NCBI GenBank assembly: GCA_946811185.2
Contig: OX328102.1
Location: forward strand, 50,197,619-50,261,618
Direction: 5' to 3'
Origin: Hippopus hippopus
Taxonomy: Eukaryota; Mollusca; Bivalvia; Cardiida; Cardiidae
Length of the DNA stretch: 64,000 bases
Each line of letters opens with the position of its first letter. Within the stretch, counting starts at the first letter, position 1. Positions 1 to 64,000 of this stretch are shown here, piece after piece. The notes under the pieces are model-generated. The model made no database searches, was not told the DNA's origin, and saw nothing but the letters and a program-made list of their open reading frames with translations. The translations under genes and the position numbers were made by a program.

Positions 1-1124
1 GTAGCTTTCTAATACGAGTTAAGTCATAGTACAGAAGTGGATGGTACAGATCCAAGATCAGACAGCGTGTTCTGTTTAGTCTGATGTCTATCTACACCAT
101 CCGCCAACGCTTTGAAAATCGCCATCTTGCCATCAGCAGAGTAAATCAGAACGAGCATAATGTAGATCTATATTACAAGCCATCTGTCTACAAGATGCCT
201 GTCGGCCTGTCGTGGGTACACAAATGTTTGCAGTAAAATTTGGATAAGGGGTATGACGTAACACGCAAATCATTCGAAGCGACTGAGTTGTAACGCACCT
301 GTTTAATTTACACACTTAAACTGGTCTGCAAGAAGAAACTTATATCTGGCTGCGGGTCGACCTCCAATCAATTCAAAGTGACCATGCAATAAGCCTATTT
401 CATGCACGATTTACATGTACACCAGCTGATATAGCCTTTTTGCATTTAGTAATATAGCTGTTTCAAGAACACGCCAGTCGTGTCACGTTTTGTGTAGTCA
501 GCATAAAAAAGTGCGGCTGTTTTCTAAAAATTAATCTAATTCCTTGCAGCCGAAATAAAAGGAATGCATTCGAAATGAATTACTGATAAATAAAGAAAAG
601 AAAGAACGAGGTTTAGTATTCATTTTTCATGTAGATTTATTTATTGCTTATGGAGGGACAACACACATGGTTATGGTTTTGGCGGCCTATGTAGATTAAG
701 ATTAGACTGTAGGCAGACTGTTTGGTCTGATTTTTGATCTAAATCCACACTTTTCGCTTTGGTGAGAAGTTTTTAACAAAAAAACCCTCAGTGTTGCAAT
801 TATTCTGGTCTAATTTCATGACTTAAAATTACCGCTGAGTTAATCAGCTCTCGAAGGATTCGTTTTCGTAACGATGAACATTGCTATGCAGAAATGAATA
901 TTATGCAGCCGATCATTATTGAAAACATATTCCAAAAAATTACCCGTCAAATATTTTGGGAAATTAACGTTACGGAATGTCCGAATATTTAGGAAAACTT
1001 GCTTTTGGAAGTGTTCAGAGAAAGAATTAAAAAATAAATTATTTTTGTAAATAATTAAACGTGTCCGAATTTTTAGGGCGTCCGAATACATTAGCGAATT
1101 GCAGTATTTTCTCTCTCTTTCTTG
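1..1124. other. Sequence without recognised features
   Basis: AT-rich DNA, presumably an intron upstream of exon A or sequence 5' of it. Short open frames here look random. I see no SINE, MITE or coding signal. Confidence 0.4.
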
Positions 1125-1263
1125 TCAGTGAAACTATCGAAACTATCGATATTTGAGGTAACTATCGGCGATAGTTATCGATTTTCAATGTAACAATCGA
1201 TGCAGTAGCATCGACACGCTCACCATCGCGATCCATCGATAGTCCGATGTATCGTTACACCCC
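1125..1263. mobile_element. Possible hAT-type transposon terminus
   Basis: A cluster of TATCGATA-like repeats and a local inverted repeat (ACTATCGGCGATAGT near 1161) leads to TGTATCGTTACACCCCTA at 1246-1263. Read on the other strand this is TAGGGGTGTAACGATACA, which resembles hAT-family termini of the CAGGGGTGTAACGATAC type. No matching opposite end was found, so it is probably a truncated copy. Confidence 0.35.
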
Positions 1264-1456
1264 TACAATCCAGTATCTTAACGATCCTGGGAAAGAATGC
1301 TTTTGAAAACATTGTGGGAAAAAGAGAAAATGCTATAAAACCAGCATTTTCTCCTTTTCTCACAATATTCTCTGCCCTATCAAAGACAAATTTCATCACT
1401 TTAGCCACATTTAGTTTGTTGCCTACAAATGCTTCCAATTTGGACAAAATTCTGAA
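1264..1456 (+). mobile_element. hp-MITE, no intact ends
   Basis: The hairpin arms at about 1304-1374 are intact (GAAAACATTGTGGGAAAAAG against CTCACAATATTCTC). The outer CCCTTTACC end is eroded. It abuts the possible hAT terminus. Confidence 0.7.
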
Positions 1457-1559
1457 TATTTGTCATTTGGTGAAGAGATACATGTAAGTCTGGCTTTGCA
1501 GCCCAAGGGGTAGTACTTTTATCCACTGTATAATGACTTTCTGCAACTTGCAGATGACT

Positions 1560-1720
1560 GCTTTTCGACACATGGTGAAAAAGAGAGAAAATTAATTTGA
1601 GTATTTTCTCATATTTTCGTGTTTTAACCGTTCTCATAACCAGCATTTTCTCCTTTTTCCACAATCTTTTTTTCCTTTTAAAAACAAATCCTATCATTTA
1701 AGCCACCTTTAACCCTTTCA
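1560..1720 (+). mobile_element. Degenerate composite hp-MITE
   Basis: Two partial hairpin halves lie head to tail: GAAAAAGAGAGAAAATTAA near 1577, then a second half with CCAGCATTTTCTCC near 1640. The right arm is cut off by the next copy. Confidence 0.5.
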
Positions 1721-1932
1721 AAAGCGACATTTTAGACTCTTCCAAATTGAGAGTATCTGCAGATAACAAATTTGAATGAGGCACAAATGAACTGAAACTC
1801 TTTGACAGGATAGAAAACATTGTGGGTAAAGTAGAAATGCTGGTTTCCAGCATTTTCTCCTTTTCACATAATGTTTTCAGAATCCTTCTTCCTCAGAGTC
1901 ATTCAAACAAGGCATTGCTTGGTAAATGGTGA
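1709..1932 (-). mobile_element. hp-MITE, near full length
   Basis: It starts TTAACCCTTTCAAAAGCGAC and ends GCTTGGTAAATGGTGAA. The hairpin is at about 1811-1885. The long arm is on the left, so orientation is minus. Confidence 0.75.
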
Positions 1933-2104
1933 ATTCATCATCCACAAATTTATGTGTTCTCAATGGACGAGTCTAAAAATATGTCAAAGAATTAAACAGT
2001 GTCCAAAATTGGAAAATAGTACATAATTCAGTGTACTTTCTAGGTTGCATCAGAGTCAGACTCTATGCAATGTATCTTGTATGGTAATTTTTGTCTGCTT
2101 GCAG

Positions 2105-2176
2105 GGTGAACAAAGAGACATTTTTACAGACGATTCATGGCGCGTGCAGATCCGTCTGAGAAATCAAGATGAAGAG
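2105..2176 (+). CDS. Host gene exon A (internal, 24 codons)
   Basis: This is the first exon of the unidentified host gene visible in the window. A pyrimidine-rich acceptor ending in TTGCAG precedes it and the donor GAG|GTATTT follows. It reads through in phase 0 as GEQRDIFTDDSWRVQIRLRN plus QDEE. Alternating hydrophobic and basic residues around SWRVQIRLR suggest a beta strand or an amphipathic helix. The 72-bp length keeps frame with the next exon, also phase 0. The gene must begin upstream, because no start codon or promoter is evident here. Function is not recognised. Confidence 0.6.
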
Positions 2177-2185
2177 GTATTTAGA

Positions 2186-2364
2186 CTTATTCAATTTGAA
2201 AGTATTTACAGACGTTAATTTACACATGTCTTAAAGTGATGGCATTTATTTTTGAAAGGATAGAAAACAGGAAAAAAAAGCTGGTTACTGGCGTTTTCCC
2301 ATAATGTTTTCAAAACCTGTATTTCTTTTGACCGTAATAACATTATTGTTTGCTGAAGGGTTGA
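2186..2364 (-). mobile_element. hp-MITE, 10 bp after exon A donor
   Basis: The hairpin is degraded (AAAAGCTGGTTACTGGCG) but the arms and the end TTTGCTGAAGGGTTGA remain. It lies immediately inside intron A. Confidence 0.65.
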
Positions 2365-2367
2365 CCT

Positions 2368-2580
2368 TTAAAGCTCTTTTCACTACTACAGTTTACTTGG
2401 TGGTCAGTGTAAATCAAGATTAGATTGCACAATGCATGCAGCCTGGTATTTGATCCATACTGTCTGCTTTGCTGAGACACTCTACACAGGAGCCACCTAG
2501 TCCTTGACATTGCAAATATTTGGGTCGTTTTCCTTAACCAAAAGTGTCAAATGGGTTAATTGGGCTCTCTAAGTTTAAGA
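2368..2580. repeat. TTAA-type MITE family 2 (AAAGTGCC family)
   Basis: It contains the family-2 palindrome: GTAAATCAAGATTAGATTGC pairing with a degraded GGTATTTGATCCATAC, then TGTCTGCTTTGCTGAGACAC. It follows the hp-MITE at 2186-2364 directly. Confidence 0.5.
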
Positions 2581-2775
2581 GTCTATTACATGTTTTATGA
2601 TTCTACATTATTTTTGAATTCACTTGGTTGGACTTGCATCAAAAGACCACCTGCTGTAAGTGACCACCATTTTTGCACCCCTTGAGTGATCTCTGAACAC
2701 AGGATTAGACAACATTGCATTTTTTAGCTAGGCCATGTTGTCGTATTTGACCATTCATTTTCTTCTGTCATGTAG

Positions 2776-2992
2776 GGTCCTGCTTGGCTCAGTGGTAAAG
2801 TGTAGGACATGTGACCTTGAGCCTCACTGGATCCACCGGGCTTTTTGCTGGATTGTCCTTGGGCAAGAAACTTCAGAGCCCTAGCCTAGTACTGGTGGAA
2901 ACCAGGAATTACATGAATATATGAGCTGTTGCTGTGATATGACTGAAATAATATTGAAAGCGACGTAAAACACTACATTCAATCAATTAATT
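2776..2992 (+). repeat. SINE-2 (tRNA-related), full length
   Basis: The head TGCTTGGCTCAGTGGTAAAG resembles a tRNA A box. The body includes CTTCAGAGCCCTAGCCTAGT and the tail is ATTCAATCAATTAATT. Four other long copies or inverted fragments occur at 22490, 53474-53880 and 54790. Confidence 0.8.
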
Positions 2993-3224
2993 CTTCTGTC
3001 ATGCCTTTTCAGTGTCCTTCCTCATACAGAATAAGACTGTAGGATATCCTCTCTGTAAAAAAATTCATTTATTTCTTGCTATTTACTGCACAAGATTTAG
3101 TAACATCAGAAGAACACTTGTAGGTGAAGGTCTGTTTCATTTTGGACTACCTGTATGCATCCTCATACAACACTGAAACATTAGAATATGAATATATAGC
3201 TGTTGAAAAATGGTGGCTTTATTT

Positions 3225-3525
3225 GTTTACATGGTGTTTAGTGCCATTTTCAGCACTATTTTGATTATACCACATTTGCCAGTGCACCTATTCATGATTT
3301 TCTTGATGGTTTTTTACTGGTGCTTTGCACTGTATTCATCCCTAGTCAATGGCTGCTTTCTCACATGATGATTGTCGAAACAATGATCAGTCTTGAGAGA
3401 GGAATGAATCCTTTAACAATTGCTATCAGCAATTCTGGGAAAGAAATTTGCCGATCTTGAGATCCAGACCTACAATTCCCTGGTTACAAGCCCTGTATGT
3501 TACTGACTGAGTTACTGAAATAAAC
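3225..3525 (-). repeat. SINE-1 (tRNA-derived), diverged
   Basis: Reverse copy of SINE-1. It shares GCTGCTTTCTCACATGATGA, CAATGATCAG and GAGAGAGGAATGAATCC with the other copies. The tRNA-like head is at the right end, near 3470-3525, and is eroded. Confidence 0.7.
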
Positions 3526-3650
3526 ACTTGGTGGCAAGTTTAGATTTTACTCTCAGAGGCTCTGTGTTCAAGTCCAGTGGTAAGGTTTTGTTTCTGTTTG
3601 GATCTGTCCACCCCTATTCAAGAGATAAGGTGGTTTTTTTTTGGTATTTC

Positions 3651-3840
3651 AATCCTTTACTCTTTACAAGATAACAAATCTTTAGACTTGTCCAAATTCA
3701 CTGCATTTGCATACAGATGGCATGTTAAATATGTTTTTTTTGAATGGGTAGAACCATTGTTGGAGAAGGAGAAAAGGATGGTTTGCAGCATTTTCTCTTT
3801 TTTCTACATTTTTTCCATAATTATTTTTTTCTTGGGGTCT
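3651..3840 (-). mobile_element. hp-MITE, degenerate
   Basis: The left arm reads AGACTTGTCCAAATTCACTG and the hairpin core GGAGAAAAGGATGGTTTGCA has lost symmetry. It is joined to the next copy at TTAA 3841. Confidence 0.65.
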
Positions 3841-4078
3841 TTAACCACTTACCCAACAATCCCAAGTTTTAAAGACCCTGGGGAAGAGGCTCTTGAAAAC
3901 ATTGTGGGAAAAGGAGAAAATGCTGGTAATGCTGTTTTCTGTCCTTTCAAATTAAACTTCATTATCTTGGCCATTTTTATAGGTCATCTGCAGATGTGTT
4001 TAATTTGGACAGGTTTAAAAAAATTAATTTTGTTGTTTGATAAAGACTTAAAACTAAGGTTGTTTGGTAAAGGGTTGA
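3841..4078 (+). mobile_element. hp-MITE, 17 bp before exon B
   Basis: It runs from TTAACCACTTACCCAACAAT to TTGTTTGGTAAAGGGTTGA. The right half of the hairpin has decayed. It ends just before the exon B acceptor, so this MITE supplies part of the branch-point and pyrimidine region. Confidence 0.75.
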
Positions 4079-4094
4079 ACACCTGTTATTTCAG

Positions 4095-4601
4095 ATCATA
4101 GAGACATCTGAGAAAGTTCTTGCTGAAAGATTAGCTGCTAAAGGCCAGAGAGTGACACGTGAAGACATTCAAATCTTGCTTGCAGAACATTTAAAGACAA
4201 TAGAGCGTATTCAACAAGTCAAAGATGCTGGTAAATTAGACACCAAGGAATCTGGATTTGTCTGTAACATAGGCAGAGGCTTTGTCAGTGACAGAAACAG
4301 TCCTGGGGAACATCTCAAAAGACCTGAAAGTGCCTCAAAACTTCGAAAGTTAAACAGTGGAAAAAAGGCTTCAAGTATTCTAAAATCATCTTTGCCTCCT
4401 ATTGACAAAAGTAAGGGAGGCAAATCTGAGTGCACAAAGTTGTCTCAAGATTTGGATAGTGTGCCAGGTAGAGAGAGAAGTGACTCTGTGGAAACTATTA
4501 CAGAGTCGCCAGAATCCTCGCCAAACTGCACGGCTAAAAATAGAAACAACTTTAACGAGTCTGGAATCGAGTCAGATCCTGATACAAATGATGCCATGCT
4601 G
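4095..4601 (+). CDS. Host gene exon B (169 codons)
   Basis: The acceptor TTATTTCAG precedes IIETSEKVLAERLAAKGQRV, and the donor CTG|GTAAAT follows SDPDTNDAML. Residues 1-50 look helical and charged (VLAERLAAKGQRVTREDIQI, then LLAEHLKTIERIQQVKDAG). The remaining 120 residues are Ser, Lys and Glu rich and probably disordered, with several basic-Ser stretches such as RKLNSGKKASSILKSS that could be phosphorylated. The open frame runs past the donor into repeat DNA (hp-MITE at 4699), but codon-like sequence stops at 4601. Phase 0 on both sides. I do not know the family. Confidence 0.8.
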
Positions 4602-4698
4602 GTAAATATTGGGCATGATTCTTTTATTTTCTTGTTATCTCTATACCAAAGGAGAGATTTAGGACTTGTACAAAGTGAAAGTAATTGCAGACCACATA

Positions 4699-4929
4699 TT
4701 AACTCTGTAATAAACAACAAACTTTTGGACTGGACCAAATTCAAAGCATTTGCAGACAACCAAATATATGTTTATAAAATGATGATTTCTGTCTTTGACA
4801 CGATAGAAAATATTGTGGGAAAAGGAGAAAATGCTGGTTACCAGCATTTTCTCCTTTTCCCACACAATCTTTTCGAAAGTCTTCTCTTTCAGGGTCATTA
4901 AAAGCCGGGATGGTGTGGTACAGGGCTAA
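4699..4929 (-). mobile_element. hp-MITE, full length
   Basis: TTAA at 4699-4702. The core GGAGAAAATGCTGGTTACCA and its complement form a long hairpin at about 4805-4875. The right end is GGTACAGGGCTAA. It begins 98 bp after the exon B donor. Confidence 0.85.
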
Positions 4930-4949
4930 ATGTAGTACAAGATCAATTG

Positions 4950-5062
4950 ATTTGTCTTTTTGCTAGGTAGAAAACAGTGTTGGAAAAGGAGAACATGCTG
5001 GTTGCCATAATTTTCTCCTTCTCCCACAATGTTTTCATAAGCGAGCTCTCTTATGGTCATTA
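4950..5062 (-). mobile_element. hp-MITE, half copy
   Basis: Only the hairpin and the short arm remain (GTAGAAAACAGTGTTGGAAA to TCTTATGGTCATTAA). Confidence 0.7.
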
Positions 5063-5289
5063 ACCTTATACCACACAATCCCAAGTTCTAATGATTCCAA
5101 ATTAGAAGACTTTTGAAAACATTGTAGACAAAGGAGAAAATGCTGGTAACCAGCATTTTCTCCTTTTCTCAAAAAGTTTTCTATCCTTTCCCCCAAGGAA
5201 TTTTAATTTTTGAGTCACATATAATTTTTTGTCTGCAAATGCTTTCAATTTGGACAAGTCTAAATCTGTGTTGTTTGGTATAGAGTTAA
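5060..5289 (+). mobile_element. hp-MITE, full length
   Basis: TTAA on both sides (5060-5063 and 5286-5289). The hairpin is at about 5110-5185. It shares its left TTAA with the half copy beside it. Confidence 0.85.
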
Positions 5290-5369
5290 ACACCACATTG
5301 TTTAGTAAAGGTTAAAACCTGAATAGACATGAAACATTTTTGCAAAAGACTTTGTATGTTTGTTTGGTT

Positions 5370-5640
5370 ATTTACACCATTTTCACTATTATATCAGTTT
5401 TATTGCTGCAGCCAGTGCATCTATCCATGCTTTCTTTGGACAGTACTTTGCACAACATTCTTTCTAAGCCACAGGCTGTTTTCTCATAATAAAACTGTCA
5501 AAACAATGCTTAGCAGTGAGAAAAAATGAATCTTCTTGCCATAACTATCAGTAATCATCGGAGTAAATTAGGTTAAACTGGGAATGGACCCACAAGTACT
5601 GTAAGTTACAGCTTTATCTACAAGGCCGGTCTGTGGCAAG
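5370..5640 (-). repeat. SINE-1, diverged
   Basis: It shares GCAGCCAGTGCATCTATCCA and the CAATGCTTAGCAGTGAGA region with other copies. The tRNA-like head lies near 5590-5640 and is poorly preserved. Confidence 0.7.
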
Positions 5641-5794
5641 GCAGAAATTGCATTTTACAGAGCCCACCCCTATAGCTCATGTATTGACATACAGGCTTTA
5701 AGAGCAAACAAGCAATTTCCTTTTTGATACCATGTTTTCAATGTGGTCTGCTGCAAAATGAGTCGTCTGCAATAGGTAATGATAACTACCAAAC

Positions 5795-5941
5795 CAAAAA
5801 TATCCAAATTGAAAGTATTAGCAGAAGAAAAAATATCAATCACACAAAACATGAAAATTTCTTTCAAAGGGTGGAAAACATTGTGAGAAAACAAGAAAAT
5901 GCAGACTTTAAGCAGTTTCTCCTTTTCCTACAATGTTTTAA
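5795..5941 (-). mobile_element. hp-MITE, truncated
   Basis: The hairpin half GGTGGAAAACATTGTGAGAA is followed by a degraded mirror. The short arm is missing, and the next copy starts at its edge. Confidence 0.65.
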
Positions 5942-6151
5942 CCCTTCACCAAACAATTGCGATCTTCAGAAAGAAGACCTGAAAACATCGTGGGAAAAGG
6001 AGAATATGCTGGTAACCAGCATTTTCTCCTTTTCTGACAATGTTTTCTACAATATGGAAGACAGCTTCCAAAATTTGAGCCACACTTGTTTTGTTTACAA
6101 ATACTTTAGGTTTGGACAAGTCTAGAATTTTGTTGTGTGGTAAACGGTTAA
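5938..6151 (+). mobile_element. hp-MITE, full length, with an extra end fragment to 6207
   Basis: TTAA at 5938 and 6148. The hairpin is at about 5980-6050. A second fragment, 6152-6207, carries another end (GTGTTTGGTGAAGGGTTAA), so two insertions share the TTAA at 6148. Confidence 0.8.
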
Positions 6152-6362
6152 AGAAAGCCTTTTTCATCAGGGTCATGAAGACACAGATAGTGTTTGGTGA
6201 AGGGTTAAAGGGCAAAAAAGAGATCCCATACTGTGAGTGCTACCGAGTTTTGTTTAAAGACATGTAAGGTCAGACTTCATGTTCTGTGCAATTTAATCTT
6301 GACTCTAAACTGTCTCAAGAGCAACATAAGTGAGCTTAGTTTCTTTATGTTTGCAGAGAAAT

Positions 6363-7555
6363 GTATAATTATACGCCCGTCAAAGACGGGCCATATTATG
6401 GGATCACCCATGGCGTCCGGGCGGGCGGGCGACGTCCAGTTTTTTGTCCGGAGCATAACTTTGTCATCTCCAGTCCGATTGACTTGAAACTTGGTATTTT
6501 TGTTTGTTGCAATAATACGGAGTGCAGTGCAAAAGAACCATAACTCTACCTTGTGCTGTCTTTGAGTTATTTCCCTTTGATCATCATTTTTATAGCATTT
6601 TCTGCTTGTCCGGAGCATAACTTTGTCATCTCCAGTCCGATTGACTTGAAACTTGGCATTTATGTTTGTTGCAATAATACGGAGTGCAGTGCGAAAGAAC
6701 TATAACTCTACCTTGTGCTGTCTTTGAGTTATTTCCCTTTGATCATCATTTTTACAGCATTTTCTGCTTGTCCAGAATATAACTTTGTCATCTCTAGTCT
6801 GAACATCTTCAAATTTGATATGCATGATTGTTGAAAATTTACGGAGTGCAGTGCACAAGAACCATAACTCTTCCTAGCACGAATTTTGAGTTATTCCCCC
6901 TTTGATCTTCCTTTTTATAGCATTTCTTGCTTGTCCGGAGCAAAACTTTATCATGTTAAGTAGGAATGACTTGAAATATGGTATGCTTACTTGTTGCAAT
7001 ATTTGGAAGTGCAGTGCACAAGAATTGTAACTCTACCTCGTGCTGTCTTTGAGTTATTTCCCTTTGATCATCATTTTTACAGCATTTAGTGCTTGTCCAG
7101 ATTATAACTTTGTCATCTCAAGTCAGAACGACTTCAAACATGGTATGCATGTTTGTTACAATATTACAGAGTACAGTGTGCAAGAACAATAACTCTCGGG
7201 CGGGCGGGCTGGCAGTTGTCCAGGAGGGCGGGTGGGCAGCGTCCAGTTCTTTGTCTGGAGCATAACTTTGTCCGGAATATAACTTTGTCATCTCTAGTCA
7301 GAGTGACTTCAAACGCATGTTTGTTGCAATATTACGGAGTACAGTGCGCAAGAACAACAACTCTACCTAGTGCGGATTTTGAGTAATTCCACTTTGATGT
7401 TCATTTTTACAGTATTTCTTGCTTGTCCGGAACGGAACTTAGTCACCTCGAGTCAGATTGACTTGAGACTTGGTAAACATGTTTGTTGCATTACCTGCCC
7501 TTTACGATTATTATACCCCCTCGACAACTGGCGGTGGGACAATTTGCCGCTCTTG
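6363..7555 (+). mobile_element. Helentron-like element type B
   Basis: The 5' end has a hairpin (GCCCGTCAAAGACGGGC at about 6375-6391). The middle holds about seven tandem units of roughly 161 bp, each with an AACTTTGTCATCTC motif. The 3' end is a short GC-rich stem (GCGG...CCGC) followed by CTCTTGT. This layout matches non-autonomous Helentrons (HINEs) as described in animals: 5' hairpin, internal tandem repeats, 3' stem before the terminus, no TSD. No Rep/helicase coding sequence is present. Related arrays are at 51026-52774 and 62505-63323. Confidence 0.7.
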
Positions 7556-7594
7556 TTTTTTAGTTTTTATCTGGTGTTTAACACCAGATAAAAA

Positions 7595-7792
7595 CAAACC
7601 CGAACAACCCTGATAAAGAAAGCTTTTGAAAACATTGTGGGTAAAAACGAAATGCTGGTAACCAGTACTTCCTTTTTTTCCCCCATGATATTTTCTATTA
7701 TGCAAAAGCCAATTCCCATCTTATGGGCTGCATTTAATTTGTTGGCAGCAAATTCTCTAAATTTGGGAAAATCTAGAATTTTGCCCTCTGGT
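7595..7792 (+). mobile_element. hp-MITE, partly decayed
   Basis: The left half of the hairpin is good (GAAAACATTGTGGGTAAAAA); the right half is substituted. The end is TTTTGCCCTCTGGTATAA. It lies between the type B element and exon C. Confidence 0.7.
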
Positions 7793-7939
7793 ATAATTTA
7801 CATCAAATAATCTATACAGGCCCACGTAAAGGACTAATAATCTATACAGGCCCATGTAAAGGACTTGAAATGTTCAATCCATTAATGGCACATGACACAA
7901 ATTTTTTGAATCCTTTATCTTTCTTTGCTTATTGTCTAG

Positions 7940-8098
7940 GATGAAGAAGAAGGACTGTATAATGAATTCCTTGAAGCCATACAAATTTTGTGGGACACAT
8001 TGACGTCTGTAGACCTTGCGGATCTGCTAAAGGAATATCGAAGACGGGAATCATATCTTCTGTTGTCATTGACTAACAGAGGTGAAACGGCAAAAGAG
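7940..8098 (+). CDS. Host gene exon C (53 codons)
   Basis: The acceptor is ATTGTCTAG and the donor GAG|GTAAGT is near consensus. The exon reads DEEEGLYNEFLEAIQILWDT, then LTSVDLADLLKEYRRRESYL, then LLSLTNRGETAKE. It is predicted to be almost entirely alpha-helical with regular leucines, so it is probably a folded helical domain or coiled-coil piece. The exon is too short to show on a length-filtered reading-frame map. It is phase 0 at both ends and joins exon B cleanly. An hp-MITE begins only about 28 bp beyond the donor. Confidence 0.8.
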
Positions 8099-8125
8099 GT
8101 AAGTTATGTTCTTGGAAAAGACCAA

Positions 8126-8410
8126 CAACCCTTTACCAAAACAGTTGCCAAATTGTAAGCCCTGAAATGTTTTCTACCTTTTCACGAAAATTGTTATAAC
8201 TGTGAGTCAAAAATCAAAATTTGTGTTTCGAAAGGTAGAAAACAACTTGGACAAAGAAGAAAAATGCTGGTAAGCAGCATTTACTACTTTTCCCACAATG
8301 TCTTCTTCCCTTTCAGAGAAAATTGACTTATTCAGCTACATCTAATTTGTCGTCTGCAACAGTTTTAAATTGGACAAGCCTTAAAATTTTGTTGTTTGGT
8401 GAAGAGTTAA
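8126..8410 (+). mobile_element. hp-MITE, 285 bp, 28 bp after exon C donor
   Basis: It runs from AACCCTTTACCAAAACAGTT to GTTTGGTGAAGAGTTAA. It has extra sequence before the hairpin (8230-8310), including a second copy of the TTTTCTACC arm piece. Closest MITE to a donor in the window. Confidence 0.75.
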
Positions 8411-8519
8411 ACCTTAATTAATTTCCATGATAAAACTGTCCATATTTTATACAAAGATGCTTCCAAAGTTTTCTGCTGCATATTTTCCTAACATTGATTA
8501 TTCCCATTCTAGAGACCCA

Positions 8520-8700
8520 GCAGAAGATGTTGTCTGAAAGCATGGCTGAATAGAGAGATAAATGCTCATAACCAGCATTTTCTCCATTTTATACAATGTT
8601 TTCCACCCTTTCTTGGATATGAACATTAATTTTGCCATATCTAATTTCTTGTTAGTGAATGCTTCCAATATGGAGTAGTCTTAAATTTTGTTGTCAGAGG
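8520..8700 (+). mobile_element. hp-MITE, truncated
   Basis: It contains CATAACCAGCATTTTCTCCA and the right arm to CTTAAATTTTGTTGTCAG. The left end is lost. Confidence 0.65.
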
Positions 8701-8910
8701 TAATAAGTCAGACTGGAATGGTCCAAATTCAAAACATTTGCAGATGACAGATGTGGCTCCTATCATTGGATTTGTTTCTGAAAAGATAGAAAACATTGTG
8801 GGAAAAGGAGAAAATGCTGGTTACCAGCATTTTCTCCTTTTTCCACAATTTTTTCAAAATGCCTCTTCCTCAGGGTCGTTAAAACTCGGGATTGTCTGGT
8901 AAAGGGTTAA
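8701..8910 (-). mobile_element. hp-MITE
   Basis: The hairpin is nearly perfect (about 8788-8862). The right end GTCTGGTAAAGGGTTAA is intact; the left end is fused to the previous copy. Confidence 0.8.
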
Positions 8911-8950
8911 GAAATCCTGGAAAACCTTGATATTGACTTCATTGTTCAAT

Positions 8951-9171
8951 CTCTTCAGACAACGAAATTGTAAACCAGTCCAAATTAAAAGCAGTCGCAG
9001 ATGACAGATCAACTGTCGCTCAAAAGATGATTTCTGTCTTTGAAATAGTAGGAAACTTTGCAGGAAAAGGAGAAAATGCTGGTTACCAGCATTTTCTCCT
9101 TTTCCTAAAATGTTTTTTGAAAAGCATTCTACAGTGTTGTCAAGACTTATGATTGTTTGGTAAAAGATTAA
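8951..9171 (-). mobile_element. hp-MITE
   Basis: The arms GACAACGAAATTGTAAACCA and TTGTTTGGTAAAAGATTAA flank the hairpin at about 9050-9120. The left TTAA is not clear. Confidence 0.8.
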
Positions 9172-9620
9172 AGGTAATTGTGGAGTTGTTTCTCAGACCT
9201 GATCAAATGACAAAGTTATGAGCGCTGTTTGACAGGTCATATAAAAGAGAACAATCTAGAATTTCCTGCCTGTTGGATTGGAACACAGTCAGGAACTGTA
9301 ACGCTTGAATCTTTGCAGTGATTGGCTGAAATTTAGATGGGTCCGATAGTGAAAATTTTATGCCTTGATCAATAAATTATAAAAGACAGAAAGTACATCT
9401 CCATATAAATTTTGGTCATGTGATCAAGATAGCCACACATTACTATACTGACCCACATTTTTTTTTTTTTAATAAGCCAGTAATGTCAATTTGGGGATAT
9501 AAAAAAAAAGAAGTGATATCTCCAATCTGCCTGTGCATGTCTTAACTGTGCATACAAGCCAATGGACAATTTTGGATTTCAAGATTTCCAGAACGCAATG
9601 TTGGACATGCTCATCTCTAC
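9172..9620. other. Sequence without recognised features
   Basis: Mostly unique AT-rich sequence with A/T tracts near 9460-9510. It may include an eroded upstream part of the Tc1-like fossil. Confidence 0.3.
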
Positions 9621-9623
9621 CAA

Positions 9624-9775
9624 ATACAGCCGGATACTCTTGTGCAGCTTCAATAGGCTCTGATACATGAGTGGTATAACCTACCCCTAAATGTCATACG
9701 CCAATACCTAAGATCCTTGCGTCGAAGATTCATGGCAGTAATAATGCTGCAGGAGAACACAATTGACCAATACTG
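9624..9775 (+). pseudogene. Tc1/IS630-like transposase C-terminal fossil
   Basis: In one frame the DNA reads QIQPDTLVQLQ, a stop (TAG at 9654), ALIHEWYNLPLNVIRQYLRS, then LRRRFMAVIMLQENTIDQY and a stop at 9774. The pattern TL-x-EL...EW-x-xIP...I-x-x-x-I-x-SM-RR-x-x-A matches the C-terminal tail of Tc1-like transposases, downstream of the catalytic DDE residues. The in-frame stop and the absence of a recognisable catalytic core make this a dead fragment. No TIRs were located. Confidence 0.5.
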
Positions 9776-10061
9776 ATACTATTGTTTTTGTTTTTTGAAG
9801 ACACCTCTCTAGTGCGCTTGGGCAAAGACTGACTGGCCTTACCAAGTTTTAAGGGAGAATGTAGTGCTGTCTTTTTCAGAAATGATCATTCTGTCTATTT
9901 TTGAAATTTTGTTTCAGTGGATGAAATAATAAATGAAAAATATACCGTCAAACCTAATTTTATGTTGGAAGTGAGGGTCAGTATATATTTATCAGAAACC
10001 ATGAAAATCTTCAAGAGAGCTGGATGGCTTGTGGAATTGAAATTTGGCTAGGAGTACATAC
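9776..10061. other. No recognised feature
   Basis: AT-rich intronic sequence just before a full hp-MITE. Confidence 0.3.
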
Positions 10062-10291
10062 TTAACTCTTTACCAAACAATCCCTGGTTTTAACGACCCT
10101 GGGGAAAGAAGCCCTTTGAAAACATTGTGGGAAAAGGAGAAAATGCTGGTAACCAGCATTTTCTCCTTTTCCCACAATGTTTTCTTCTCTTCCAAAATCA
10201 AGTTTCAATTTTTGAGTCACGTTTATTTTGTTGTCTGCAGATGCTTTCAATTTGGACAAGTCTAAAATTTTGTCGTATGGTAAAGAGTTAA
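10062..10291 (+). mobile_element. hp-MITE, best reference copy
   Basis: This 230-bp copy shows the whole family plan. TTAA target copies are at 10062-10065 and 10288-10291. Terminal inverted repeats follow: CTCTTTACCAAACAA on the left and a diverged TGTCGTATGGTAAAGAG on the right. A short left arm (about 45 bp) leads to a 67-bp near-perfect palindrome at about 10118-10184, whose centre is GGTAACC. The right arm of about 100 bp contains TTGTTGTCTGCAGATGCTTT. No coding capacity. TTAA plus CCCTTT/CTCTTT ends match the piggyBac superfamily; that assignment is inferred. Confidence 0.9.
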
Positions 10292-10410
10292 AGGCCAAGA
10301 AGCATCCAAAAGGGGATTGTTTGGTAAAGCCTTTAACCTTAGCCCACCCATAATTTGCAAAAGGCCTTTATTCTCGGGGTAGGTATGAAATGGACTTGTC
10401 TTGCAAAATG

Positions 10411-10694
10411 TTAACCCATTACCATACAATCCCGACTTTTAATGACCCTGGGAATGAAAACTATCGAATACATTGGAGAAGAAGGAGAAAATGCTGGTAA
10501 CCAGCATTTTCTCCTTTTTCCACAATGTTTTCTACCATTTCAAAGACAATTTCAGCGTTTGAGTCATGCTTAATAACGCTTTTTCTACTCTCCCTAAAAC
10601 AAATTTCAATGTTTGAGTCACATTTATGTTGTTGTCTGCCAATACTTTCAGTCTGGACAAGTCTGAAATCTTGTTTTTTGTGGTAAAGAGTTAA
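10411..10694 (+). mobile_element. hp-MITE with duplicated right arm
   Basis: TTAA on both sides. The right arm is present in part twice (GTTTGAGTCATG near 10558 and again near 10610), which explains the length of 284 bp. Confidence 0.85.
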
Positions 10695-10835
10695 AAGTTA
10701 AAATGTAGGATGGGGTTGGGAATAATGGGGTTATGTAGATTATGAAAGTGGGAGTTAAAAATGATTGATGAACTTTCCTTTATTTACTGAAAAACATTAG
10801 GTATCCTTCATCTTTCTTAAGGAATATATATTGAA

Positions 10836-11040
10836 TTAACCCCTTACCACATAATCCTCTGTTTTAACAACCCTGAAGAGGAAGGCTTTTGAAAACATGC
10901 CAGGAAAAGGAGAAAATGCCGGGAACCAGCATTTTCTCCATTTTCCACAATGTTTTCTACTCTTTCAAGGACAGGAATCATCTTTTGGGTTACAGTCAAT
11001 TTTTAGTCTGCAGAATGTTTTCTATCTGGTAGAGTACAAA
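10836..11040 (+). mobile_element. hp-MITE, right end lost
   Basis: It starts TTAACCCCTTACCACATAAT. The hairpin is at about 10888-10962. The right TIR is degraded where SINE-1 at 11055 begins. Confidence 0.8.
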
Positions 11041-11054
11041 TGTTGTCAGGGCGA

Positions 11055-11362
11055 GCCCCGGTCGCTCAGTCTGTAGCGTACAGGACTTGAGAACAGGGGG
11101 GGCATGGGTTCGATCCCTCGCTCGGCCAATTTCTTTCCGAGGATTGATGATAGTCATTGTGGCAGGGTTCATTCCTCTCCCACCGCTGACCATTGTTTCG
11201 ACGATGGTTATGTGGGAAAGCACTAGTGGCTTGGAAAGAAAAATTGTGTGGAGTACTGGTCAAAGAAACTCCAGGAAAAAATTGATAGGTGCACTGCCTT
11301 CTGAGATATAACTGAAATAATGTTGAAAACAGCATTAAACACCATACAATCAATCAATCAAC
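11055..11362 (+). repeat. SINE-1 (tRNA-derived), full length
   Basis: The head is tRNA-like: A-box region GGTCGCTCAGTCTGTAGCG at about 11060 and B box GGTTCGATCCC at 11107-11117. The body contains GAGAGGAATGAACC in reverse sense and the tail is CAATCAATCAATCAACA. Internal pol III transcription is expected from the family type. Other copies are at 3225, 5370, 11870, 13065, 14322, 29815, 44461, 47737, 49240, 50240, 56318 and 56830. Confidence 0.85.
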
Positions 11363-11691
11363 AAATGTTGTCAACTTTTTAAAAGCTAATAGATAACTGA
11401 ATTTTGTCGAAAATAAAATTGTTTGATTGTAATTATTTTTTAATCAGAGCATGTGAATGCAATGCATGATAGTGCATTTTCAGCAGCCAGTGTTGTTAAA
11501 CTTTGTATAAAATTGAGAAATGGCACAAGATTGCTGTACAGTCTAATCTTAATCTACATATCCACAACAGTCATTATGCCTGTTTCTTTCTTTTCTGCAA
11601 TGTTTCTTGGAAAGTTGTCAACTGTAGGATAGAGATTTTGTCAGTTGGAGGTCATTTTACAAAATTTTAGGTTTAGTAGTCATGTTGATAG
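11363..11691. other. No recognised feature
   Basis: AT-rich intronic sequence. A short piece near 11465-11560 vaguely resembles MITE family 2 but is too decayed to call. Confidence 0.3.
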
Positions 11692-11868
11692 CAAGTTACA
11701 GATATCAAATTTAATGTGGCTTGAGTGATTGGAAATGTCTGTATAATAAAGCGTAGAAAACATTGTGGGAAAAGGTAAAAATGCTGGTGACTGGCATTTC
11801 TCTTTTTCCCACAATGTTTTCAAAAGCCATCTTTCTAAGGGTTGAAAAAACATAGGTTTGTTTGGTTG
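11692..11868 (-). mobile_element. hp-MITE, right end lost
   Basis: The long arm starts near CAAATTTAATGTGGCTTGAG. The hairpin is at about 11755-11822. The end TAGGTTTGTTTGG is cut where reverse SINE-1 starts. Confidence 0.75.
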
Positions 11869-11869
11869 A

Positions 11870-12178
11870 TTGTATTGATTGATTGTATGGTGTTTAACGT
11901 CTTTTTTAACATTAATTCAGTTATATCGAGGATGCCAGTGCGCCTATCCATGCTTTCCTGGAGTTTCTTTTACCAGTACTCCGCACAATATTCTTTCCAA
12001 GCCACTGGCTGCTTTCCCACATAACCATCATGGAAACAATGATCAGCGGTGAGAGAGGAATGAATCCTGTCTCAATGACATTCATCAAGCCTTGGAAAGA
12101 TGTGGCCAAGGAAGAGATCGAACTTGCGACCTACAGTTCTCAAATCCTATACGCTACAGTCTGAGCTACAGGGGCTCA
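11870..12178 (-). repeat. SINE-1, full length, reverse
   Basis: The tail (TTGATTGATTGTATGGTGTT) is at the left and the tRNA-like head at the right. The B-box complement is GGGATCGAAC-like at about 12115 (GAGATCGAAC) and the A-box complement GAGCTACAGGGGCTC is at 12163-12178. Confidence 0.8.
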
Positions 12179-12180
12179 GC

Positions 12181-12306
12181 AGAAAACATTGTACAAAAAG
12201 GAGAAGATGCTGGTGACAGACATTTTCTCATTTTCCCGCAATGTTTTCAAAAGTCCATCTTTCAAAGGGTTGAATAAACAGAGGATTGTTTGATGAAGGG
12301 TTTATT
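12181..12306 (-). mobile_element. hp-MITE, half copy
   Basis: The hairpin AGAAAACATTGTACAAAAAG with mirror CCCGCAATGTTTTC, then the short arm and GATTGTTTGATGAAGGGTTT. It closely resembles the half copy on the other side of the SINE. Confidence 0.7.
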
Positions 12307-12571
12307 AGCCAGGATGCAGGTAGGGGGTCAGTCAGACAGGCACCAGAAGTTCATTTTGTCACAGAAAACTGATTTGGACTTGTAATTTGTTTTCCCATTA
12401 TGTTTGCATAATCTCAATATTACACTATGTACATTAACAGTGATGAATAAATTATCTTTGTGTGCATCTTGATTAGATATGATAAGACATGATAAATGCT
12501 TTTGCAATAAATCAGTTAGGCCATTGCTAAAAAGGTTTTTTTTAAAAATTATTTCCCAAGTAATCTGGTGT

Positions 12572-12816
12572 TTAAACTATTACCGAACAATCCAGAGTTT
12601 TAATGACTCTGAAGGAAAAGGCTTTTGAAAACATCATGGGGATAGGAGAAAATGCTGCTAACCAGCATTTTCTCCTTTTTCCACAATATTTCCTAACTTT
12701 CTATAGATAAATCCAATTAATTAATTAACATTTAAATTGTAAAGGCTGGGTGCAACAGTAAAATACTGCTTCAAATTTAGATAAGTGAAGAATTTTGTTG
12801 ATTTGGAAAAAATTAA
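12572..12816 (+). mobile_element. hp-MITE, diverged right arm
   Basis: TTAA 12572-12575 and 12813-12816. The hairpin is at about 12626-12696. The right arm has gained an AATTAATTAATTAAC stretch. Confidence 0.75.
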
Positions 12817-12842
12817 ATGATCATTAATAGCAAGAAAACTTT

Positions 12843-13053
12843 GTAACCCATATCCTGCCTTTTGCAACTGAGTTTGTATTTTGCGGAGAGTGTAAAGCAA
12901 GATCAGCCTGCATATTTGTGCAGCCTGGTCTTGCTCTACACTCTCCTTTGCTTTATTGATGGTTTTGATCATATAGACCCAACTGAGTACCAGTAAACTT
13001 AGTGGAGTCTATTCATGTAATTGTCAAAAAATTAAATTTTTCAGGATAAGGGT
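12843..13053. repeat. MITE with CCCATATCCTGC/CAGGATAAGGG ends
   Basis: The ends TAACCCATATCCTGCC and TCAGGATAAGGGTTAG form inverted repeats. In the centre (about 12894-12948) GGAGAGTGTAAAGCAAGATC pairs with GGTCTTGCTCTACACTCTCC across a short loop. A related hairpin is at 56735-56815. Confidence 0.65.
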
Positions 13054-13064
13054 TAGAATTGTAG

Positions 13065-13570
13065 CAGGCCCATAGACTCAGTCCATAACTCACAGGTCTT
13101 GAAACAAGGGGGATACTGTTTTGAATCCGGAGCTTTTTTTCAATTTCCTTCAAAGGATTGATGAAAGTTATTACAACAGAATTCATTCCTAATTATACCC
13201 CCGCAAAACAAATGTTTTCGGGGGTATGCTGGAATCAGCCTGTCTGTCCGTGTGTCCGTCTGTGCACAAATAATTGCCTGTTTCTGTCAAAGCGCTGGCG
13301 GGGGTATTAAGTCACATTCAGTGACAGCTCTAGTTCTTCCTGCTGATCACTGTTTTGATGATTGTTATGTGGGAAAGTAGCCAGTGGCTTTGGGATAATT
13401 TTTTTTGTAATGATAATGATAGTTATTGCAATATGATACATTCCTATCCTACTACTGATCACTGTTTTGACAATGGTCATATGGAAAAGCAGCCAATAAA
13501 ATAGCTTGGGGAGAATATTTTATGAAGTACTGGTAACAGAAACTCCAAGAGAGCTCTGCTAAAGAGTAAA
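13065..13570 (+). repeat. SINE-1 split by a Helentron-like element
   Basis: The left part is 13065-13190 and the right part 13334-13570. The right part contains the GATCACTGTTTTGA segment twice (about 13345 and 13458), so this copy also has an internal duplication of about 110 bp. Confidence 0.75.
13191..13333 (+). mobile_element. Helentron-like element type D, minimal 143 bp
   Basis: The 5' hairpin is ATACCCCCG...CGGGGGTAT. A CTGTCTGTCCGTGTGTCCGT pyrimidine-rich stretch follows. The 3' stem is GTCACATTCAGTGAC, then AGCTCTAG. Its host is SINE-1: comparison with intact SINE-1 copies puts the boundaries at T|AATTATAC and CTAG|T with no duplication, as expected of T-T insertion by Helentrons. 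Confidence 0.7.
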
Positions 13571-13604
13571 CACTTCTCCTCATGACTTTAGAGCAGCCCA
13601 AACT

Positions 13605-13852
13605 GAAATCACTTGCTATATACCAGCATTTTTTCTTTTTTTAGCAATTATTTCTTCCCTTCCAAAGACAAATTTTGTCAATTTACCCACATTTTTTTTA
13701 TTACTTGTACTGCACTAAATGCTTTCAATTATGGACCAGTCAAAACAAGAGTTGTTGGACAGGCGATTATTCTAAATGTGATTCTTGTAACATAAAAAAC
13801 AAGCATTTTGATAGGGTTTTCAAAACTTAGGAGTGTTTGGTAAAGGACTAAC
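13605..13852 (+). mobile_element. hp-MITE remnants
   Basis: A right half (TATACCAGCATTTTTTCTTT to 13760) is followed by a separate end fragment (TTTTCAAAACTTAGGAGTGT, TTTGGTAAAGGACTAA, to 13852). Confidence 0.55.
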
Positions 13853-14321
13853 CAAATCTGCAATGAAATGGCCGTATTTGGTATTATCTATTGAAAGACA
13901 ACAACAATTTGATTTACTCGACAGCCAAAGGGTTGATTGGTTTTTTGCCAAAAGCCCAAAGAATTATTTCATTCAGTAATTTTTTTTGACACCCATGTTC
14001 ATTGATTGTAATTATCATTACAACCTGAAACTCTGATAGTCAGGCTTTGGGTTTCATAAATTGTAAGTGAATACCCAGGCTGTAATTGGAGTCATTGTGG
14101 GAGAGATACCCCTTTAGTTGTGCCCAATGGTCCACAAGAATACCCGTTCACTTGTGGGTAACCCAATTTTTGTAATGTTCAAGATGAGTGTTTTTTTTTT
14201 ATTCAAAGCTGTTGTTTTAACAATTTTTTTTTTACTTTCAAAATCTAATTTTATTTCCTTTACAGTCAGAATTCAGCTTCTGCTTTCTGTTCTTGCAGGT
14301 TTTTTTTTTCATAATGTAAGA
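13853..14321. other. No recognised feature
   Basis: AT-rich intronic sequence with T tracts near 14190 and 14225. Confidence 0.3.
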
Positions 14322-14583
14322 CAAGATTGATATTTCAGTTATATTGTGGCTGTCCATTGCTTTCCTGGAGTCTATTTTATCAGTACTCCGCACAATTTTC
14401 TTCCAAGCCACTGGTTGCTTTCCCATATTACCATCTTCAAGACAACGGTCAGTGGTGGGAGAGGAATGAATTCTGTCGCAATGACTATCATCAATCCTCT
14501 GCTAGAAATTGGCCAAGCCAGGGATCGAACCCACGACCCCCTGTTCTCAAGTCCAGCACGTTACCGAATGAGCTACTGGGGCT
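14322..14583 (-). repeat. SINE-1, reverse
   Basis: The B-box complement GGGATCGAACCCA is at 14521-14533 and the head ends GAGCTACTGGGGCTC near 14583. The oligo tail side is at 14322. Confidence 0.8.
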
Positions 14584-14659
14584 CTGCACATGATGTAAGA
14601 ATGTGAAACATTGGCATGCTCTGAGGCCTTCAAATGTAAAGGCCAAATTCAGGTTTTTC

Positions 14660-16421
14660 TTAACCCTTTGCCACACGATGCTGAGTTTTAATGGCTCTGA
14701 CAGAGAACACTTTAGAAAACATAGTGGGAAAAGGAGAAAATGCTTGAAACCAGCATTTTCTCCTTTTTCCACTACCATATTTTCCGGACAATAAGCTGCT
14801 GCAGTGCATAGGCCACACACATTCATTTTAACCATTTCAGAAATAAAATATATTGTATAGGCCACACCGGCACATAGGCCGCGGCCGATACACTAGGTTA
14901 ATGTAAAATGTTATCCATCTATAGATATATGTACCAATGTATGTATTATATTAACGCAACAAACAAATTAATCGGTTGTTTTCATTTTTTTTTACCATTC
15001 CACTGGAGTGCCTTCCCCTTCTGGAGACCAAATCACTCTGAGGTCTTAAGTTCGTCAACATTCGTCTATCCCTTGTCAAATGATTTAAAGTCTCAGTAAA
15101 GTCCAAATGTAAAAAGGCCTGTTTATAAAATAAAAGTAAATTTCATTTTTACCATGTATGAATATGGCGATTATTATGACTTGCACGATATGTAAAGATG
15201 CAGTTTGTAAAAGTTCCAGTCAATGGCAGAAAAAAGAATTTTGAAACTAGAACAGATCCTGCCATGCCGCATTATCTGTTTGTTTACATCGATGATCGCC
15301 GACGATTCGCCGATTTTTCGTCGTAAATCTCCGCAGTGACGTGATAGTGACGTAAACACCACGTGATCATTCAAGGCGTCGAAACAAACCCTTCATTCAC
15401 TTGATCTTTTTGTCCCCATTCTAGGCTTGAAAAACGTAAGTTTATCGACATTGTAAACAAACCGACGACACAGGCTGATAATCGCTTATTCATTTATCAT
15501 CAATACAGGAAGAGTTTACTGCATCTAAATAAGAAAACAGGTTCAGAGTGAGCAATCTTACTCTCCGATGATATACTATTGGAACTGTAAACAGTAGTCC
15601 TGTGTAGCACTAATGAGATGCAATGGTATCACGTGACGTTCTCGAAGGCCTAGTTTGAATATACACGAACGATAACGAAGGTTGTCTCGATCAATGGCGT
15701 CCCTGAAACCGACGGGCTTCTCCATACATTTTCATACCTGTATTTCACGGCAACCAATGCAGTAACTGACACGTCAAGTTTTCTCGATCTTATATATGTG
15801 TGTTGTGATGGGTTTTCCGATGTATTTTCGAGTTATAAACGGTGAAAATTACCTATTTTTGGACTTTACAGGGGCTTTAAGGAATTTCAAAATTGTCAAA
15901 TTTTCAGTTCGATTGACGGTACACACCAATCAATGCCTTTAATTATATTCACAACAGTTAACCACTAATTGGTACCAATCAACATTATCAATCAATAGTG
16001 TGAAAATCTTGTATGGTCTCGAGTTTTAACACATTCTTAAGTTTTCCAGCGCATTAATTTATCTGTCAATTAAAGGTAGGTATAAGTGTTCGAAAAATAC
16101 TTTTTGGGCGTGAGCAAAAATGGCACCCACTTGGGGAATCGTAAACTGTTTTCCCTTTATTTTTAGTTTAACAGGCCGCGCTAGAAGATCATTTAGAAAA
16201 ATGAAATTAACGTATAAGCTGCTTTGTCTCATTAGCCAATCCCTTGAAAATTTTGTCTTTTTTAACAGATCTATAGGCTGCAGCCTATTTTCCGGAAAAT
16301 ATGTTATGTTTTCTACCCTATCAAAGATGAATCCCATCACTTGAGCTACCTTTAATTTTTCATCTTCAAAATGCTTTCAACATGGACAAGTTTCAGATTT
16401 AGTCACATGATAAAGAGTTAA
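14660..16421 (+). mobile_element. hp-MITE interrupted by a 1.53-kb insert
   Basis: The left part 14660-14774 (TTAACCCTTTGCCACACGAT to TTCCACTA) and the right part 16305-16421 (TATGTTTTCTACCC to ATAAAGAGTTAA) join into one MITE. The reconstituted junction CCACTATGTTTTCTAC also occurs in the copy at 18527. Confidence 0.85.
14775..16304. mobile_element. TA-flanked DNA transposon, non-autonomous, 1530 bp
   Basis: Terminal inverted repeats CCATATTTTCCGGACAATA and (reverse complement of the right end) ACATATTTTCCGGAAAATA are flanked by TA at 14773-14774 and 16305-16306. TA target duplication points to the Tc1/mariner/pogo group. No transposase frame is seen. The centre contains less AT-rich, CpG-bearing sequence (about 15280-15720). 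CCTATAGATCTG next to the right TIR and CACATAGGCC near the left TIR may be subterminal binding repeats. Confidence 0.75.
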
Positions 16422-16424
16422 AGT

Positions 16425-16500
16425 ATGGATCGAGATTAGACTGCACATTCTGTGCTGTTAGATTTTGGATCAACACTATCAAGTATTTAGCAAGATATAC
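16425..16500. repeat. Fragment of MITE family 2/3 palindrome
   Basis: ATCGAGATTAGACTGCACAT, then TTCTGTGCTGTTAG. Only part of the palindrome is left. A direct repeat ATCAAGTATTTAGCAAGATA lies immediately after (about 16477 and 16502). Confidence 0.4.
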
Positions 16501-16637
16501 ATCAAGTATTTAGCAAGATATACAGGCAAATAATAGTTTTCAAAATGTGAGGATGTAAAAAGGATCATTACCAATAAGTCTTTTAGCACTGAAGATTATG
16601 AATTAAATTTTTCAATAAGGAAAAAACATTAACTGTT

Positions 16638-17266
16638 CCGCATTTCACCTAATTAACACTCCCTCCCTAATAGTAGCACCCCCACAATATTACTTACTCC
16701 AGAGGCCTTCAAACAACCCCCAACCTTACCTGAAAATCAGTGCCTGGAGTGAAATGCTTCCAAAGACAAGATAACTTCTCTAAAACTTTTCAAATGCAGA
16801 CTGACAAAAATAAGTGATAACTGATATTTTATAAAGAAACTTACCAGTGCAGCAATGACATAATCCTAATGACTTCAAAAAATTGGTGTCAATTGTAAAT
16901 ATATGACTGTCCAAATATACATACACTTCCAATAACATTTTAAACTTTTGGTAAGACAAAATTTGTCAACCAACTCAAAAAAAAACATTAAGAAAGTGAA
17001 GTATCAAATACTAGTGTCCCATATTAATGGTGAATGATACTTTATGTCCAAATGAATCAAGATCGGCAGTAAAGTTGATATTCTGCATTGATACAGTGGG
17101 TCTTTCAAATGTCGATTGCTTTGTACATGGCACGATTTAAAACATGGATCAAGTACCATATTTTCACTGAGTGACTGCTCTTACATTTCGAGAAATCGGC
17201 TATGAAAAAGGAGCACCCTTTCGTGTTTTGCATGGCGCCCCGGCAGGTTAATTAGGTGAAATACGG
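16638..17266. mobile_element. TA-type MITE, 629 bp
   Basis: The inverted ends are CCGCATTTCACCTAATTAAC and, at the right, GTTAATTAGGTGAAATACGG, with TA on the right (17267-17268) and TT on the left (one base changed). Its body contains a repeat-R copy. Confidence 0.65.
16800..17060. repeat. Repeat R copy 1
   Basis: It shares CATAATCCTAATGACTTC, AAATTTGTCAACCAACT and AATGAATCAAGATCGGCAGT with copies at 34060-34350 and 59925-60510 and a fragment at 41790. It lies inside the 629-bp TA element, so R is probably the body of that same family. Confidence 0.6.
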
Positions 17267-17424
17267 TATTGCTATTTCAACGTTGTTTTGACTATAATAT
17301 GGTACACAGTAGCAGGCAATCAGTATCCAAGATCGGACTCCTTATTCTGTGCTGTCTGATCCATAACTTTACTATGATCAAAAGCAGGCAAAGTTGTGTT
17401 GACAGCCAAAAGGTTCATCACACC

Positions 17425-17520
17425 AATCATATGAGCCATGCTCTGTGAAAAGGGAGTTTAATGCATCTGCATAAAGTGTTGATTCATGTCGGCAAAGCGC
17501 AGTCTGTGCAGGCCTACCTT
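17425..17520. repeat. GAGCCATGCTCT family, one end
   Basis: ATGAGCCATGCTCTGTGAAA then TTTAATGCATCTGC. It resembles the left end of the element at 42806; the right end is missing. Confidence 0.55.
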
Positions 17521-17559
17521 GATTGAAACTTTGCTTTCGGTAAATTTTCATCATTAGTA

Positions 17560-17733
17560 GTTAGAAAATGAAACGTGGCTCAAATGATAGGTTTTTGTGT
17601 TTGAAAGGGTTGAAAACATTGTGGAAAAAGGAGAAAATGCTGGTCACCAGCATTTTCTCCATTTTCCACAATATTTTCAAAAGCCTTCCTCCAAAGAGCT
17701 GTTAAAACTTAGGATTGTGTGGTAAAGGATTAA
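17560..17733 (-). mobile_element. hp-MITE
   Basis: The hairpin GAAAACATTGTGGAAAAAGG with mirror at about 17608-17682. It ends TTGTGTGGTAAAGGATTAA. Confidence 0.75.
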
Positions 17734-18435
17734 AACGTTTTGGGATAAAAAACAGTGACTGTTTAAAGGCCCAGTAGTGGCCAAAAGAAAATTGCAGGGG
17801 TTAAAATGCATTTTAATGGAAATTTTTGTGAAGATGGCATTCTATTTTTGTTTGGTCAGTTCAAGTCTTTGTCACTGGTAGGAAAATGAAATTTTAGAAC
17901 CAGGTAAAAAATAAACAAAAGATGGAATGACCTGGCAACATTTAACCTAGTTTTTAAATTCATTTTTCTGTCAGCTACACATGGAACAACCATAAAATAT
18001 CAGATTGTAATAACTATTCACAATAATTTTCATACTTTTAAATGGTTTGATTTAAATCTAAATGAATTTTAACTCCTGCATTATGTTTACTTCTTCCACA
18101 TTGGATTGTGTACTAAAGCTTTAAATCTGTTTGGTATTAGCCATATTAAAGATGTCAAATTGGGGGTTCATCTTTCATACCGATTAATTTGTAAATCAGG
18201 AATGTGTCTTTGATAGACAGAAATCTGTTTATTGAATTTATGATAAAGGGTATTGCACAATTTCCGACGATTATGATTAATTTCAAAATCCCCGCTCTAT
18301 CAATTAGAGAATAGGTCACACTTCAAGAAGTTCAGATTTCAGTTTAATGACATAAAAATTTCAAAAGTTTTCAGCTGCATGGAGTAGTCTAGTCATATTT
18401 TTCAACCCTTAGAATGCGACAAATTAGCTTCAATT
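17734..18435. other. No recognised feature
   Basis: AT-rich intronic DNA without repeat families that I can match. Confidence 0.3.
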
Positions 18436-18530
18436 CTATGCCAAACAACAGAGTTTTAGCCCCTTCCATTTTGAAAGCATTTGCAGACAGTGAATTAAAT
18501 TTGGCTTATACTCATATGTTGGAATTTTAA
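18436..18530 (-). mobile_element. hp-MITE, left arm only
   Basis: CCAAACAACAGAGTTTTAGC to AATTTGGCTTATACTCATA, then the next copy begins at TTAA. Confidence 0.55.
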
Positions 18531-19792
18531 CCGTTTACCACACAATCTTGACTTTTAATGACCTTGAGAAAGAAGCCTATTGCAAACATTGCGAGAAAAG
18601 GAGAAAATGCTGGTAAACAGCATTTTCTCCTTTTTCCCACTATGTTTTCTACCTCTCCAAAAACAAATTTCAATTTTTCAGTCAGTTTTTAGCTCACCTG
18701 AGCACAAAGTGCTCATGTTGAGCTTTTGTGATCGTGCTGTGTGCGGCGTTCGTCCTGTGTCGTGCATTGTCCGTCGTCAACTTTTACCTTGTGTACGCTC
18801 TAGAGGCCACATTTTCAGTCCGATACTCATGAAACTTGGTCAGAATGTTTGTATTGATGATATCTCAGATGAGTTAAAAAATGGGTCATGTCGAGTCAAA
18901 AACTAGGTCACTAGGTAAAATCTTAGAAAAACCTTGTGTACACTCTAGAGGACACATTTTCAGTCCAAAACTCTTGAAAGTAGGTCAGAATGTTTGTCTT
19001 GATGATATCTCGGACGAGTTTGAAAATGGGTCATGTCAGGTCAAAAACTAGGTTACTAGGGCAAATCTTAGAAAAACCATGTGTTTGCTCTAGAGGCCAT
19101 ATTTTCAGTCCAAAACTCTTGAAAATGGGTAAGAATGTTTGTCTTGATGACATCTCAGACGAGTTAAAAAATGGGTCATGTCAGGTCAAAAACTAGGTCA
19201 CTAGGTCAAATCTTAGAAAAACCTTGTGTATGCTCTAGAGGCCATATTTTCTGTCCAAAACTCTTGAAAGTTGGTCAGAATGTTTGTCTTGATAATATCT
19301 CAGATAAGTTTGAAAATGGGTTATGTCAGGTCAAAAACTAGGTCACAAGGTCGAATCTTAGAAAAACCTTGTGTACACTCTAGAGGTCACATTTTTAGTC
19401 CAATACTCTTGAAAATGGGTTAGAATGTTTGGCTTGATGATATCTCAGACGAGTTTGAAAATGGATCATGCTGGGTCAAAAACTAGGTCACTTGGCCAAA
19501 TCTTCGAAAAACCTTGTGTTTGCTCTAGAGGCCACATTTATAGTCCAATACTCTTGAAAATTGGTCAGAATGTTTGTCTTGATGATATCTTGGACATGTC
19601 GGGTTGAAAACTAGGTCACAAGGTCAAACTTAGAAAAACCTTGTGTACACTTTTGAAAGAGATTTAAAATGGATCATGATTGGTCAAAAGGCTCAGGTGA
19701 GCGACTTCAGGGCCATCATGGCCCTCTTGTATTTTGTTGTCTGCAAATACTTTCAATTTAGACCAGTCTTTTGTTGTTTGGTAAAGTGTTAG
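18527..19792 (+). mobile_element. hp-MITE split by a Helentron-like element
   Basis: The left piece ends TTTTTCAGTCAGTTT at 18688 and the right piece resumes TATTTTGTTGTCTGC at 19730. Joined, they match the intact right arm found in other copies. Confidence 0.85.
18689..19729 (+). mobile_element. Helentron-like element type A, copy 1
   Basis: The 5' hairpin is AGCTCACCTGAGCACAAAGT, then GCTCATGTTGAGCT. About six tandem units of roughly 144 bp follow, each with a GTTTGTCTTGATGATATCTC motif. The 3' stem GGGCCATCATGGCCC precedes TCTTG|T. Insertion between T and T in an hp-MITE, without duplication. No coding capacity; the open frames are tandem-repeat artefacts. Confidence 0.75.
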
Positions 19793-20340
19793 GGGTAGAA
19801 AAGACATTTGGAAAAGTTGAAAATGCTTGTTATTGTCTACCTCCAGAATGTACAATCACTGAGTTCATTTATAAAGGGTTAAATATTCTTCCCCTCCCAC
19901 CCCTATTGACATGGGGGAGACATAATTATTATTGTTTTCAGTGCTGTCTGTCTGTTACATTTTTGTGTCTGCCTTTTAGTCTGATTTCAAATAAGAAATA
20001 TCTTTTAAAAAAAGATAGAGGGTATAAGAGGCACTGGGATATGAATATTTAAATTCTTTTGTAGTATGATGTGAAGAGAAATGACGAAAATAGGTTTAAA
20101 GACATTTCGTCGGGTTATCATTGAGCAACATTTCTGCGCATGTCTCTCCGCTTTCTTGTTTTCCTTGCCCGTAATTTTCTTCGTTTGTAATACTGTTATT
20201 GGACTGCCGACTTCAGCTGCAAGACATGGAGGGAGTAGTGGTAGATACAAGTTTTTTTTTAAAATATCAATCTAAGTAATCTATGTTGAAACAGCAGAGA
20301 CGGAAAAAGTATATTTTTCGGACATCACTTATCCGGATAG
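19793..20340. other. No recognised feature
   Basis: A T-rich stretch includes CCCCTCCCACCCC near 19890. No repeat or exon could be supported. Confidence 0.3.
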
Positions 20341-20345
20341 TAAGT

Positions 20346-20770
20346 TTAGTGTGGGAAAAAGAGAAAATCACAAGTATTTCTCCTTTTCAGTGTTTTCAAA
20401 GTCTCTTCAATGGATATTGATAGAAATCGGGATCATTTTGGTTCATTTTGCTATAAGGTTCATTAGCAATTTATGCCTCAGAGTATTCCTGGACAGTTCT
20501 ACTTGTATTGTTCTTCCTTCCATCAAAATGTACTGTTTAGCATTAACCCGTTCCTAAATGAATTTAATTATAACTACTAAATTGAAAGAAGCTGCAGACG
20601 ATAAATTAAAAAAAAAGATGTTTAAATGCAAGTTCAAATGCTGCTTGTGTAGAAGATCTTGTGGGGAAAGCCAAATTTGTTTGTTATGAGTAATTACTCC
20701 TTTTACAACAATGTTTTCGAAAGCCGTCCCATTCCAATGTTAAATTGATTATATATCTGGAAAAGTGTTG
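20346..20770. mobile_element. Two decayed hp-MITE fragments
   Basis: The first (20346-20415) keeps GTGGGAAAAAGAGAAAATCA with mirror TTTCTCCTTTTCAGTG. The second (20543-20770) has TTAACCCGTTCC at its left and CAACAATGTTTTCGAAAGCC at its right. Confidence 0.5.
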
Positions 20771-22489
20771 ACAATCTCATCTGTTAACACATGATTTTGT
20801 GGTAGAAATAATACATCTTACTGATTAATTTGACTCTTGGATGTTTTGTGTCATTTTCATTGTTCCAAGGGAGGTAATTGAGTTTGAATATTGGGAAAAG
20901 TAGCCTGGCAACCTATCTTTTTTTTTTTTGCATTTTTTGATAGAGGATATAATGATGCATATTTCTGAGAAAAATGAGAAAAATCTTTGTGCTAGATTTT
21001 TTTGAGGGTCAAATAATGTCCTGATTTTCTGTGATGAAATAAGCATTTTTGTGGGCTAAGGGTTTTATTGAAACATAGATAGCGTATCGTTAATTTGAAA
21101 TATCTGTTAATTTCTCATCAAAGTCAGAGGATCCATTGTTTCACTATGAATTTAAAACACAGAGAACATAATTTGACTGAAATTACAGATTTTAATCACA
21201 AAATTCTGACGTATGCTGCAATAATTGGGTTTTTGTGTAATTTGAAAAAAGGGTTATGTTCTTTGTGGGCTCAGAACTTTTTGGTTCATCAGGCAACGTA
21301 TGATTATCTCTTCGCATATTGAAAGAACATACTTTGAAGTGTTTCTGTGTCAAATTTCACGAAATTCTCTGTGCTAGAAATAACTCGCTGAAACGCCTTT
21401 AAAAGTAGTCTCTTTTAAATTGTTTTTCATAATTATGGTTGTAAAGCGGAATTTTCAATTAGATATAAGAATGAGAAAGCTTTCGTATTATGGGCTTTAT
21501 AATTGAACAATACATTCGTATGTTTAACATTTTGAGTTACGACAATCTGCAATGTTTCGGGATATATCGTTTGTTTGGCCTTTTAGTAAAGAATCATGTT
21601 TTAATAAAGGTCTATTTAGACCATACAATGAAATCTTAAAAAAGAAAACACAGTATTTCTGCATGTTTTTGTACAAAAATGAAGCACCTTTCAAACATTG
21701 ATGATTTGTCGTTATCAGAAAGCAGGTTTTATCACAATTCTCAATGCTTGACCACACCACCTACTCTCACTAGGAGTAATTTAGTACATACCCAGTTTCT
21801 TCACTAACAGTGCAATCAAACCAATTTTTCCTCTAGACAGGCATAATTATTCCCTTCGCAAATTAAAGCACCAAATTCAAGACACAGCATCTTTTTTCAT
21901 TATGAGAAGAAACGAAATAAATTGTTGTACAACCCGTTTTTTTCTGAGACAATGAAGCAGTATCCTGCCATCGCAGCCGTTCGTATTCGGTTTTACGCGA
22001 GGAAAAACAGGTACCAAATCTCTTACACTAAATGAAATAGAAAACTTGCCAATACTCAATGCTGTTATTTTATCCATATTATTTAGAATATGGATGTTTT
22101 GCTAGAGTTTAACATCTGCATGGCCATAAAAGTACAACTTTACGTAGGTAAATGTGATCATTACGCGATTGTTTAGTCATGAACACTTTAATGTTGGTGG
22201 TTTTCTACTCTGGCCATTACTTTTTTTTCGTAGTTTACGTATATTTGGTCAATCACATAATGAGTAACAATTCATTTCCTTCTGTTAAAGTAGGTCAAAA
22301 GTGAGATCATTCAGCTACACCGAAAAATGTTACACTCACTTATCCACCTTGATGAGATGACGTACGGAGCTGAGATTTCATATTCCATTCTGTAAGGTCA
22401 AGGTCACAGCTGGGTTTCAAATGAGAAGTGGAGGGGAGACTTCTGTTTTTATCCAAAACAAATGTCCTAACTTACCTGCTGTTTCTGAC
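20771..22489. other. Longest stretch without recognised repeats (1.7 kb)
   Basis: AT-rich and free of MITE, SINE or tandem units, unlike the rest of this intron. I see no splice-bounded reading frame. It could hold an intronic regulatory element or an unfamiliar transposon. Confidence 0.3.
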
Positions 22490-22722
22490 AATGTGGGGGG
22501 GGGGGTCAGTGGTAAAGTGTGGGACTTGTACCCTGGAGCCCCCGAGTTCAAGCCATACTAGATCCACTGGGTTTTTCGTGGGAGTGTCCTTTGGCTAGAC
22601 ACTTCAGAGCCCTAGCCTAGTACTGGTGAAACCCAGGGAATACATGAATATGTGAGCTCTCGCCGTGATATGGCTGAAATGATGTTGAAAGCGGTGTAAA
22701 ACACCATTCAATCAATCAATGA
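22490..22722 (+). repeat. SINE-2, full length
   Basis: It starts in a G run, then GTCAGTGGTAAAGTGTGGGA (A box) and CCCGAGTTCAAGCC (B box) at about 22551. It ends CATTCAATCAATCAATG. Confidence 0.8.
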
Positions 22723-22862
22723 CCATAAGGCCAGACAAAAGGAAGTATGCATTCTGATCTTTGCACAGCACCACATTTTCAGATACTCTGAACAAAATCA
22801 GCCTTCAAATTACAGAATCAGTTTTACAAAGCTGTTGTCTGCAAGGGCGTACAAAGTTGTGT

Positions 22863-23106
22863 TAATCCTCAAAGTGCCTTTCACAGGTCTTTGTTGCCTT
22901 TGCAGCCAGTGTAGATCAAGATCTTGTGGCCAGAGTAGATCAAGATCAGATTGCACAAATGGTGCAGTCTAGCTGATATTTGACCTGCACTAAGTGTCTG
23001 CTTTGCTGCAACATTCTGCTAGAGAGCAACCATGAAATTGCAAATACCATATTTGGGTCTAATTGCTAGATTGAAAAAGTTTGTTTGGTTCATCTGGCTG
23101 TCTTAA
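22863..23106 (+). repeat. TTAA-type MITE family 2 with duplicated palindrome arm
   Basis: It begins TTAATCCTCAAAGTGCCTTT. GTAGATCAAGATC occurs twice (about 22911 and 22937). TTTGACCTGCACTAAGTGTC is the diverged mirror arm. It ends at the TTAA where the next hp-MITE starts. Confidence 0.65.
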
Positions 23107-23331
23107 CTCTTTACCAAACGACAAAATTGTAGACTTGTTCAAATTGAAAGCACTTGCAGATGACAAAATAAAGGTGACTCAAAAATTGAAACTTGACTTT
23201 AGAAAAGTAGAAAACATTGTGGGAAAAGGAGAAAATGCTGGTTACCAGCATTTTCTCCTTTTCCCACAATGTTTTCAGAAGGCTTTTTCCACTAGGTCGT
23301 AAAAACCAGGGATTGTTTGGTAATGGGTTAA
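23103..23331 (-). mobile_element. hp-MITE, full length
   Basis: TTAA 23103-23106 and 23328-23331. The palindrome at about 23207-23277 is essentially perfect (GGTTACC centre). Confidence 0.9.
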
Positions 23332-23333
23332 GG

Positions 23334-23560
23334 TTAACCATTTACCACACAAACCTGAGTTTTAACCATCCTAAAGAGAAAGGGCTTTTGAAAACATTGT
23401 GGGAAAATGAGAAAATCTGGGTAACCAGCATTTTCTCCTTTTCCCACTATGTTTTCTACTCGATCATAGATAAATTTCATCACTTGAATCCTGTTTAACG
23501 TGTCGCTTGCAAAATGCTTTGAATTTGAACCAGTCTAAAATTTTGTCGTGTGGTAAGGAG
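23334..23560 (+). mobile_element. hp-MITE
   Basis: TTAACCATTTACCACACAAA to GTCGTGTGGTAAGGAG. It starts two bases after the previous copy ends. Confidence 0.85.
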
Positions 23561-23746
23561 AAAGCATTTGCATACGACAAATTAAAATGTGACGTAAATG
23601 ATCAAATTTTCTTTGAAAGTGTGGAAAACATTGTGGGAAAAGGAGAAAATACTGGTTACTAGCATTTTCTCCTGTTCCCATGATGTTTTCAAAAGCTTTG
23701 TTGCTCAGGTACATCAAAAGTTGGGATTGGCTGGGAAAGGGCTAGG
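23561..23746 (-). mobile_element. hp-MITE, fused to the previous copy
   Basis: It begins inside the long arm (AAAGCATTTGCATACGACAA), so about 40 bp of the left end is missing. The hairpin is at about 23620-23695. Confidence 0.8.
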
Positions 23747-23989
23747 TCTAGTTATATGATGTCAGGGTTTTCCCTGACCCCCTGTTTCTTGACCCCCAAT
23801 TTTTCTTAATGACACCCAAATTTATATGTGTGCCTTCTTTTATTCATCTGAAGGGGGGTCAAATGACCCCCCACAACAGAAAGTCAATGGAAGACTCTGT
23901 GTTGTGTTTGTCACAGTCTTTGTACCATTATAAATGTGTGAAAAACATAAACATAATGTACAGTAACTTTCTTCATGTATGTACCCTTA

Positions 23990-24080
23990 GAATAGAGATC
24001 TCAATTCAATGTTGTAAAGAACAGTGTAGATAAAAAAGGTCAAAAGAGTCTGATCTTGGATCTACACTGTCCCTTCTTCC
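23990..24080. repeat. Fragment with family 2/3 palindrome half
   Basis: AACAGTGTAGATAAAAAAGG then AGTCTGATCTTGGATCTACA and CTGTCC. The arms are short and diverged. Confidence 0.45.
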
Positions 24081-24143
24081 ATGAGACTTCCAAAATACAA
24101 TCTGAATTTTTTTTAGTGACTGAAAATGCAATAACTTTTTTTT

Positions 24144-24373
24144 TTAACCAATTACCACACTGCAAAATTTTAAGACTTGTCAATATTGAAAGCAATTTGT
24201 AGACGACAAATTAAATGTAACTCATATGATGGGATTTGTCTCTGAAAGGGCAGAAAACATCGTGAGAAAAGGAGAAATGCTGGTTACCAGCATATTTCCT
24301 TTGCTCACAATATATTTAAAAGCTTCTTTCCTTTTGGTCGTTAAAACTGGGGATTTTGTAGTAAAGGGATAAT
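24144..24373 (-). mobile_element. hp-MITE, full length
   Basis: TTAACCAATTACCACACTGC to TTGTAGTAAAGGGATAA. The hairpin at about 24250-24318 has several substitutions. Confidence 0.8.
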
Positions 24374-24688
24374 TGTTACTGACTAAGGGTTCCTGTTGAA
24401 GTAATACTGACCTAGTGAACTTGGGCAATCACCTGAAGATCTGCTACCCCAAAATTAAAACTTTACCAAAAGGCCCTGTATTTTTCAGAACTGGATAAGA
24501 AGCTCTCTTTAAACAATATGGAAAAACTAGAAAAGACTGTAATATATTAACTTTTTTTCCCTTTCCAAAAACGCTTTTTACCTGACAAAGGTAAAGCCCC
24601 TGTAGTTTACCACATATTCAAATTGTTGAGTGCAAAAGAATCTTGGCCCATATTGAAACCCACCATCCAAACTAAACTCATTTTATTG

Positions 24689-24792
24689 TAAATTTAGAAA
24701 GTTACACAATTTCTGGTAGGCTAAACCGAATGATTTTGGTTGAACTGAATGGTTTAGCCAGTCAGAAATTATGTTACTTTGAAATTTAGAAA
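24689..24792. repeat. Long imperfect palindrome (104 bp)
   Basis: TAAATTTAGAAAGTTACACA pairs with TGTTACTTTGAAATTTAG, and TCTGGTAGGCTAAACC with GGTTTAGCCAGTCAGA, around a small loop. A related palindrome lies at 53893-54032. Confidence 0.65.
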
Positions 24793-25009
24793 ATTCAGGA
24801 GAATTTTGATATAGAATGTTGTAAGAATGGTTGGTGAATGTTGGCCCTGACCTTGCTTGATCTGTTGTCATCTTAAAGAAGTGTCTGAAGTTAATTTGCT
24901 TCCTGTAATAACAAGATAAATTTATTGCACTGTATCTAATTTATTACACTGTGGCTTTTGTTGTAGCCCATTGTAATGAGGACATATTGTTTTCTTCTTG
25001 TTATTGCAG

Positions 25010-25087
25010 GCAACTCAAGATAAAAGACATGGTATTCAGCCATCAAAATTTAAAGAACAGTGTAGCAGCAGTTCTCTGAAACAAAAG
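25010..25087 (+). CDS. Host gene exon D (26 codons)
   Basis: A long pyrimidine tract (TTTTCTTCTTGTTATTGCAG) leads into ATQDKRHGIQPSKFKEQCSS plus SSLKQK, and the donor is AAG|GTAGAG. The segment is basic and Ser rich with no recognisable domain. The length, 78 bp, is a multiple of three and phase 0, so it could be skipped without a frameshift. The preceding intron (8099-25009) is nearly 17 kb and packed with transposable elements. Confidence 0.6.
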
Positions 25088-25198
25088 GTAGAGCAGATAA
25101 GTCACTGAGCCTTGAGTTTTGGGAAATTGGTTGAAAATGCTAATTGATGATTGGTCAGAATCGAATACCGCTTCAGATGCGATAATCAGTCATGTAAT

Positions 25199-25830
25199 TA
25201 GCTCCACTGGCCGAAGGCCAGCGAGCTATTGTCATGGCGTTGTGTCCGTCGTGCGTCCGTGCGTGCGTGCGTCCGTCCGTTCGTTCGTCCATTCGTCCGT
25301 GCGTGCGTCCGTAAACTTTTTCTTTAAAAAACTTCTCCTCAGAAACTATTGACTGGATTTTTACCAAATTTCACAGGAATGTTCCTTTGGTAGTCCTCTT
25401 TCAAATTCCTTCAAATAATTGTGTTCCATGAAGAATTCTGGTTGCCATGGCAACCAAAGTAAAAACCTTTAAAAATCTTCTCCTCCCAAACCGCTATTTG
25501 GATAGCATTATTATTTTGCAGGAATGTTCCTTAGATGCAGGTTTACAGAATTCCTTAAAAAAAAAAAATGATCTGTCAAAAAACATGGCTTTTATGGGAG
25601 ACCCATTTTCCTTTTATGGTATAAAGTAAAATCTTTGAAAAATTTCTTCTCTAAAACTATTCATTGGATTTCATTGTTGTTTTGCAGGTAAGTTCCTATG
25701 GTGGTTGTCTACTAAATTGTTTCTTCAGTGAGCTAAAATGCAGGATTGAATGATAATTGTTAAAAACTTCCTTTCGCCATTATAGAAATATCAGGCCTGT
25801 GGAGTGATACAGGCACTCAAGCGCCTCTAG
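25199..25830 (+). mobile_element. Helentron-like element type C
   Basis: The 5' nested hairpin is AGCTCCACTGGCCGAAGGCC, then AGCGAGCT. A CGTGCGTGCGTCCGTCCGTT stretch follows, then about three loose tandem units of about 150 bp with TTCTTTAAAAAACTTCTCCT. The 3' stem AGGCACTCAAGCGCCT runs into CTCTAG|T. It begins 111 bp after the exon D donor. Confidence 0.65.
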
Positions 25831-25899
25831 TTTTTTATAGAAGAATGTAAAATTTGGTATTTGGTTATGGGTTACACTAGTACAAATTTGTTGTAAAAA

Positions 25900-25995
25900 G
25901 CATTCTTAAAAGAAAAAGAAGAAAATTAATGTACTTAGCTTGCAGGTTCTCCTTTTTGCCACAACATTTTTGAACACGGTTTGTTAAAAGATTAA
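25900..25995 (-). mobile_element. hp-MITE remnant
   Basis: AAAGAAAAAGAAGAAAATTA with GCAGGTTCTCCTTTTTGCCA and end GGTTTGTTAAAAGATTAA. Confidence 0.5.
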
Positions 25996-26487
25996 AATGA
26001 TTGTCATACACAGTTGTTATGTTTACTTTTTGAAAAAGTTTGAATGCAGAGAGACCGTTTTCCTACCCATATGCCCAGATAGTTCTGTTCAGATCGAAAT
26101 TATATTTTGAAGCAGGCTCATCTTATTTTAATTTATGAAAGCCAAAATAGACTTTCAAACCTCAGATTTTGTTTTTGCATCCGGGTGGGGATAAATTTGG
26201 AGCTGTTGTAACGCATCAATCGCCATTTTTTGTCATGCATGTTCATGTTGTCATGTCATTAGAACTGTATCCCTTGGTTGACTTTGGTATACCTTAGTTT
26301 AGTTCGGTTTTACTCGGGTTCTTAATTCTGATGATCAATTTTGGTATTTGTAATCAATGATTGGTATCAGTGATAGTTAAACAATCACAAATCGATCTTT
26401 CCCGATTATTGTCCCATAACTAGCTGAGCCTGTACCACTTAGTTTTAGTCTTAGATCTATTCTACTATTGTCAAAGACTGCCCAAGT
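25996..26487. other. No recognised feature
   Basis: Intronic AT-rich DNA; nothing supported. Confidence 0.3.
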
Positions 26488-26558
26488 CTTTACTACACAG
26501 TTCCAAAATTTCAACTTCTTTGACAAAAAAGGCTTTTGAAAACATGGTGAGAAAATGC

Positions 26559-26766
26559 TGTTACAGGAGATCACTCCTTCATGCATGGCTTCATCCCGAT
26601 TTAAAATACAACACCTGACAGCTGCGTTATGGAGAATTCTCTTTAGCTCAGTGGTTATGGTGTTGGCCTTTCATCTGGGCGTTCTAGGTTCGAATCCTGT
26701 CCGGTCCCCGTATTTCTGCCATGCATTTGTTCATTTGTTTCTTTGTTACAGACTTTGTTAGTAAGA
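26559..26766 (+). repeat. 5' LTR of the miniature element
   Basis: It begins TGTTACAGGAGATCACTCC and ends TTGTTAGTAAGA. TGTTAC...GTAAGA is an imperfect terminal inverted repeat. It carries the tRNA-like block at 26638-26710. Confidence 0.8.
26638..26710 (+). promoter_or_regulatory. tRNA-like pol III promoter inside the 5' LTR
   Basis: The A box TAGCTCAGTGG (26643-26653) and the B box GGTTCGAATCC (26689-26699) both match the tRNA consensus. The spacing is like that of a tRNA gene. The region after the B box (TGTCCGGTCCCC) does not pair with the sequence before the A box, so a true acceptor stem is missing and this is tRNA-derived rather than an intact tRNA. Confidence 0.6.
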
Positions 26767-26784
26767 TGGGGGCTTGTCTGGGAT
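26767..26784 (+). promoter_or_regulatory. Primer binding site (tRNA-Pro type)
   Basis: TGGGGGCTTGTCTGGGAT abuts the 5' LTR. It differs at two positions from the well-known tRNA-Pro primer site of gammaretroviruses, a site defined by complementarity to the conserved 3' end of host tRNA-Pro. Confidence 0.7.
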
Positions 26785-26871
26785 TGGCCATTGAGCCATT
26801 AATCCCGTTTGTTTTCCAAAAATGGACTTTCTGCCTAATAAGGCTTTGAGTCATTAATAAATGATGACTTT

Positions 26872-26883
26872 AAGAGGGGGGTG
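26872..26883 (+). promoter_or_regulatory. Polypurine tract
   Basis: AAGAGGGGGGTG directly before the 3' LTR, in the position where plus-strand priming occurs. Confidence 0.65.
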
Positions 26884-27091
26884 TGTTACGGGAGACCACT
26901 CCTTCATGCATGGCTTCATCCCGATTTAAAACACAACACCTGACAGCTACGTTAGGGAGAATTCTCTTTAGCTCAGTGTTTATGGTGTTGGCCTTTCGTC
27001 CGGGCGTTCTAGGTTCGAATCATGCCCGGTCCCTGTATTTCTGTCATGCATTTGTTCATTTATTTCTTTGTTACGGACTTTGTTCGTAAGA
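26884..27091 (+). repeat. 3' LTR of the miniature element
   Basis: TGTTACGGGAGACCACTCC to TTGTTCGTAAGA, the same length as the 5' LTR. Its A box is changed at one base (AGCTCAGTGT); the B-box region is GGTTCGAATCA. Confidence 0.8.
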
Positions 27092-27239
27092 ATGTTGATG
27101 ACCAGCATTTTCTCCTTTTCCCACAATGTTTTCTAACCTTTCAAAGACAGTTTCCAACATTTTAGACACACTTTATTTGTCATCTGCATTATACTTTGAA
27201 TTTGAAAGTGTAAAATTTTGTAGTATGGTAAAACCTTAA

Positions 27240-28003
27240 AGAAGCTTAATACTTGTGTAGCAGTGAAAATTCATTTGGTCAACACATCAGTTTATGGTTC
27301 TCAGGGAATAATGCCACAAACCCCAGTGACACCATGAACCCCCTGTTTAAAGAAATCAAAGCACTGAAAGTACTAATAGACTTGCAAACATAGAATTAAG
27401 TGGCCTTGGAAAAGATCAAACATAGTTGGTCAATACTTGATTAAAAAAAAAAAAAAATGGTCAAATCTGGTTATCAGATCTGTTCTGGTTTGTTCCCTCG
27501 TCTGCTTATGTCATATTTTTTGAAGACGGACCTGTCTCCTTTGTTGAATCACTATCCTGTACAGGCTAAATATTGATACGCGATGCGCATAACTCAAAGC
27601 TCCGCAGCTAAAAAGTAGCAAGTGTTAAAAATGGCTGTAAATTATACGTCTGTTGAGAAATCAAGCCTGTTTTTTGCTCCAGAATTATTAACAAAATAAT
27701 TATTTCAGACAGAAAATATAATTGCTAAAAAAATGCCATTGTTTGCTGCAAATCTTTGTATATAGTTTCTAAATATAGATTTAGGGAAAGTTGTCAAAGC
27801 TGACATTGTAAATCTAAGATCATGCATGTTCCACACAGTCTTATTTTGATGGACATTATCTGCAGAAGCAACATAAATCATGTGTTTTGGTCTATTGGCT
27901 AATTGTTAATACACAAAAAAATTACGCTCATTGTTTAATTGTGAGCAAGAGTACAAAATTACCACCACAGAGATTTCGAAATTTGTGACAGACATAGCTA
28001 AGT
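27240..28003. other. No recognised feature
   Basis: AT-rich intronic sequence with an A run near 27445. Nothing supported. Confidence 0.3.
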
Positions 28004-28200
28004 TTAATCCTTTTACCACACAGTTCTGACTTTTAATGACCCTGAAGAAGAAGGCTGGTTACCAGCTTTTTCTGCCTTTCCCACAATGTTTTCCACCCCT
28101 CTTGTAACAAATTTCAATTTTTGCGCCACATGTATGTTGAAGTCTGTAAATGCTTTCAGTTTGGACTGGTGTAAAATTATATTGTTTGGTAAAGTGTTAA
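28004..28200 (+). mobile_element. hp-MITE with left hairpin arm deleted
   Basis: TTAATCCTTTTACCACACAG and TTGTTTGGTAAAGTGTTAA are intact. The stem is reduced to GGCTGGTTACCAGCTTTTTC, a deletion of the left arm of the palindrome. Confidence 0.8.
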
Positions 28201-28289
28201 TCCTTGATGGGCCATATAATTTTAACAGAACAAATATTCATGGTCTATAAATAAGAATAATTGCAATGTCGGAGTTGCTCTTGTCTAGA

Positions 28290-28625
28290 ATGTCTCAGTA
28301 AAGGGGAGGGACTTTGTAGATCAACAGTCATACCTCATGTTTTGTGCAGTCTGATCTTGATCTACACTGGCCAAAAAGGCAACTGTAGCTCCGACAGGTA
28401 ATTTTACTCTTTCCTTGCTGAATAAATTAATTGCATTTTCACAAAGGCTACTAATACAGTTTTCCTGTAAGATCAAGAAGCAGTTTTGTCATAATGTAGA
28501 AAATAGCAGTAGACAGTCGTAACTAGATCAGAGTTCAGACTGCGCGCCATGTGCAGTCTGATCTTGATCTACACTGTCCACAAAAGCTTCTGGGATCGTC
28601 TATGGTATGGAAAGAGTTAAGGGTT
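28290..28625. repeat. Two copies of the GTGCAGTCTGATCTTGATCT palindrome family
   Basis: TTTTGTGCAGTCTGATCTTG at about 28339 and CATGTGCAGTCTGATCTTGA at about 28548, each followed by TCTACACTG(G/T)CC. The second has a mirror arm (GATCAGAGTTCAGACTGCGC) and ends near AGAGTTAAGGGTTAAC. Confidence 0.6.
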
Positions 28626-29024
28626 AACACTTTTTCTCATATTGCATCATTCCAATTTTTGAAAATATAATGGCAAACACAGAAATTACTAAAAGGAGGC
28701 AGTTTCTACATTGGTTGTGCATTTTTTCTCAACAATTAAACTAACAAGTTTTGTATGATCGATTAAAGAAGATTTTATCCTTTTTTGTTCCTGAAAATTT
28801 AATCTTCACATTATTAGGTGCAGATGATTTTCAAGTCTTTGAAACTTTTGAAAACATTGTGGTGAAAGGAAAAAATGAGCAACATTACCATAGAATTTAA
28901 AAAAAATGTCTATCATTGTATGAATGTATCAGATCTTAATTCAATCTTATATACAAATTAGTTGTAAGAGGATTTTTGGAAAGTCATCTTGCGGAGATTT
29001 GTTTCTTGTTGGACTAATTATTCC

Positions 29025-29464
29025 TTTAACCTTCATGCTACCGACACATTTCCCAACTTAGTCATACCAAGTGGGGAACGTGGGAACCCCAGTCATAAAC
29101 TTGTATCGTTCTCGATTTCTTGTGTATAAATGTTCAGAATATTATTTGTGTAAAATCAACTACTCGTGGTATTATTTATTGACTTTTCTGTCAAGGGAAA
29201 TAAAGATATAGATTGTGAGTATGAGGTGAGTATAACATGTGTGATATATAGAATAATAATGATATTGCCTGGGGTCTGCACGGACCCCAACAGATTTTGG
29301 GTTTTATATTCCACTCACTCTGAAGCCACCAAAGTTTCTATGTAAATTTAGGTTGAGAATAGGGTTAGTAACAAACTTCTAAAATGACAGTTCCCTGCAG
29401 CTTCAACTTTTGTATCATAGACAAACAGAGAACCATGTGGGGTCCATACTGTATGATTAAGGTT
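29025..29464. repeat. TTAA-flanked MITE family 4
   Basis: TTAACCTTCATGCTACCG at the left and the complement TTAACCTTAATCATACAG at the right are similar inverted ends. Inside are GTGGGGAACGTGGGAACCCC and a short hairpin GGGGTCTGCACGGACCCC at about 29272. Confidence 0.5.
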
Positions 29465-29639
29465 AAGTGCCTTTTTCAACTATAGTTGCCTTTGCACAAA
29501 AAGTGCAGTCTGATCTTTGATCTATACTGTCTGCTTTCCTGAAATTTTATCGTTAAAGGTAACCATAATATTGCAGTTATTTTGGTCTTGTTTCTGGATG
29601 TAAAAAGCTGGTTGGGTTTATTCTTGCTCTAAGAGTTAA
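29463..29639 (+). repeat. TTAA-type MITE family 2
   Basis: TTAAGTGCCTTTTTCAACTA, a half palindrome GTGCAGTCTGATCTTTGATC, and end CTCTAAGAGTTAA. It lacks the first palindrome arm. Confidence 0.65.
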
Positions 29640-29814
29640 TAAGCTGAAAAATATGCAAGAAGGAATGGGCTCAGGGCGCACAGGTTTTTCACAGTTATAA
29701 AGGGTACATGGGTTTGGTTACAATACATAGAGGTACCCACGCGGCTCATTCACTCTTTGTTTTAATTAATTACAGTTGAACGACTTCCAGGCCGAGACAT
29801 GGATATTTGAGATT

Positions 29815-30090
29815 TGAAACCTATACTTTTATCTTACGAAAATAATCAATACTACAGGGTTCTTTCATCTCATACTGCTGCTGATTGTGAGCATCGTGTT
29901 GGCTCCGTTTTCCCATGTCACTGGCTCCTATCCCTCATAACCATCGTCCAAACCATGATCAGTGGTTGGAGAGGAATGAATCCTGTTGCAATGAATACTA
30001 TGAATCCTCAGAAAGAAATTGGCCAAGCTGGAAATTTGAACTAGCACCCCCCTGTGCGCTACCAAACATGCTATTAGGCTTGGGAAAAAA
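29815..30090 (-). repeat. SINE-1, diverged reverse copy
   Basis: GAGAGGAATGAATCCTGTTG and TCCTCAGAAAGAAATTGGCC are shared with other SINE-1 copies. The head is degraded. Confidence 0.7.
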
Positions 30091-30155
30091 GCAACTGTGC
30101 CTGAGGGATGGTGCCTTCGTAATGTGCTATTGTCTGTTTAGAATTGTGACCGAAT

Positions 30156-30384
30156 TTAACTCTTTACCAGACAACAAAATTTTAGACTTGTCCAAATTGA
30201 AAGCATTTGCAGACAACAATTTAAATGTGGCTCAGATGATGGTTTCTGTCTTTGACAGGGTAGAAAACATTGTAGAAAAAGGAGAAAATGCTGGCCACCA
30301 GCATTTTCTCCTTTGCCCTCAATGTTTTCAAAAGCCTTCTTTCCAAGGGTCATCAAAACCTGGGATTGTTTGGTAAAGGGTTAA
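30156..30384 (-). mobile_element. hp-MITE, full length
   Basis: TTAACTCTTTACCAGACAAC to TTGTTTGGTAAAGGGTTAA. The hairpin at about 30262-30332 has a GGCCACC centre. Confidence 0.9.
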
Positions 30385-30389
30385 AGCAA

Positions 30390-30560
30390 TTTCAAGGTTG
30401 CTAAAATCCAGAATATCTTAGCAAAGAGGATAATTCATATCAAAGTTCAGGCTGAACTTTTTGTGCAGGCTGAACTTTTTGTGCAGTCTGACCTTTATCT
30501 TTACTGGCCACTAAAGCAACCAAAGTTTTAAAAGGTACTTTAAGGGTTGTAAATAATTTT
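30390..30560. repeat. Family 2/3 palindrome copy, tandemly duplicated segment
   Basis: AGGCTGAACTTTTTGTGC occurs twice in succession (about 30447 and 30466), then AGTCTGACCTTTATCTTTAC. Confidence 0.5.
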
Positions 30561-30814
30561 TAGAATAAGGTTTTCCAATATGTTTGAATTAAAGTTCCTT
30601 TCCTTTTAATGTTAGTCCTGTGTCTTATAGTTTGCACTTGTTTTTCAATTGTCTGGAAGCATTTGTAGAAATAGGTTAAAATTCATGCCGAAACCATCAA
30701 ATGTTGGAAAACATTAGCAGGGAAAGAATTTTCGAAAGTTTGGCAGGCAATAAATTTGTGGGTACCTTCTGTTGTGACATGTTTTCTGTGTATCTAACCA
30801 CAATTTCCCTCTGA

Positions 30815-31039
30815 ATTCTTTACTGAGTGACAAAATTTTAGACTTGACGAAATATAAAGCATTTTCAAACTCCAAATAAAAAGTGTGATGATGGAATTTG
30901 AGGAAGAATTGAAAATATTGTGGGAAAAGAAGAAAATGCTGGTTTCCAGCATTTTCTTCTTTTCCCACAATGTTTTCAAAAGCCTCTTTCTTCAGTCTTC
31001 TGGGTCGTTTAAACACATGATTGTTTTGTTAAGGGTTAA
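30815..31039 (-). mobile_element. hp-MITE, full length
   Basis: The left end CTTTACTGAGTGACAAAATT is diverged. The hairpin at about 30908-30978 is near perfect with AAGAAGAAAATGCTGG. The right end is TTTTGTTAAGGGTTAA. Confidence 0.8.
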
Positions 31040-31567
31040 ACAAAAGGTACATTGAAATCTATAAAAAGTCATTTAAATGGACAACACTGATATTGGAAAG
31101 TGTTAAATCAACTTGAAGTGGATATTTATTTTATTAATTCCTTTGTTTTTTCGTGTTTTAAAAAACCGTCTGACGAACATGGTTTATGTATAACCGAGAA
31201 GAAAAGAGGCGTTTAAAAATTTTATAGTGATTTTGTTAATTACGCTTGATGTCTTTCATTTCAAAACTGTAAAACATAGAAGATTATTGAATTTCACTGA
31301 CAAAATGGATTATTGCCGAAGGACGGCATTGAAAACATGCTCGTAAAGTTCACAATTGAATATTGAATAGGGAAGACTGTATATACGGATAAATGACCAT
31401 TATGTTTGAAAAGTTGAGAAAATATTGAATGGAGTAATGATAATGTGTGATGTCTGAAATGTTTGAATGACATTTTTTATGCTGGAACATTTAAAAAAAA
31501 AAGAACAAATGACATGGGATAAGAGATAAAGATCAACTGTAAGTGATGTCAATCTGCTCTAAGCTTT
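31040..31567. other. No recognised feature
   Basis: AT-rich intronic sequence; nothing matched. Confidence 0.3.
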
Positions 31568-31765
31568 GTACTCTATACCAGACGACAAAATTTTCGACTT
31601 GTCCAAAGTGCAGAATGCATTAAAATTTTGCAGACAACAAATAAAATATGGCTCAAATGACTGGATTTGTCTTTGAATGAATAGAAAACATTGTTGGAAA
31701 AGGCGAAATGCTAGTTACTAGCCACAAAATTGTTTTCAAAAGATTTTTGCCTCAGTGTTATTTAA
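31568..31765 (-). mobile_element. hp-MITE, right side decayed
   Basis: TACTCTATACCAGACGACAA start; GAAAACATTGTTGGAAAAGG; the mirror is shortened. It shares TTAA 31762 with the next copy. Confidence 0.75.
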
Positions 31766-31991
31766 TTCTTTACAAAAATGACAGTATGTTGGACTTACCT
31801 AAATTCAAAGTATTGGCAGACAAAAAAATAAACATGACTCAAAAATTGAAAGTTTAATTTTTGAAAGGTAGAAACATTGTGGAAAAAGGAGAAAATGCTG
31901 GTAATCAGCATTTTCTCCTTATCTCACAATGCTTTCTAGAGGCTTCTTCCTAAGGGTCGTTAAAACTCAGGATAATGTGGTAAAGTGTTAA
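31762..31991 (-). mobile_element. hp-MITE, full length
   Basis: TTAATTCTTTACAAAAATGA to ATGTGGTAAAGTGTTAA. The hairpin is at about 31868-31936. Confidence 0.85.
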
Positions 31992-32221
31992 ACTGAGGAC
32001 AGTATGAAGTTAACTTTTTATCCGACGACAGAATCTAACGCTTTAAGTGCCATCGTCTAAAACAGTCTTTTACGGACAGTAAAATAGTTCAAGATGAGAC
32101 TGCATAGAACTCTCAGTCTGATCATAGATCTATACACTGGTTTGTGTCTTCGAATATTTAAAATAAAAATCTTGCAGAGTTTAGTAGATTGTATTTTCTG
32201 CTGATCAAAGAGATCGATTCA

Positions 32222-32507
32222 TATGAGCCATGCTCTTGCAAAAAGGAGTTTATGTATCTGGGTAACGCATTATACCATGTAAGAAACCACATAATTTGGG
32301 ATCCATAAAATCCATTTAGTCTACTGATTGACTAGAAATGCAGGTAGAATGGTCCTTGAACATGCATAGAATTGACAAATAGCAAAAGGTTTTGACCCAT
32401 GTCAGATTGTGCTAACTGCGCGGGCTAACATGGATGAATACTACAAAGTGCAGATGCATTAAGACCCCTTTTTATAGAGTATTGCTCAATTATATATTTG
32501 GCTCTGA
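32222..32507. repeat. GAGCCATGCTCT-family TIR element, diverged
   Basis: Left GAGCCATGCTCTTGCAAAAA, right GTGCAGATGCATTAAGACCC then GAGTATTGCTCA. An inner palindrome around CTAACTGCGCGGGCTAAC is present. Confidence 0.7.
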
Positions 32508-32799
32508 AAGAGTGAAGAAAGTCATGTCCAAAATGGAAGTATTTGCAGACCACAATTTGAACATCCCCTGAAAATTACCAAGCAAAGACCCTGGTGGGGA
32601 ATTCCTGCAATAATGTTGAGTATAATTAATTATATCCATGACTATGCGTCCAGGACAGTTCTCTCTCTTTCTTAGAAACTGGTTGACTTGCAGCCAGTTC
32701 AGTTCTCAGCAGAATGGGAGCATTAAACTCATTTTAACATCAAGAACACCAAATAAACCCATCAGACATATATCAGGCTTGGAATAAGTGGACTCAGTT

Positions 32800-32945
32800 C
32801 ATTGCAATTTGATGGTTGCTTTTGTCTGTAGTATTAAAGCTAAGTGGACAGTGTAGATCAAAGTTCTGACTGCATGTTTTATGCAGTCTGGTCTTGATCT
32901 ACACTAGCCCAAAAAACATCTTTAGTTGTGATAGACAAGGTTAAA
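32800..32945. repeat. Family 3 palindrome copy
   Basis: GTGTAGATCAAAGTTCTGAC and TGCAGTCTGGTCTTGATCTA form the arms. Confidence 0.55.
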
Positions 32946-33066
32946 GGTTAAGGTTGTGATCCATCTGAAAGTTAAAATAAAAAACATGACAGACATCTTC
33001 TCTGAAAAAAGAAATCTTTTGATTACTGTCAAGAGCTTTCCAGCTAGAATATCTCACATAGTAACA

Positions 33067-33368
33067 GACAGCAGGGGTGGATCCAGCATTTTTTTCAGGG
33101 TGGGGTGGGGGTGGGGGTTCCGGAAAATTGACTAGATTATTACAAATTTAAATTTGCTTCTGCATAAAATGTTTGTATTTCCTGTCAGTGTGTATAGTGG
33201 TATAATAGTATACCTTCGAAAAATATTACTAGAGAACCATGCAAAGAAATGATATAGAATCTACTGCTACATTAATACTTGGTCAAAATTTCAGGCAGAC
33301 AGCAGTTACTTTGAAAACTGTAGGGGGGGGGGGGGGGGGGTCGGACCCCCACCCCGCTAGCTGGATTG
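33067..33368. repeat. GC-ended MITE, hAT-like
   Basis: CAGGGGTGGATCCAGCA at the left and a partly eroded ACCCCGCTAGCTGGAT at the right are roughly inverted. A run of 20 G at about 33323-33342 precedes TCGGACCCCCACCCC. CAGGGGTGGATCCAG resembles hAT termini; the assignment is tentative. Confidence 0.5.
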
Positions 33369-33470
33369 GCTGATGGACAGTATATCCTGTGCAGTCTGAT
33401 CTTGACCCACACTGTCAGCAAAAGCAATAAAAGTTTTGCTCAAAGCTGTAGGGTAAAATTATAGTCAACT
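33369..33470. repeat. Family 3 palindrome half
   Basis: TGTGCAGTCTGATCTTGACC then CACACTGTCAGCAAAAGC. It directly follows the hAT-like MITE, which may have landed inside it (GTAACAGACAG at 33060 before, ACAGTATATCCTGTGCAG after). Confidence 0.5.
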
Positions 33471-33563
33471 GAAGTTTTTAGCCTAGTCTTGGTTGTATTT
33501 CTCATATTCATAAAGTACTACAAACAGAATACTGCATGTGTGAAATACTGAATCCCAAGTTCC

Positions 33564-33822
33564 TTAAGTCATTACCAAACAACAAAATTTTAGACTAGTC
33601 CAAATTGAAAGCCATTGCAGACAGCAAAGTAAAAGTGGTTCAAAAACTGAAAGTTGTCTTTGGAAGGATAGAAAACATTGTTGGAAAAGGAGAAAATGCT
33701 GGTTACCATTATTTTCTCGTTTTCCCACAATGTTTTCCAAAGCCTTCTTCATCAAAATGTTTTCCAAAGCCTTCTTCATCAAGGCCCTTCAAAATTGGGA
33801 TTTGTTGGAAAAGGGTGTTAGT
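33564..33822 (-). mobile_element. hp-MITE with a tandem duplication in the short arm
   Basis: The segment AATGTTTTCCAAAGCCTTCT plus TCATCA is present twice in succession (about 33728-33781). The left TTAA is intact; the right end is AAAAGGGTGTTAG. Confidence 0.8.
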
Positions 33823-34059
33823 TGCCAGAAAGTTTTGTGTCAGTTTTAAAAGACAGATAGACAGAATGTCAGATATATATTAAGACAAACTGTGAAGAGA
33901 GATAAACATAGTTTGAGGAAACACAAGACATGTAAAATATACACTTAAAGACACACTAGCAGCCAAAAGTAAACAAGTTGGGAGTCATAATGTAGACAAA
34001 TTTAATTAATAGCACAGTTGTGTCCCATATAGTTGCTCCCCTTCTAATTATAGTTGCTG

Positions 34060-34350
34060 CCCTTCTAATTATTGCTCCACCAGCTTTTTCCTAACTGAAA
34101 ATGGGCTTACTAGATGGCCAATCAAGTGATAAAGATAAAATAATTAAGTTGGAATATACTTAAGGTATCGACATAATCCTAAGTACTTCACTAATCAATG
34201 TCACTTACAGTCCTGGCTATCCGATATTCATACACTTATGATAACATTTTAAACTTCTGGAAACACAAGTTTTGTCAACAAACTTGGAAAAACTTTAAGA
34301 AAGTGAAAGTATCGAAGGCCAGTGTCACAATGAATCAAGATCGGCAGTAA
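34060..34350. repeat. Repeat R copy 2
   Basis: ACTGAAAATGGGCTTACTAG, CGACATAATCCTAAGTACTT and AATGAATCAAGATCGGCAGT are shared with the copies at 16800 and 59925. Confidence 0.65.
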
Positions 34351-34434
34351 AATCCTTTGCCTTTGAAATCTCTATTCCATTAGGGTTGTTGAAACTTGGG
34401 ATTGATTAGTTATTGGTTGACTGTTCTTGCTGAA

Positions 34435-34548
34435 CCTTTTTCAAAGACAAATCTCATCATTTTAGCCACATTTAATATGTCATCTGCAAATGCTTTCAGT
34501 TTGGATTGGCCTAAAATTTTGTTGTTTGGTAAATAGTTCACATTCTAG
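34435..34548 (+). mobile_element. hp-MITE, right arm only
   Basis: CAAAGACAAATCTCATCATT to TGTTGTTTGGTAAATAGTT. A short end of another copy (TTGAAACTTGGGATTGATTA) is just upstream. Confidence 0.6.
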
Positions 34549-35640
34549 CATCAACTAAGGTTTATTAAGATGCCCTTACCAGAAAGGATAGATGTAGATG
34601 AGAATGTGAAGTTTGATAATCTTTTTGTGAGAAATATTCTGGGCAATACAGCCTTGCTTGAGGCAAGTACTGTCTACTGATTGATTTGGCTTAAATATCA
34701 ACTTACAGAAACAAAATTTCCTTGTTTATCACTTGAAATTTTGACTTTAAAGATACACCTGTACTTGTTTTCAGCCAGTTTTTAACCCGTCACATCTTTA
34801 TTATCCACTGCCAAAGGCGGAGGGATATAGTTTCAGTGTTGTCTGTCCAATCTTCCATGTGTGTGTCCGTCCGGGACAATATCTCCAATACCATTGGACG
34901 GAATTTTGTGAAACTTTATACGTGTGTACAATAACCCATTCCGCTGATATATTTTTTTTTTATTCAATGCAAAATGGCCTACTGGGAGTGATTTTGAGTT
35001 AACGCGGTTGAGTAAATTGCTTGAGTCTTATCTTGAAAACTTTACACAGTTTTTACATGGAACTTGTCACATCTATCAACCACCATTAGGAAATGCAGTA
35101 AAACAAGTTTCACCCAGATTGACCATGCAACACCACAGTTATATGCCCTTATTTTTTTTTTTAATGCTGTGTCATGGAAAAAGGGGGGCTTGATGTATAT
35201 TTACATTATGGACCAATATCTCTTTAACTACAGGACAAAATGTTATGAAACTTCATACCGTATAAGCACTTTTTTCTGTGGTGACTTTATTTCTGCTTTA
35301 TCTGTGGGGACATGCAGGAGTGCAGATTTAAAAGACGTGAAAATTTAGTCCAAATAAAGAGAATTTTTCTATCGTCGTCGTCGTTGTTGTTCTTTTACTT
35401 GTTGTTGTTGTTGTTTTAGGGGTCATGTTTAAATTACATGTGTATTATCAAACTCGGCATATTATTATCGTCTTTTTACCGTTACCTACTCTCTATACCT
35501 AATAGCTTTCACTACCTGTACTGTATTAACACAATATGATTATCGTTCACTATTTTTCGTCTCCTTTATTATTCATTCTTTAAGTTAGTTGAGAACGATT
35601 CGGTTAACAGTCCAGTCAGAACGGATTTATAGTTTCAACC

Positions 35641-35778
35641 ATGAGCATATTAAATTATTTTCGTAAAATTGATAAAGTGCCTTCTGATAATGATGAAGGG
35701 TTGAAAGAGTTGCTCGGGCCGAATGTCTTGAAAGAGGCTAACGCGGAATTTAGGAGAGTTATAGATTCTACATTTTAA
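35641..35778 (+). pseudogene. Transposase N-terminal fragment (46 codons)
   Basis: MSILNYFRKIDKVPSDNDEG, then LKELLGPNVLKEANAEFRRV and IDSTF before a stop. The short MSILNYF leader followed by an ANxEFRxV helix resembles N-termini seen in some pogo-group transposases. It has an in-place start codon but stops before any DNA-binding or catalytic domain. Confidence 0.5.
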
Positions 35779-36032
35779 AACGAGTTTTAATGTTAACTGT
35801 ACAGTTAATTTACAGTTTGGTAGGTGCAACCTATTATTTGCGCTTTACGATATTTGCATGCCATTATGACATCGCCTAAGGGTAGAAAACAAAGGTTATA
35901 CTATTGTTAATTTCACACGTCGAACCATTTAAACCCTTTCCCCCAATATTATTTCAAGACTATCCCATTTCAGCCATAATCGCCGTTTTCCCCAATGTTT
36001 CCTTTCTCACAATGTTGTCCTTTCCTTCACAG

Positions 36033-36266
36033 GTGACTTTCTACCCCCACATTGTGGCCCAGATTGAGAAAAATGGGTCCGATGAGGTACCAATTGAGCC
36101 AGTACACTTATCCATAACTGTTTTGAAAGAGCTTGTCTCAAAATGGCTGGTCAAAATGCACCAAGATGTTTCGAATCAAAATGAGTTAATAACTAACGGA
36201 TTCAGATCGGCAGGGATCTTGGAAGCATTCGAAGAATATGTTCCTTTGGGTTTGATACAGAAATAA
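36033..36266 (+). pseudogene. Transposase C-terminal fragment (77 codons)
   Basis: An acceptor-like TTCCTTCACAG precedes VTFYPHIVAQIEKNGSDEVP. It continues SITVLKELVSKWLVKMHQDV and ends NGFRSAGILEAFEEYVPLGL plus IQK. The W-x-x-x-M...ELITNGFRSAGI pattern fits the tail after the DDE domain in pogo/Tigger-type transposases. Same strand and same element as the N-terminal fragment, so the middle was lost by internal deletion. Confidence 0.6.
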
Positions 36267-37363
36267 ATATGGCATTGCAATGAATAAAATAGTTATTAGT
36301 TTACATTAAAAAAATGTGTGTGTGTTTTGTTTTTAACTACATGAATATCGTCCTTTTAATTGAAGACGATAACAACCGAAATACATATATAGAGTATACC
36401 TGTCCAAAACGGAAGCTGTTACCGGTACGTCATCAAAATAAAGCGCAATAATAAAATCCATTTTTTTTATCAGACTCACTGGTGCAGAAAAAAGGTACGC
36501 AGAATTTTAAACCCCCTGTTTTTTTGAAAATCCGTAGAATTTGGACCCCACAGAAAAAAGTACTTACACGGTATTTATATTGTTTATCACAAGCCACAGA
36601 CATTAGTTATTTGTTTTCATTTCATTAAATGTCATGTCATGAAAAAAGGGGGCTAAATGTATAATTTCATCATGGACCAATGACCGTCTGTTTGTCCGTC
36701 TTTCTGGACAGATATCTTGTAAAATCCTTGACAAAAACTGATAGAAATTCATACACATGTTCCTTATGATGTCCACCAATTTTATTTATTTTTTGATAGC
36801 TTTTTTGATATAATGCAGTGTCATAGAAAAAGGGGGCTTCATGTATATTTCCATTATGTATCAATATCTCTTTAACTCAAAATCCTTGATGAAAATTAAT
36901 GAAACTTCATATGTGTGTTCCTGATGATAGTCAGCCAATATTGTTATTTTTGCTTTTTTGATTAAATGTTGTGTCATGGAAAAAGGGGAATTGGTGTATA
37001 TTTCCATTATGGACAACATCTTTAACTACTGGACAAAATTTTATGAAACTTCATATTTATATTGTGTATCATAAGCCAAGACAATACTTATTTGTTTTTA
37101 TTTCATGAAATGCCATGTCATGAAAAAAAGGGGTGCTAAATTTATAATTTTTATAATGGACCAATAACAGTCTGTTCGCCCGTCCGTCCGCCCGTGTGTC
37201 TCCGTGTGTCCATCCGTGTGTCCGTCTGTGTACAAAATACTGTCAAAGCCCCGGCAGGGGTATAATGTCACCTTAGTGACAGCTCTAGTTTATTTTTTAT
37301 TTAATGAATTTCTGTGCCATGGAAAAAAGGGGCTTAATGTATAATTTCATCATGGACCAATGA

Positions 37364-37950
37364 CAAAAAGGCCACATGTACGTGCAAAACACAATACCTC
37401 TAATATGTTTGTATCAAAAAAAGTCTTTTTCGGTGGGGGATATCATTTCAGCAAAATTGCTTGTTTTATAAAACTCTAATCATTCTTGTATCTTCATGCC
37501 AATATTGGCTCTATAAGGTTGCACTGATTACAACCAGTAGAAAATACATTTCATTTTCTTGGGGGTCATCAGAGAAATCACTGATGTGTGTTTCCAATTT
37601 TAAATCAAAGATTTTGGATGTATTAATCCCTTACACAATACTATAGATGTATATAAGTAATTTATCAATATTCTCACAGTTGACTAAGTTTTGAACTATT
37701 CTACAAGCCATCAAATTTTTACAGCATTTCTTCTCTCTAGCTGTAAGGATGTATCTTTAATTTAAATCAATGTCAGAGCTAATTTTCCCATTTCCAAAAT
37801 GTTTACAATGGTAGTCTTGTATCAGGATTGAAAAGTTGCCCAGGGTCACTCTCTCTCGTTGGACAATCTGTGACATCAAAATTTGAATCCCAAGAAATAG
37901 GTTTCAGTGACGTATAGAGATATCATTTATCACTGTATTTATTTTTACAG
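37364..37950. other. Intron before exon E, no recognised repeat
   Basis: AT-rich and repeat-poor, ending in the exon E acceptor. Confidence 0.35.
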
Positions 37951-38583
37951 GATATATCTATCTGTGATGAAAGATTTGTGTCAGATAATGAGCCAAAAGA
38001 TAGTCTTGATGGTTTTCTGGAGCAGTTAAGCCAACATATGAAGAAGACACGCCTGATACGTGTGCAGTCATTTTCACCAAGTGAGGATGACATTGAATGG
38101 AGGGGGAACCAAAGATCCAACAGTTTCACAGGGTTTGGTTCCCAGAAACAGTCTGTTGGAAACACCCCAAATACTTTAAAACGACAGCACAGTTTTTCTG
38201 GTGCAGTGCCGAGACAAAACAGTTTTAATGGAGTCCTATCACGTCAGAACAGTTTTGTACGTTCACTTCCAGGTTCACGACAGGGTAGTTATTGTAGATC
38301 CAGATCAAGAGGAAGTACAGGAAGTTCAAATACCTATTCCACATATTCAACAACAAGTTCAGGAATTAGCTCAGGTCAGCATTCAGAACTTTCGGATAGC
38401 TCAGCAAGTTACTCGTCTAAAAGTGCACTCTCTCGTGAGTTTTCTTATGGACTACTAAATGAATTTGAGGACATCGAGGAGCTAGATGAGGAGACTAAAA
38501 CAGCGCGAGAGACGGCCAGAGACACAGCCAGGAAAAGTGGACAAGAAAACAACCCCCAGTCCACTAATGACTGTCTGAGACCA
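37951..38583 (+). CDS. Host gene exon E (211 codons, Ser-rich)
   Basis: The acceptor is TATTTTTACAG and the donor CCA|GTAAGT is consensus. The exon begins DISICDERFVSDNEPKDSLD and has a helical piece at residues 19-38. Residues 78-107 hold three tandem 10-residue units starting RQHSF, RQNSF, RQNSF, with a related RSNSF earlier. These fit the R-x-x-S pattern of basophilic kinases and 14-3-3 partners. Residues 107-155 are a Gly/Ser/Tyr low-complexity tract. An acidic patch (NEFEDIEELDEE) and a TARE/TARD/TARK repeat near the end follow. Largely disordered; likely a scaffold or regulatory region. Family not recognised. Frame continues beyond the donor only by chance. Confidence 0.85.
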
Positions 38584-38640
38584 GTAAGTTTTTTATTGTT
38601 TTACATCAACTTTTTTTTCGAATCAAGAAAGTTTTGAACC

Positions 38641-38835
38641 TAAAAGTCCATATAGTGGAAGCATTTGCAATGGACAAATGTAATGCGCAAATGGTAACAG
38701 TGTCTCTGAGAGGGCAGAAAACATTGTAGAAAAAGGAGAAAATGCTGGTTTCCAGCATTTTCTCCTTTTCCAACAATGTTTACTAAAGACTTTGTCCTTA
38801 AGATTGTTAAAATTGTGATTGTGTAATAACGGGCA
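38641..38835 (-). mobile_element. hp-MITE, 58 bp after exon E donor
   Basis: The hairpin at about 38717-38781 is intact (GTAGAAAAAGGAGAAAATGC). Both outer ends have decayed. Confidence 0.75.
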
Positions 38836-39237
38836 AATCTACTTGCCTTTTAATATAGTTATGACTATATTTGATTTTGCCATATAAGAGTAGAGAATTA
38901 TGGAGTACACTTCTGAAACAGAGGAGTTTGATCTCACTTTATTGACTAAGAAAACATGAATTTTAAAGAGATTTTTCTTTGCAATGTTACATGCCCCATG
39001 GACAAGTTAGATTTGACAATCTAGTTGCCCAGGACAAATCAGACATGTAAGGTATAGGAATTCCTCACCCCTGAGACTAAATTTCCTCTAGGAAATCAAC
39101 CACTGTAATTTAGATTTCCAATTGTAATCTATGACATACATGTTTTTTTATTTAGAGTATCAAAATTAAAGGAGCATTTTCAGAAAATGGGCTGATATGA
39201 TTAATTCATTATCTGGGTTCATATTATGTTCCTTAGA
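38836..39237. other. No recognised feature
   Basis: AT-rich intronic DNA with CCTCTAGGAAAT and no repeat match. Confidence 0.3.
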
Positions 39238-40003
39238 CCCCCATTCCACTAGGCCACGATCTACGGCGCTCTCACAGAGCGCCGTAGATAGCCATGCAGA
39301 GCACCAAGAACGCTAACAGATCTTTAACGGATCGCCAAGATCGCCATCAGTCTACTCCCTCGCACAAAGATCCGTGGCGATCTGTTCAAAACGCCGTCGC
39401 TTAAATCGCTATCGAAATGCAACTTGAACGTAAACGTCGTAACTGGAGCGCTATCGGATTGCTCAAGAGCGCAAATGTTCGCCAGTATGCCAGTCATCGC
39501 GCTTCGATGTGATCCGATAGCGACCATTAGAGATGCAGTAGCGCTCCGTTGCGATCAAGTGGCGATATGATAGCGCTCTGTTATGATCAAGTGGCGATAT
39601 GATAGCGCTCCGTTACGTTCAAGTGGCGATATGATGGCGCTCCGATCGCGGTCTTGGAGGACTATATAAAAGAGTGTCTGTCTCGCCTATCATCATTTCA
39701 CATTTGGAAACCACAAGGTGTAGGTACAATTAATTCTTTGGTCAAAAGTTTTAACTACAGTATGCCACCCAGGGGAAGGAGCGAAAGGGGCATCAAAGCA
39801 TCGGATCGCTAACGGAGCGAAAACAGGTCGTATAAGGTCGCAAGTCCTAGCGAGGCTACGATAGTGACCATGTACAGTTCAATTGCTATCGGATCTCAAT
39901 GGTCGTTACTTGATCGCCAGCAGAGCGTCATCTGGTTGTTATCTGAGCGGGAGTGTCCTCATAATCACCAATTGGCAGCGATCTGGGATCAGTGGAATGG
40001 GGG
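39238..40003 (+). mobile_element. GC-rich TIR element with promoter-like core
   Basis: The ends CCCCCATTCCACT and AGTGGAATGGGGG are perfect inverted repeats of 13 bp. The interior is markedly richer in G+C and GATC than its surroundings. Three and a half tandem units of about 35 bp (TCAAGTGGCGATATGATAGC) lie at 39556-39645. ACTATATAAAAG at 39661-39672 is a good TATA box, and a short frame MPPRGRSERGIKASDR with a stop begins at 39762. It looks like the 5' end of a transposon gene kept after the coding body was lost. Superfamily unclear; the target duplication was not resolved. Confidence 0.65.
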
Positions 40004-40106
40004 TATTAGTTTGAATTTCAACCATTGGAGAAATTTCAATTTCTGCATTTGCCACTATGTTTTGAATAGCTGTCAGTGCTCTGTTGAAAGTGTGTTAAAA
40101 ATCATT

Positions 40107-40335
40107 TTAACTCCTCACAACATGACAAAATTTAAGACCCTTCCAAATTGAAACCGTTGCACTCCACAAACCAAATCATGCTCAAGTAATAAAAGTTGTT
40201 ATTGAAGGAGTAGAAAAAATTGGGGGAAAAGCAGAATATGCTGATTAACAGCATCTTCACCTTTTTCCACAATGTTTTCAAATGGCTTCTTTATTAGAGT
40301 TGTTAAACCTGGGAAATGTTTGGTAAAAAGTCAAA
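40107..40335 (-). mobile_element. hp-MITE
   Basis: TTAACTCCTCACAACATGAC to ATGTTTGGTAAAAAGTCA; the hairpin has about eight mismatches. Confidence 0.75.
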
Positions 40336-40385
40336 AAAGGAAATACAGGTACAAGACAAGAATTCCAAACACTTTATGTAACAGT

Positions 40386-40570
40386 CCCTCGTTTTTGAAA
40401 CTTAGAGGTAGAATACTTTTGAAAAAGGAGGAAAATCACAGAACATTTTTCTCCTTTATCTTCAGTGTTTTCGAACATTCAAAGACTTATCCAACCATCT
40501 TAGCCAAATGTTATCTGCTGGTACTTTCAAAGTAGATAAGAATGATGTTTTGTTGTCTGATAAAGAGTGA
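40386..40570 (+). mobile_element. hp-MITE, diverged
   Basis: GGTAGAATACTTTTGAAAAA, TTTCTCCTTTATCTTCAGTG and end TTGTTGTCTGATAAAGAG. Confidence 0.65.
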
Positions 40571-41341
40571 TGGAAAAAAGTCTATGGGGGATAAATTTTT
40601 AGCTTAATTTACATTTTAATTTACTTTCTTACAAATTGGTGAATTAGTTTCTTTAAAATAAACGATAAAACTAACTTGATGATGTGTTAGAGGAGTCTTT
40701 GTCAGTGAGATTTTTCTCTTTTGTCTACTTGAATATGTTGTTAAAGGGGCCTTTTCATATTGCTTTGCTTTGCTTAAATTGATTTTTAGCTTGGCTGTTT
40801 TCAAAGAAAACGTCAAGGTATTGCCGTGGCACTGTTGTCTGGTTATGGTGGTACAAAAACTTTGACATTTTGTTATGTCTATGTTATTACTGACAGTATT
40901 TGCTTCAGACTTGGACAAGTTGTTCACTATCAAGAGGGGAACCAATACAACAAGAGGAGGTAACCATCAAAGTATTTTGACACAGTTATGCCCCTTTTTC
41001 GACTAAGAATTATCAATGAAAGTCAAGCAACTGCAGCTTAGTGTTGGCACCTGCAGTGCTCTTGTTTTGCTACAAATTAACTGTTTTTATTAGATACAAC
41101 AAAATAAACTTTTCTCTGCAAACGAAAAGAAACTGAAGGTTTGCATGCAGTATAAAGGTACAACTTGGCATTTGAATAATGGGTTGGATGTTTTGCTATG
41201 AGTAACTTTTTATTTTCATGATATAGAATTTGACCTCATCATACTGATTGAATATGGTCTGCTGTGTGTTACTGATCACATGATACTCCCACAAACCCCT
41301 GTAAAATTCTGGCTCAGAATGTACAGCCTCTGTGTTGCCCA
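40571..41341. other. Repeat-poor interval containing the candidate exon F
   Basis: No MITE or SINE is seen. Apart from the candidate at 40909-40959 nothing coding is supported. Confidence 0.35.
40909..40959 (+). CDS. Possible host gene exon F (17 codons)
   Basis: A 51-bp open stretch sits between acceptor TTTGCTTCAG and donor GAG|GTAACC. It reads TWTSCSLSRGEPIQQEE in phase 0, matching the phase of every other exon in this gene. The flanks (about 40600-41300) lack the repeats that fill other introns. Against it: it is very short, and the pyrimidine tract is weak. It could be a chance pair of splice sites. Confidence 0.25.
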
Positions 41342-41557
41342 TTAACCGCACAAAAATATTTTAGACCTGTTCATATTGAAAGCATTAAAAGACAACCAGG
41401 AAAATGTGGCTAAAATGATGGGGTATTCTTTGAAAGGGTACGAAATTTTGTGGGAATAGGAGAAAATGCTGGTGACCAGCATTTTCTCCACACAATGTTT
41501 TCAAGTGCTGTCTACTTCAGGGTGACTAAAACTTGGGGTTGTTTGGTAAAGGGTTAA
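41342..41557 (-). mobile_element. hp-MITE
   Basis: TTAACCGCACAAAAATATTT to TTGTTTGGTAAAGGGTTAA. The right hairpin arm lacks about 10 bp (TTTTCTCCACACAATG). Confidence 0.8.
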
Positions 41558-41844
41558 GGAAATACCACTGTAACATTTTTTCACATTTTGTCATTCTTTT
41601 TCAAATGTAACCTTGCTGTCACCTTACTTCATTCAGTGATGAATCAGTTTTTGAAGTTTGGTGAAATTTGAGAAATGTTTTACAACTGAAAATTGAATTC
41701 ACCCAATATCCAATCCATTGATCAGGTTGAAACAAATCAATATTCGTTGTGGGAAAAAAAACAGGACAAAAAAAATTACTGGCATCAGCGTAATTACGTC
41801 ACAAATCAATGTCTGTTACAACTGACTATCCAGATACATACTTT
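41558..41844. other. No gene; a short repeat-R fragment at its end
   Basis: About 41790-41838 matches repeat R (TAATTACGTCACAAATCAAT). Confidence 0.4.
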
Positions 41845-42073
41845 TTAATCCTTTACCACACAATCCTAACTTTAAAGGACCCTGAGAAAGAAGCCTCTTG
41901 AAAACATTTCAGAAAAAGAAGAAATTGGTGGTAACCAGCATTCTGTCCTTTTCCTACAATGTTTTTTACCCTTCCCAAAATAAATCTCAATTTTTCAGTC
42001 ACAACAACATTTTTGTCTGCAAATGCTTTTAATTTGGACTAGTCTACAATTTGGTTGTTTGGTGAAGAGTTAA
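41845..42073 (+). mobile_element. hp-MITE, full length
   Basis: TTAATCCTTTACCACACAAT to GTTTGGTGAAGAGTTAA. The hairpin has several changes (GGTGGTAACCAGCATTCTG). Confidence 0.8.
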
Positions 42074-42155
42074 CTCTTTATAAACAGAAGACAGAATTTT
42101 GGACTTGTCCGAATCCAAAACAGTTGCAGATGGCAAATCAGATTCTGTGAAATGA
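42070..42155 (-). mobile_element. hp-MITE, left arm only, sharing a TTAA
   Basis: Starts at the same TTAA that ends the previous copy: TTAACTCTTTATAAACAGAA, then CTTGTCCGAATCCAAAACAG. Confidence 0.7.
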
Positions 42156-42189
42156 CAGTGGCAGCGTAGACTAAAGCTTGTAAAGCAAT

Positions 42190-42335
42190 GTAAAAGTTGT
42201 TCTCCCCTGTGGGTCATTGATGTTTATCAAATTATGTGAGAAAGCAGCCAGTGGCTTGTAGAGAATGTTATGCAAAGAACTGGTAAGCATGGCTGGAGCA
42301 CTGACCACCAAAATATAACTGAGACAATGTTAAAA
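42190..42335 (+). repeat. SINE-1, 5'-truncated
   Basis: AGAAAGCAGCCAGTGGCTTG and the tail-side ATAACTGAGACAATGTTAAA; no tRNA-like head. Confidence 0.65.
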
Positions 42336-42340
42336 CCATA

Positions 42341-42568
42341 TTATTACCGCACAATGCCGACTTTTTAACAACCCTGGGACAGAAGCCTTTTGAAAACATT
42401 GTGTGAAAAGAAGAAAATACTGCATGGTTACCAGCATTTTCTCCTTTACCCACAATGTTTTCTACCCTATCAAAGAAATATTCCACCATTTGAGCCACAT
42501 TGAAATTAACGTCTGCAAATGCTCTCAATTTGGACAGGGCTAAAATTTTGTCATCTGGTAAAGGGTTC
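42341..42568 (+). mobile_element. hp-MITE
   Basis: TTATTACCGCACAATGCCGA to TCATCTGGTAAAGGGTT; hairpin at about 42389-42462 with a short CATG insertion at its centre. Confidence 0.8.
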
Positions 42569-42805
42569 ACACCAAACAACAAACAAATCTTTTCCTTTTC
42601 ATTGTTAAGTCAACATATTATTTTCAGATTTTACCAATATCTGCTAACTCTGGGCTATGCCGAAAAAATACAGTAGAGACTGACTTGTTTGAGCCATTTA
42701 TTTTTTTCCAATTTAAGAGATTTATTTGAATTTGACTGATAAAATCAGGAGATTTGACGACTCATAGATAAAAAAAGGAGATTTATGGAAAGATATATAT
42801 GAGCC

Positions 42806-43068
42806 ATGCTCTGGCAAAAGGGGGCTTAATGCATCTCCGCGATACATGATACCAGCCCAAGTCATCACATAATTATGGATCCATAATAGTCACTTTTTGA
42901 TCAACTAACATGATCATGAGGTAGAGTGGTCCTTTGACTTACAAAAAATTGACCAATATCGAAAAGTTTCGGCCCAGGTCAGCCTGTGCGGACTGCGCAG
43001 GCTGACCTGGGTTGATACTTTTCGCAGATGCATTAAGCCCCCTTTTCACAGAGCACGGCTCAGTCATA
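42806..43068. repeat. GAGCCATGCTCT-family TIR element, best copy
   Basis: The ends GAGCCATGCTCTGGCAAAAG and, at the right, CTTTTCACAGAGCACGGCTC are long inverted repeats that continue through GGGGGCTTAATGCATCTCCG and CGCAGATGCATTAAGCCCCC. A second, inner palindrome AGGTCAGCCTGTGCGGACTG then CGCAGGCTGACCT lies at about 42977-43009. Similar elements are abundant in heterodont bivalves, from general knowledge. Confidence 0.8.
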
Positions 43069-43182
43069 GATTAATCAATGATCTATTGTACTATTATTTA
43101 CTCAAACATCACATTTCCATTACTATTCTTCTACCGCTTTGTCATCATTATAAACTTTTAAAATAGTATGGAAAAACATAGC

Positions 43183-44422
43183 TTAACCATTTACCAAACT
43201 CTCTGAATTTTTACAACCCTTCGGAGGAAGCTTTTTGGAAACATTGGGGGAAAAGGTAACCAGCATTTTGTCCTTTTCCCACAATGTTTTCTACCCTGTC
43301 AAAGAGTTTTTGTTCAATTGCACCACTTTCATTTGTCATGTACAGATGCTCTCAGTTTGCAAGGCTCTAAAATTTGTTGTTTTTAGCTCATCTGAGCACA
43401 ACGTGCTCAAGGTGAGCTGTTGTGATCGCCTTATGTCCAGCGTCCGGCGTCTGTCAACAATTTCTGTAAACGTCTTCTCCTATACCACTAGGCCAATCTT
43501 GATGAAACTTGGCAGGGATGTTCCTTAGGTGAAGCTCTACCAAAGTTGTTCAAAGAATTGAATTCCACCCTTAACTCTGGTTGCCATGGAAACAAAAAGG
43601 AAAAAAATGCAAAATCTTTGAAAATCTTCTCCTCTGAAACTAGAAGGCGTAGAGCTTTGATATTTGGTATGTAGCATCTCCTGGTGGACCTCTATCAAGT
43701 TTGTTCATATGATGCCCCTGGGGTCAAAACTGGCCCAGCCCTTGGGGTCACAAGTTCGAACATAGGAACAAAGAAGGAAAACTTTAAAATTCTTCTTCTC
43801 TGAAACTGAAAGGCATAGAGCTTTGATATTTGGGATACCTTTAGGGCACTCTAGAGGCCACATTTATTGTTCAATTGATTTGAAAGTTGGTTAAAATGTT
43901 TCTCTTGATGAAATATAAGATAAGTTCAAAATTGGGTCACCTGGGGTTATAATCTAGGTCACTAGGTCAAATTAAAGAAATACCTTTAGGGCACTCTAGA
44001 GGCCACATTTCTTGCTCAGTTGACTTGAAAATTGGTCAGAATGTTTGTCTTGATGAAATATTGGATGAGTTTGAAATTGGGTCACCTGGCATCATAAACT
44101 AGGTCACTTGGTCAAATTAAAGAAATACCTTTACGGCACTCTAGAGGCCACATTTATTTCTCATTTAACTTGAAAACTGTTCAGAATGTTTGTCTGGATA
44201 AATATTTTGATGAGTTCTAAATTGGGTCACGTATGGTGATAAAGTAGGTCACTAGGTCAACTTATGGAAATTTCTTGTGGATGCTCTAGATGCCACATTT
44301 TAAGCTCAATTGACATGACAATTGGTCAGAAATTGAATTTTGCACGTGGAGTGAAATTTTGCCTATTGACTCAGGTGAGCAATCCAGGGCCATCATGGCC
44401 CTCTTGTTTTATAAAGGGTTAA
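43183..44422 (+). mobile_element. hp-MITE split by Helentron-like type A copy 2
   Basis: The left part runs from TTAACCATTTACCAAACTCT to AATTTGTTGTTTT and the right part is TTTTATAAAGGGTTAA. The left hairpin arm is shortened (GGGGGAAAAGGTAACC). Confidence 0.8.
43383..44406 (+). mobile_element. Helentron-like element type A, copy 2
   Basis: 5' hairpin AGCTCATCTGAGCACAACGT. Two kinds of unit follow: first TTCTCCTCTGAAACTAGAAG, then four units with GGTCAGAATGTTTGTCTTGA. The 3' end is CAGGGCCATCATGGCCCTCT TG|T. Its first third resembles type C, so the body looks mosaic. Confidence 0.7.
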
Positions 44423-44829
44423 CCCTTTACCAAACAATCCAGACCTTGACAAACAATGTTTGTTTGTGTAGTGCTTTACACTGTTGACAACATTATTTCA
44501 GTGATATCACAGCGGCCAGTGCATCTCTCAGCGCTTTCCTGCACTTTCTTTTATCAGTACTTTTCACAATAATCTACCAAGCCACTTGCTGCTTTCCCAT
44601 ATAACCATTATTAGGATAATGATCAGCCTTGGGAAACAAGGCTTTTGAAAGTATTGCGGGAAAAGGAGAAAATGTGGGTGAACAGCATTTTCTCCTTTTT
44701 CCACAATGTTTTCAAACCTTTCAGAGACAAATTCAACAATTTGAGCCAAGTTTAATTTGTCATAGATCTGCGAATACTTTAAGGTTGGATAAGTCTATAA
44801 TTTATAATGTGGTCTGGTGAAAAGTAAAA
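44419..44829 (+). mobile_element. hp-MITE split by SINE-1 fragment
   Basis: Shares TTAA 44419-44422 with the previous MITE. The left piece ends near 44460 and the right piece resumes CTTGGGAAACAAGGCTTTTG at 44628. The right end GTCTGGTGAAAAGTAAA is eroded. Confidence 0.75.
44461..44627 (-). repeat. SINE-1 fragment inside an hp-MITE
   Basis: GCGGCCAGTGCATCTCTCAG to CCATTATTAGGATAATGATC. The tRNA-like head is missing. Confidence 0.7.
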
Positions 44830-44995
44830 CACCAAGTAATGGTTTCTTTTCTCATAATATTTTTTAGATGACTATATTTCAAATTCTCAGTCTTTCTCTA
44901 TTTAGTATTAGTTCATAGCAATTAACTATCATTGAATTTTGAAGGGTGTAAACTGCCATCATGACAGAACAGGGATCAAGAGTACATTATACTGT

Positions 44996-45191
44996 TAGCC
45001 CCTTACCAGACAACTTTAAGATCAGACTTGTCAAAATTGAAAGTGTTTGCAGACAATTGATTAAATGTGGCTCTTATGTTGGGATTTGCGTCATAAAGGG
45101 TAGAAAAAAGCGTGGGAAATGGAGAAAATGCTGGTTATCAGCATTTTACGTTTCACCACAATGTTTTCAAAAACCATTTTTTGCAGGAACC
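44996..45191 (-). mobile_element. hp-MITE
   Basis: GCCCCTTACCAGACAACTTT; hairpin at about 45102-45168; right end absent where the next copy starts. Confidence 0.75.
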
Positions 45192-45411
45192 TCAACTTTA
45201 TACCAAACAACAAAATAAAGACCATTTCAAAGTGAAAGCATTTTTAAAATGACAAATTCAACAAAAATTAAACTGGAATTTGCATTTTGAAAGGTAAAAA
45301 AATTATGGGAAAAGAAGAAAATGCTGATTTCAAGTATTTTCTACTTTTCTTCCAATGATTTCTTCTCCCTCAAAGGTCATTAAAACCAGGGATAGTGTAT
45401 TGAAGGGTTAA
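45192..45411 (-). mobile_element. hp-MITE plus extra end fragment
   Basis: CTTTATACCAAACAACAAAA to TATTGAAGGGTTAA. A second end (ACAGGATTGTTTGGCATAGG) follows at 45415-45440. Confidence 0.75.
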
Positions 45412-45510
45412 AACACAGGATTGTTTGGCATAGGGTAAAATTTTTACTTTCATGGAATGATTGACTTATGTTAGTCCCTGTATGTTTACTCTTTGATAGC
45501 ATTGTTAATA

Positions 45511-45740
45511 TTCCTGTACCAAACAATCCTGTGTTTTTTTGTACGACTCTGAGGAAGAAGGCTATTGAAAATGTTTTTGGAAAAGAAGAAAATGCTTGAA
45601 ATCAGCATTTTCTCCTTTTTCCACAATATTATCTACCGGTCCTAAGATGAATTTATAAATTAAGCCACATTGAGGTATGTCACATGCAAATGCTTTCATT
45701 GTTGATAAGTCAAGAAATTTTGTTGACTAGGAAAGAGTTT
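45511..45740 (+). mobile_element. hp-MITE
   Basis: TTCCTGTACCAAACAATCCT to TTTTGTTGACTAGGAAAGAG. Hairpin at about 45560-45638, asymmetrical. Confidence 0.7.
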
Positions 45741-46102
45741 ATTAGAAATCTGACACTTTTTTCATTCACCATTTGTACTGTCCTGGGGGTCCTTTTAAAG
45801 GTCATGTTTCGCTGGTCACATGACATATGGTCACTCCTTATATTTTTCCATAGGTCACAGACCCCCAAAAGTTTTTTTTGTTTTGAAGACTTTTTTTCAC
45901 TCTTTACAGTAAAGATTACGGTAATATCCATTTGTGAGAGACCATTGAGTCATTAGTCTAGTTCTCATTATGATTCATTCCGTGAGGGGGGAGGGAGAAG
46001 TCAACTGCAAAAGTTCAAATATTACTAATTTGTGATCCTGTTGAAGTTTTATTATTGTACAAATAATATGCCAGGATAAGCAACAGGGAGAGTGGGGTGA
46101 TT

Positions 46103-46625
46103 TCTTCACCAGACAATATAGAGTTGAAGAGTTTTCTAAACTGAAAGCAATTCCAGGCGAAAAATATAACTTAGATGATTGGATTCTGCTGTAAAAGCAT
46201 CGAAAACCAAAGTGTCATTATCCACCATTTTCCTCTTTTTCTACAATGTCTTTCAAAGCTTTCTTTCTCAGAGTCGTTAAAACTCAGAATTGTATTGTAA
46301 AGGGTGAAAGATATTTTTTTTCAATTAGAAAAGTCCAAATAATAATTACTAGACTTGATTTTGTAGTTTTGAGTAAAAAAAACCAAATGATTATTATCTT
46401 TATTGCCTCTGATTGCCACAAGTCTAAAAGTACAGACAGTGAGACTAATTAAATCTTAACTAGATCAACAAACTTTACACTTGTCCATACTGACAGCATA
46501 GGCAAATGAAAAATTTAATGTTCAAATAAAAAAGTGTGATTTTCTATGAAAGATAAGAAAACATTATAGTTTACCACACTGTTCTCCTTTTCCTGCAATA
46601 TTTTTTCAAGGCCTTACATCATTCA
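46103..46625 (-). mobile_element. Two decayed hp-MITE copies
   Basis: The first (46103-46307) keeps CAGACAATATAGAGTTGAAG and TTGTAAAGGGTGAA. The second (46455-46625) keeps CAACAAACTTTACACTTGTC and TTCTCCTTTTCCTGCAATAT. Confidence 0.6.
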
Positions 46626-46685
46626 ACAGTGAAACATTCCACAGGAATATTTAGGTTAAGTGTGGAATTATTGTCTTTTTTTTTT

Positions 46686-46907
46686 AACACTTATCCTGCT
46701 AAAGAAGTGAAATGAACCTTTCAAGCCAATAGTAAAACCCAAATTTTGCTATTTCAAAGTTTGTAGTGGGGGGTGGGGAAATATCTCCTTATCAGACAGT
46801 GTAAGTCCATTATCAGACTGCATGTTCTGCACCTGTGCAGTCTCATCTTGATCTACAATGTTCACAAAAGGTCTGTTAGTCATGCCTACCAGCGTAAGGG
46901 TTAACTG
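46686..46907. repeat. TTAA-type MITE family 3
   Basis: TTAACACTTATCCTGCTAAA at the left; the right end CAGCGTAAGGGTTAA is its inverted partner. GCACCTGTGCAGTCTCATCT carries the palindrome shared with family 2. Confidence 0.7.
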
Positions 46908-47074
46908 AGCTATTTTCAGCATAGACTTTCACATTTTAGCCAGTATATTACACAAATAATTAGAATAATAGTCATTGTCATTTTTTAGAGTATTACTGTA
47001 CACACATTCCATGATTTTTGATGAGTTTGTTGTTTAACATATTACCTTTTAAAAAAATCTTTGTAAAGAAGAAT

Positions 47075-47288
47075 CAACCCGCTCCCTCATGACAAAGTTT
47101 GAACTCTTGCAAACTCAGAACATCAGCAGAGGACAAATTTAAAATAAGTACTAAAACAAAATTAAGTTCTCTGATAGAACAGAATGCTAATGTACAGTCA
47201 GACCAGCATTTTCTCTTTTTCCTACAATGGTTTGGAAAGCTTTTTCCAACGGGCTTGTCAAAAATCAACATTGTTTGGTAAAGGGTTA
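47075..47288 (-). mobile_element. hp-MITE, diverged
   Basis: CAACCCGCTCCCTCATGACA; CCAGCATTTTCTCTTTTTCC; end TTGTTTGGTAAAGGGTTA. The left hairpin arm is degraded. Confidence 0.7.
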
Positions 47289-47427
47289 TCATTTAGAATA
47301 AATGAGAAAGCTGATAGTAGGTGAAATTGTTTATGTCAAGTAATTTCTCCTCCTTTTTCCACAATATTTGCAAAAATAAGTTGGCTTGCAAGATGTAAAA
47401 AGTTGACTGCGGGTGACAATGTAAAAT

Positions 47428-47508
47428 TTAATCCCTTTACCATGCAGTCCTGAATTTCAATGACTCTGAGAAAGAAGCCTTTTGAAAACATTGTGGGAAA
47501 AGGATTTG
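47428..47508 (+). mobile_element. hp-MITE, left part only
   Basis: TTAATCCCTTTACCATGCAG to GAAAACATTGTGGGAAAAGG, where SINE-3 cuts in. The other half was not found after the SINEs. Confidence 0.75.
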
Positions 47509-47736
47509 TTTTTTTTTTTGTATTGTGGTTTAATGCTGTTTTAACAGCTCAGGTCAGATCACGGCAGTTCACACCACACTGAAACAACTTTCTGTCAAAG
47601 CCACTGACTACTTTTCTCTCATGCATCAAAGGTGAGAGGCGAAAAATCACCAGAAAGAAAGTTTGCCTCAACCGAACCCACAACCACCAGGTCATGAGTC
47701 GGGTATTCTAACCACTGAGCTACCTGGCCAGGCAAA
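47509..47736 (-). repeat. SINE-3 (tRNA-derived), reverse
   Basis: The head at the right end has the A-box complement (CCACTGAGCTACCTGGCC) at about 47714 and B-box-like AACCGAACCCACAACC at about 47672. The left end is a T run. Confidence 0.8.
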
Positions 47737-47995
47737 TTCACTGTTAAACAGATGTCATGACAGTGATAAGTGCACCAATCAAGGCATTTCCTGAGTTCTT
47801 TTCCGATGAGTACTTTGCACATTCTTTCAAAGGTATTGGCTGCCTTTCCACATAAACCCCCCCAAAGTTCACTACTGAGAGAGGAGTGATTCCTATTGTA
47901 ATGAGATTATCATCAGTTTTTGAAAAACATTTTGCAAGACATGGATTTGACCTGAATTTGAATAACTAGTTCTGTATTTTACTGACTGAGCCGAC
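47737..47995 (-). repeat. SINE-1, diverged reverse copy
   Basis: GTGCACCAATCAAGGCATTT, GAGAGAGGAGTGATTCCTAT and head near TTTTACTGACTGAGC. It abuts SINE-3. Confidence 0.65.
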
Positions 47996-48798
47996 TTTCC
48001 AGAGTGAAAACCCATAAAAAAGGCCAACAGACACAATAATAATGGAATAACTGGGCCATAAAATTGCTGAAGAAGCATACATGATTTACTAGGCGGCTTG
48101 TGATCAGTGACTTCATACTGTTTTACAACTCACTGGACAATTAATATTTGATCATTGTTTCTGCAGGACAATGTAATCGTAAGTCAGAAAAACTTGACCG
48201 GGCAGGACAAAACAGGAGTTCTTTTTCATTTTCCATTTTATTTACAGCATTACTTAGTTCTGAGATAGTCTGATGTAGGAGTGTGAAAATGAAATCTCAG
48301 ACTCTCACAAAACATACAATAAACTGCGATTATTACCTTGACCTGCTGAGACTTTTTTGTATAATGCTACTCACCATGTATGGAAATATGGCAAAAGGAG
48401 AAACTGCTCATTATGAGCAAATTACCAATTTACCATGTATAGAAACATTGTGGCTTCATAATGAACAAATTCTCATTGTACTATAATGCTTTGTATGTTA
48501 TTTTTGAATGTTTTGTATTCATGTTCTGTTTTACATAGATGTACATGTATTTAAAAGTTACCAACTTTCACAAATTATACAAATTTTGCTTACAAAGAAT
48601 GTATTATTTTAATGTCTTGCCGTAGAATTTTTATGCCTTGCAGCAGACTGCTCTGTAAAGTATTGTGACAAAAGGACATATTTCTGCAACAAACAATATC
48701 TACTTCTGCAATATGTTTTTTGAAAATATTGAAGTATATGTATTTATCTTAAATCTTATTATTATTTGGATCTTACAAGGATGTTTTAAAGTTTTCTG
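47996..48798. other. No recognised feature
   Basis: AT-rich intronic DNA. A fragment near 48388-48440 (GCAAAAGGAGAAACTGCTCA) may be a remnant hp-MITE. Confidence 0.3.
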
Positions 48799-49050
48799 CC
48801 CTGCCGGGTAGCTTAGTGGTTAGCGTATCAGACTTGTGAACTGGTGGTTGTGGGTTTTATACCCAGTTGAGGCAAACTTTCTTTTCGGTATTTTTTGCCT
48901 CTAACCTCTGTTGCTTATGCAAAAAGCAGAGGCTTGGAGAGAAAGTTGTGTCAGTACTGGTGTGAGAAAGCCAGGAAAACACATGCATAGGAGCACTGTC
49001 AACCATGACATGACCTAAGCTGTTAAGACAGAATTAAAATCCAGTACAAA
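48799..49050 (+). repeat. SINE-3, forward
   Basis: CCGGGTAGCTTAGTGGTTAG (A box), then GTGGGTTTTATACCCA (diverged B box), AGGCAAACTTTC and AAAGCCAGGAAAACACATGC. Confidence 0.8.
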
Positions 49051-49150
49051 GACACAAATCAAACTTGTCCACAACAAATTTGTTCCAAGACCTCAGGTTA
49101 ATTGTGTTGAGAGTATTATAGAAAAGAAGCTTCAAAGTTGAAAAGTTCTT

Positions 49151-49531
49151 TTAATCCTTTACCAAACAATACAGTGTTTAAAAGGTCCTGGGGAAGGAGA
49201 CTTTTAGAAACTCTGTGGTAAAAGAAAATGATGGTAACCTAAGCATGGTTATACGGGAAAGCAGTCAGTGGTTTGGAAGGTATGTTATAATGGTAAGGAC
49301 TGGAAAAAAAATTCAAGGAAAGCATGGATAGGTGCACTAGCCACCACGATACAACTTAAATAGTGTTGGAAAATAGGGTCAAACACTAGAATCAATCAAT
49401 CAATTTTCCTTTTTCCACAATGTTTGCTAGCCTATCATAGATAACTCAAACCATTTGAGTGACATAATTTGTCAACTTTAATGCTTTTAGCTTGGACAAG
49501 TCTAAAACTTTGTCATCTGGTAAAGAGTCAA
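49151..49531 (+). mobile_element. hp-MITE split by SINE-1 3' part
   Basis: TTAATCCTTTACCAAACAAT at the left; the hairpin breaks at about 49240 and resumes TTTTCCTTTTTCCACAATGT at 49405. Right end TCATCTGGTAAAGAGTCA. Confidence 0.75.
49240..49404 (+). repeat. SINE-1, 5'-truncated, inside an hp-MITE
   Basis: GCATGGTTATACGGGAAAGC to the CAATCAATCAAT tail. Confidence 0.75.
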
Positions 49532-49758
49532 TAATTTACTAAACATCAAAATTTTAGACTTGTCCGAATTAAAAGTACTTGAAAAAGGACAGTATAAGTG
49601 CGGCTCAAATGACTGAATATTTCTATGACAGGCTGCAAAACATTGTGGGAAAAGGAGAAAATACTGGTGTACCAGCATTTTTTCCTTTTCCCATAATGTT
49701 TTCAATAGACTTCTCTTGCAGCGAAATTTAAAAAATGGGGTTGTTGGTGTAGGGTTAA
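49532..49758 (-). mobile_element. hp-MITE
   Basis: AATTTACTAAACATCAAAAT to TTGTTGGTGTAGGGTTAA. The hairpin at about 49637-49703 has a TGTA centre. Confidence 0.8.
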
Positions 49759-50239
49759 AAGACTTTTAATCAGGACATGATTGTACATTTTTGGTGCCCC
49801 GGCCTAATTGATTTTTATCAACTTTTACGCTTCAATTTGTAACAAGATTGAGTTTAAGTCGAGGCCTGTATCAAATGAACACAAGGTATTAACTCAACTA
49901 ATTGAAATTATCAGATTTCCAGTTAAATGTATCAGTTGCTTAATGTGTGGAAATAGATCCCTTTTTTGAATGAGTGTGTGATTTTTACACATGACAAGAC
50001 ATTGGTATAACTGGGTCAAAGTATATAATGGCAGTGCAGCATAAATCATATTTTCTACGCTAAAAACTGTTGAGACTTCAAACTCTTTTTATGTTGGAAA
50101 GCATCCAGTGGTTTTGAAAGAGTCATGTGTGTAGTAAAGCAACACCAAGATGTTACATGATACCCAATTCTTGAAACTTAAGCCCCATTCTCATTGTCCC
50201 TGTTTTATTAGCAACCCCTGTAAGTCCCAGTCAGTGATC
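49759..50239. other. No recognised feature except a SINE-1 scrap
   Basis: AAGCATCCAGTGGTTTTGAA near 50100 is SINE-1-like. The rest is unmatched. Confidence 0.35.
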
Positions 50240-50505
50240 CGTGGGAAACCGTGGTAATCCATGTCAGCCATTGCACCTATCTATGCTCTCCTGATATTTC
50301 TTTTACTGGTACTTTGCACAGTATTCTTTCCAAACCATTCCAATATATCCATCATCAAAACAATGATTAGCAGTAGGAGAGGAATGAATCCTTCACAATC
50401 ACTATCATCAATCCCCAGAAAGAAATTGCTGAGCTGGGGATTCAAACCAGCAACCCTTTGTTTCAAGTCCTGTACACTAAGGACTGTGCTACTGGGCATG
50501 GCTCT
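50240..50505 (-). repeat. SINE-1, reverse
   Basis: GCCATTGCACCTATCTATGC, AGAGGAATGAATCC, and a diverged B-box complement GGGGATTCAAACC at about 50436. Confidence 0.75.
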
Positions 50506-51025
50506 GTGACCTTTATTTTTGGTAACTAACAGGTAACACTGGCATATCACTGGCACACAACTAGTATGACTAGGTGGTGCCGGCATTCATTGGGACATCA
50601 ATGGGGTCAATGTGGGTGACACCTGCTTTTACTAAGGTATAAACTGGGCAAGCTACTGCTATGCAACGTAAACACTGTATAGTAAATAGGGAGTTAGCTC
50701 GGCCACTCTTGGGGTCAAATTTAAAGCTCCTTCTTCAAGACTGGGTGTACACCTGGGTAATGTCGGTGATGTGAGAATGCAAGTACAAAATTTTGTTGAA
50801 AGTTGTAGGTATATATACATTTGTAACAAAGAATATTTTGTAGTAATTTTCTTTGTGCTTGTAGTTACTTTTTGCTCCATAAGAAAATTTTGGTATCTTG
50901 CTCAACCTTTGTTCTTGCGCAGTATCAAATTTTCTCACGCTGCTCAAATCAAATACGAGTACCTGAAAAGATATTAAAGCGATTTTAAGTTATGCAGTTA
51001 AGTGAATTTTTGTTGTTTTCAAGCT
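50506..51025. other. No recognised feature
   Basis: Unmatched sequence between SINE-1 and the type B tandem array. Confidence 0.3.
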
Positions 51026-52774
51026 TCATTTTTACAGCATTTTCTGCTTGTCCGGAACATAACTTTGTCATCTCCAGTCTGATTGACTTGAAACTTGGCA
51101 TTTGTGTTTGTTGCAATAATACTGTGTGCAGTACAAAAGAACCATAACTCTGCCTCGTGCTGTCTTTGAGTTATTTCCTTTGATCGTCATTTTTACAGCA
51201 TTTTCTGCGTGTCCGGAAAATAACTTTGTCATCTCAAGTCCGATTGACTTGAAACTTGGCATTTGTGTTTGTTGCAATAATACGGAGTGCAGTGCAAAAG
51301 AACCATAACTCTACCTCATGCTGTCTGAGTTATTTCCCTTTGATTGTCATTTTTACAGCATTTTCTGCTTGTCCAGAGCATAACTTTGTCATCTCCTGTC
51401 TGATTGACTTGAAACTTGTCATTTGTGTTTGTTGCAATAATATGGAGTGCATTGCGAAAGAACCATAACTCTACCTTGTGCTGTCTTTGAGTTATTTCTC
51501 TTTGATCGTCATTTTTACAGCATTTTCTGCTTGTCTGGAATATAACTTTGTCATCTCAAGTCTGAACATCTTCAAATTTGGTATGCATGATTGTTGAAAA
51601 AATACGGAATGCTGTGCACAAGAACCATAACTCTTCCTAGCAGAATTTTGAGTAATTCCCCCTTAGATCTTCATTTTTATAGCATTTCTTGCTTGTCCAG
51701 AGCATAACTTTGTCATCTTAAGTAGGAATGATTTGAAATATGGTATGCTTATTTGTTGCAATATTTGGAAGTGCAGTGCACAAGAATTGTAACTCTACCT
51801 CGTGCTGTCTTTTGAGTTATTTCCCTTTGATCGTCATTTTTACAGCATTTAGTGCTTGTCCGGAATATAACTTTGTCATCTCAGATCAAAACAACTTCAA
51901 ACTTGGTATGCTTGTTTGTTGCAATATTACGGAGTACAGTGCACAAGAACAATAACTCTACCTGGCGCGGATTTTGAGTAATTCCACTTTGATCTTCATT
52001 TTTACAGTCCAGTTCTTTGTCCAGAGCTTAACTTTGTCATCTCCAGTCCGATTGACTTGAAACTTGGCATTTGTGTTTGTTGCAATAACATGGTGTGCAG
52101 TGCGAAAGAACCATAACTCTACCTTGTGCTATCTTTGAGTTATTTCCCTTTGATTGTCATTTTTACAGCATTTTCTGCTTGTCCGGAATACAACTTTGTC
52201 GTCTTTAGTCTGAACATCTTCAAATTTGGTATGCATGATTGTTGAAAAATTACGGAGTGCAGTGCACAAGAACCATAACTCTTCCTAGCACGAATTTTGA
52301 GTTATTCCCCCTTAGATCTTCATTTTTATAGCATTTCTTGCTTGTCCGGAGCATAACTTTGTCATCTTCAGTAGGTTTGATTTGAAATATGGTATGCTTA
52401 TTTGTTGCAATATTTGGAAGTGCAGTGCGCAAGAATTGTAACTCTACTTTGTGCTGTCTTTGAGTTATTTCCCTTTGATCGTCATTTTCACAGCATTTAG
52501 TGCTTGTCCGGAATATAACTTTGTCATCTCAAGTCAGAATGACTTCAGACTTGGTATGCATGTTTGTTGCAATATTACGGAGTACAGTGGGCAAGAACAA
52601 TAACTCTACCTAGCGCAGATTTTGAGTAATTCCACTTTGGTCTTCATTTTTACAGTATTTCTTGCTTGTCCAGAACGGAACTTTGTCACCTCAAGTCAAA
52701 TTGACTTGAGACTTGGTAAACATGTTTGTTGCAGTTATGAAAAGTGCAGTGCACTGGAGCCGTAACCTTACCTA
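51026..52774 (+). repeat. Type B tandem array, 11 units with higher-order order
   Basis: About 11 units spaced near 161 bp, each with a variant of CATAACTTTGTCATCTC. The variable part identifies unit kinds: 1 (GATTGACTTGAAACTTGGC), 2 (GAACATCTTCAAATTTGG), 3 (GGAATGATTTGAAATATGG), 4 (CAACTTCAAACTTGG), 5 (TTGACTTGAGACTTGGTAAA). The order is 1-1-1-2-3-4-1-2-3-4-5. No 5' hairpin or CTCTTG terminus is present, so the ends are lost. Open frames here are artefacts of the repeats. Confidence 0.75.
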
Positions 52775-52775
52775 A

Positions 52776-52800
52776 TACCCTTTTCACAGAGCATGGCTAA
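52776..52800. repeat. GAGCCATGCTCT-family end fragment
   Basis: CCCTTTTCACAGAGCATGGCT, right end only. Confidence 0.55.
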
Positions 52801-52911
52801 AATGTTTTGAAGTCTTTGCATCAAAAATAAGGCATACCGGTAAATAATTTGATTTATCCAAGGTTGTGACAACTGAGTTTGAAATGAGTAGATTGGATTT
52901 TAGTGAAAAGA

Positions 52912-53425
52912 GTTTACTCCCTTACCAAACAGTCAAGTGGTTAGCATATTGGACTCTTGACCTGGTGATTGTGAGTTCGATACCTGGTTTAGGCAAACTT
53001 TCTTACAGGCAATTTTTTGCCTCTCACCTCTGATGCTTGTGAGAAAGTAGTTAGTGACTTAAATGGAAAGAAAGGTGTTTCAGTACTGGTGTGAGAAAGC
53101 CAGGAAACACATGCGTAGGTGCACTGATAGCCATGATATAACCTAAGCTGTTAAAAGGGCATTAAACTTCAATTCAATTAATCAAAACCAAACATTCAAG
53201 CATTTTTACTACCATGGGGAAGGTTTTTGAAAACCTCATTTGGAAAGAATTAAATGCTTGAAACAAGCATTTTTTTCCTATTACACGAGCATTTTGCCCA
53301 TTTCCTGCAATGTTTTCAGTTGTATCAAAGTCAGATCCCATCAGTTGAGACACATTGTACAATGCTATCTGTAAATGATTTCAGGGTGAGCATGTCTGGA
53401 ATTTTGACATTTTGTCAAGAGTTAA
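52912..53425 (+). mobile_element. hp-MITE split by SINE-3
   Basis: TTTACTCCCTTACCAAACAG at the left stops at 52933; CATTTTTACTACCATGGGGA resumes after 53192. The end is GACATTTTGTCAAGAGTTAA. Hairpin diverged. Confidence 0.7.
52934..53192 (+). repeat. SINE-3, 5'-truncated
   Basis: AAGTGGTTAGCATATTGGAC, B box GAGTTCGATACCTG at about 52972, and tail TTCAATTCAATTAATCAA. Confidence 0.8.
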
Positions 53426-53473
53426 CCCTAAAGTGCCTTTCACAATTTAAGTTGCCTTTGTGACTTGTTTAAA

Positions 53474-53880
53474 TGGTATTTTAGGCTACTTTCAACATTA
53501 CTTTAGTCATTATCACTGCAACAGCTCACATATTCATGTATATCTTGGGGGTTATGCGTGGCTCGGTGGTAAAGTGTAGGACTCGTAACCTGGAGGCCCT
53601 GCTTCTAGCCTCACTGGATCCACTGGGCCCTTCTTTGGGTAAAACACTTCAGAGCCCTAGCCTTCTCCCGTAGAACCCAGGAAAGCCATGAATATGTGAG
53701 CTGTCACCGTGATATGACTGAAAAAATGTGTAAAGTGAGGTAAAACACCATTCAATCAATTAATCATGTATGTCCTGGGTTTCACCAGAACTGGGATAGT
53801 GCTCGTGCCCAAGGACACCTCAATCCAAAGCCCAGTGTGTCCAGTAAGGCTCAAACCTGGGGCATCCAGGATCCGTATTA
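53474..53880. repeat. SINE-2 cluster: inverted, forward, inverted
   Basis: A reverse tail fragment (53474-53550), a forward copy (53551-53765; GCGTGGCTCGGTGGTAAAGT head) and a reverse fragment (53766-53880; head side GGCTCAAACCTGGGGCATCC). The outer copies flank the forward one as inverted repeats. Confidence 0.7.
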
Positions 53881-53892
53881 ACCAACCATTCT

Positions 53893-54032
53893 TCAGAACA
53901 TTCTTGGTTCAGTTTTTGATTTAGAGAGTAACCCAACTTCTGATTGACTAAATCATTTAATTTAGCTAATCAGAAGCAGTGTTACTTTTTAATTTAGAAA
54001 ATTCTTGAGAATAAGACTAAGAATGTTCTTAA
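53893..54032. repeat. Long imperfect palindrome (140 bp)
   Basis: AGAACATTCTTGGTTCAG pairs with the complement of GACTAAGAATGTTCTT, and AACTTCTGATTGACTAAAT with AATTTAGCTAATCAGAAGCA. Related to the palindrome at 24689. Confidence 0.65.
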
Positions 54033-54480
54033 AGATGCTCTCTCACTTAATTGCTTATCGGCTTGCGTATGAACAGCGTATCGCGATAAGAAAGGAACGC
54101 TGCGACAACGCCGTAGTAACATCAGTTTAAGTAGCTAATACTCTTTGGTATGTAGCACGATCTCCTTGTACGCGGAGGTGCGACGTATTTTTAAGTCCGC
54201 ACTTAAAAATACATAGCACATAAGTAGCAGCTCCGATACGTCATGCTTACGTCACATATACACCGTATAAGCGAAAACAAGGCAGTAATGACGCCGCGGG
54301 AACGTAGCTAGAACACTTGTTACATCACGCGAAAGTATTGGTTAACTTTATATGCTTGACTTCTTTGTATCTTATTTCTCTACAATGAAAATATCTGTTG
54401 TGGTCTTAGAGTAAAGTTAAATCTTACTTTCAAATAAACTGCACAGGTTAGTCTGTGATTCCAATAACCAAGGAACAAAA
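54033..54480. other. CpG-bearing unique block with a perfect hairpin
   Basis: Unlike its AT-rich neighbours, this stretch has many CG dinucleotides (CTTATCGGCTTGCGTATGAA, GACGCCGCGGGAACGTAGC). GTATTTTTAAGT-CCGC-ACTTAAAAATAC is a perfect 12-bp stem at about 54187-54214. No reading frame. It could be a young transposon body or a CpG-protected regulatory block. Confidence 0.4.
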
Positions 54481-54789
54481 TATAGGCAATTAGCCAGCCG
54501 ATATTATTGTTTCTAGTTATAAGCATGTAATTACCATTTTCTAATGGGTTTTGATAGACAGTCTGGGGTCAGGTAACTCAGGTTGATATGTGTTCAACAG
54601 ATAAAGCATGGTGCCTTGCATTGAATTGAGAACCATTGACCCAAATACTGTCTGTCTATGGGGGCCATTTTATAAGGTAATTATTCATACCTTGTGTCTT
54701 GGTTAAGATAATTACATTATCATACCTGTAAAGATGTAGATAAATGTACATCAAGATATTAGGTTGGTCCATCAATAAATTGATTGACA
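54481..54789. other. No recognised feature
   Basis: AT-rich intronic DNA. Confidence 0.3.
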
Positions 54790-55020
54790 TACTGATGAAC
54801 TAGTTGACTGGTGTTTTGCACCACTTTTAACATTATTTCAGTCATATCACTGCAACAGTTCACATATTCATGTGTGTCCTGGATTTCACCAGTACTGGCT
54901 AGGGCTCTGAAGTGTCTTGCCTAAGCCACAGAAAAACCAGTGCTTACAGCAAGGCTTGAACCTGAGGTCTCTAGGTTAAAGAGTCCTATACTTTACCTCT
55001 GAGCCATGCAGGACCCCTGA
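54790..55020 (-). repeat. SINE-2, reverse, full length
   Basis: Tail side GACTGGTGTTTTGCACCACT, CTAGGGCTCTGAAGTGTCTT, and head CCTCTGAGCCATGCAGGACC (A-box complement). Confidence 0.75.
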
Positions 55021-55127
55021 TATGGACAGCCTCAGACAGAAATATTTAAGGGAGCTAACTCTGTCAGGTACTATCATTTACAACACAAATTTGAGAACCC
55101 TCTACCAAACAGCCCTGTGTTTTAAGC

Positions 55128-55325
55128 CTTAAAGTGCCTTTCACTGCTATAGTTGTCTTTGTGGCCAATGTAGATCAAGATCAGACTGCAAAGAATGTGT
55201 AGTCAGATCTTTAATCTGCATTGTCCGCTTAGATGAAAAACTACAGACTACAGCGATCATGAAATTGCAATTATATGTGTCTTATTTCTAGACTGAAAAT
55301 GTCTTTCGGGTTAATTTGGCGCCAA
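55128..55325 (+). repeat. TTAA-type MITE family 2
   Basis: TTAAGCCTTAAAGTGCCTTT; arms GTAGATCAAGATCAGACTGC and GTCAGATCTTTAATCTGCAT; TCTTTCGGGTTAATTTGG at the right. Confidence 0.7.
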
Positions 55326-55344
55326 TATGGTTATAATGACCAAA

Positions 55345-55692
55345 GAAGTACTAGGCAAGCCCTCTGAAGTGTTGTGTTCATTGATCCACAAAAACCCAGT
55401 GCCTAAAGTGAGGCTCAAACCTTGGACATCCAGATTGTTACACCTTTACTGCTGAGCCAAGTAGGATCTTGTCTACAAAGGCACCAAACCCTGGCATGCC
55501 CAGAGGTAAAGTGAATTTCTAAGGATGATGGTCATTACAAAATTATCACCAGTCTTCACTTAAAACACTAGGTTTTTCTTAGGAGTGTCCTTGGGCAAGA
55601 CACTTCAGAGCTTAATATAACTGGTGAAAAGACAGTATGTGAATAAGTGAGCTGTCTTTGTGGTATGTCTGAAATAATGTTGAAAACAGCAG
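55345..55692. repeat. Two SINE-2 fragments
   Basis: Reverse head-side fragment 55345-55470 (GTGAGGCTCAAACCTTGGAC) and forward tail-side fragment 55565-55692 (AGTGTCCTTGGGCAAGACAC). Confidence 0.6.
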
Positions 55693-55855
55693 GATCTACA
55701 TATGAGAAATGTGAAATTGGTACAGATGAACTGAGGTTCTCTGAAAGGGTAGATAATCATTATGGAAAAAGGAGAAAATGCTCCTTTTCCCATAATGTTT
55801 TGAAAAGGGTTCTACCTAAGGGTGGTTAAAACGGGGGATTGTTTAATGATTGGTA
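55693..55855 (-). mobile_element. hp-MITE with collapsed hairpin centre
   Basis: AAAAAGGAGAAAATGCTCCT is followed directly by TTTCCCATAATGTTTTG; the GGTAACC centre and one arm piece are deleted. Confidence 0.75.
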
Positions 55856-56047
55856 AACTCATGTTTATTATTCCTTGTACTTTTATAAAGGCTATTTTCA
55901 TAGTCTTAGGCTGTAAATTGGTTTCACTAGGTATTTAGTCCAAATGATTGGGGAAATAAAAATTAATAACTACTGTTATTCAATCTCTGTTTATTCAACA
56001 TTTGCATGATTTTGACCCCTCGGTCCCAGAGTATTAGCCACAAAGTT

Positions 56048-56310
56048 TTAACCCTTTACTAAACAATACAGTGTTGAAGTGTGGTAGAAGAGTATTGAGA
56101 ACAATGTGGGAAAAGAAGAAAATGCAGGTAACCAGCTTTTTCCCCTTTTCCTACAATGTTTTTTTTAACCCTTTCTAAGACAAATACAAAATTTTAATAC
56201 TGTCATATGAATCTCATTTTGCATGTTGTTTCTCAGTGCTTGTTACCAGCATTTTTTTTCCTTTTTGCTCCACAATATTCTCCAGCTTTACAAAGACAAA
56301 TCTAGCCATT
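56048..56310 (+). mobile_element. hp-MITE plus a second partial copy
   Basis: TTAACCCTTTACTAAACAAT with hairpin at about 56094-56165, then a second right half (TGTTACCAGCATTTTTTTTC) at 56240-56310. Confidence 0.65.
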
Positions 56311-56317
56311 TGTGTGT

Positions 56318-56615
56318 GTGGTGTTTAACACTGTTTTCAAAATCATTTTAGACATATTGTGACGATCATTGCATCTATCCATGCTTTCCTGGAGTTTCTT
56401 TTATCAGTGCTTTGCACAATATTCTTCCCAAGCCACTGGCTGCATTTGCACATAACCCTCGTCCAGACAATGATCAGGGATGAGAGAGAGGAATAAATTC
56501 TGTCACTAAGACTTGTAACCATCAGTCCTAAAAAAAAAATGGCCAGGTTGGGGATTCAAACTAGTGATCCTCTGATTTCAAGTCCTTTGTGCTGAAGACT
56601 AGGCAACCTGGCTTT
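56318..56615 (-). repeat. SINE-1, reverse
   Basis: GTGTGGTGTTTAACACTGTT tail side, CATTGCATCTATCCATGCTT, and head side GGGGATTCAAACTAGTGATC (B-box complement). Confidence 0.8.
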
Positions 56616-56633
56616 GTAATTTTGTCTCAGTGC

Positions 56634-56820
56634 TTAACCCATATCTTCCGATTTGAAACTGTTGACAGTACTACAAAAAAGATGTGTTTATTTGGATATA
56701 TGGGGGTTTATCTGACCAGAACTACTGAGAGAGCAGCAGAGCATGTAAAGCAGGATCAGACTGCACAAAATTATATGCAGGCTGATCTTGCTTTCTTCTC
56801 TCTGCAAAATACAACAACGC
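56634..56820. repeat. CCCATATCCTGC-family MITE, diverged
   Basis: TTAACCCATATCTTCCG at the left. ATGTAAAGCAGGATCAGACT and GCAGGCTGATCTTGCTTTCT form the hairpin. The right end was replaced by SINE-1. Confidence 0.5.
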
Positions 56821-56829
56821 TTGCAAGCT

Positions 56830-57131
56830 GTGTCCCAGTAGCGCAGTCGGTAGCGTTCAGGACTTGAGAACAGGGGATAGCAAGTTAGAATTCCCACCTC
56901 GGCTAATTTCTTTCCAAGAATAGTAAATGAACAAGGATTCATTCCTCTGCCACTGCTGATCATTGTTTCATTGATAATTATGTAGGAAAGCAGCCAGTAG
57001 CTAGGGAAGAATATTGTGCGACACACTGGTGAAAGAAACTCAAGGAAGCTAAGGATAGATACACTTGCAGCTGAGGTATAACTTAATAAATGTTGAAAAT
57101 AGCATTAGACACCATACAACCTATCAACAAT
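56830..57131 (+). repeat. SINE-1, full length
   Basis: GTCCCAGTAGCGCAGTCGGT head, degraded B box (GTTAGAATTCCCACC), and tail ACCATACAACCTATCAAC. Confidence 0.8.
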
Positions 57132-57316
57132 GGTTGGGAACAGCAGGACAAGATTTAACAAGTTATTTTGAAAATTTATAGCTATGCCTGTTCTAAAGGT
57201 CTACTATTGATGTGCAATATTAAAAATGTGTGGGCACCATCATAAACAAGCTGTAACTGTGGTTTTGGGTATTTACCCAGTGTTGAAAAGGTTTTGTGCA
57301 CCTTATAAAACTTGTA

Positions 57317-57540
57317 AATAACCCTTTTCCAAACAGTCTTGTATTATTTTGACTCATGAGAAGATGGCTTTAGAAAACATTGTGAAAAAAGGAGAAAATG
57401 CTGGTAACCAGCATTTTCTCCTTTTTCTACCATGTTGTCTACCGTTTCAAAGACAAATCCCATTTGAGAGACAGTTATCTTATTATCTGCAAATGCTTTC
57501 AGTAAGGGAATAGTTTAAAATCTTGATGTCTAGTAAAGAA
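57317..57540 (+). mobile_element. hp-MITE
   Basis: AATAACCCTTTTCCAAACAG; the palindrome at about 57374-57433 is near perfect; the right end is decayed. Confidence 0.8.
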
Positions 57541-58701
57541 ATCAGGCTTGCTGTACAGACCACCAGGAAGACAAAAGCCAAAATGTCAGACTGTATGTAT
57601 CTTACCCCCCCCTTACCCCCTTCAAGATAGCCACATGGTTTTCAGTCCATTTGCCTTTCAATGAATTTTTCTTCTCTCTTTGTCTCATGAAACAAAAATT
57701 CAGAGCCAAGGGTTGAAAGGTTTGAGGCCCTTCATTTGTAAAGGTGTGAGCACCCATAAACAACTGGTAATTGTGGTTTGCTGCACTGTTGTATTATTGG
57801 AAAGTGGAGTGTTACATTGTGGCTTGCTACACAGGGCCACCACAAAGACAGAATGTACCTGTCCTACTCTTCCTCAAGATGGTTGCATGGTTCTCAATCC
57901 ATATACCTTTGTAACATGCAATGACCTGGTTGCCGTCCTAGCACTAACCACAACACAATACTGCTTAACTAGCACTGAGATAATGAGACACCAAACCACA
58001 TTACTGTAAAAGCTAGCTGTACAGCAAGGCTGGTTGTAACTGTATATAGATGCATCAACTTTCTGTGACACTTTCTGTGTTAATTTCCTCTTTGAGAAGA
58101 GATTTATATTTAGAGAAACAAGGGGAATATAGAGGGTAAGGCAACTCGAGTCCAGCACTTGTCATAAATCCCACCCTGTCCACCAAATGTAAGATGCAGT
58201 GACTAAGCTGGTCACCATCCCAGCACGAACCATAACAGGCTCTGCTTCTAAGCTAGCATGTAGAAACATGCATCAGGACCGCAGTACTTACAGCTAGCTC
58301 TATAGCAAGGCTGGTTTTAAGTGCTTATATGGTCAACCACTCTTGATTACACCTTGTTGTGAGTTTTTCTGGTGTAATTGTCTTCCTTCACAAATTTCAA
58401 GGCAAACATGGTAGGCTAAATATTGGGAAGGTGTTTGTTTACCAGGAAAAAATTCGCAATTGTGGTTTGCTGTATTGGAGGGGCATTGAAACAGGAATGT
58501 TCCATAAAAAGCTGGTAATTTTTGGCTCACCTTTGGTTTGCCACAAAAACTGAAAATTGTCTGTAGTTCAAATGTACTTTTTCACCCCTGCTTCAAGATG
58601 GCATTTGAAACTTACCCGTACATTTGTCTTGATATCAATTACATCTTTAACCCCACATATAGGAATACTTTTTCATGCTCCTGCATAGTAGGCTAATTTT
58701 T
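57541..58701. other. Unassigned interval with local repeats
   Basis: Short related blocks recur (GTAATTGTGGTTTGCTGCAC at about 57767; GCAATTGTGGTTTGCTGTAT at about 58457; CAGCAAGGCTGGTTGTAACT at about 58022; TAGCAAGGCTGGTTTTAAGT at about 58303). They suggest an old dispersed or tandem repeat. No gene is supported. Confidence 0.4.
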
Positions 58702-58932
58702 TTTAACAGTCTTAAATTTTAATGACCATGAAGAAGAAAGACTATTGGAAGAAGTCTTAAGGAAACATTGGGGGAAAAGGAGAAAATGCTGATAAGCAGC
58801 TTTTTCTGCTTTTACCAGCATGTTTTCTATCTGTCCAAGGGCCAATTTCTATTTCAGTCACAATTGTTTTGTCTTCTGCAAAAACTGTCCATTTGATCAA
58901 GTCTAACTTTTTATTGTTTGGCAAAGGGTTAA
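58702..58932 (+). mobile_element. hp-MITE, first of three in a row
   Basis: TTAACAGTCTTAAATTTTAA to TTGTTTGGCAAAGGGTTAA; diverged hairpin. Confidence 0.8.
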
Positions 58933-58943
58933 AAGATTGTGGT

Positions 58944-59152
58944 TTGACCCTTTATCACACAATCCTGTGTTTTAAGTTTTAACAACCCTGGGGAAGAAGG
59001 CTTTTGAAAACCAGCATTTTCTTTGTTTTGTCCACATGTTTTCTACCCTTTGACAGACAAATCCCACCATTTAAGTCAGATTTAATGTGTCATCTGCAAA
59101 TGATTTCAAGTTTTACAAGTCTAAATTGTTGTTATTTTGGTAGAATGTTTAA
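58944..59152 (+). mobile_element. hp-MITE, left hairpin arm deleted
   Basis: TTTGACCCTTTATCACACAA; GAAAACCAGCATTTTCTTTG shows the missing arm; end TGGTAGAATGTTTAA. Confidence 0.75.
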
Positions 59153-59156
59153 ATCC

Positions 59157-59376
59157 TTAACCACAGAATTCAGTTATACGACCCTGAGGAAGAAAGCTTT
59201 TAAAAACATTGTGGAAAAAAGAGAAAATGCTGGTAACCAGCAGTTTCTCCTTTTCCCACAATTTGTTTTACTCTTTTACTGACAAATTCCATCATTTCAG
59301 TTACTAATGTATTTGCCATCTGCAAATGCTTTCAGTTTGGACTCAGCTTCATTTCTGTTGTTTGGTAAAGGGTTAA
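59157..59376 (+). mobile_element. hp-MITE, third in a row
   Basis: TTAACCACAGAATTCAGTTA to TTGTTTGGTAAAGGGTTAA. Hairpin at about 59198-59268. Confidence 0.85.
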
Positions 59377-59707
59377 GATTTAGGTCAGTGATGTTGGTAA
59401 TGATATTTAATATACTCATTGTGCAGAAAGAAAAAGACCACTCAAATTACATGAAATATAACTTGCATTTTGTACTCGAATGATATGTTAAATTTGATCG
59501 CCTAATTAGACAGAGAAAATGACTGAAAGCCATGTCATTTTTAGATGTAATAATTGCTTAATTTTGCAAAGTAATAGTGCAATAACCTCTATTAAAATTT
59601 GAATTGATTCTGTCATATTATTTAGGACTTAATCATGCAGTTGGTCTAGTTTTTTTTTCCTTTTTTTTTTTCAAATAATAATTTGATCTTTCCTCATTCA
59701 CTATATT
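59377..59707. other. No recognised feature
   Basis: AT-rich intronic DNA with a T tract at about 59650. Confidence 0.3.
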
Positions 59708-59905
59708 TGAGCCATGCTCTTTGAAAACATGCATTTGCAAAAAGTATTGACCAGGTCAGTCTGCGCAGCCTGACCTGGGTCAAAATGTTTTGCTGTAGGT
59801 CAATTTTCTGCATATCAAAGGACCAGTCTACTTCATTACTCAGTTGTTAGACAAAATGGATTTTATGGATCCATACTTATGCTACTATTATGTCTCTTGT
59901 TAATG
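59708..59905. repeat. GAGCCATGCTCT-family element, rearranged
   Basis: GAGCCATGCTCTTTGAAAAC then inner palindrome CAGGTCAGTCTGCGCAGCCT GACCTG. The order after the palindrome differs from the copy at 42806. Confidence 0.6.
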
Positions 59906-59924
59906 CTCTCCCAGCTTCTTCTAA

Positions 59925-60510
59925 CCAAAAATGGGCTACCAGACGGCCAATCCATCGATAAAGTTGAAATGAATCCTCTAGAATAAACTTACAGCATCGA
60001 TATAATCCTAATATCTTCCGCTAGATGGCATTCTACACATACACATCTATTTGGGCATTCTGGGTACAGAACCGGACTACTTTTCAAAACAAAATAAAAT
60101 AAACGTTTACTCAATAAAACGCTACCTGGTGCGATTCATTCAGCTATGATCAGCTAGTACGTAACATATGCACTGGCCATGTATTAAAACAGCCCCCTAC
60201 AGGCTTTGGTAATAGCTTTGTTTAAGCCCTACTTTTCCCATCTATGTGGGATGGGTGATGCGTCATATCAGACAGGTCAAATCGTCAAAGAATATGACAC
60301 ATGCAGACAATGGATATAATCCTAATTACTTCACAAATTGATGTGACTGACTATCGAAATATAGGTACACTTTTGATAATGCTATGAACTTCCGTTAACA
60401 CAAATTTTGTCAACTAACTTGGAAAAAACTTTAAGAAATTGAAAGTACCAAAGACCGATGTCTCACATTCATCGTGAATGCTATTAAATGTCCAAATGAA
60501 TCATGAGAAT
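59925..60510. repeat. Repeat R copy 3
   Basis: ACCAAAAATGGGCTACCAGA, CATAATCCTAATTACTTCAC, AAATTTTGTCAACTAACTTG and TGTCCAAATGAATCA. About 60060-60290 in the middle has no counterpart in copies 1 and 2. Confidence 0.6.
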
Positions 60511-60650
60511 GTGCAGTCTGATCTTGGGTCTACACTGTCCAATAAGGAGATGTCTTTCTCCCAAAATATACCTTTGAAATAACAAACTTCGGGGTTTAAC
60601 TATCGGCTTGAAGGTTTCATTTCACTAATTTAGCAGGATAAGGGTTAACC
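60490..60650. repeat. TTAA-type MITE family 3, reverse
   Basis: GTGCAGTCTGATCTTGGGTC, TTTCATTTCACTAATTTAGC then AGGATAAGGGTTAA. Confidence 0.65.
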
Positions 60651-60779
60651 GATTTTGAAGGCTCTTTAGTTTCACAGGCCTGTGTTCTTTCAACTTCTTT
60701 GGTCTTCTGATAAATTACAAATCTGCAAACTTCTAAAGTGAATGAAAGTACCGTAACTCTGGAAAATCATTAGTATTCT

Positions 60780-60925
60780 TTTACCCTTTTCCAACCAACT
60801 CAGAGTTTTTATGACTTGAAGGAACAAGGCTTTTGAAAAGATTGTGAGGAAAGGAGAGAGTAGTGAAAACCTGCATTTTCCCACAATTTATTTTTAAAAG
60901 GCTTCTATTGTAAGGTTGTTTTATC
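60780..60925. mobile_element. hp-MITE with both long arms lost
   Basis: TTTACCCTTTTCCAACCAAC, AAAAGATTGTGAGGAAAGGA, and a reverse-type end (AAAAGGCTTCTATTGTAAGG). Confidence 0.6.
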
Positions 60926-61135
60926 CTATAAAATGCCTTTCACAACTATAGTTGTGTTTGCAGACAGTGTAGATCAAGATCAGACTGCACAAAATGTGCA
61001 GTCTGATATTTGATCTACACTGTCTGCTTTGCTGAGACATTCCGAATAATGTGAACCCAATTATTTAGGCCTTATTTCCAGATTGTAGGTGTCCATTAAG
61101 TTTATTTAGTGTTCTAAGGGTTCAAACTCAAGATT
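60925..61135 (+). repeat. TTAA-type MITE family 2, best palindrome
   Basis: CAGTGTAGATCAAGATCAGA then CTGCACAAAATGTGCAG and TCTGATATTTGATCTACACT form a 55-60 bp hairpin at about 60966-61022. The left TTAA is not clear. Confidence 0.75.
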
Positions 61136-61411
61136 ATTAGTTAAAGAGTTTAAGGATCAGTTTGTCCGAGACTGAATTAAGAGTTGAAAAAAAAAAACGA
61201 AAATTACAGGAAGTATAGGTCAACAATTATGCATGCTATATGCATGATTGCAGTCATTTTGCATGCAATTTTTTATTATTTCATTTTCATTGGGTCAAAT
61301 TACTTGAATTTTAACTGATCATTACAAATATTTTAGTATTGGGAAAAAAATAAAGGTCTTCAAACCCTTTCGGTACTGAGTTTCACTAGGGACCTTTTGA
61401 ATCCTCTCATC

Positions 61412-61537
61412 TTAACTCTGTACCAAACAACAAAATCATAGACTTGTCCAAACTGGAAGGAGTTTGCAGATGACAAATTAAATGGTGTCCAGCATATTCT
61501 CCTTACTCCTTTTCTTGCAGTGTTTTCCAGCTTATTA
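61412..61537 (-). mobile_element. hp-MITE, deleted
   Basis: TTAACTCTGTACCAAACAAC; the left hairpin arm is missing; TATTCTCCTTACTCCTTTTC; it ends at the shared TTAA 61534. Confidence 0.7.
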
Positions 61538-61750
61538 AACCTTTTCTAAACAATCCAGTGTTGTAATGAACCTTCAGAAGAAGATTTCTGAAAATGTGGG
61601 AAAAGAAGGAAATGCTGGCAATCAGAATTAAAAAAATGATTCTCCTTCTGACTCGCATGCTTTACACCGTATCAAAGACTGATCAAAACATTCAAATTCG
61701 TCTGCAAATGCTTTCAATTTTGAGGAGTCTTGAAGTTTGTAAAAATCTAA
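61534..61750 (+). mobile_element. hp-MITE, diverged
   Basis: TTAAACCTTTTCTAAACAAT; hairpin broken by AATTAAAAAAATGATTC; right end eroded. Confidence 0.65.
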
Positions 61751-61774
61751 ACATTTGAATTACAGTTTGATCCT

Positions 61775-61952
61775 TAGGATGCTAAGTGCGACCATTAGGG
61801 CCTTTTGTGGACAGTGTAGAATGTGCAGTCTGATCTTGCATCTACATTGTCCTAAAAGGAGATGTTTCTCCCCAAAAACTACCTTTGAAATAGCGTAAGG
61901 TTGGTTTTTATCAACAGCTTGAAAGTTTCATTTCACTTTTTTAGCAGGTTAA
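61775..61952. repeat. TTAA-type MITE family 3
   Basis: GTGCAGTCTGATCTTGCATC, TTTCATTTCACTTTTTTAGC, then AGGTTAAG. Closest relative: 60490-60650. Confidence 0.65.
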
Positions 61953-61959
61953 GTCTGCA

Positions 61960-62258
61960 GCAAATAACATTTGAGACTGGTCCAAATTGAAACCATTTGC
62001 AGATGACATATCAAATCTAGCTGAAATGATGGCATTTGTCTGTGAAAGTGTAGAAAACCTTGCGCAAAAAGGAGAAAACGCTGGTTACCTTCATTTTCTC
62101 CTTTTCCCACAAGGTTTTGAAAAGGCTATTTCCTCCGACAGGGTTGGTAAAACTTAGGACTGTGTGGTAAAGAGTGAAGGGTTAATTTGTCATATGCAAT
62201 TACTTTGAATATGGACCAGTCTAAAATTTTGTCATCAGATTCTGTTAAAAAGTTAATG
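61960..62258 (-). mobile_element. hp-MITE followed by a right-arm fragment of another
   Basis: AATAACATTTGAGACTGGTC, hairpin at about 62048-62118, end TGTGTGGTAAAGAGTGAA at 62179. A forward right arm (TTTGTCATATGCAATTACTT) follows to 62258. Confidence 0.75.
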
Positions 62259-62283
62259 TGGGGTTGTGGCACTTTGGAATTTT

Positions 62284-63430
62284 CTAGCTCACCTGAGCAC
62301 GAAGTGCTCAGGATTAGCTATTGTGTTCACTCGGCGTCCGTCGTCCGTCCGTTCACATTTTTTTGTTTACATTCTAGCATCTACAATTTTTAACCAATCA
62401 GCACTAAACTTGGTCAAAATATATATGACCATATGATCTCGGATGAGTTTGATTATGGGTCTAATCAGACCAGAACGACTGGAGTTATTTGCCCTTGAAT
62501 TAGAAAGTTCTTTAGAATAGTTCTTTGTCCGGAGCATAACTTTGTCATCTCCAGTCCGATTGACTTGAAACTTGGCATTTGTGTTTGTTGCAATAATACG
62601 GAGTGCACTGTGAAAGAACCATAACTCTACCTTGTACTGTCTATGAGTTATTTCCCTTTGATCGTCGTTTTTACAGCATTTTCTGCTTGTCTGGAATATA
62701 ACTTTGTCATCTCTAGCCTGAACATCTTCAAATTTGGTATGCATGATTGTTGAAAAATTATGGAGTGCAGTGCACAAGAACCATAACTCTTCCTAGCACG
62801 AATTTTGAGTTATTCCCCCTTTGACCTTCATTTTTATAGCATTTCTTGCTTGTCCGGAGCAAAACTTTGTCATCTTAAGTAGGAATGACTTGAAATATGG
62901 TATGCTTATTTGTTGCAATATTTGGAAGTGCAGTGCACAAGAATTGTAACTCTACCTCATGCTGTCTTTGAGTTGTTTCCCTTTGATCGTCATTTTTACA
63001 GCATTTAGTGCTTGTCCGGAATATAACTTTGTCATCTCAAGTCAGAACGACTTCAAACTTGGTATGCATGTTTGTTGCAATATTACGGAGTACAGTGCGC
63101 AAGAACAATAACTCTATCTAGTGTGGATTTTGAGTAATTCCACTTTGATCATCATTTTTACAGTATTTCTTGCTTGTCTGGAATGGAACTTTGAAGTCTC
63201 AAGTTAAATTGACTTGAGACTTGGTAATCATGTTTGTTGCATTACCTGCCCTTTGCGATTATTATACCTCCTCGACAACTGGCGGTGGGACGGGCATATC
63301 TTGCAACAATTTGCCGCTCTTGTGTCATTATCATTTGGCCTTGAACCTCGATATTTGGTATTTATCTTCATTGTAGACTTTTACTGCTTAGTACTCAGGT
63401 GAGTGATATAGGACCATCATGGTCCTCTTG
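62284..63430 (+). mobile_element. Helentron-like type A copy 3, with nested type B
   Basis: The outer element begins AGCTCACCTGAGCACGAAGT and ends GGACCATCATGGTCC then TCTTG|T. The loop-side change on one arm is matched on the other (GGACC/GGTCC instead of GGGCC/GGCCC), so the stem pairing is maintained. Type B units occupy its centre. Confidence 0.7.
62505..63323 (+). repeat. Type B array nested in a type A element
   Basis: Five units in order 1-2-3-4-5, then GACAACTGGCGGTGGGACGG and the terminus CCGCTCTTG|T. The 5' hairpin of type B is absent. The 3' end here is more complete than in the 6363 copy, which lacks GGGCATATCTTGCAA. Confidence 0.7.
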
Positions 63431-63683
63431 TTTCATTTCACAGACAAACTGTTACATGTGTACATGTATATGCATATGCATTACGTATGCTCCTTTATAA
63501 TAAAACTTTCAAAGCTATATAATAAAAGTATTTATTTACAAAATGTGAGAAAAAAAAAGTTGAAATTGCAACATGTTATCTTTATTGCCAAAGCCAAGGT
63601 GAATGTCAATATTTACTTTCTGCACGCAGAGTTTCTTACTGTTGTCTTTTTTTTCTGTATTCCTTTTCCTTCATGTGTCTTAG
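63431..63683. other. No recognised feature
   Basis: AT-rich, with TATATGCATATGCATTACGTATGC near 63467. Confidence 0.3.
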
Positions 63684-63935
63684 CTTGCACGGTAGCTCAG
63701 TGTTTAGCGTATCGGACTATTGACCTGGTGGTTGTGAGTTCGATACCCAACTGAGGCAAACTTACTTTCCGGTGATATTTCGCCTCTCACCTCTCTCAGA
63801 TGCATGTGAAAGTAGTTAGTGACTTGGAAAGAAAGTTGTGTAAATACTGAAGTGAGAAAGCCAGGTAACACATGCATAGGTGTACTGACCACTGTGACAT
63901 GTCCTGGCTATTAAAATGGCATTAAACTCCAAAAC
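63684..63935 (+). repeat. SINE-3, full length
   Basis: GCACGGTAGCTCAGTGTTTA (A box at about 63691), B box GAGTTCGATACCCAA at about 63736, AAAGCCAGGTAACACATGCA, and an A-rich tail. Confidence 0.85.
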
Positions 63936-64000
63936 AAACCAAATTCCATGTCCTAACTCCATGTGTCAAGATTGCTTTCAATTCAAGAAGATTTTTTTTG

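What the first reader, a model, noticed from the sequence alone, without database searches (positions are those of the whole stretch)
26559..27091. Miniature LTR retrotransposon whose LTRs carry a tRNA-like pol III promoter
Two 208-bp direct repeats, a primer site complementary in type to tRNA-Pro, a polypurine tract and a 4-5 bp target duplication define an LTR element with only 117 bp inside. Each LTR holds adjacent A-box and B-box sequences as in a tRNA gene. Cassandra elements of plants carry 5S RNA promoters in their LTRs; a tRNA-promoter counterpart in an animal would be an analogous and, to my knowledge, little-described design. It may combine pol III transcription with LTR-type reverse transcription.
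Basis: partly seen in the sequence, partly recalled or inferred. Interest (0 to 1): 0.85.

Follow-up and report, generated by a model that had tools for sequence, protein, structure and literature searches.

The report
Tiny retrotransposon with tRNA-like promoter
A 533-base mobile element, probably from a clam, carries a tRNA-gene-like promoter inside each of its two end repeats; this design was described in 2024 under the name Helenus, and this family adds sequence hints about which enzyme copies it.

Summary
Window 26559-27091 is a complete miniature LTR retrotransposon: two 208-bp LTRs (93% identical), a tRNA-Pro primer site directly after the 5' LTR, 117 bp inside, a polypurine tract, and a 4-bp target duplication (ATGC/ATGT) checked against empty copies of the MITE it landed in. 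Each LTR holds boxes A and B at tRNA-gene spacing. The window's genome holds a family: 37 of 38 further copies examined have two LTRs; 28 of those 37 have exact 4-bp duplications. The kind is known: Kojima (2024, PMC10886601) named TRIMs with tRNA-like LTRs 'Helenus', with 4-bp duplications in animals and tRNA-Pro among bivalve primers. Two things I did not see there: (1) the family is poor in TTTT, the pol III stop (28 of 37 copies have none; one LTR plus inside 0.19 runs against 3.75 in dinucleotide shuffles, median P 0.004), while LTRs of gag-bearing elements with the same primer site match their shuffles; (2) a sister subfamily keeps box B (96%) between replaced neighbours (32% and 61%). 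Both favour pol III transcription; neither proves it. The host looks like a heterodont clam, outside the published bivalve range. Verdict: new member of a known kind.

The parts
26559..26766 (+). 5' LTR (TGTTAC...GTAAGA)
   Evidence: direct repeat, 93% to the 3' LTR; like ends in 37 genomic copies
26884..27091 (+). 3' LTR
26767..26883 (+). internal part, 117 bp, no long open frame
   Evidence: 114-118 bp in 37 copies
26767..26784 (+). primer-binding site for tRNA-Pro
   Evidence: 16/18 identical to PBS-Pro; exact in 21 of 37 genomic copies
26872..26883 (+). polypurine tract AAGAGGGGGGTG
   Evidence: AAGAGGGGGTG in 27 of 37 copies
26644..26654 (+). box A, 5' LTR (TAGCTCAGTGG)
26687..26697 (+). 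box B, 5' LTR (GGTTCGAATCC)
26969..26979 (+). box A, 3' LTR, one substitution
27012..27022 (+). box B, 3' LTR, one substitution
26600..26606 (+). TATA-like TTTAAAA, 31-37 nt upstream of the inferred RNA start near 26637; could serve pol III or pol II
   Evidence: position; role inferred
26555..26558 (+). target duplication, left copy ATGC
   Evidence: empty-site comparison
27092..27095 (+). target duplication, right copy ATGT
   Evidence: empty-site comparison
26812..26815 (+). TTTT, the only run of four or more T in the element; none at this place in the 37 other copies
26528..26558 (.). left arm of the palindromic MITE that served as target (extent approximate)
27096..27232 (.). right arm of the same MITE (extent approximate)

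Best explanation
A non-autonomous LTR retrotransposon (TRIM) of the Helenus type. Pol III starts near 26637 through boxes A and B in the 5' LTR and reads through the rest of that LTR, the inside and the 3' LTR. Because both LTRs carry the same sequence downstream of the promoter, a TTTT stop there would end the RNA in the 5' LTR; the family therefore keeps few such runs, and the RNA would end at the first T run in flanking host DNA. tRNA-Pro primes cDNA at 26767, strong-stop DNA jumps to the matching part of the 3' LTR, the flank is not copied, and both LTRs are rebuilt. A Gypsy-type element with the same primer site supplies reverse transcriptase and integrase, giving 4-bp duplications. Shown: anatomy, family, target duplications, scarcity of TTTT, retention of boxes between subfamilies. 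Inferred: pol III use, where the RNA starts and ends, the cause of the TTTT scarcity, and the partner.
For: Anatomy. Family: 42 matches with 40 of 2,696 first-look candidates scored; 40 span (nearly) the whole query at 92-100%, the window copy included. Of 38 other copies examined, 37 have two LTRs; 28/37 exact 4-bp duplications; LTRs end GA in 72/74. TTTT: 28 of 37 copies have no run of four or more T; 0.66 runs per kb inside against 12.6 per kb in their flanks, while AAAA is as expected (1.19 against 1.25 per copy). Counting one LTR plus the inside once: mean 0.19 against 3.75 in dinucleotide shuffles, median P 0.004. Gag-bearing elements with the same primer site: 4 X and 2 Y LTRs carry 9-13 runs each, as their shuffles predict (9.0-12.0). 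Subfamily 2 (10 loci) against 37 copies: box A 95%, box B 96%, the 16 bases before B 32%, the 15 after B 61%; box spacing 62-63 against 43-44 nt. The Rfam tRNA model matches 2 of 9 subfamily-2 loci along its whole length, best 24.8 bits with cut-off 29, E 0.36.
Against: No transcript data. Within the 37 copies the boxes are no more conserved than the rest of the LTR (64 of 154 sliding controls as low). The TTTT test was devised after reading the sequence and is weaker under base-composition shuffles: one LTR plus inside median P 0.045, largest 0.212 over 37 copies; window copy 0.013 (dinucleotide) and 0.10 (composition); single window LTRs 0.004-0.013 and 0.05-0.08. The copies are related, so they are one signal. 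In the window away from the element, 5 of 811 overlapping 208-bp stretches with as many T runs also lack TTTT. Subfamily 2 carries a TTTT in an anticodon-loop-like place in all 10 LTRs, and its LTRs are not significantly poor in TTTT one by one (P 0.07-0.24). TTTAAAA and an internal AATAAA (26856) would also fit pol II. The 85% identity of 26655-26670 between subfamilies shows that not all sequence between the boxes was replaced. No pol region of a partner was read.
Confidence: 0.76

Rival explanations
1. A TRIM transcribed by pol II from the TATA-like box; the tRNA-like part is an inert relic of a SINE insertion into an ancestral LTR.
For: TTTAAAA 31-37 nt upstream of the inferred start in both LTRs and an AATAAA inside; boxes not extra-conserved among the 37 copies; TTTT scarcity only marginal under composition shuffles.
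Against: A relic would not be expected to keep box B at 96% while its two sides drop to 32% and 61% between subfamilies, and pol II use does not explain fewer T runs with normal A runs.
Confidence: 0.18
2. A tandemly duplicated tRNA-derived SINE, not an LTR element.
For: tRNA-like promoter boxes and short length.
Against: Primer site and polypurine tract sit at the inner LTR borders of copy after copy, and exact 4-bp duplications flank the pair of LTRs in 28 of 37 copies.
Confidence: 0.01
3. A decayed, internally deleted copy of one autonomous LTR element rather than a self-propagating miniature family.
For: Elements with the same primer site and a gag frame exist.
Against: Inside of 114-118 bp in all 37 two-LTR copies, 28 with their own exact duplication. 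The two gag-bearing families have LTRs of 574-590 bp (measured in two loci) and about 1190-1235 bp, and none of the 9 such loci has a match over 60 bp to the miniature element at E 1e-5.
Confidence: 0.05

Closest known systems
Helenus (Kojima 2024, PMC10886601; text parts 1-4 of 6 and the figure/table section read; term search; supplement not read)
   Same: [quoted passage not shown] boxes TRGCY...YGG and GGTTC; PBS and PPT; 4-bp duplications in animals; tRNA-Pro among the bivalve primers; Gypsy partner proposed; mostly not functional as tRNA.
   Different: The paper's bivalves are all Pteriomorphia; this host looks heterodont. Its main text has no 'TTTT', and its two words beginning 'terminat' concern Cassandra. 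Its consensus sequences could not be compared.
Cassandra (plants)
   Same: TRIM with a pol III promoter in its LTRs.
   Different: 5S rRNA promoter and conserved terminators in the LTR, per PMC10886601 and PMC7215508 (passages); this family has a tRNA-type promoter and few possible terminators.
biv-TRIM (PMC6934838, parts 1-4 of 5 read)
   Same: Bivalve TRIM, LTRs 202-218 bp, found in heterodonts including Ruditapes.
   Different: Inside 77-80 bp, no clear PBS; its two primer sequences and inner motif are not in this element (best 9/20, 9/20 and 6/14 mismatches).
tRNA-derived SINEs
   Same: Internal promoter boxes from a tRNA; short, non-coding.
   Different: This has LTRs, a tRNA primer site, a polypurine tract and 4-bp duplications.

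Membership tests
TRIM | two short LTRs around a short non-coding inside, under 1000 bp in all | tested here: met
   533 bp; 37 of 38 other copies
TRIM | PBS just inside the 5' LTR and PPT just before the 3' LTR | tested here: met
Helenus | tRNA-derived sequence with boxes A and B in the LTRs | tested here: met
   boxes at tRNA spacing; whole tRNA model only below cut-off, in 2 of 9 subfamily-2 loci, and in none of the window copy
Helenus | 4-bp target duplications (animal Helenus) | tested here: met
   28 of 37 exact; window copy 3 of 4 bases plus empty sites
Helenus | sequence similarity to a published Helenus consensus | not tested
Helenus | mobilised by a Gypsy element with the same primer | tested here: inconclusive
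   PBS-Pro elements with SCAN and CCHC gag domains found; one family has similar LTR ends; pol not read
TRIMp3 (pol III-transcribed TRIM) | transcription by pol III | not testable with these tools
   sequence support only
biv-TRIM | published primer sites and inner motif TGATCCCAAAGGAC | tested here: not met
SINE | no LTRs; duplications around a single unit | tested here: not met

The most novel reading that the evidence does not exclude
A terminator-poor pol III LTR retrotransposon: because its two LTRs are identical, the family has been selected to lack pol III stops along its length and borrows the stop from whatever host DNA it lands in, so that strand-transfer reverse transcription works on a pol III read-through RNA. 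This would solve the end-of-transcript problem differently from Cassandra and give a simple genome-wide test (T-run scarcity) for LTR elements that use pol III. (Probability lowered from 0.6 to 0.5 after one search counted the duplicated LTR once.)
Probability: 0.5. Interest if true: 0.6.

Novelty: new member of a known kind. Interest (0 to 1): 0.45.

Why it matters
Kojima's Helenus paper says that pol III use is expected but not validated. Here two separate sequence signatures point to it: few T runs in the miniature family but a normal number in gag-bearing elements with the same tRNA primer in the same genome, and box B kept between replaced neighbours. Both can be run on the published Helenus families. 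If the host is a heterodont clam, the range of Helenus among bivalves widens beyond the Pteriomorphia listed in that paper.

Tried and rejected
Genome access: the genome search answered twice and the fetch from genomes twice. All other requests came back busy: the genome search; the fetch from genomes. So total copy number, solo-LTR ratio and the pol region of possible partners stay unknown. tRNA detection: ARAGORN found none in the window, 37 copies or 21 related loci; Rfam none in the window or 10 copies, and weak sub-threshold matches in 2 of 9 subfamily-2 loci; a rerun on one such stretch listed tmRNA of the same clan instead. RNA folds of the tRNA-like part are no more stable than shuffles. 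Exact-pattern scans of viral and prokaryotic contigs gave 0. A check of the 121 held proteins against the element showed only short weak matches in the 20 rows printed (29 residues at most, best E 0.004). Extra conservation of the boxes within the 37 copies was tested and not found. Host: a concatenated exon query found only a Ruditapes protein; that protein as query found only itself; the MITE-frame search gave no names in the 120 rows listed. Paper search gave 0.

Full report
What is there. Window 26559-26766 and 26884-27091 are 208-bp direct repeats, 93% identical, differing at 15 sites, 11 of them transitions. The inside is 117 bp. It opens with TGGGGGCTTGTCTGGGAT, 16 of 18 bases of the PBS-Pro, found once in the window with up to 3 mismatches against 0.01 expected; both mismatches are C>T at CpG. 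[quoted passage not shown] The inside ends in AAGAGGGGGGTG.

Target site. The flanks are the two arms of a palindromic MITE. A pattern of its centre gives 36 matches over both strands of the window, about half as many places, and none in 100 shuffles. Joining the flanks with one 4-bp duplication removed gives 38 matches across the junction and the best total score (3313 bits, against 3039 for 5 bp and 3016 for 3 bp). So the duplication is 4 bp, ATGC on the left and ATGT on the right.

Promoter. Boxes A and B lie at 26644-26654 and 26687-26697. The spaced pair occurs once in 64 kb at up to one mismatch, 0.01 expected. The 3' LTR has one change in each box. The window copy is not recognised as a tRNA by ARAGORN or Rfam, and its fold is no better than shuffles. 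The promoter boxes are what is kept of a tRNA.

Family. The window lies in an unnamed 1.07-Gb assembly of 34 contigs. The element as query gave 42 matches, the window copy included, with only 40 of 2,696 first-look candidates scored; 40 span the whole query or nearly so, at 92-100% identity. Of the 39 such matches other than the window copy I examined 38. One (L026) was dropped because only one LTR passed the filter. The other 37 have LTRs of 203-208 bp and an inside of 114-118 bp. Exact 4-bp duplications flank 28 of 37; of the nine others one matches over 5 bp in a shifted register. The 5' LTR starts TG in 36 of 37; LTRs end GA in 72 of 74; the PBS-Pro is exact in 21 of 37. LTR-LTR divergence (K2P) runs from 0.015 to 0.072, median 0.040, against 0.077 for the window copy. 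These are the best-scoring copies, not a random sample.

T runs. Pol III stops at runs of four or more T (established knowledge). Of the 37 copies 28 have no such run; the window's one run (26812) is at a place where none of the 37 has one. Inside the elements there are 0.66 runs per kb, in their 120 bp of flank 12.6 per kb; AAAA runs are as expected (1.19 against 1.25 per copy). Whole elements have 0.35 runs against 6.6 in dinucleotide-preserving shuffles and 5.1 in composition shuffles, but this counts the LTR twice. Counting one LTR and the inside once, the mean is 0.19 against 3.75 (dinucleotide; median P 0.004, largest 0.050) or 2.80 (composition; median P 0.045, largest 0.212); the window copy gives P 0.013 and 0.10. 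Single window LTRs give 0.004-0.013 and 0.05-0.08. Away from the element, 5 of 811 overlapping 208-bp stretches of the window with as many T runs also lack TTTT. The copies are related, so this is one signal of moderate strength, and the test was thought of after seeing the sequence.

Control elements. The pattern PBS-Pro followed by any base but T gave 80 sites, its reversal none. Of the 30 sites fetched, 21 belong to the miniature family and 9 have no match over 60 bp to it. These 9 form two families by the sequence around the primer site. X (4 loci) has LTRs of about 1190-1235 bp starting TGTCAG. Y (5 loci) has LTRs ending CGTAACA in all five; two of the five (L062, L063) align to the other three only from 12 bp before the primer site. 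The LTR start was read as TGTTATG in two Y loci, giving 590 and 574 bp; a third shows TGTTGTG at about that place. Of four open frames scanned, one of X (cut by the locus end) and one of Y have SCAN and zinc-knuckle domains above the Pfam cut-offs, a second Y frame has the knuckle above cut-off, and a third Y frame gave nothing relevant. X LTRs (4) and Y LTRs (2) carry 9-13 T runs each where dinucleotide shuffles predict 9.0-12.0. Y resembles the miniature element in its LTR ends (TGTTACG...CGTAAGA there) and is my candidate partner; its pol region was not read.

A sister subfamily. I aligned 12 of the 21 miniature loci. Ten form a second subfamily with LTRs of about 216-229 bp; the other 9 of the 21 were not classified. 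Against the 37 copies, U3 is 93% identical, 26631-26643 80%, box A 95%, 26655-26670 85%, 26671-26686 32%, box B 96%, 26698-26712 61%, U5 84%; box spacing is 62-63 nt instead of 43-44. Box B is thus a conserved island between replaced stretches; box A lies in sequence that is conserved anyway. The Rfam tRNA model matches 2 of the 9 subfamily-2 loci scanned along its whole length, best 24.8 bits (cut-off 29, E 0.36). All ten LTRs carry a TTTT in an anticodon-loop-like place, CTTTTAA in nine and CTTTTGA in one; CTTTTAA is the loop of tRNA-Lys(UUU) as I recall it, a gene that pol III reads through. Taken singly these LTRs are not significantly poor in TTTT (P 0.07-0.24). So the avoidance claim rests on the window's subfamily.

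How it most likely works. Because the LTRs are copies of each other, any stop between promoter and LTR end would act in the 5' LTR first. An element with few or no stops lets pol III run from near 26637 through both LTRs into host DNA. cDNA primed by tRNA-Pro copies U5 and the transcribed part of the LTR, transfers to the 3' LTR and rebuilds U3; host sequence beyond is never copied. A Gypsy-type element would supply the enzymes. The transcript start, its end and the partner are inference.

What is known. Kojima 2024 (PMC10886601; abstract, text parts 1-4 of 6 and the figure/table section read; term search) describes Helenus: TRIMs with tRNA-like LTR sequence in fungi, animals and a plant; 4-bp duplications in animals; bivalve primers including tRNA-Pro; proposed Gypsy partners; mostly not functional as tRNA; pol III use not validated. 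Its bivalves are all Pteriomorphia. Its main text holds no 'TTTT', and its two words beginning 'terminat' concern Cassandra. Searches for Helenus with TRIM and tRNA and for TRIMp3 listed no later paper on Helenus in the held library. biv-TRIM (PMC6934838, parts 1-4 of 5) is a different bivalve TRIM; the ant TRIM paper (PMC3532108) was seen as abstract only. I did not see the Helenus consensus sequences, so I cannot say whether this very family is already in Repbase.

Host. One exon (38038-38514) is 53% identical to a Ruditapes philippinarum kyphoscoliosis peptidase-like protein, the only hit of the search that led to it. That search is word-limited, so 'heterodont clam' is likely (about 0.7, my estimate) but not shown.

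Noticed in passing
window, throughout (e.g. 4825-4851, 10137-10163, 57392-57418): A palindromic MITE with GAGAAAATGCTGG...CCAGCATTTTCTC at its centre gives tens of matches in 64 kb; a frame derived from it matches 2,762 predicted proteins, 120 listed.
   Followed up: partly
6444-7196, 51024-52754, 62525-63241; 18786-19590, 43835-44331: Tandem arrays of a 162-bp unit and of a 145-bp unit, each in several places.
   Followed up: no
14510-14582 (- strand); similar sequence with a B box at 11107 (+): Another tRNA-derived, SINE-like unit with boxes A and B; Rfam tRNA 11.6 bits, below the cut-off of 29.
   Followed up: no
38038-38514 (+): Exon similar to a Ruditapes kyphoscoliosis peptidase-like protein.
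   Followed up: partly
L053, L067: Miniature-element matches in overlapping register (LTR-inside-LTR-inside-LTR), as reported for Cassandra and biv-TRIM arrays.
   Followed up: no
G000 C8 47855103-47856361 and 47953290-47954548: Two places about 98 kb apart, each with a full element plus an LTR match at the same distance, suggesting a segmental duplication.
   Followed up: no
LTR ends, 37 genomic copies: LTRs end in GA in 72 of 74 cases instead of the usual CA, while the possible partner Y ends in CA.
   Followed up: partly
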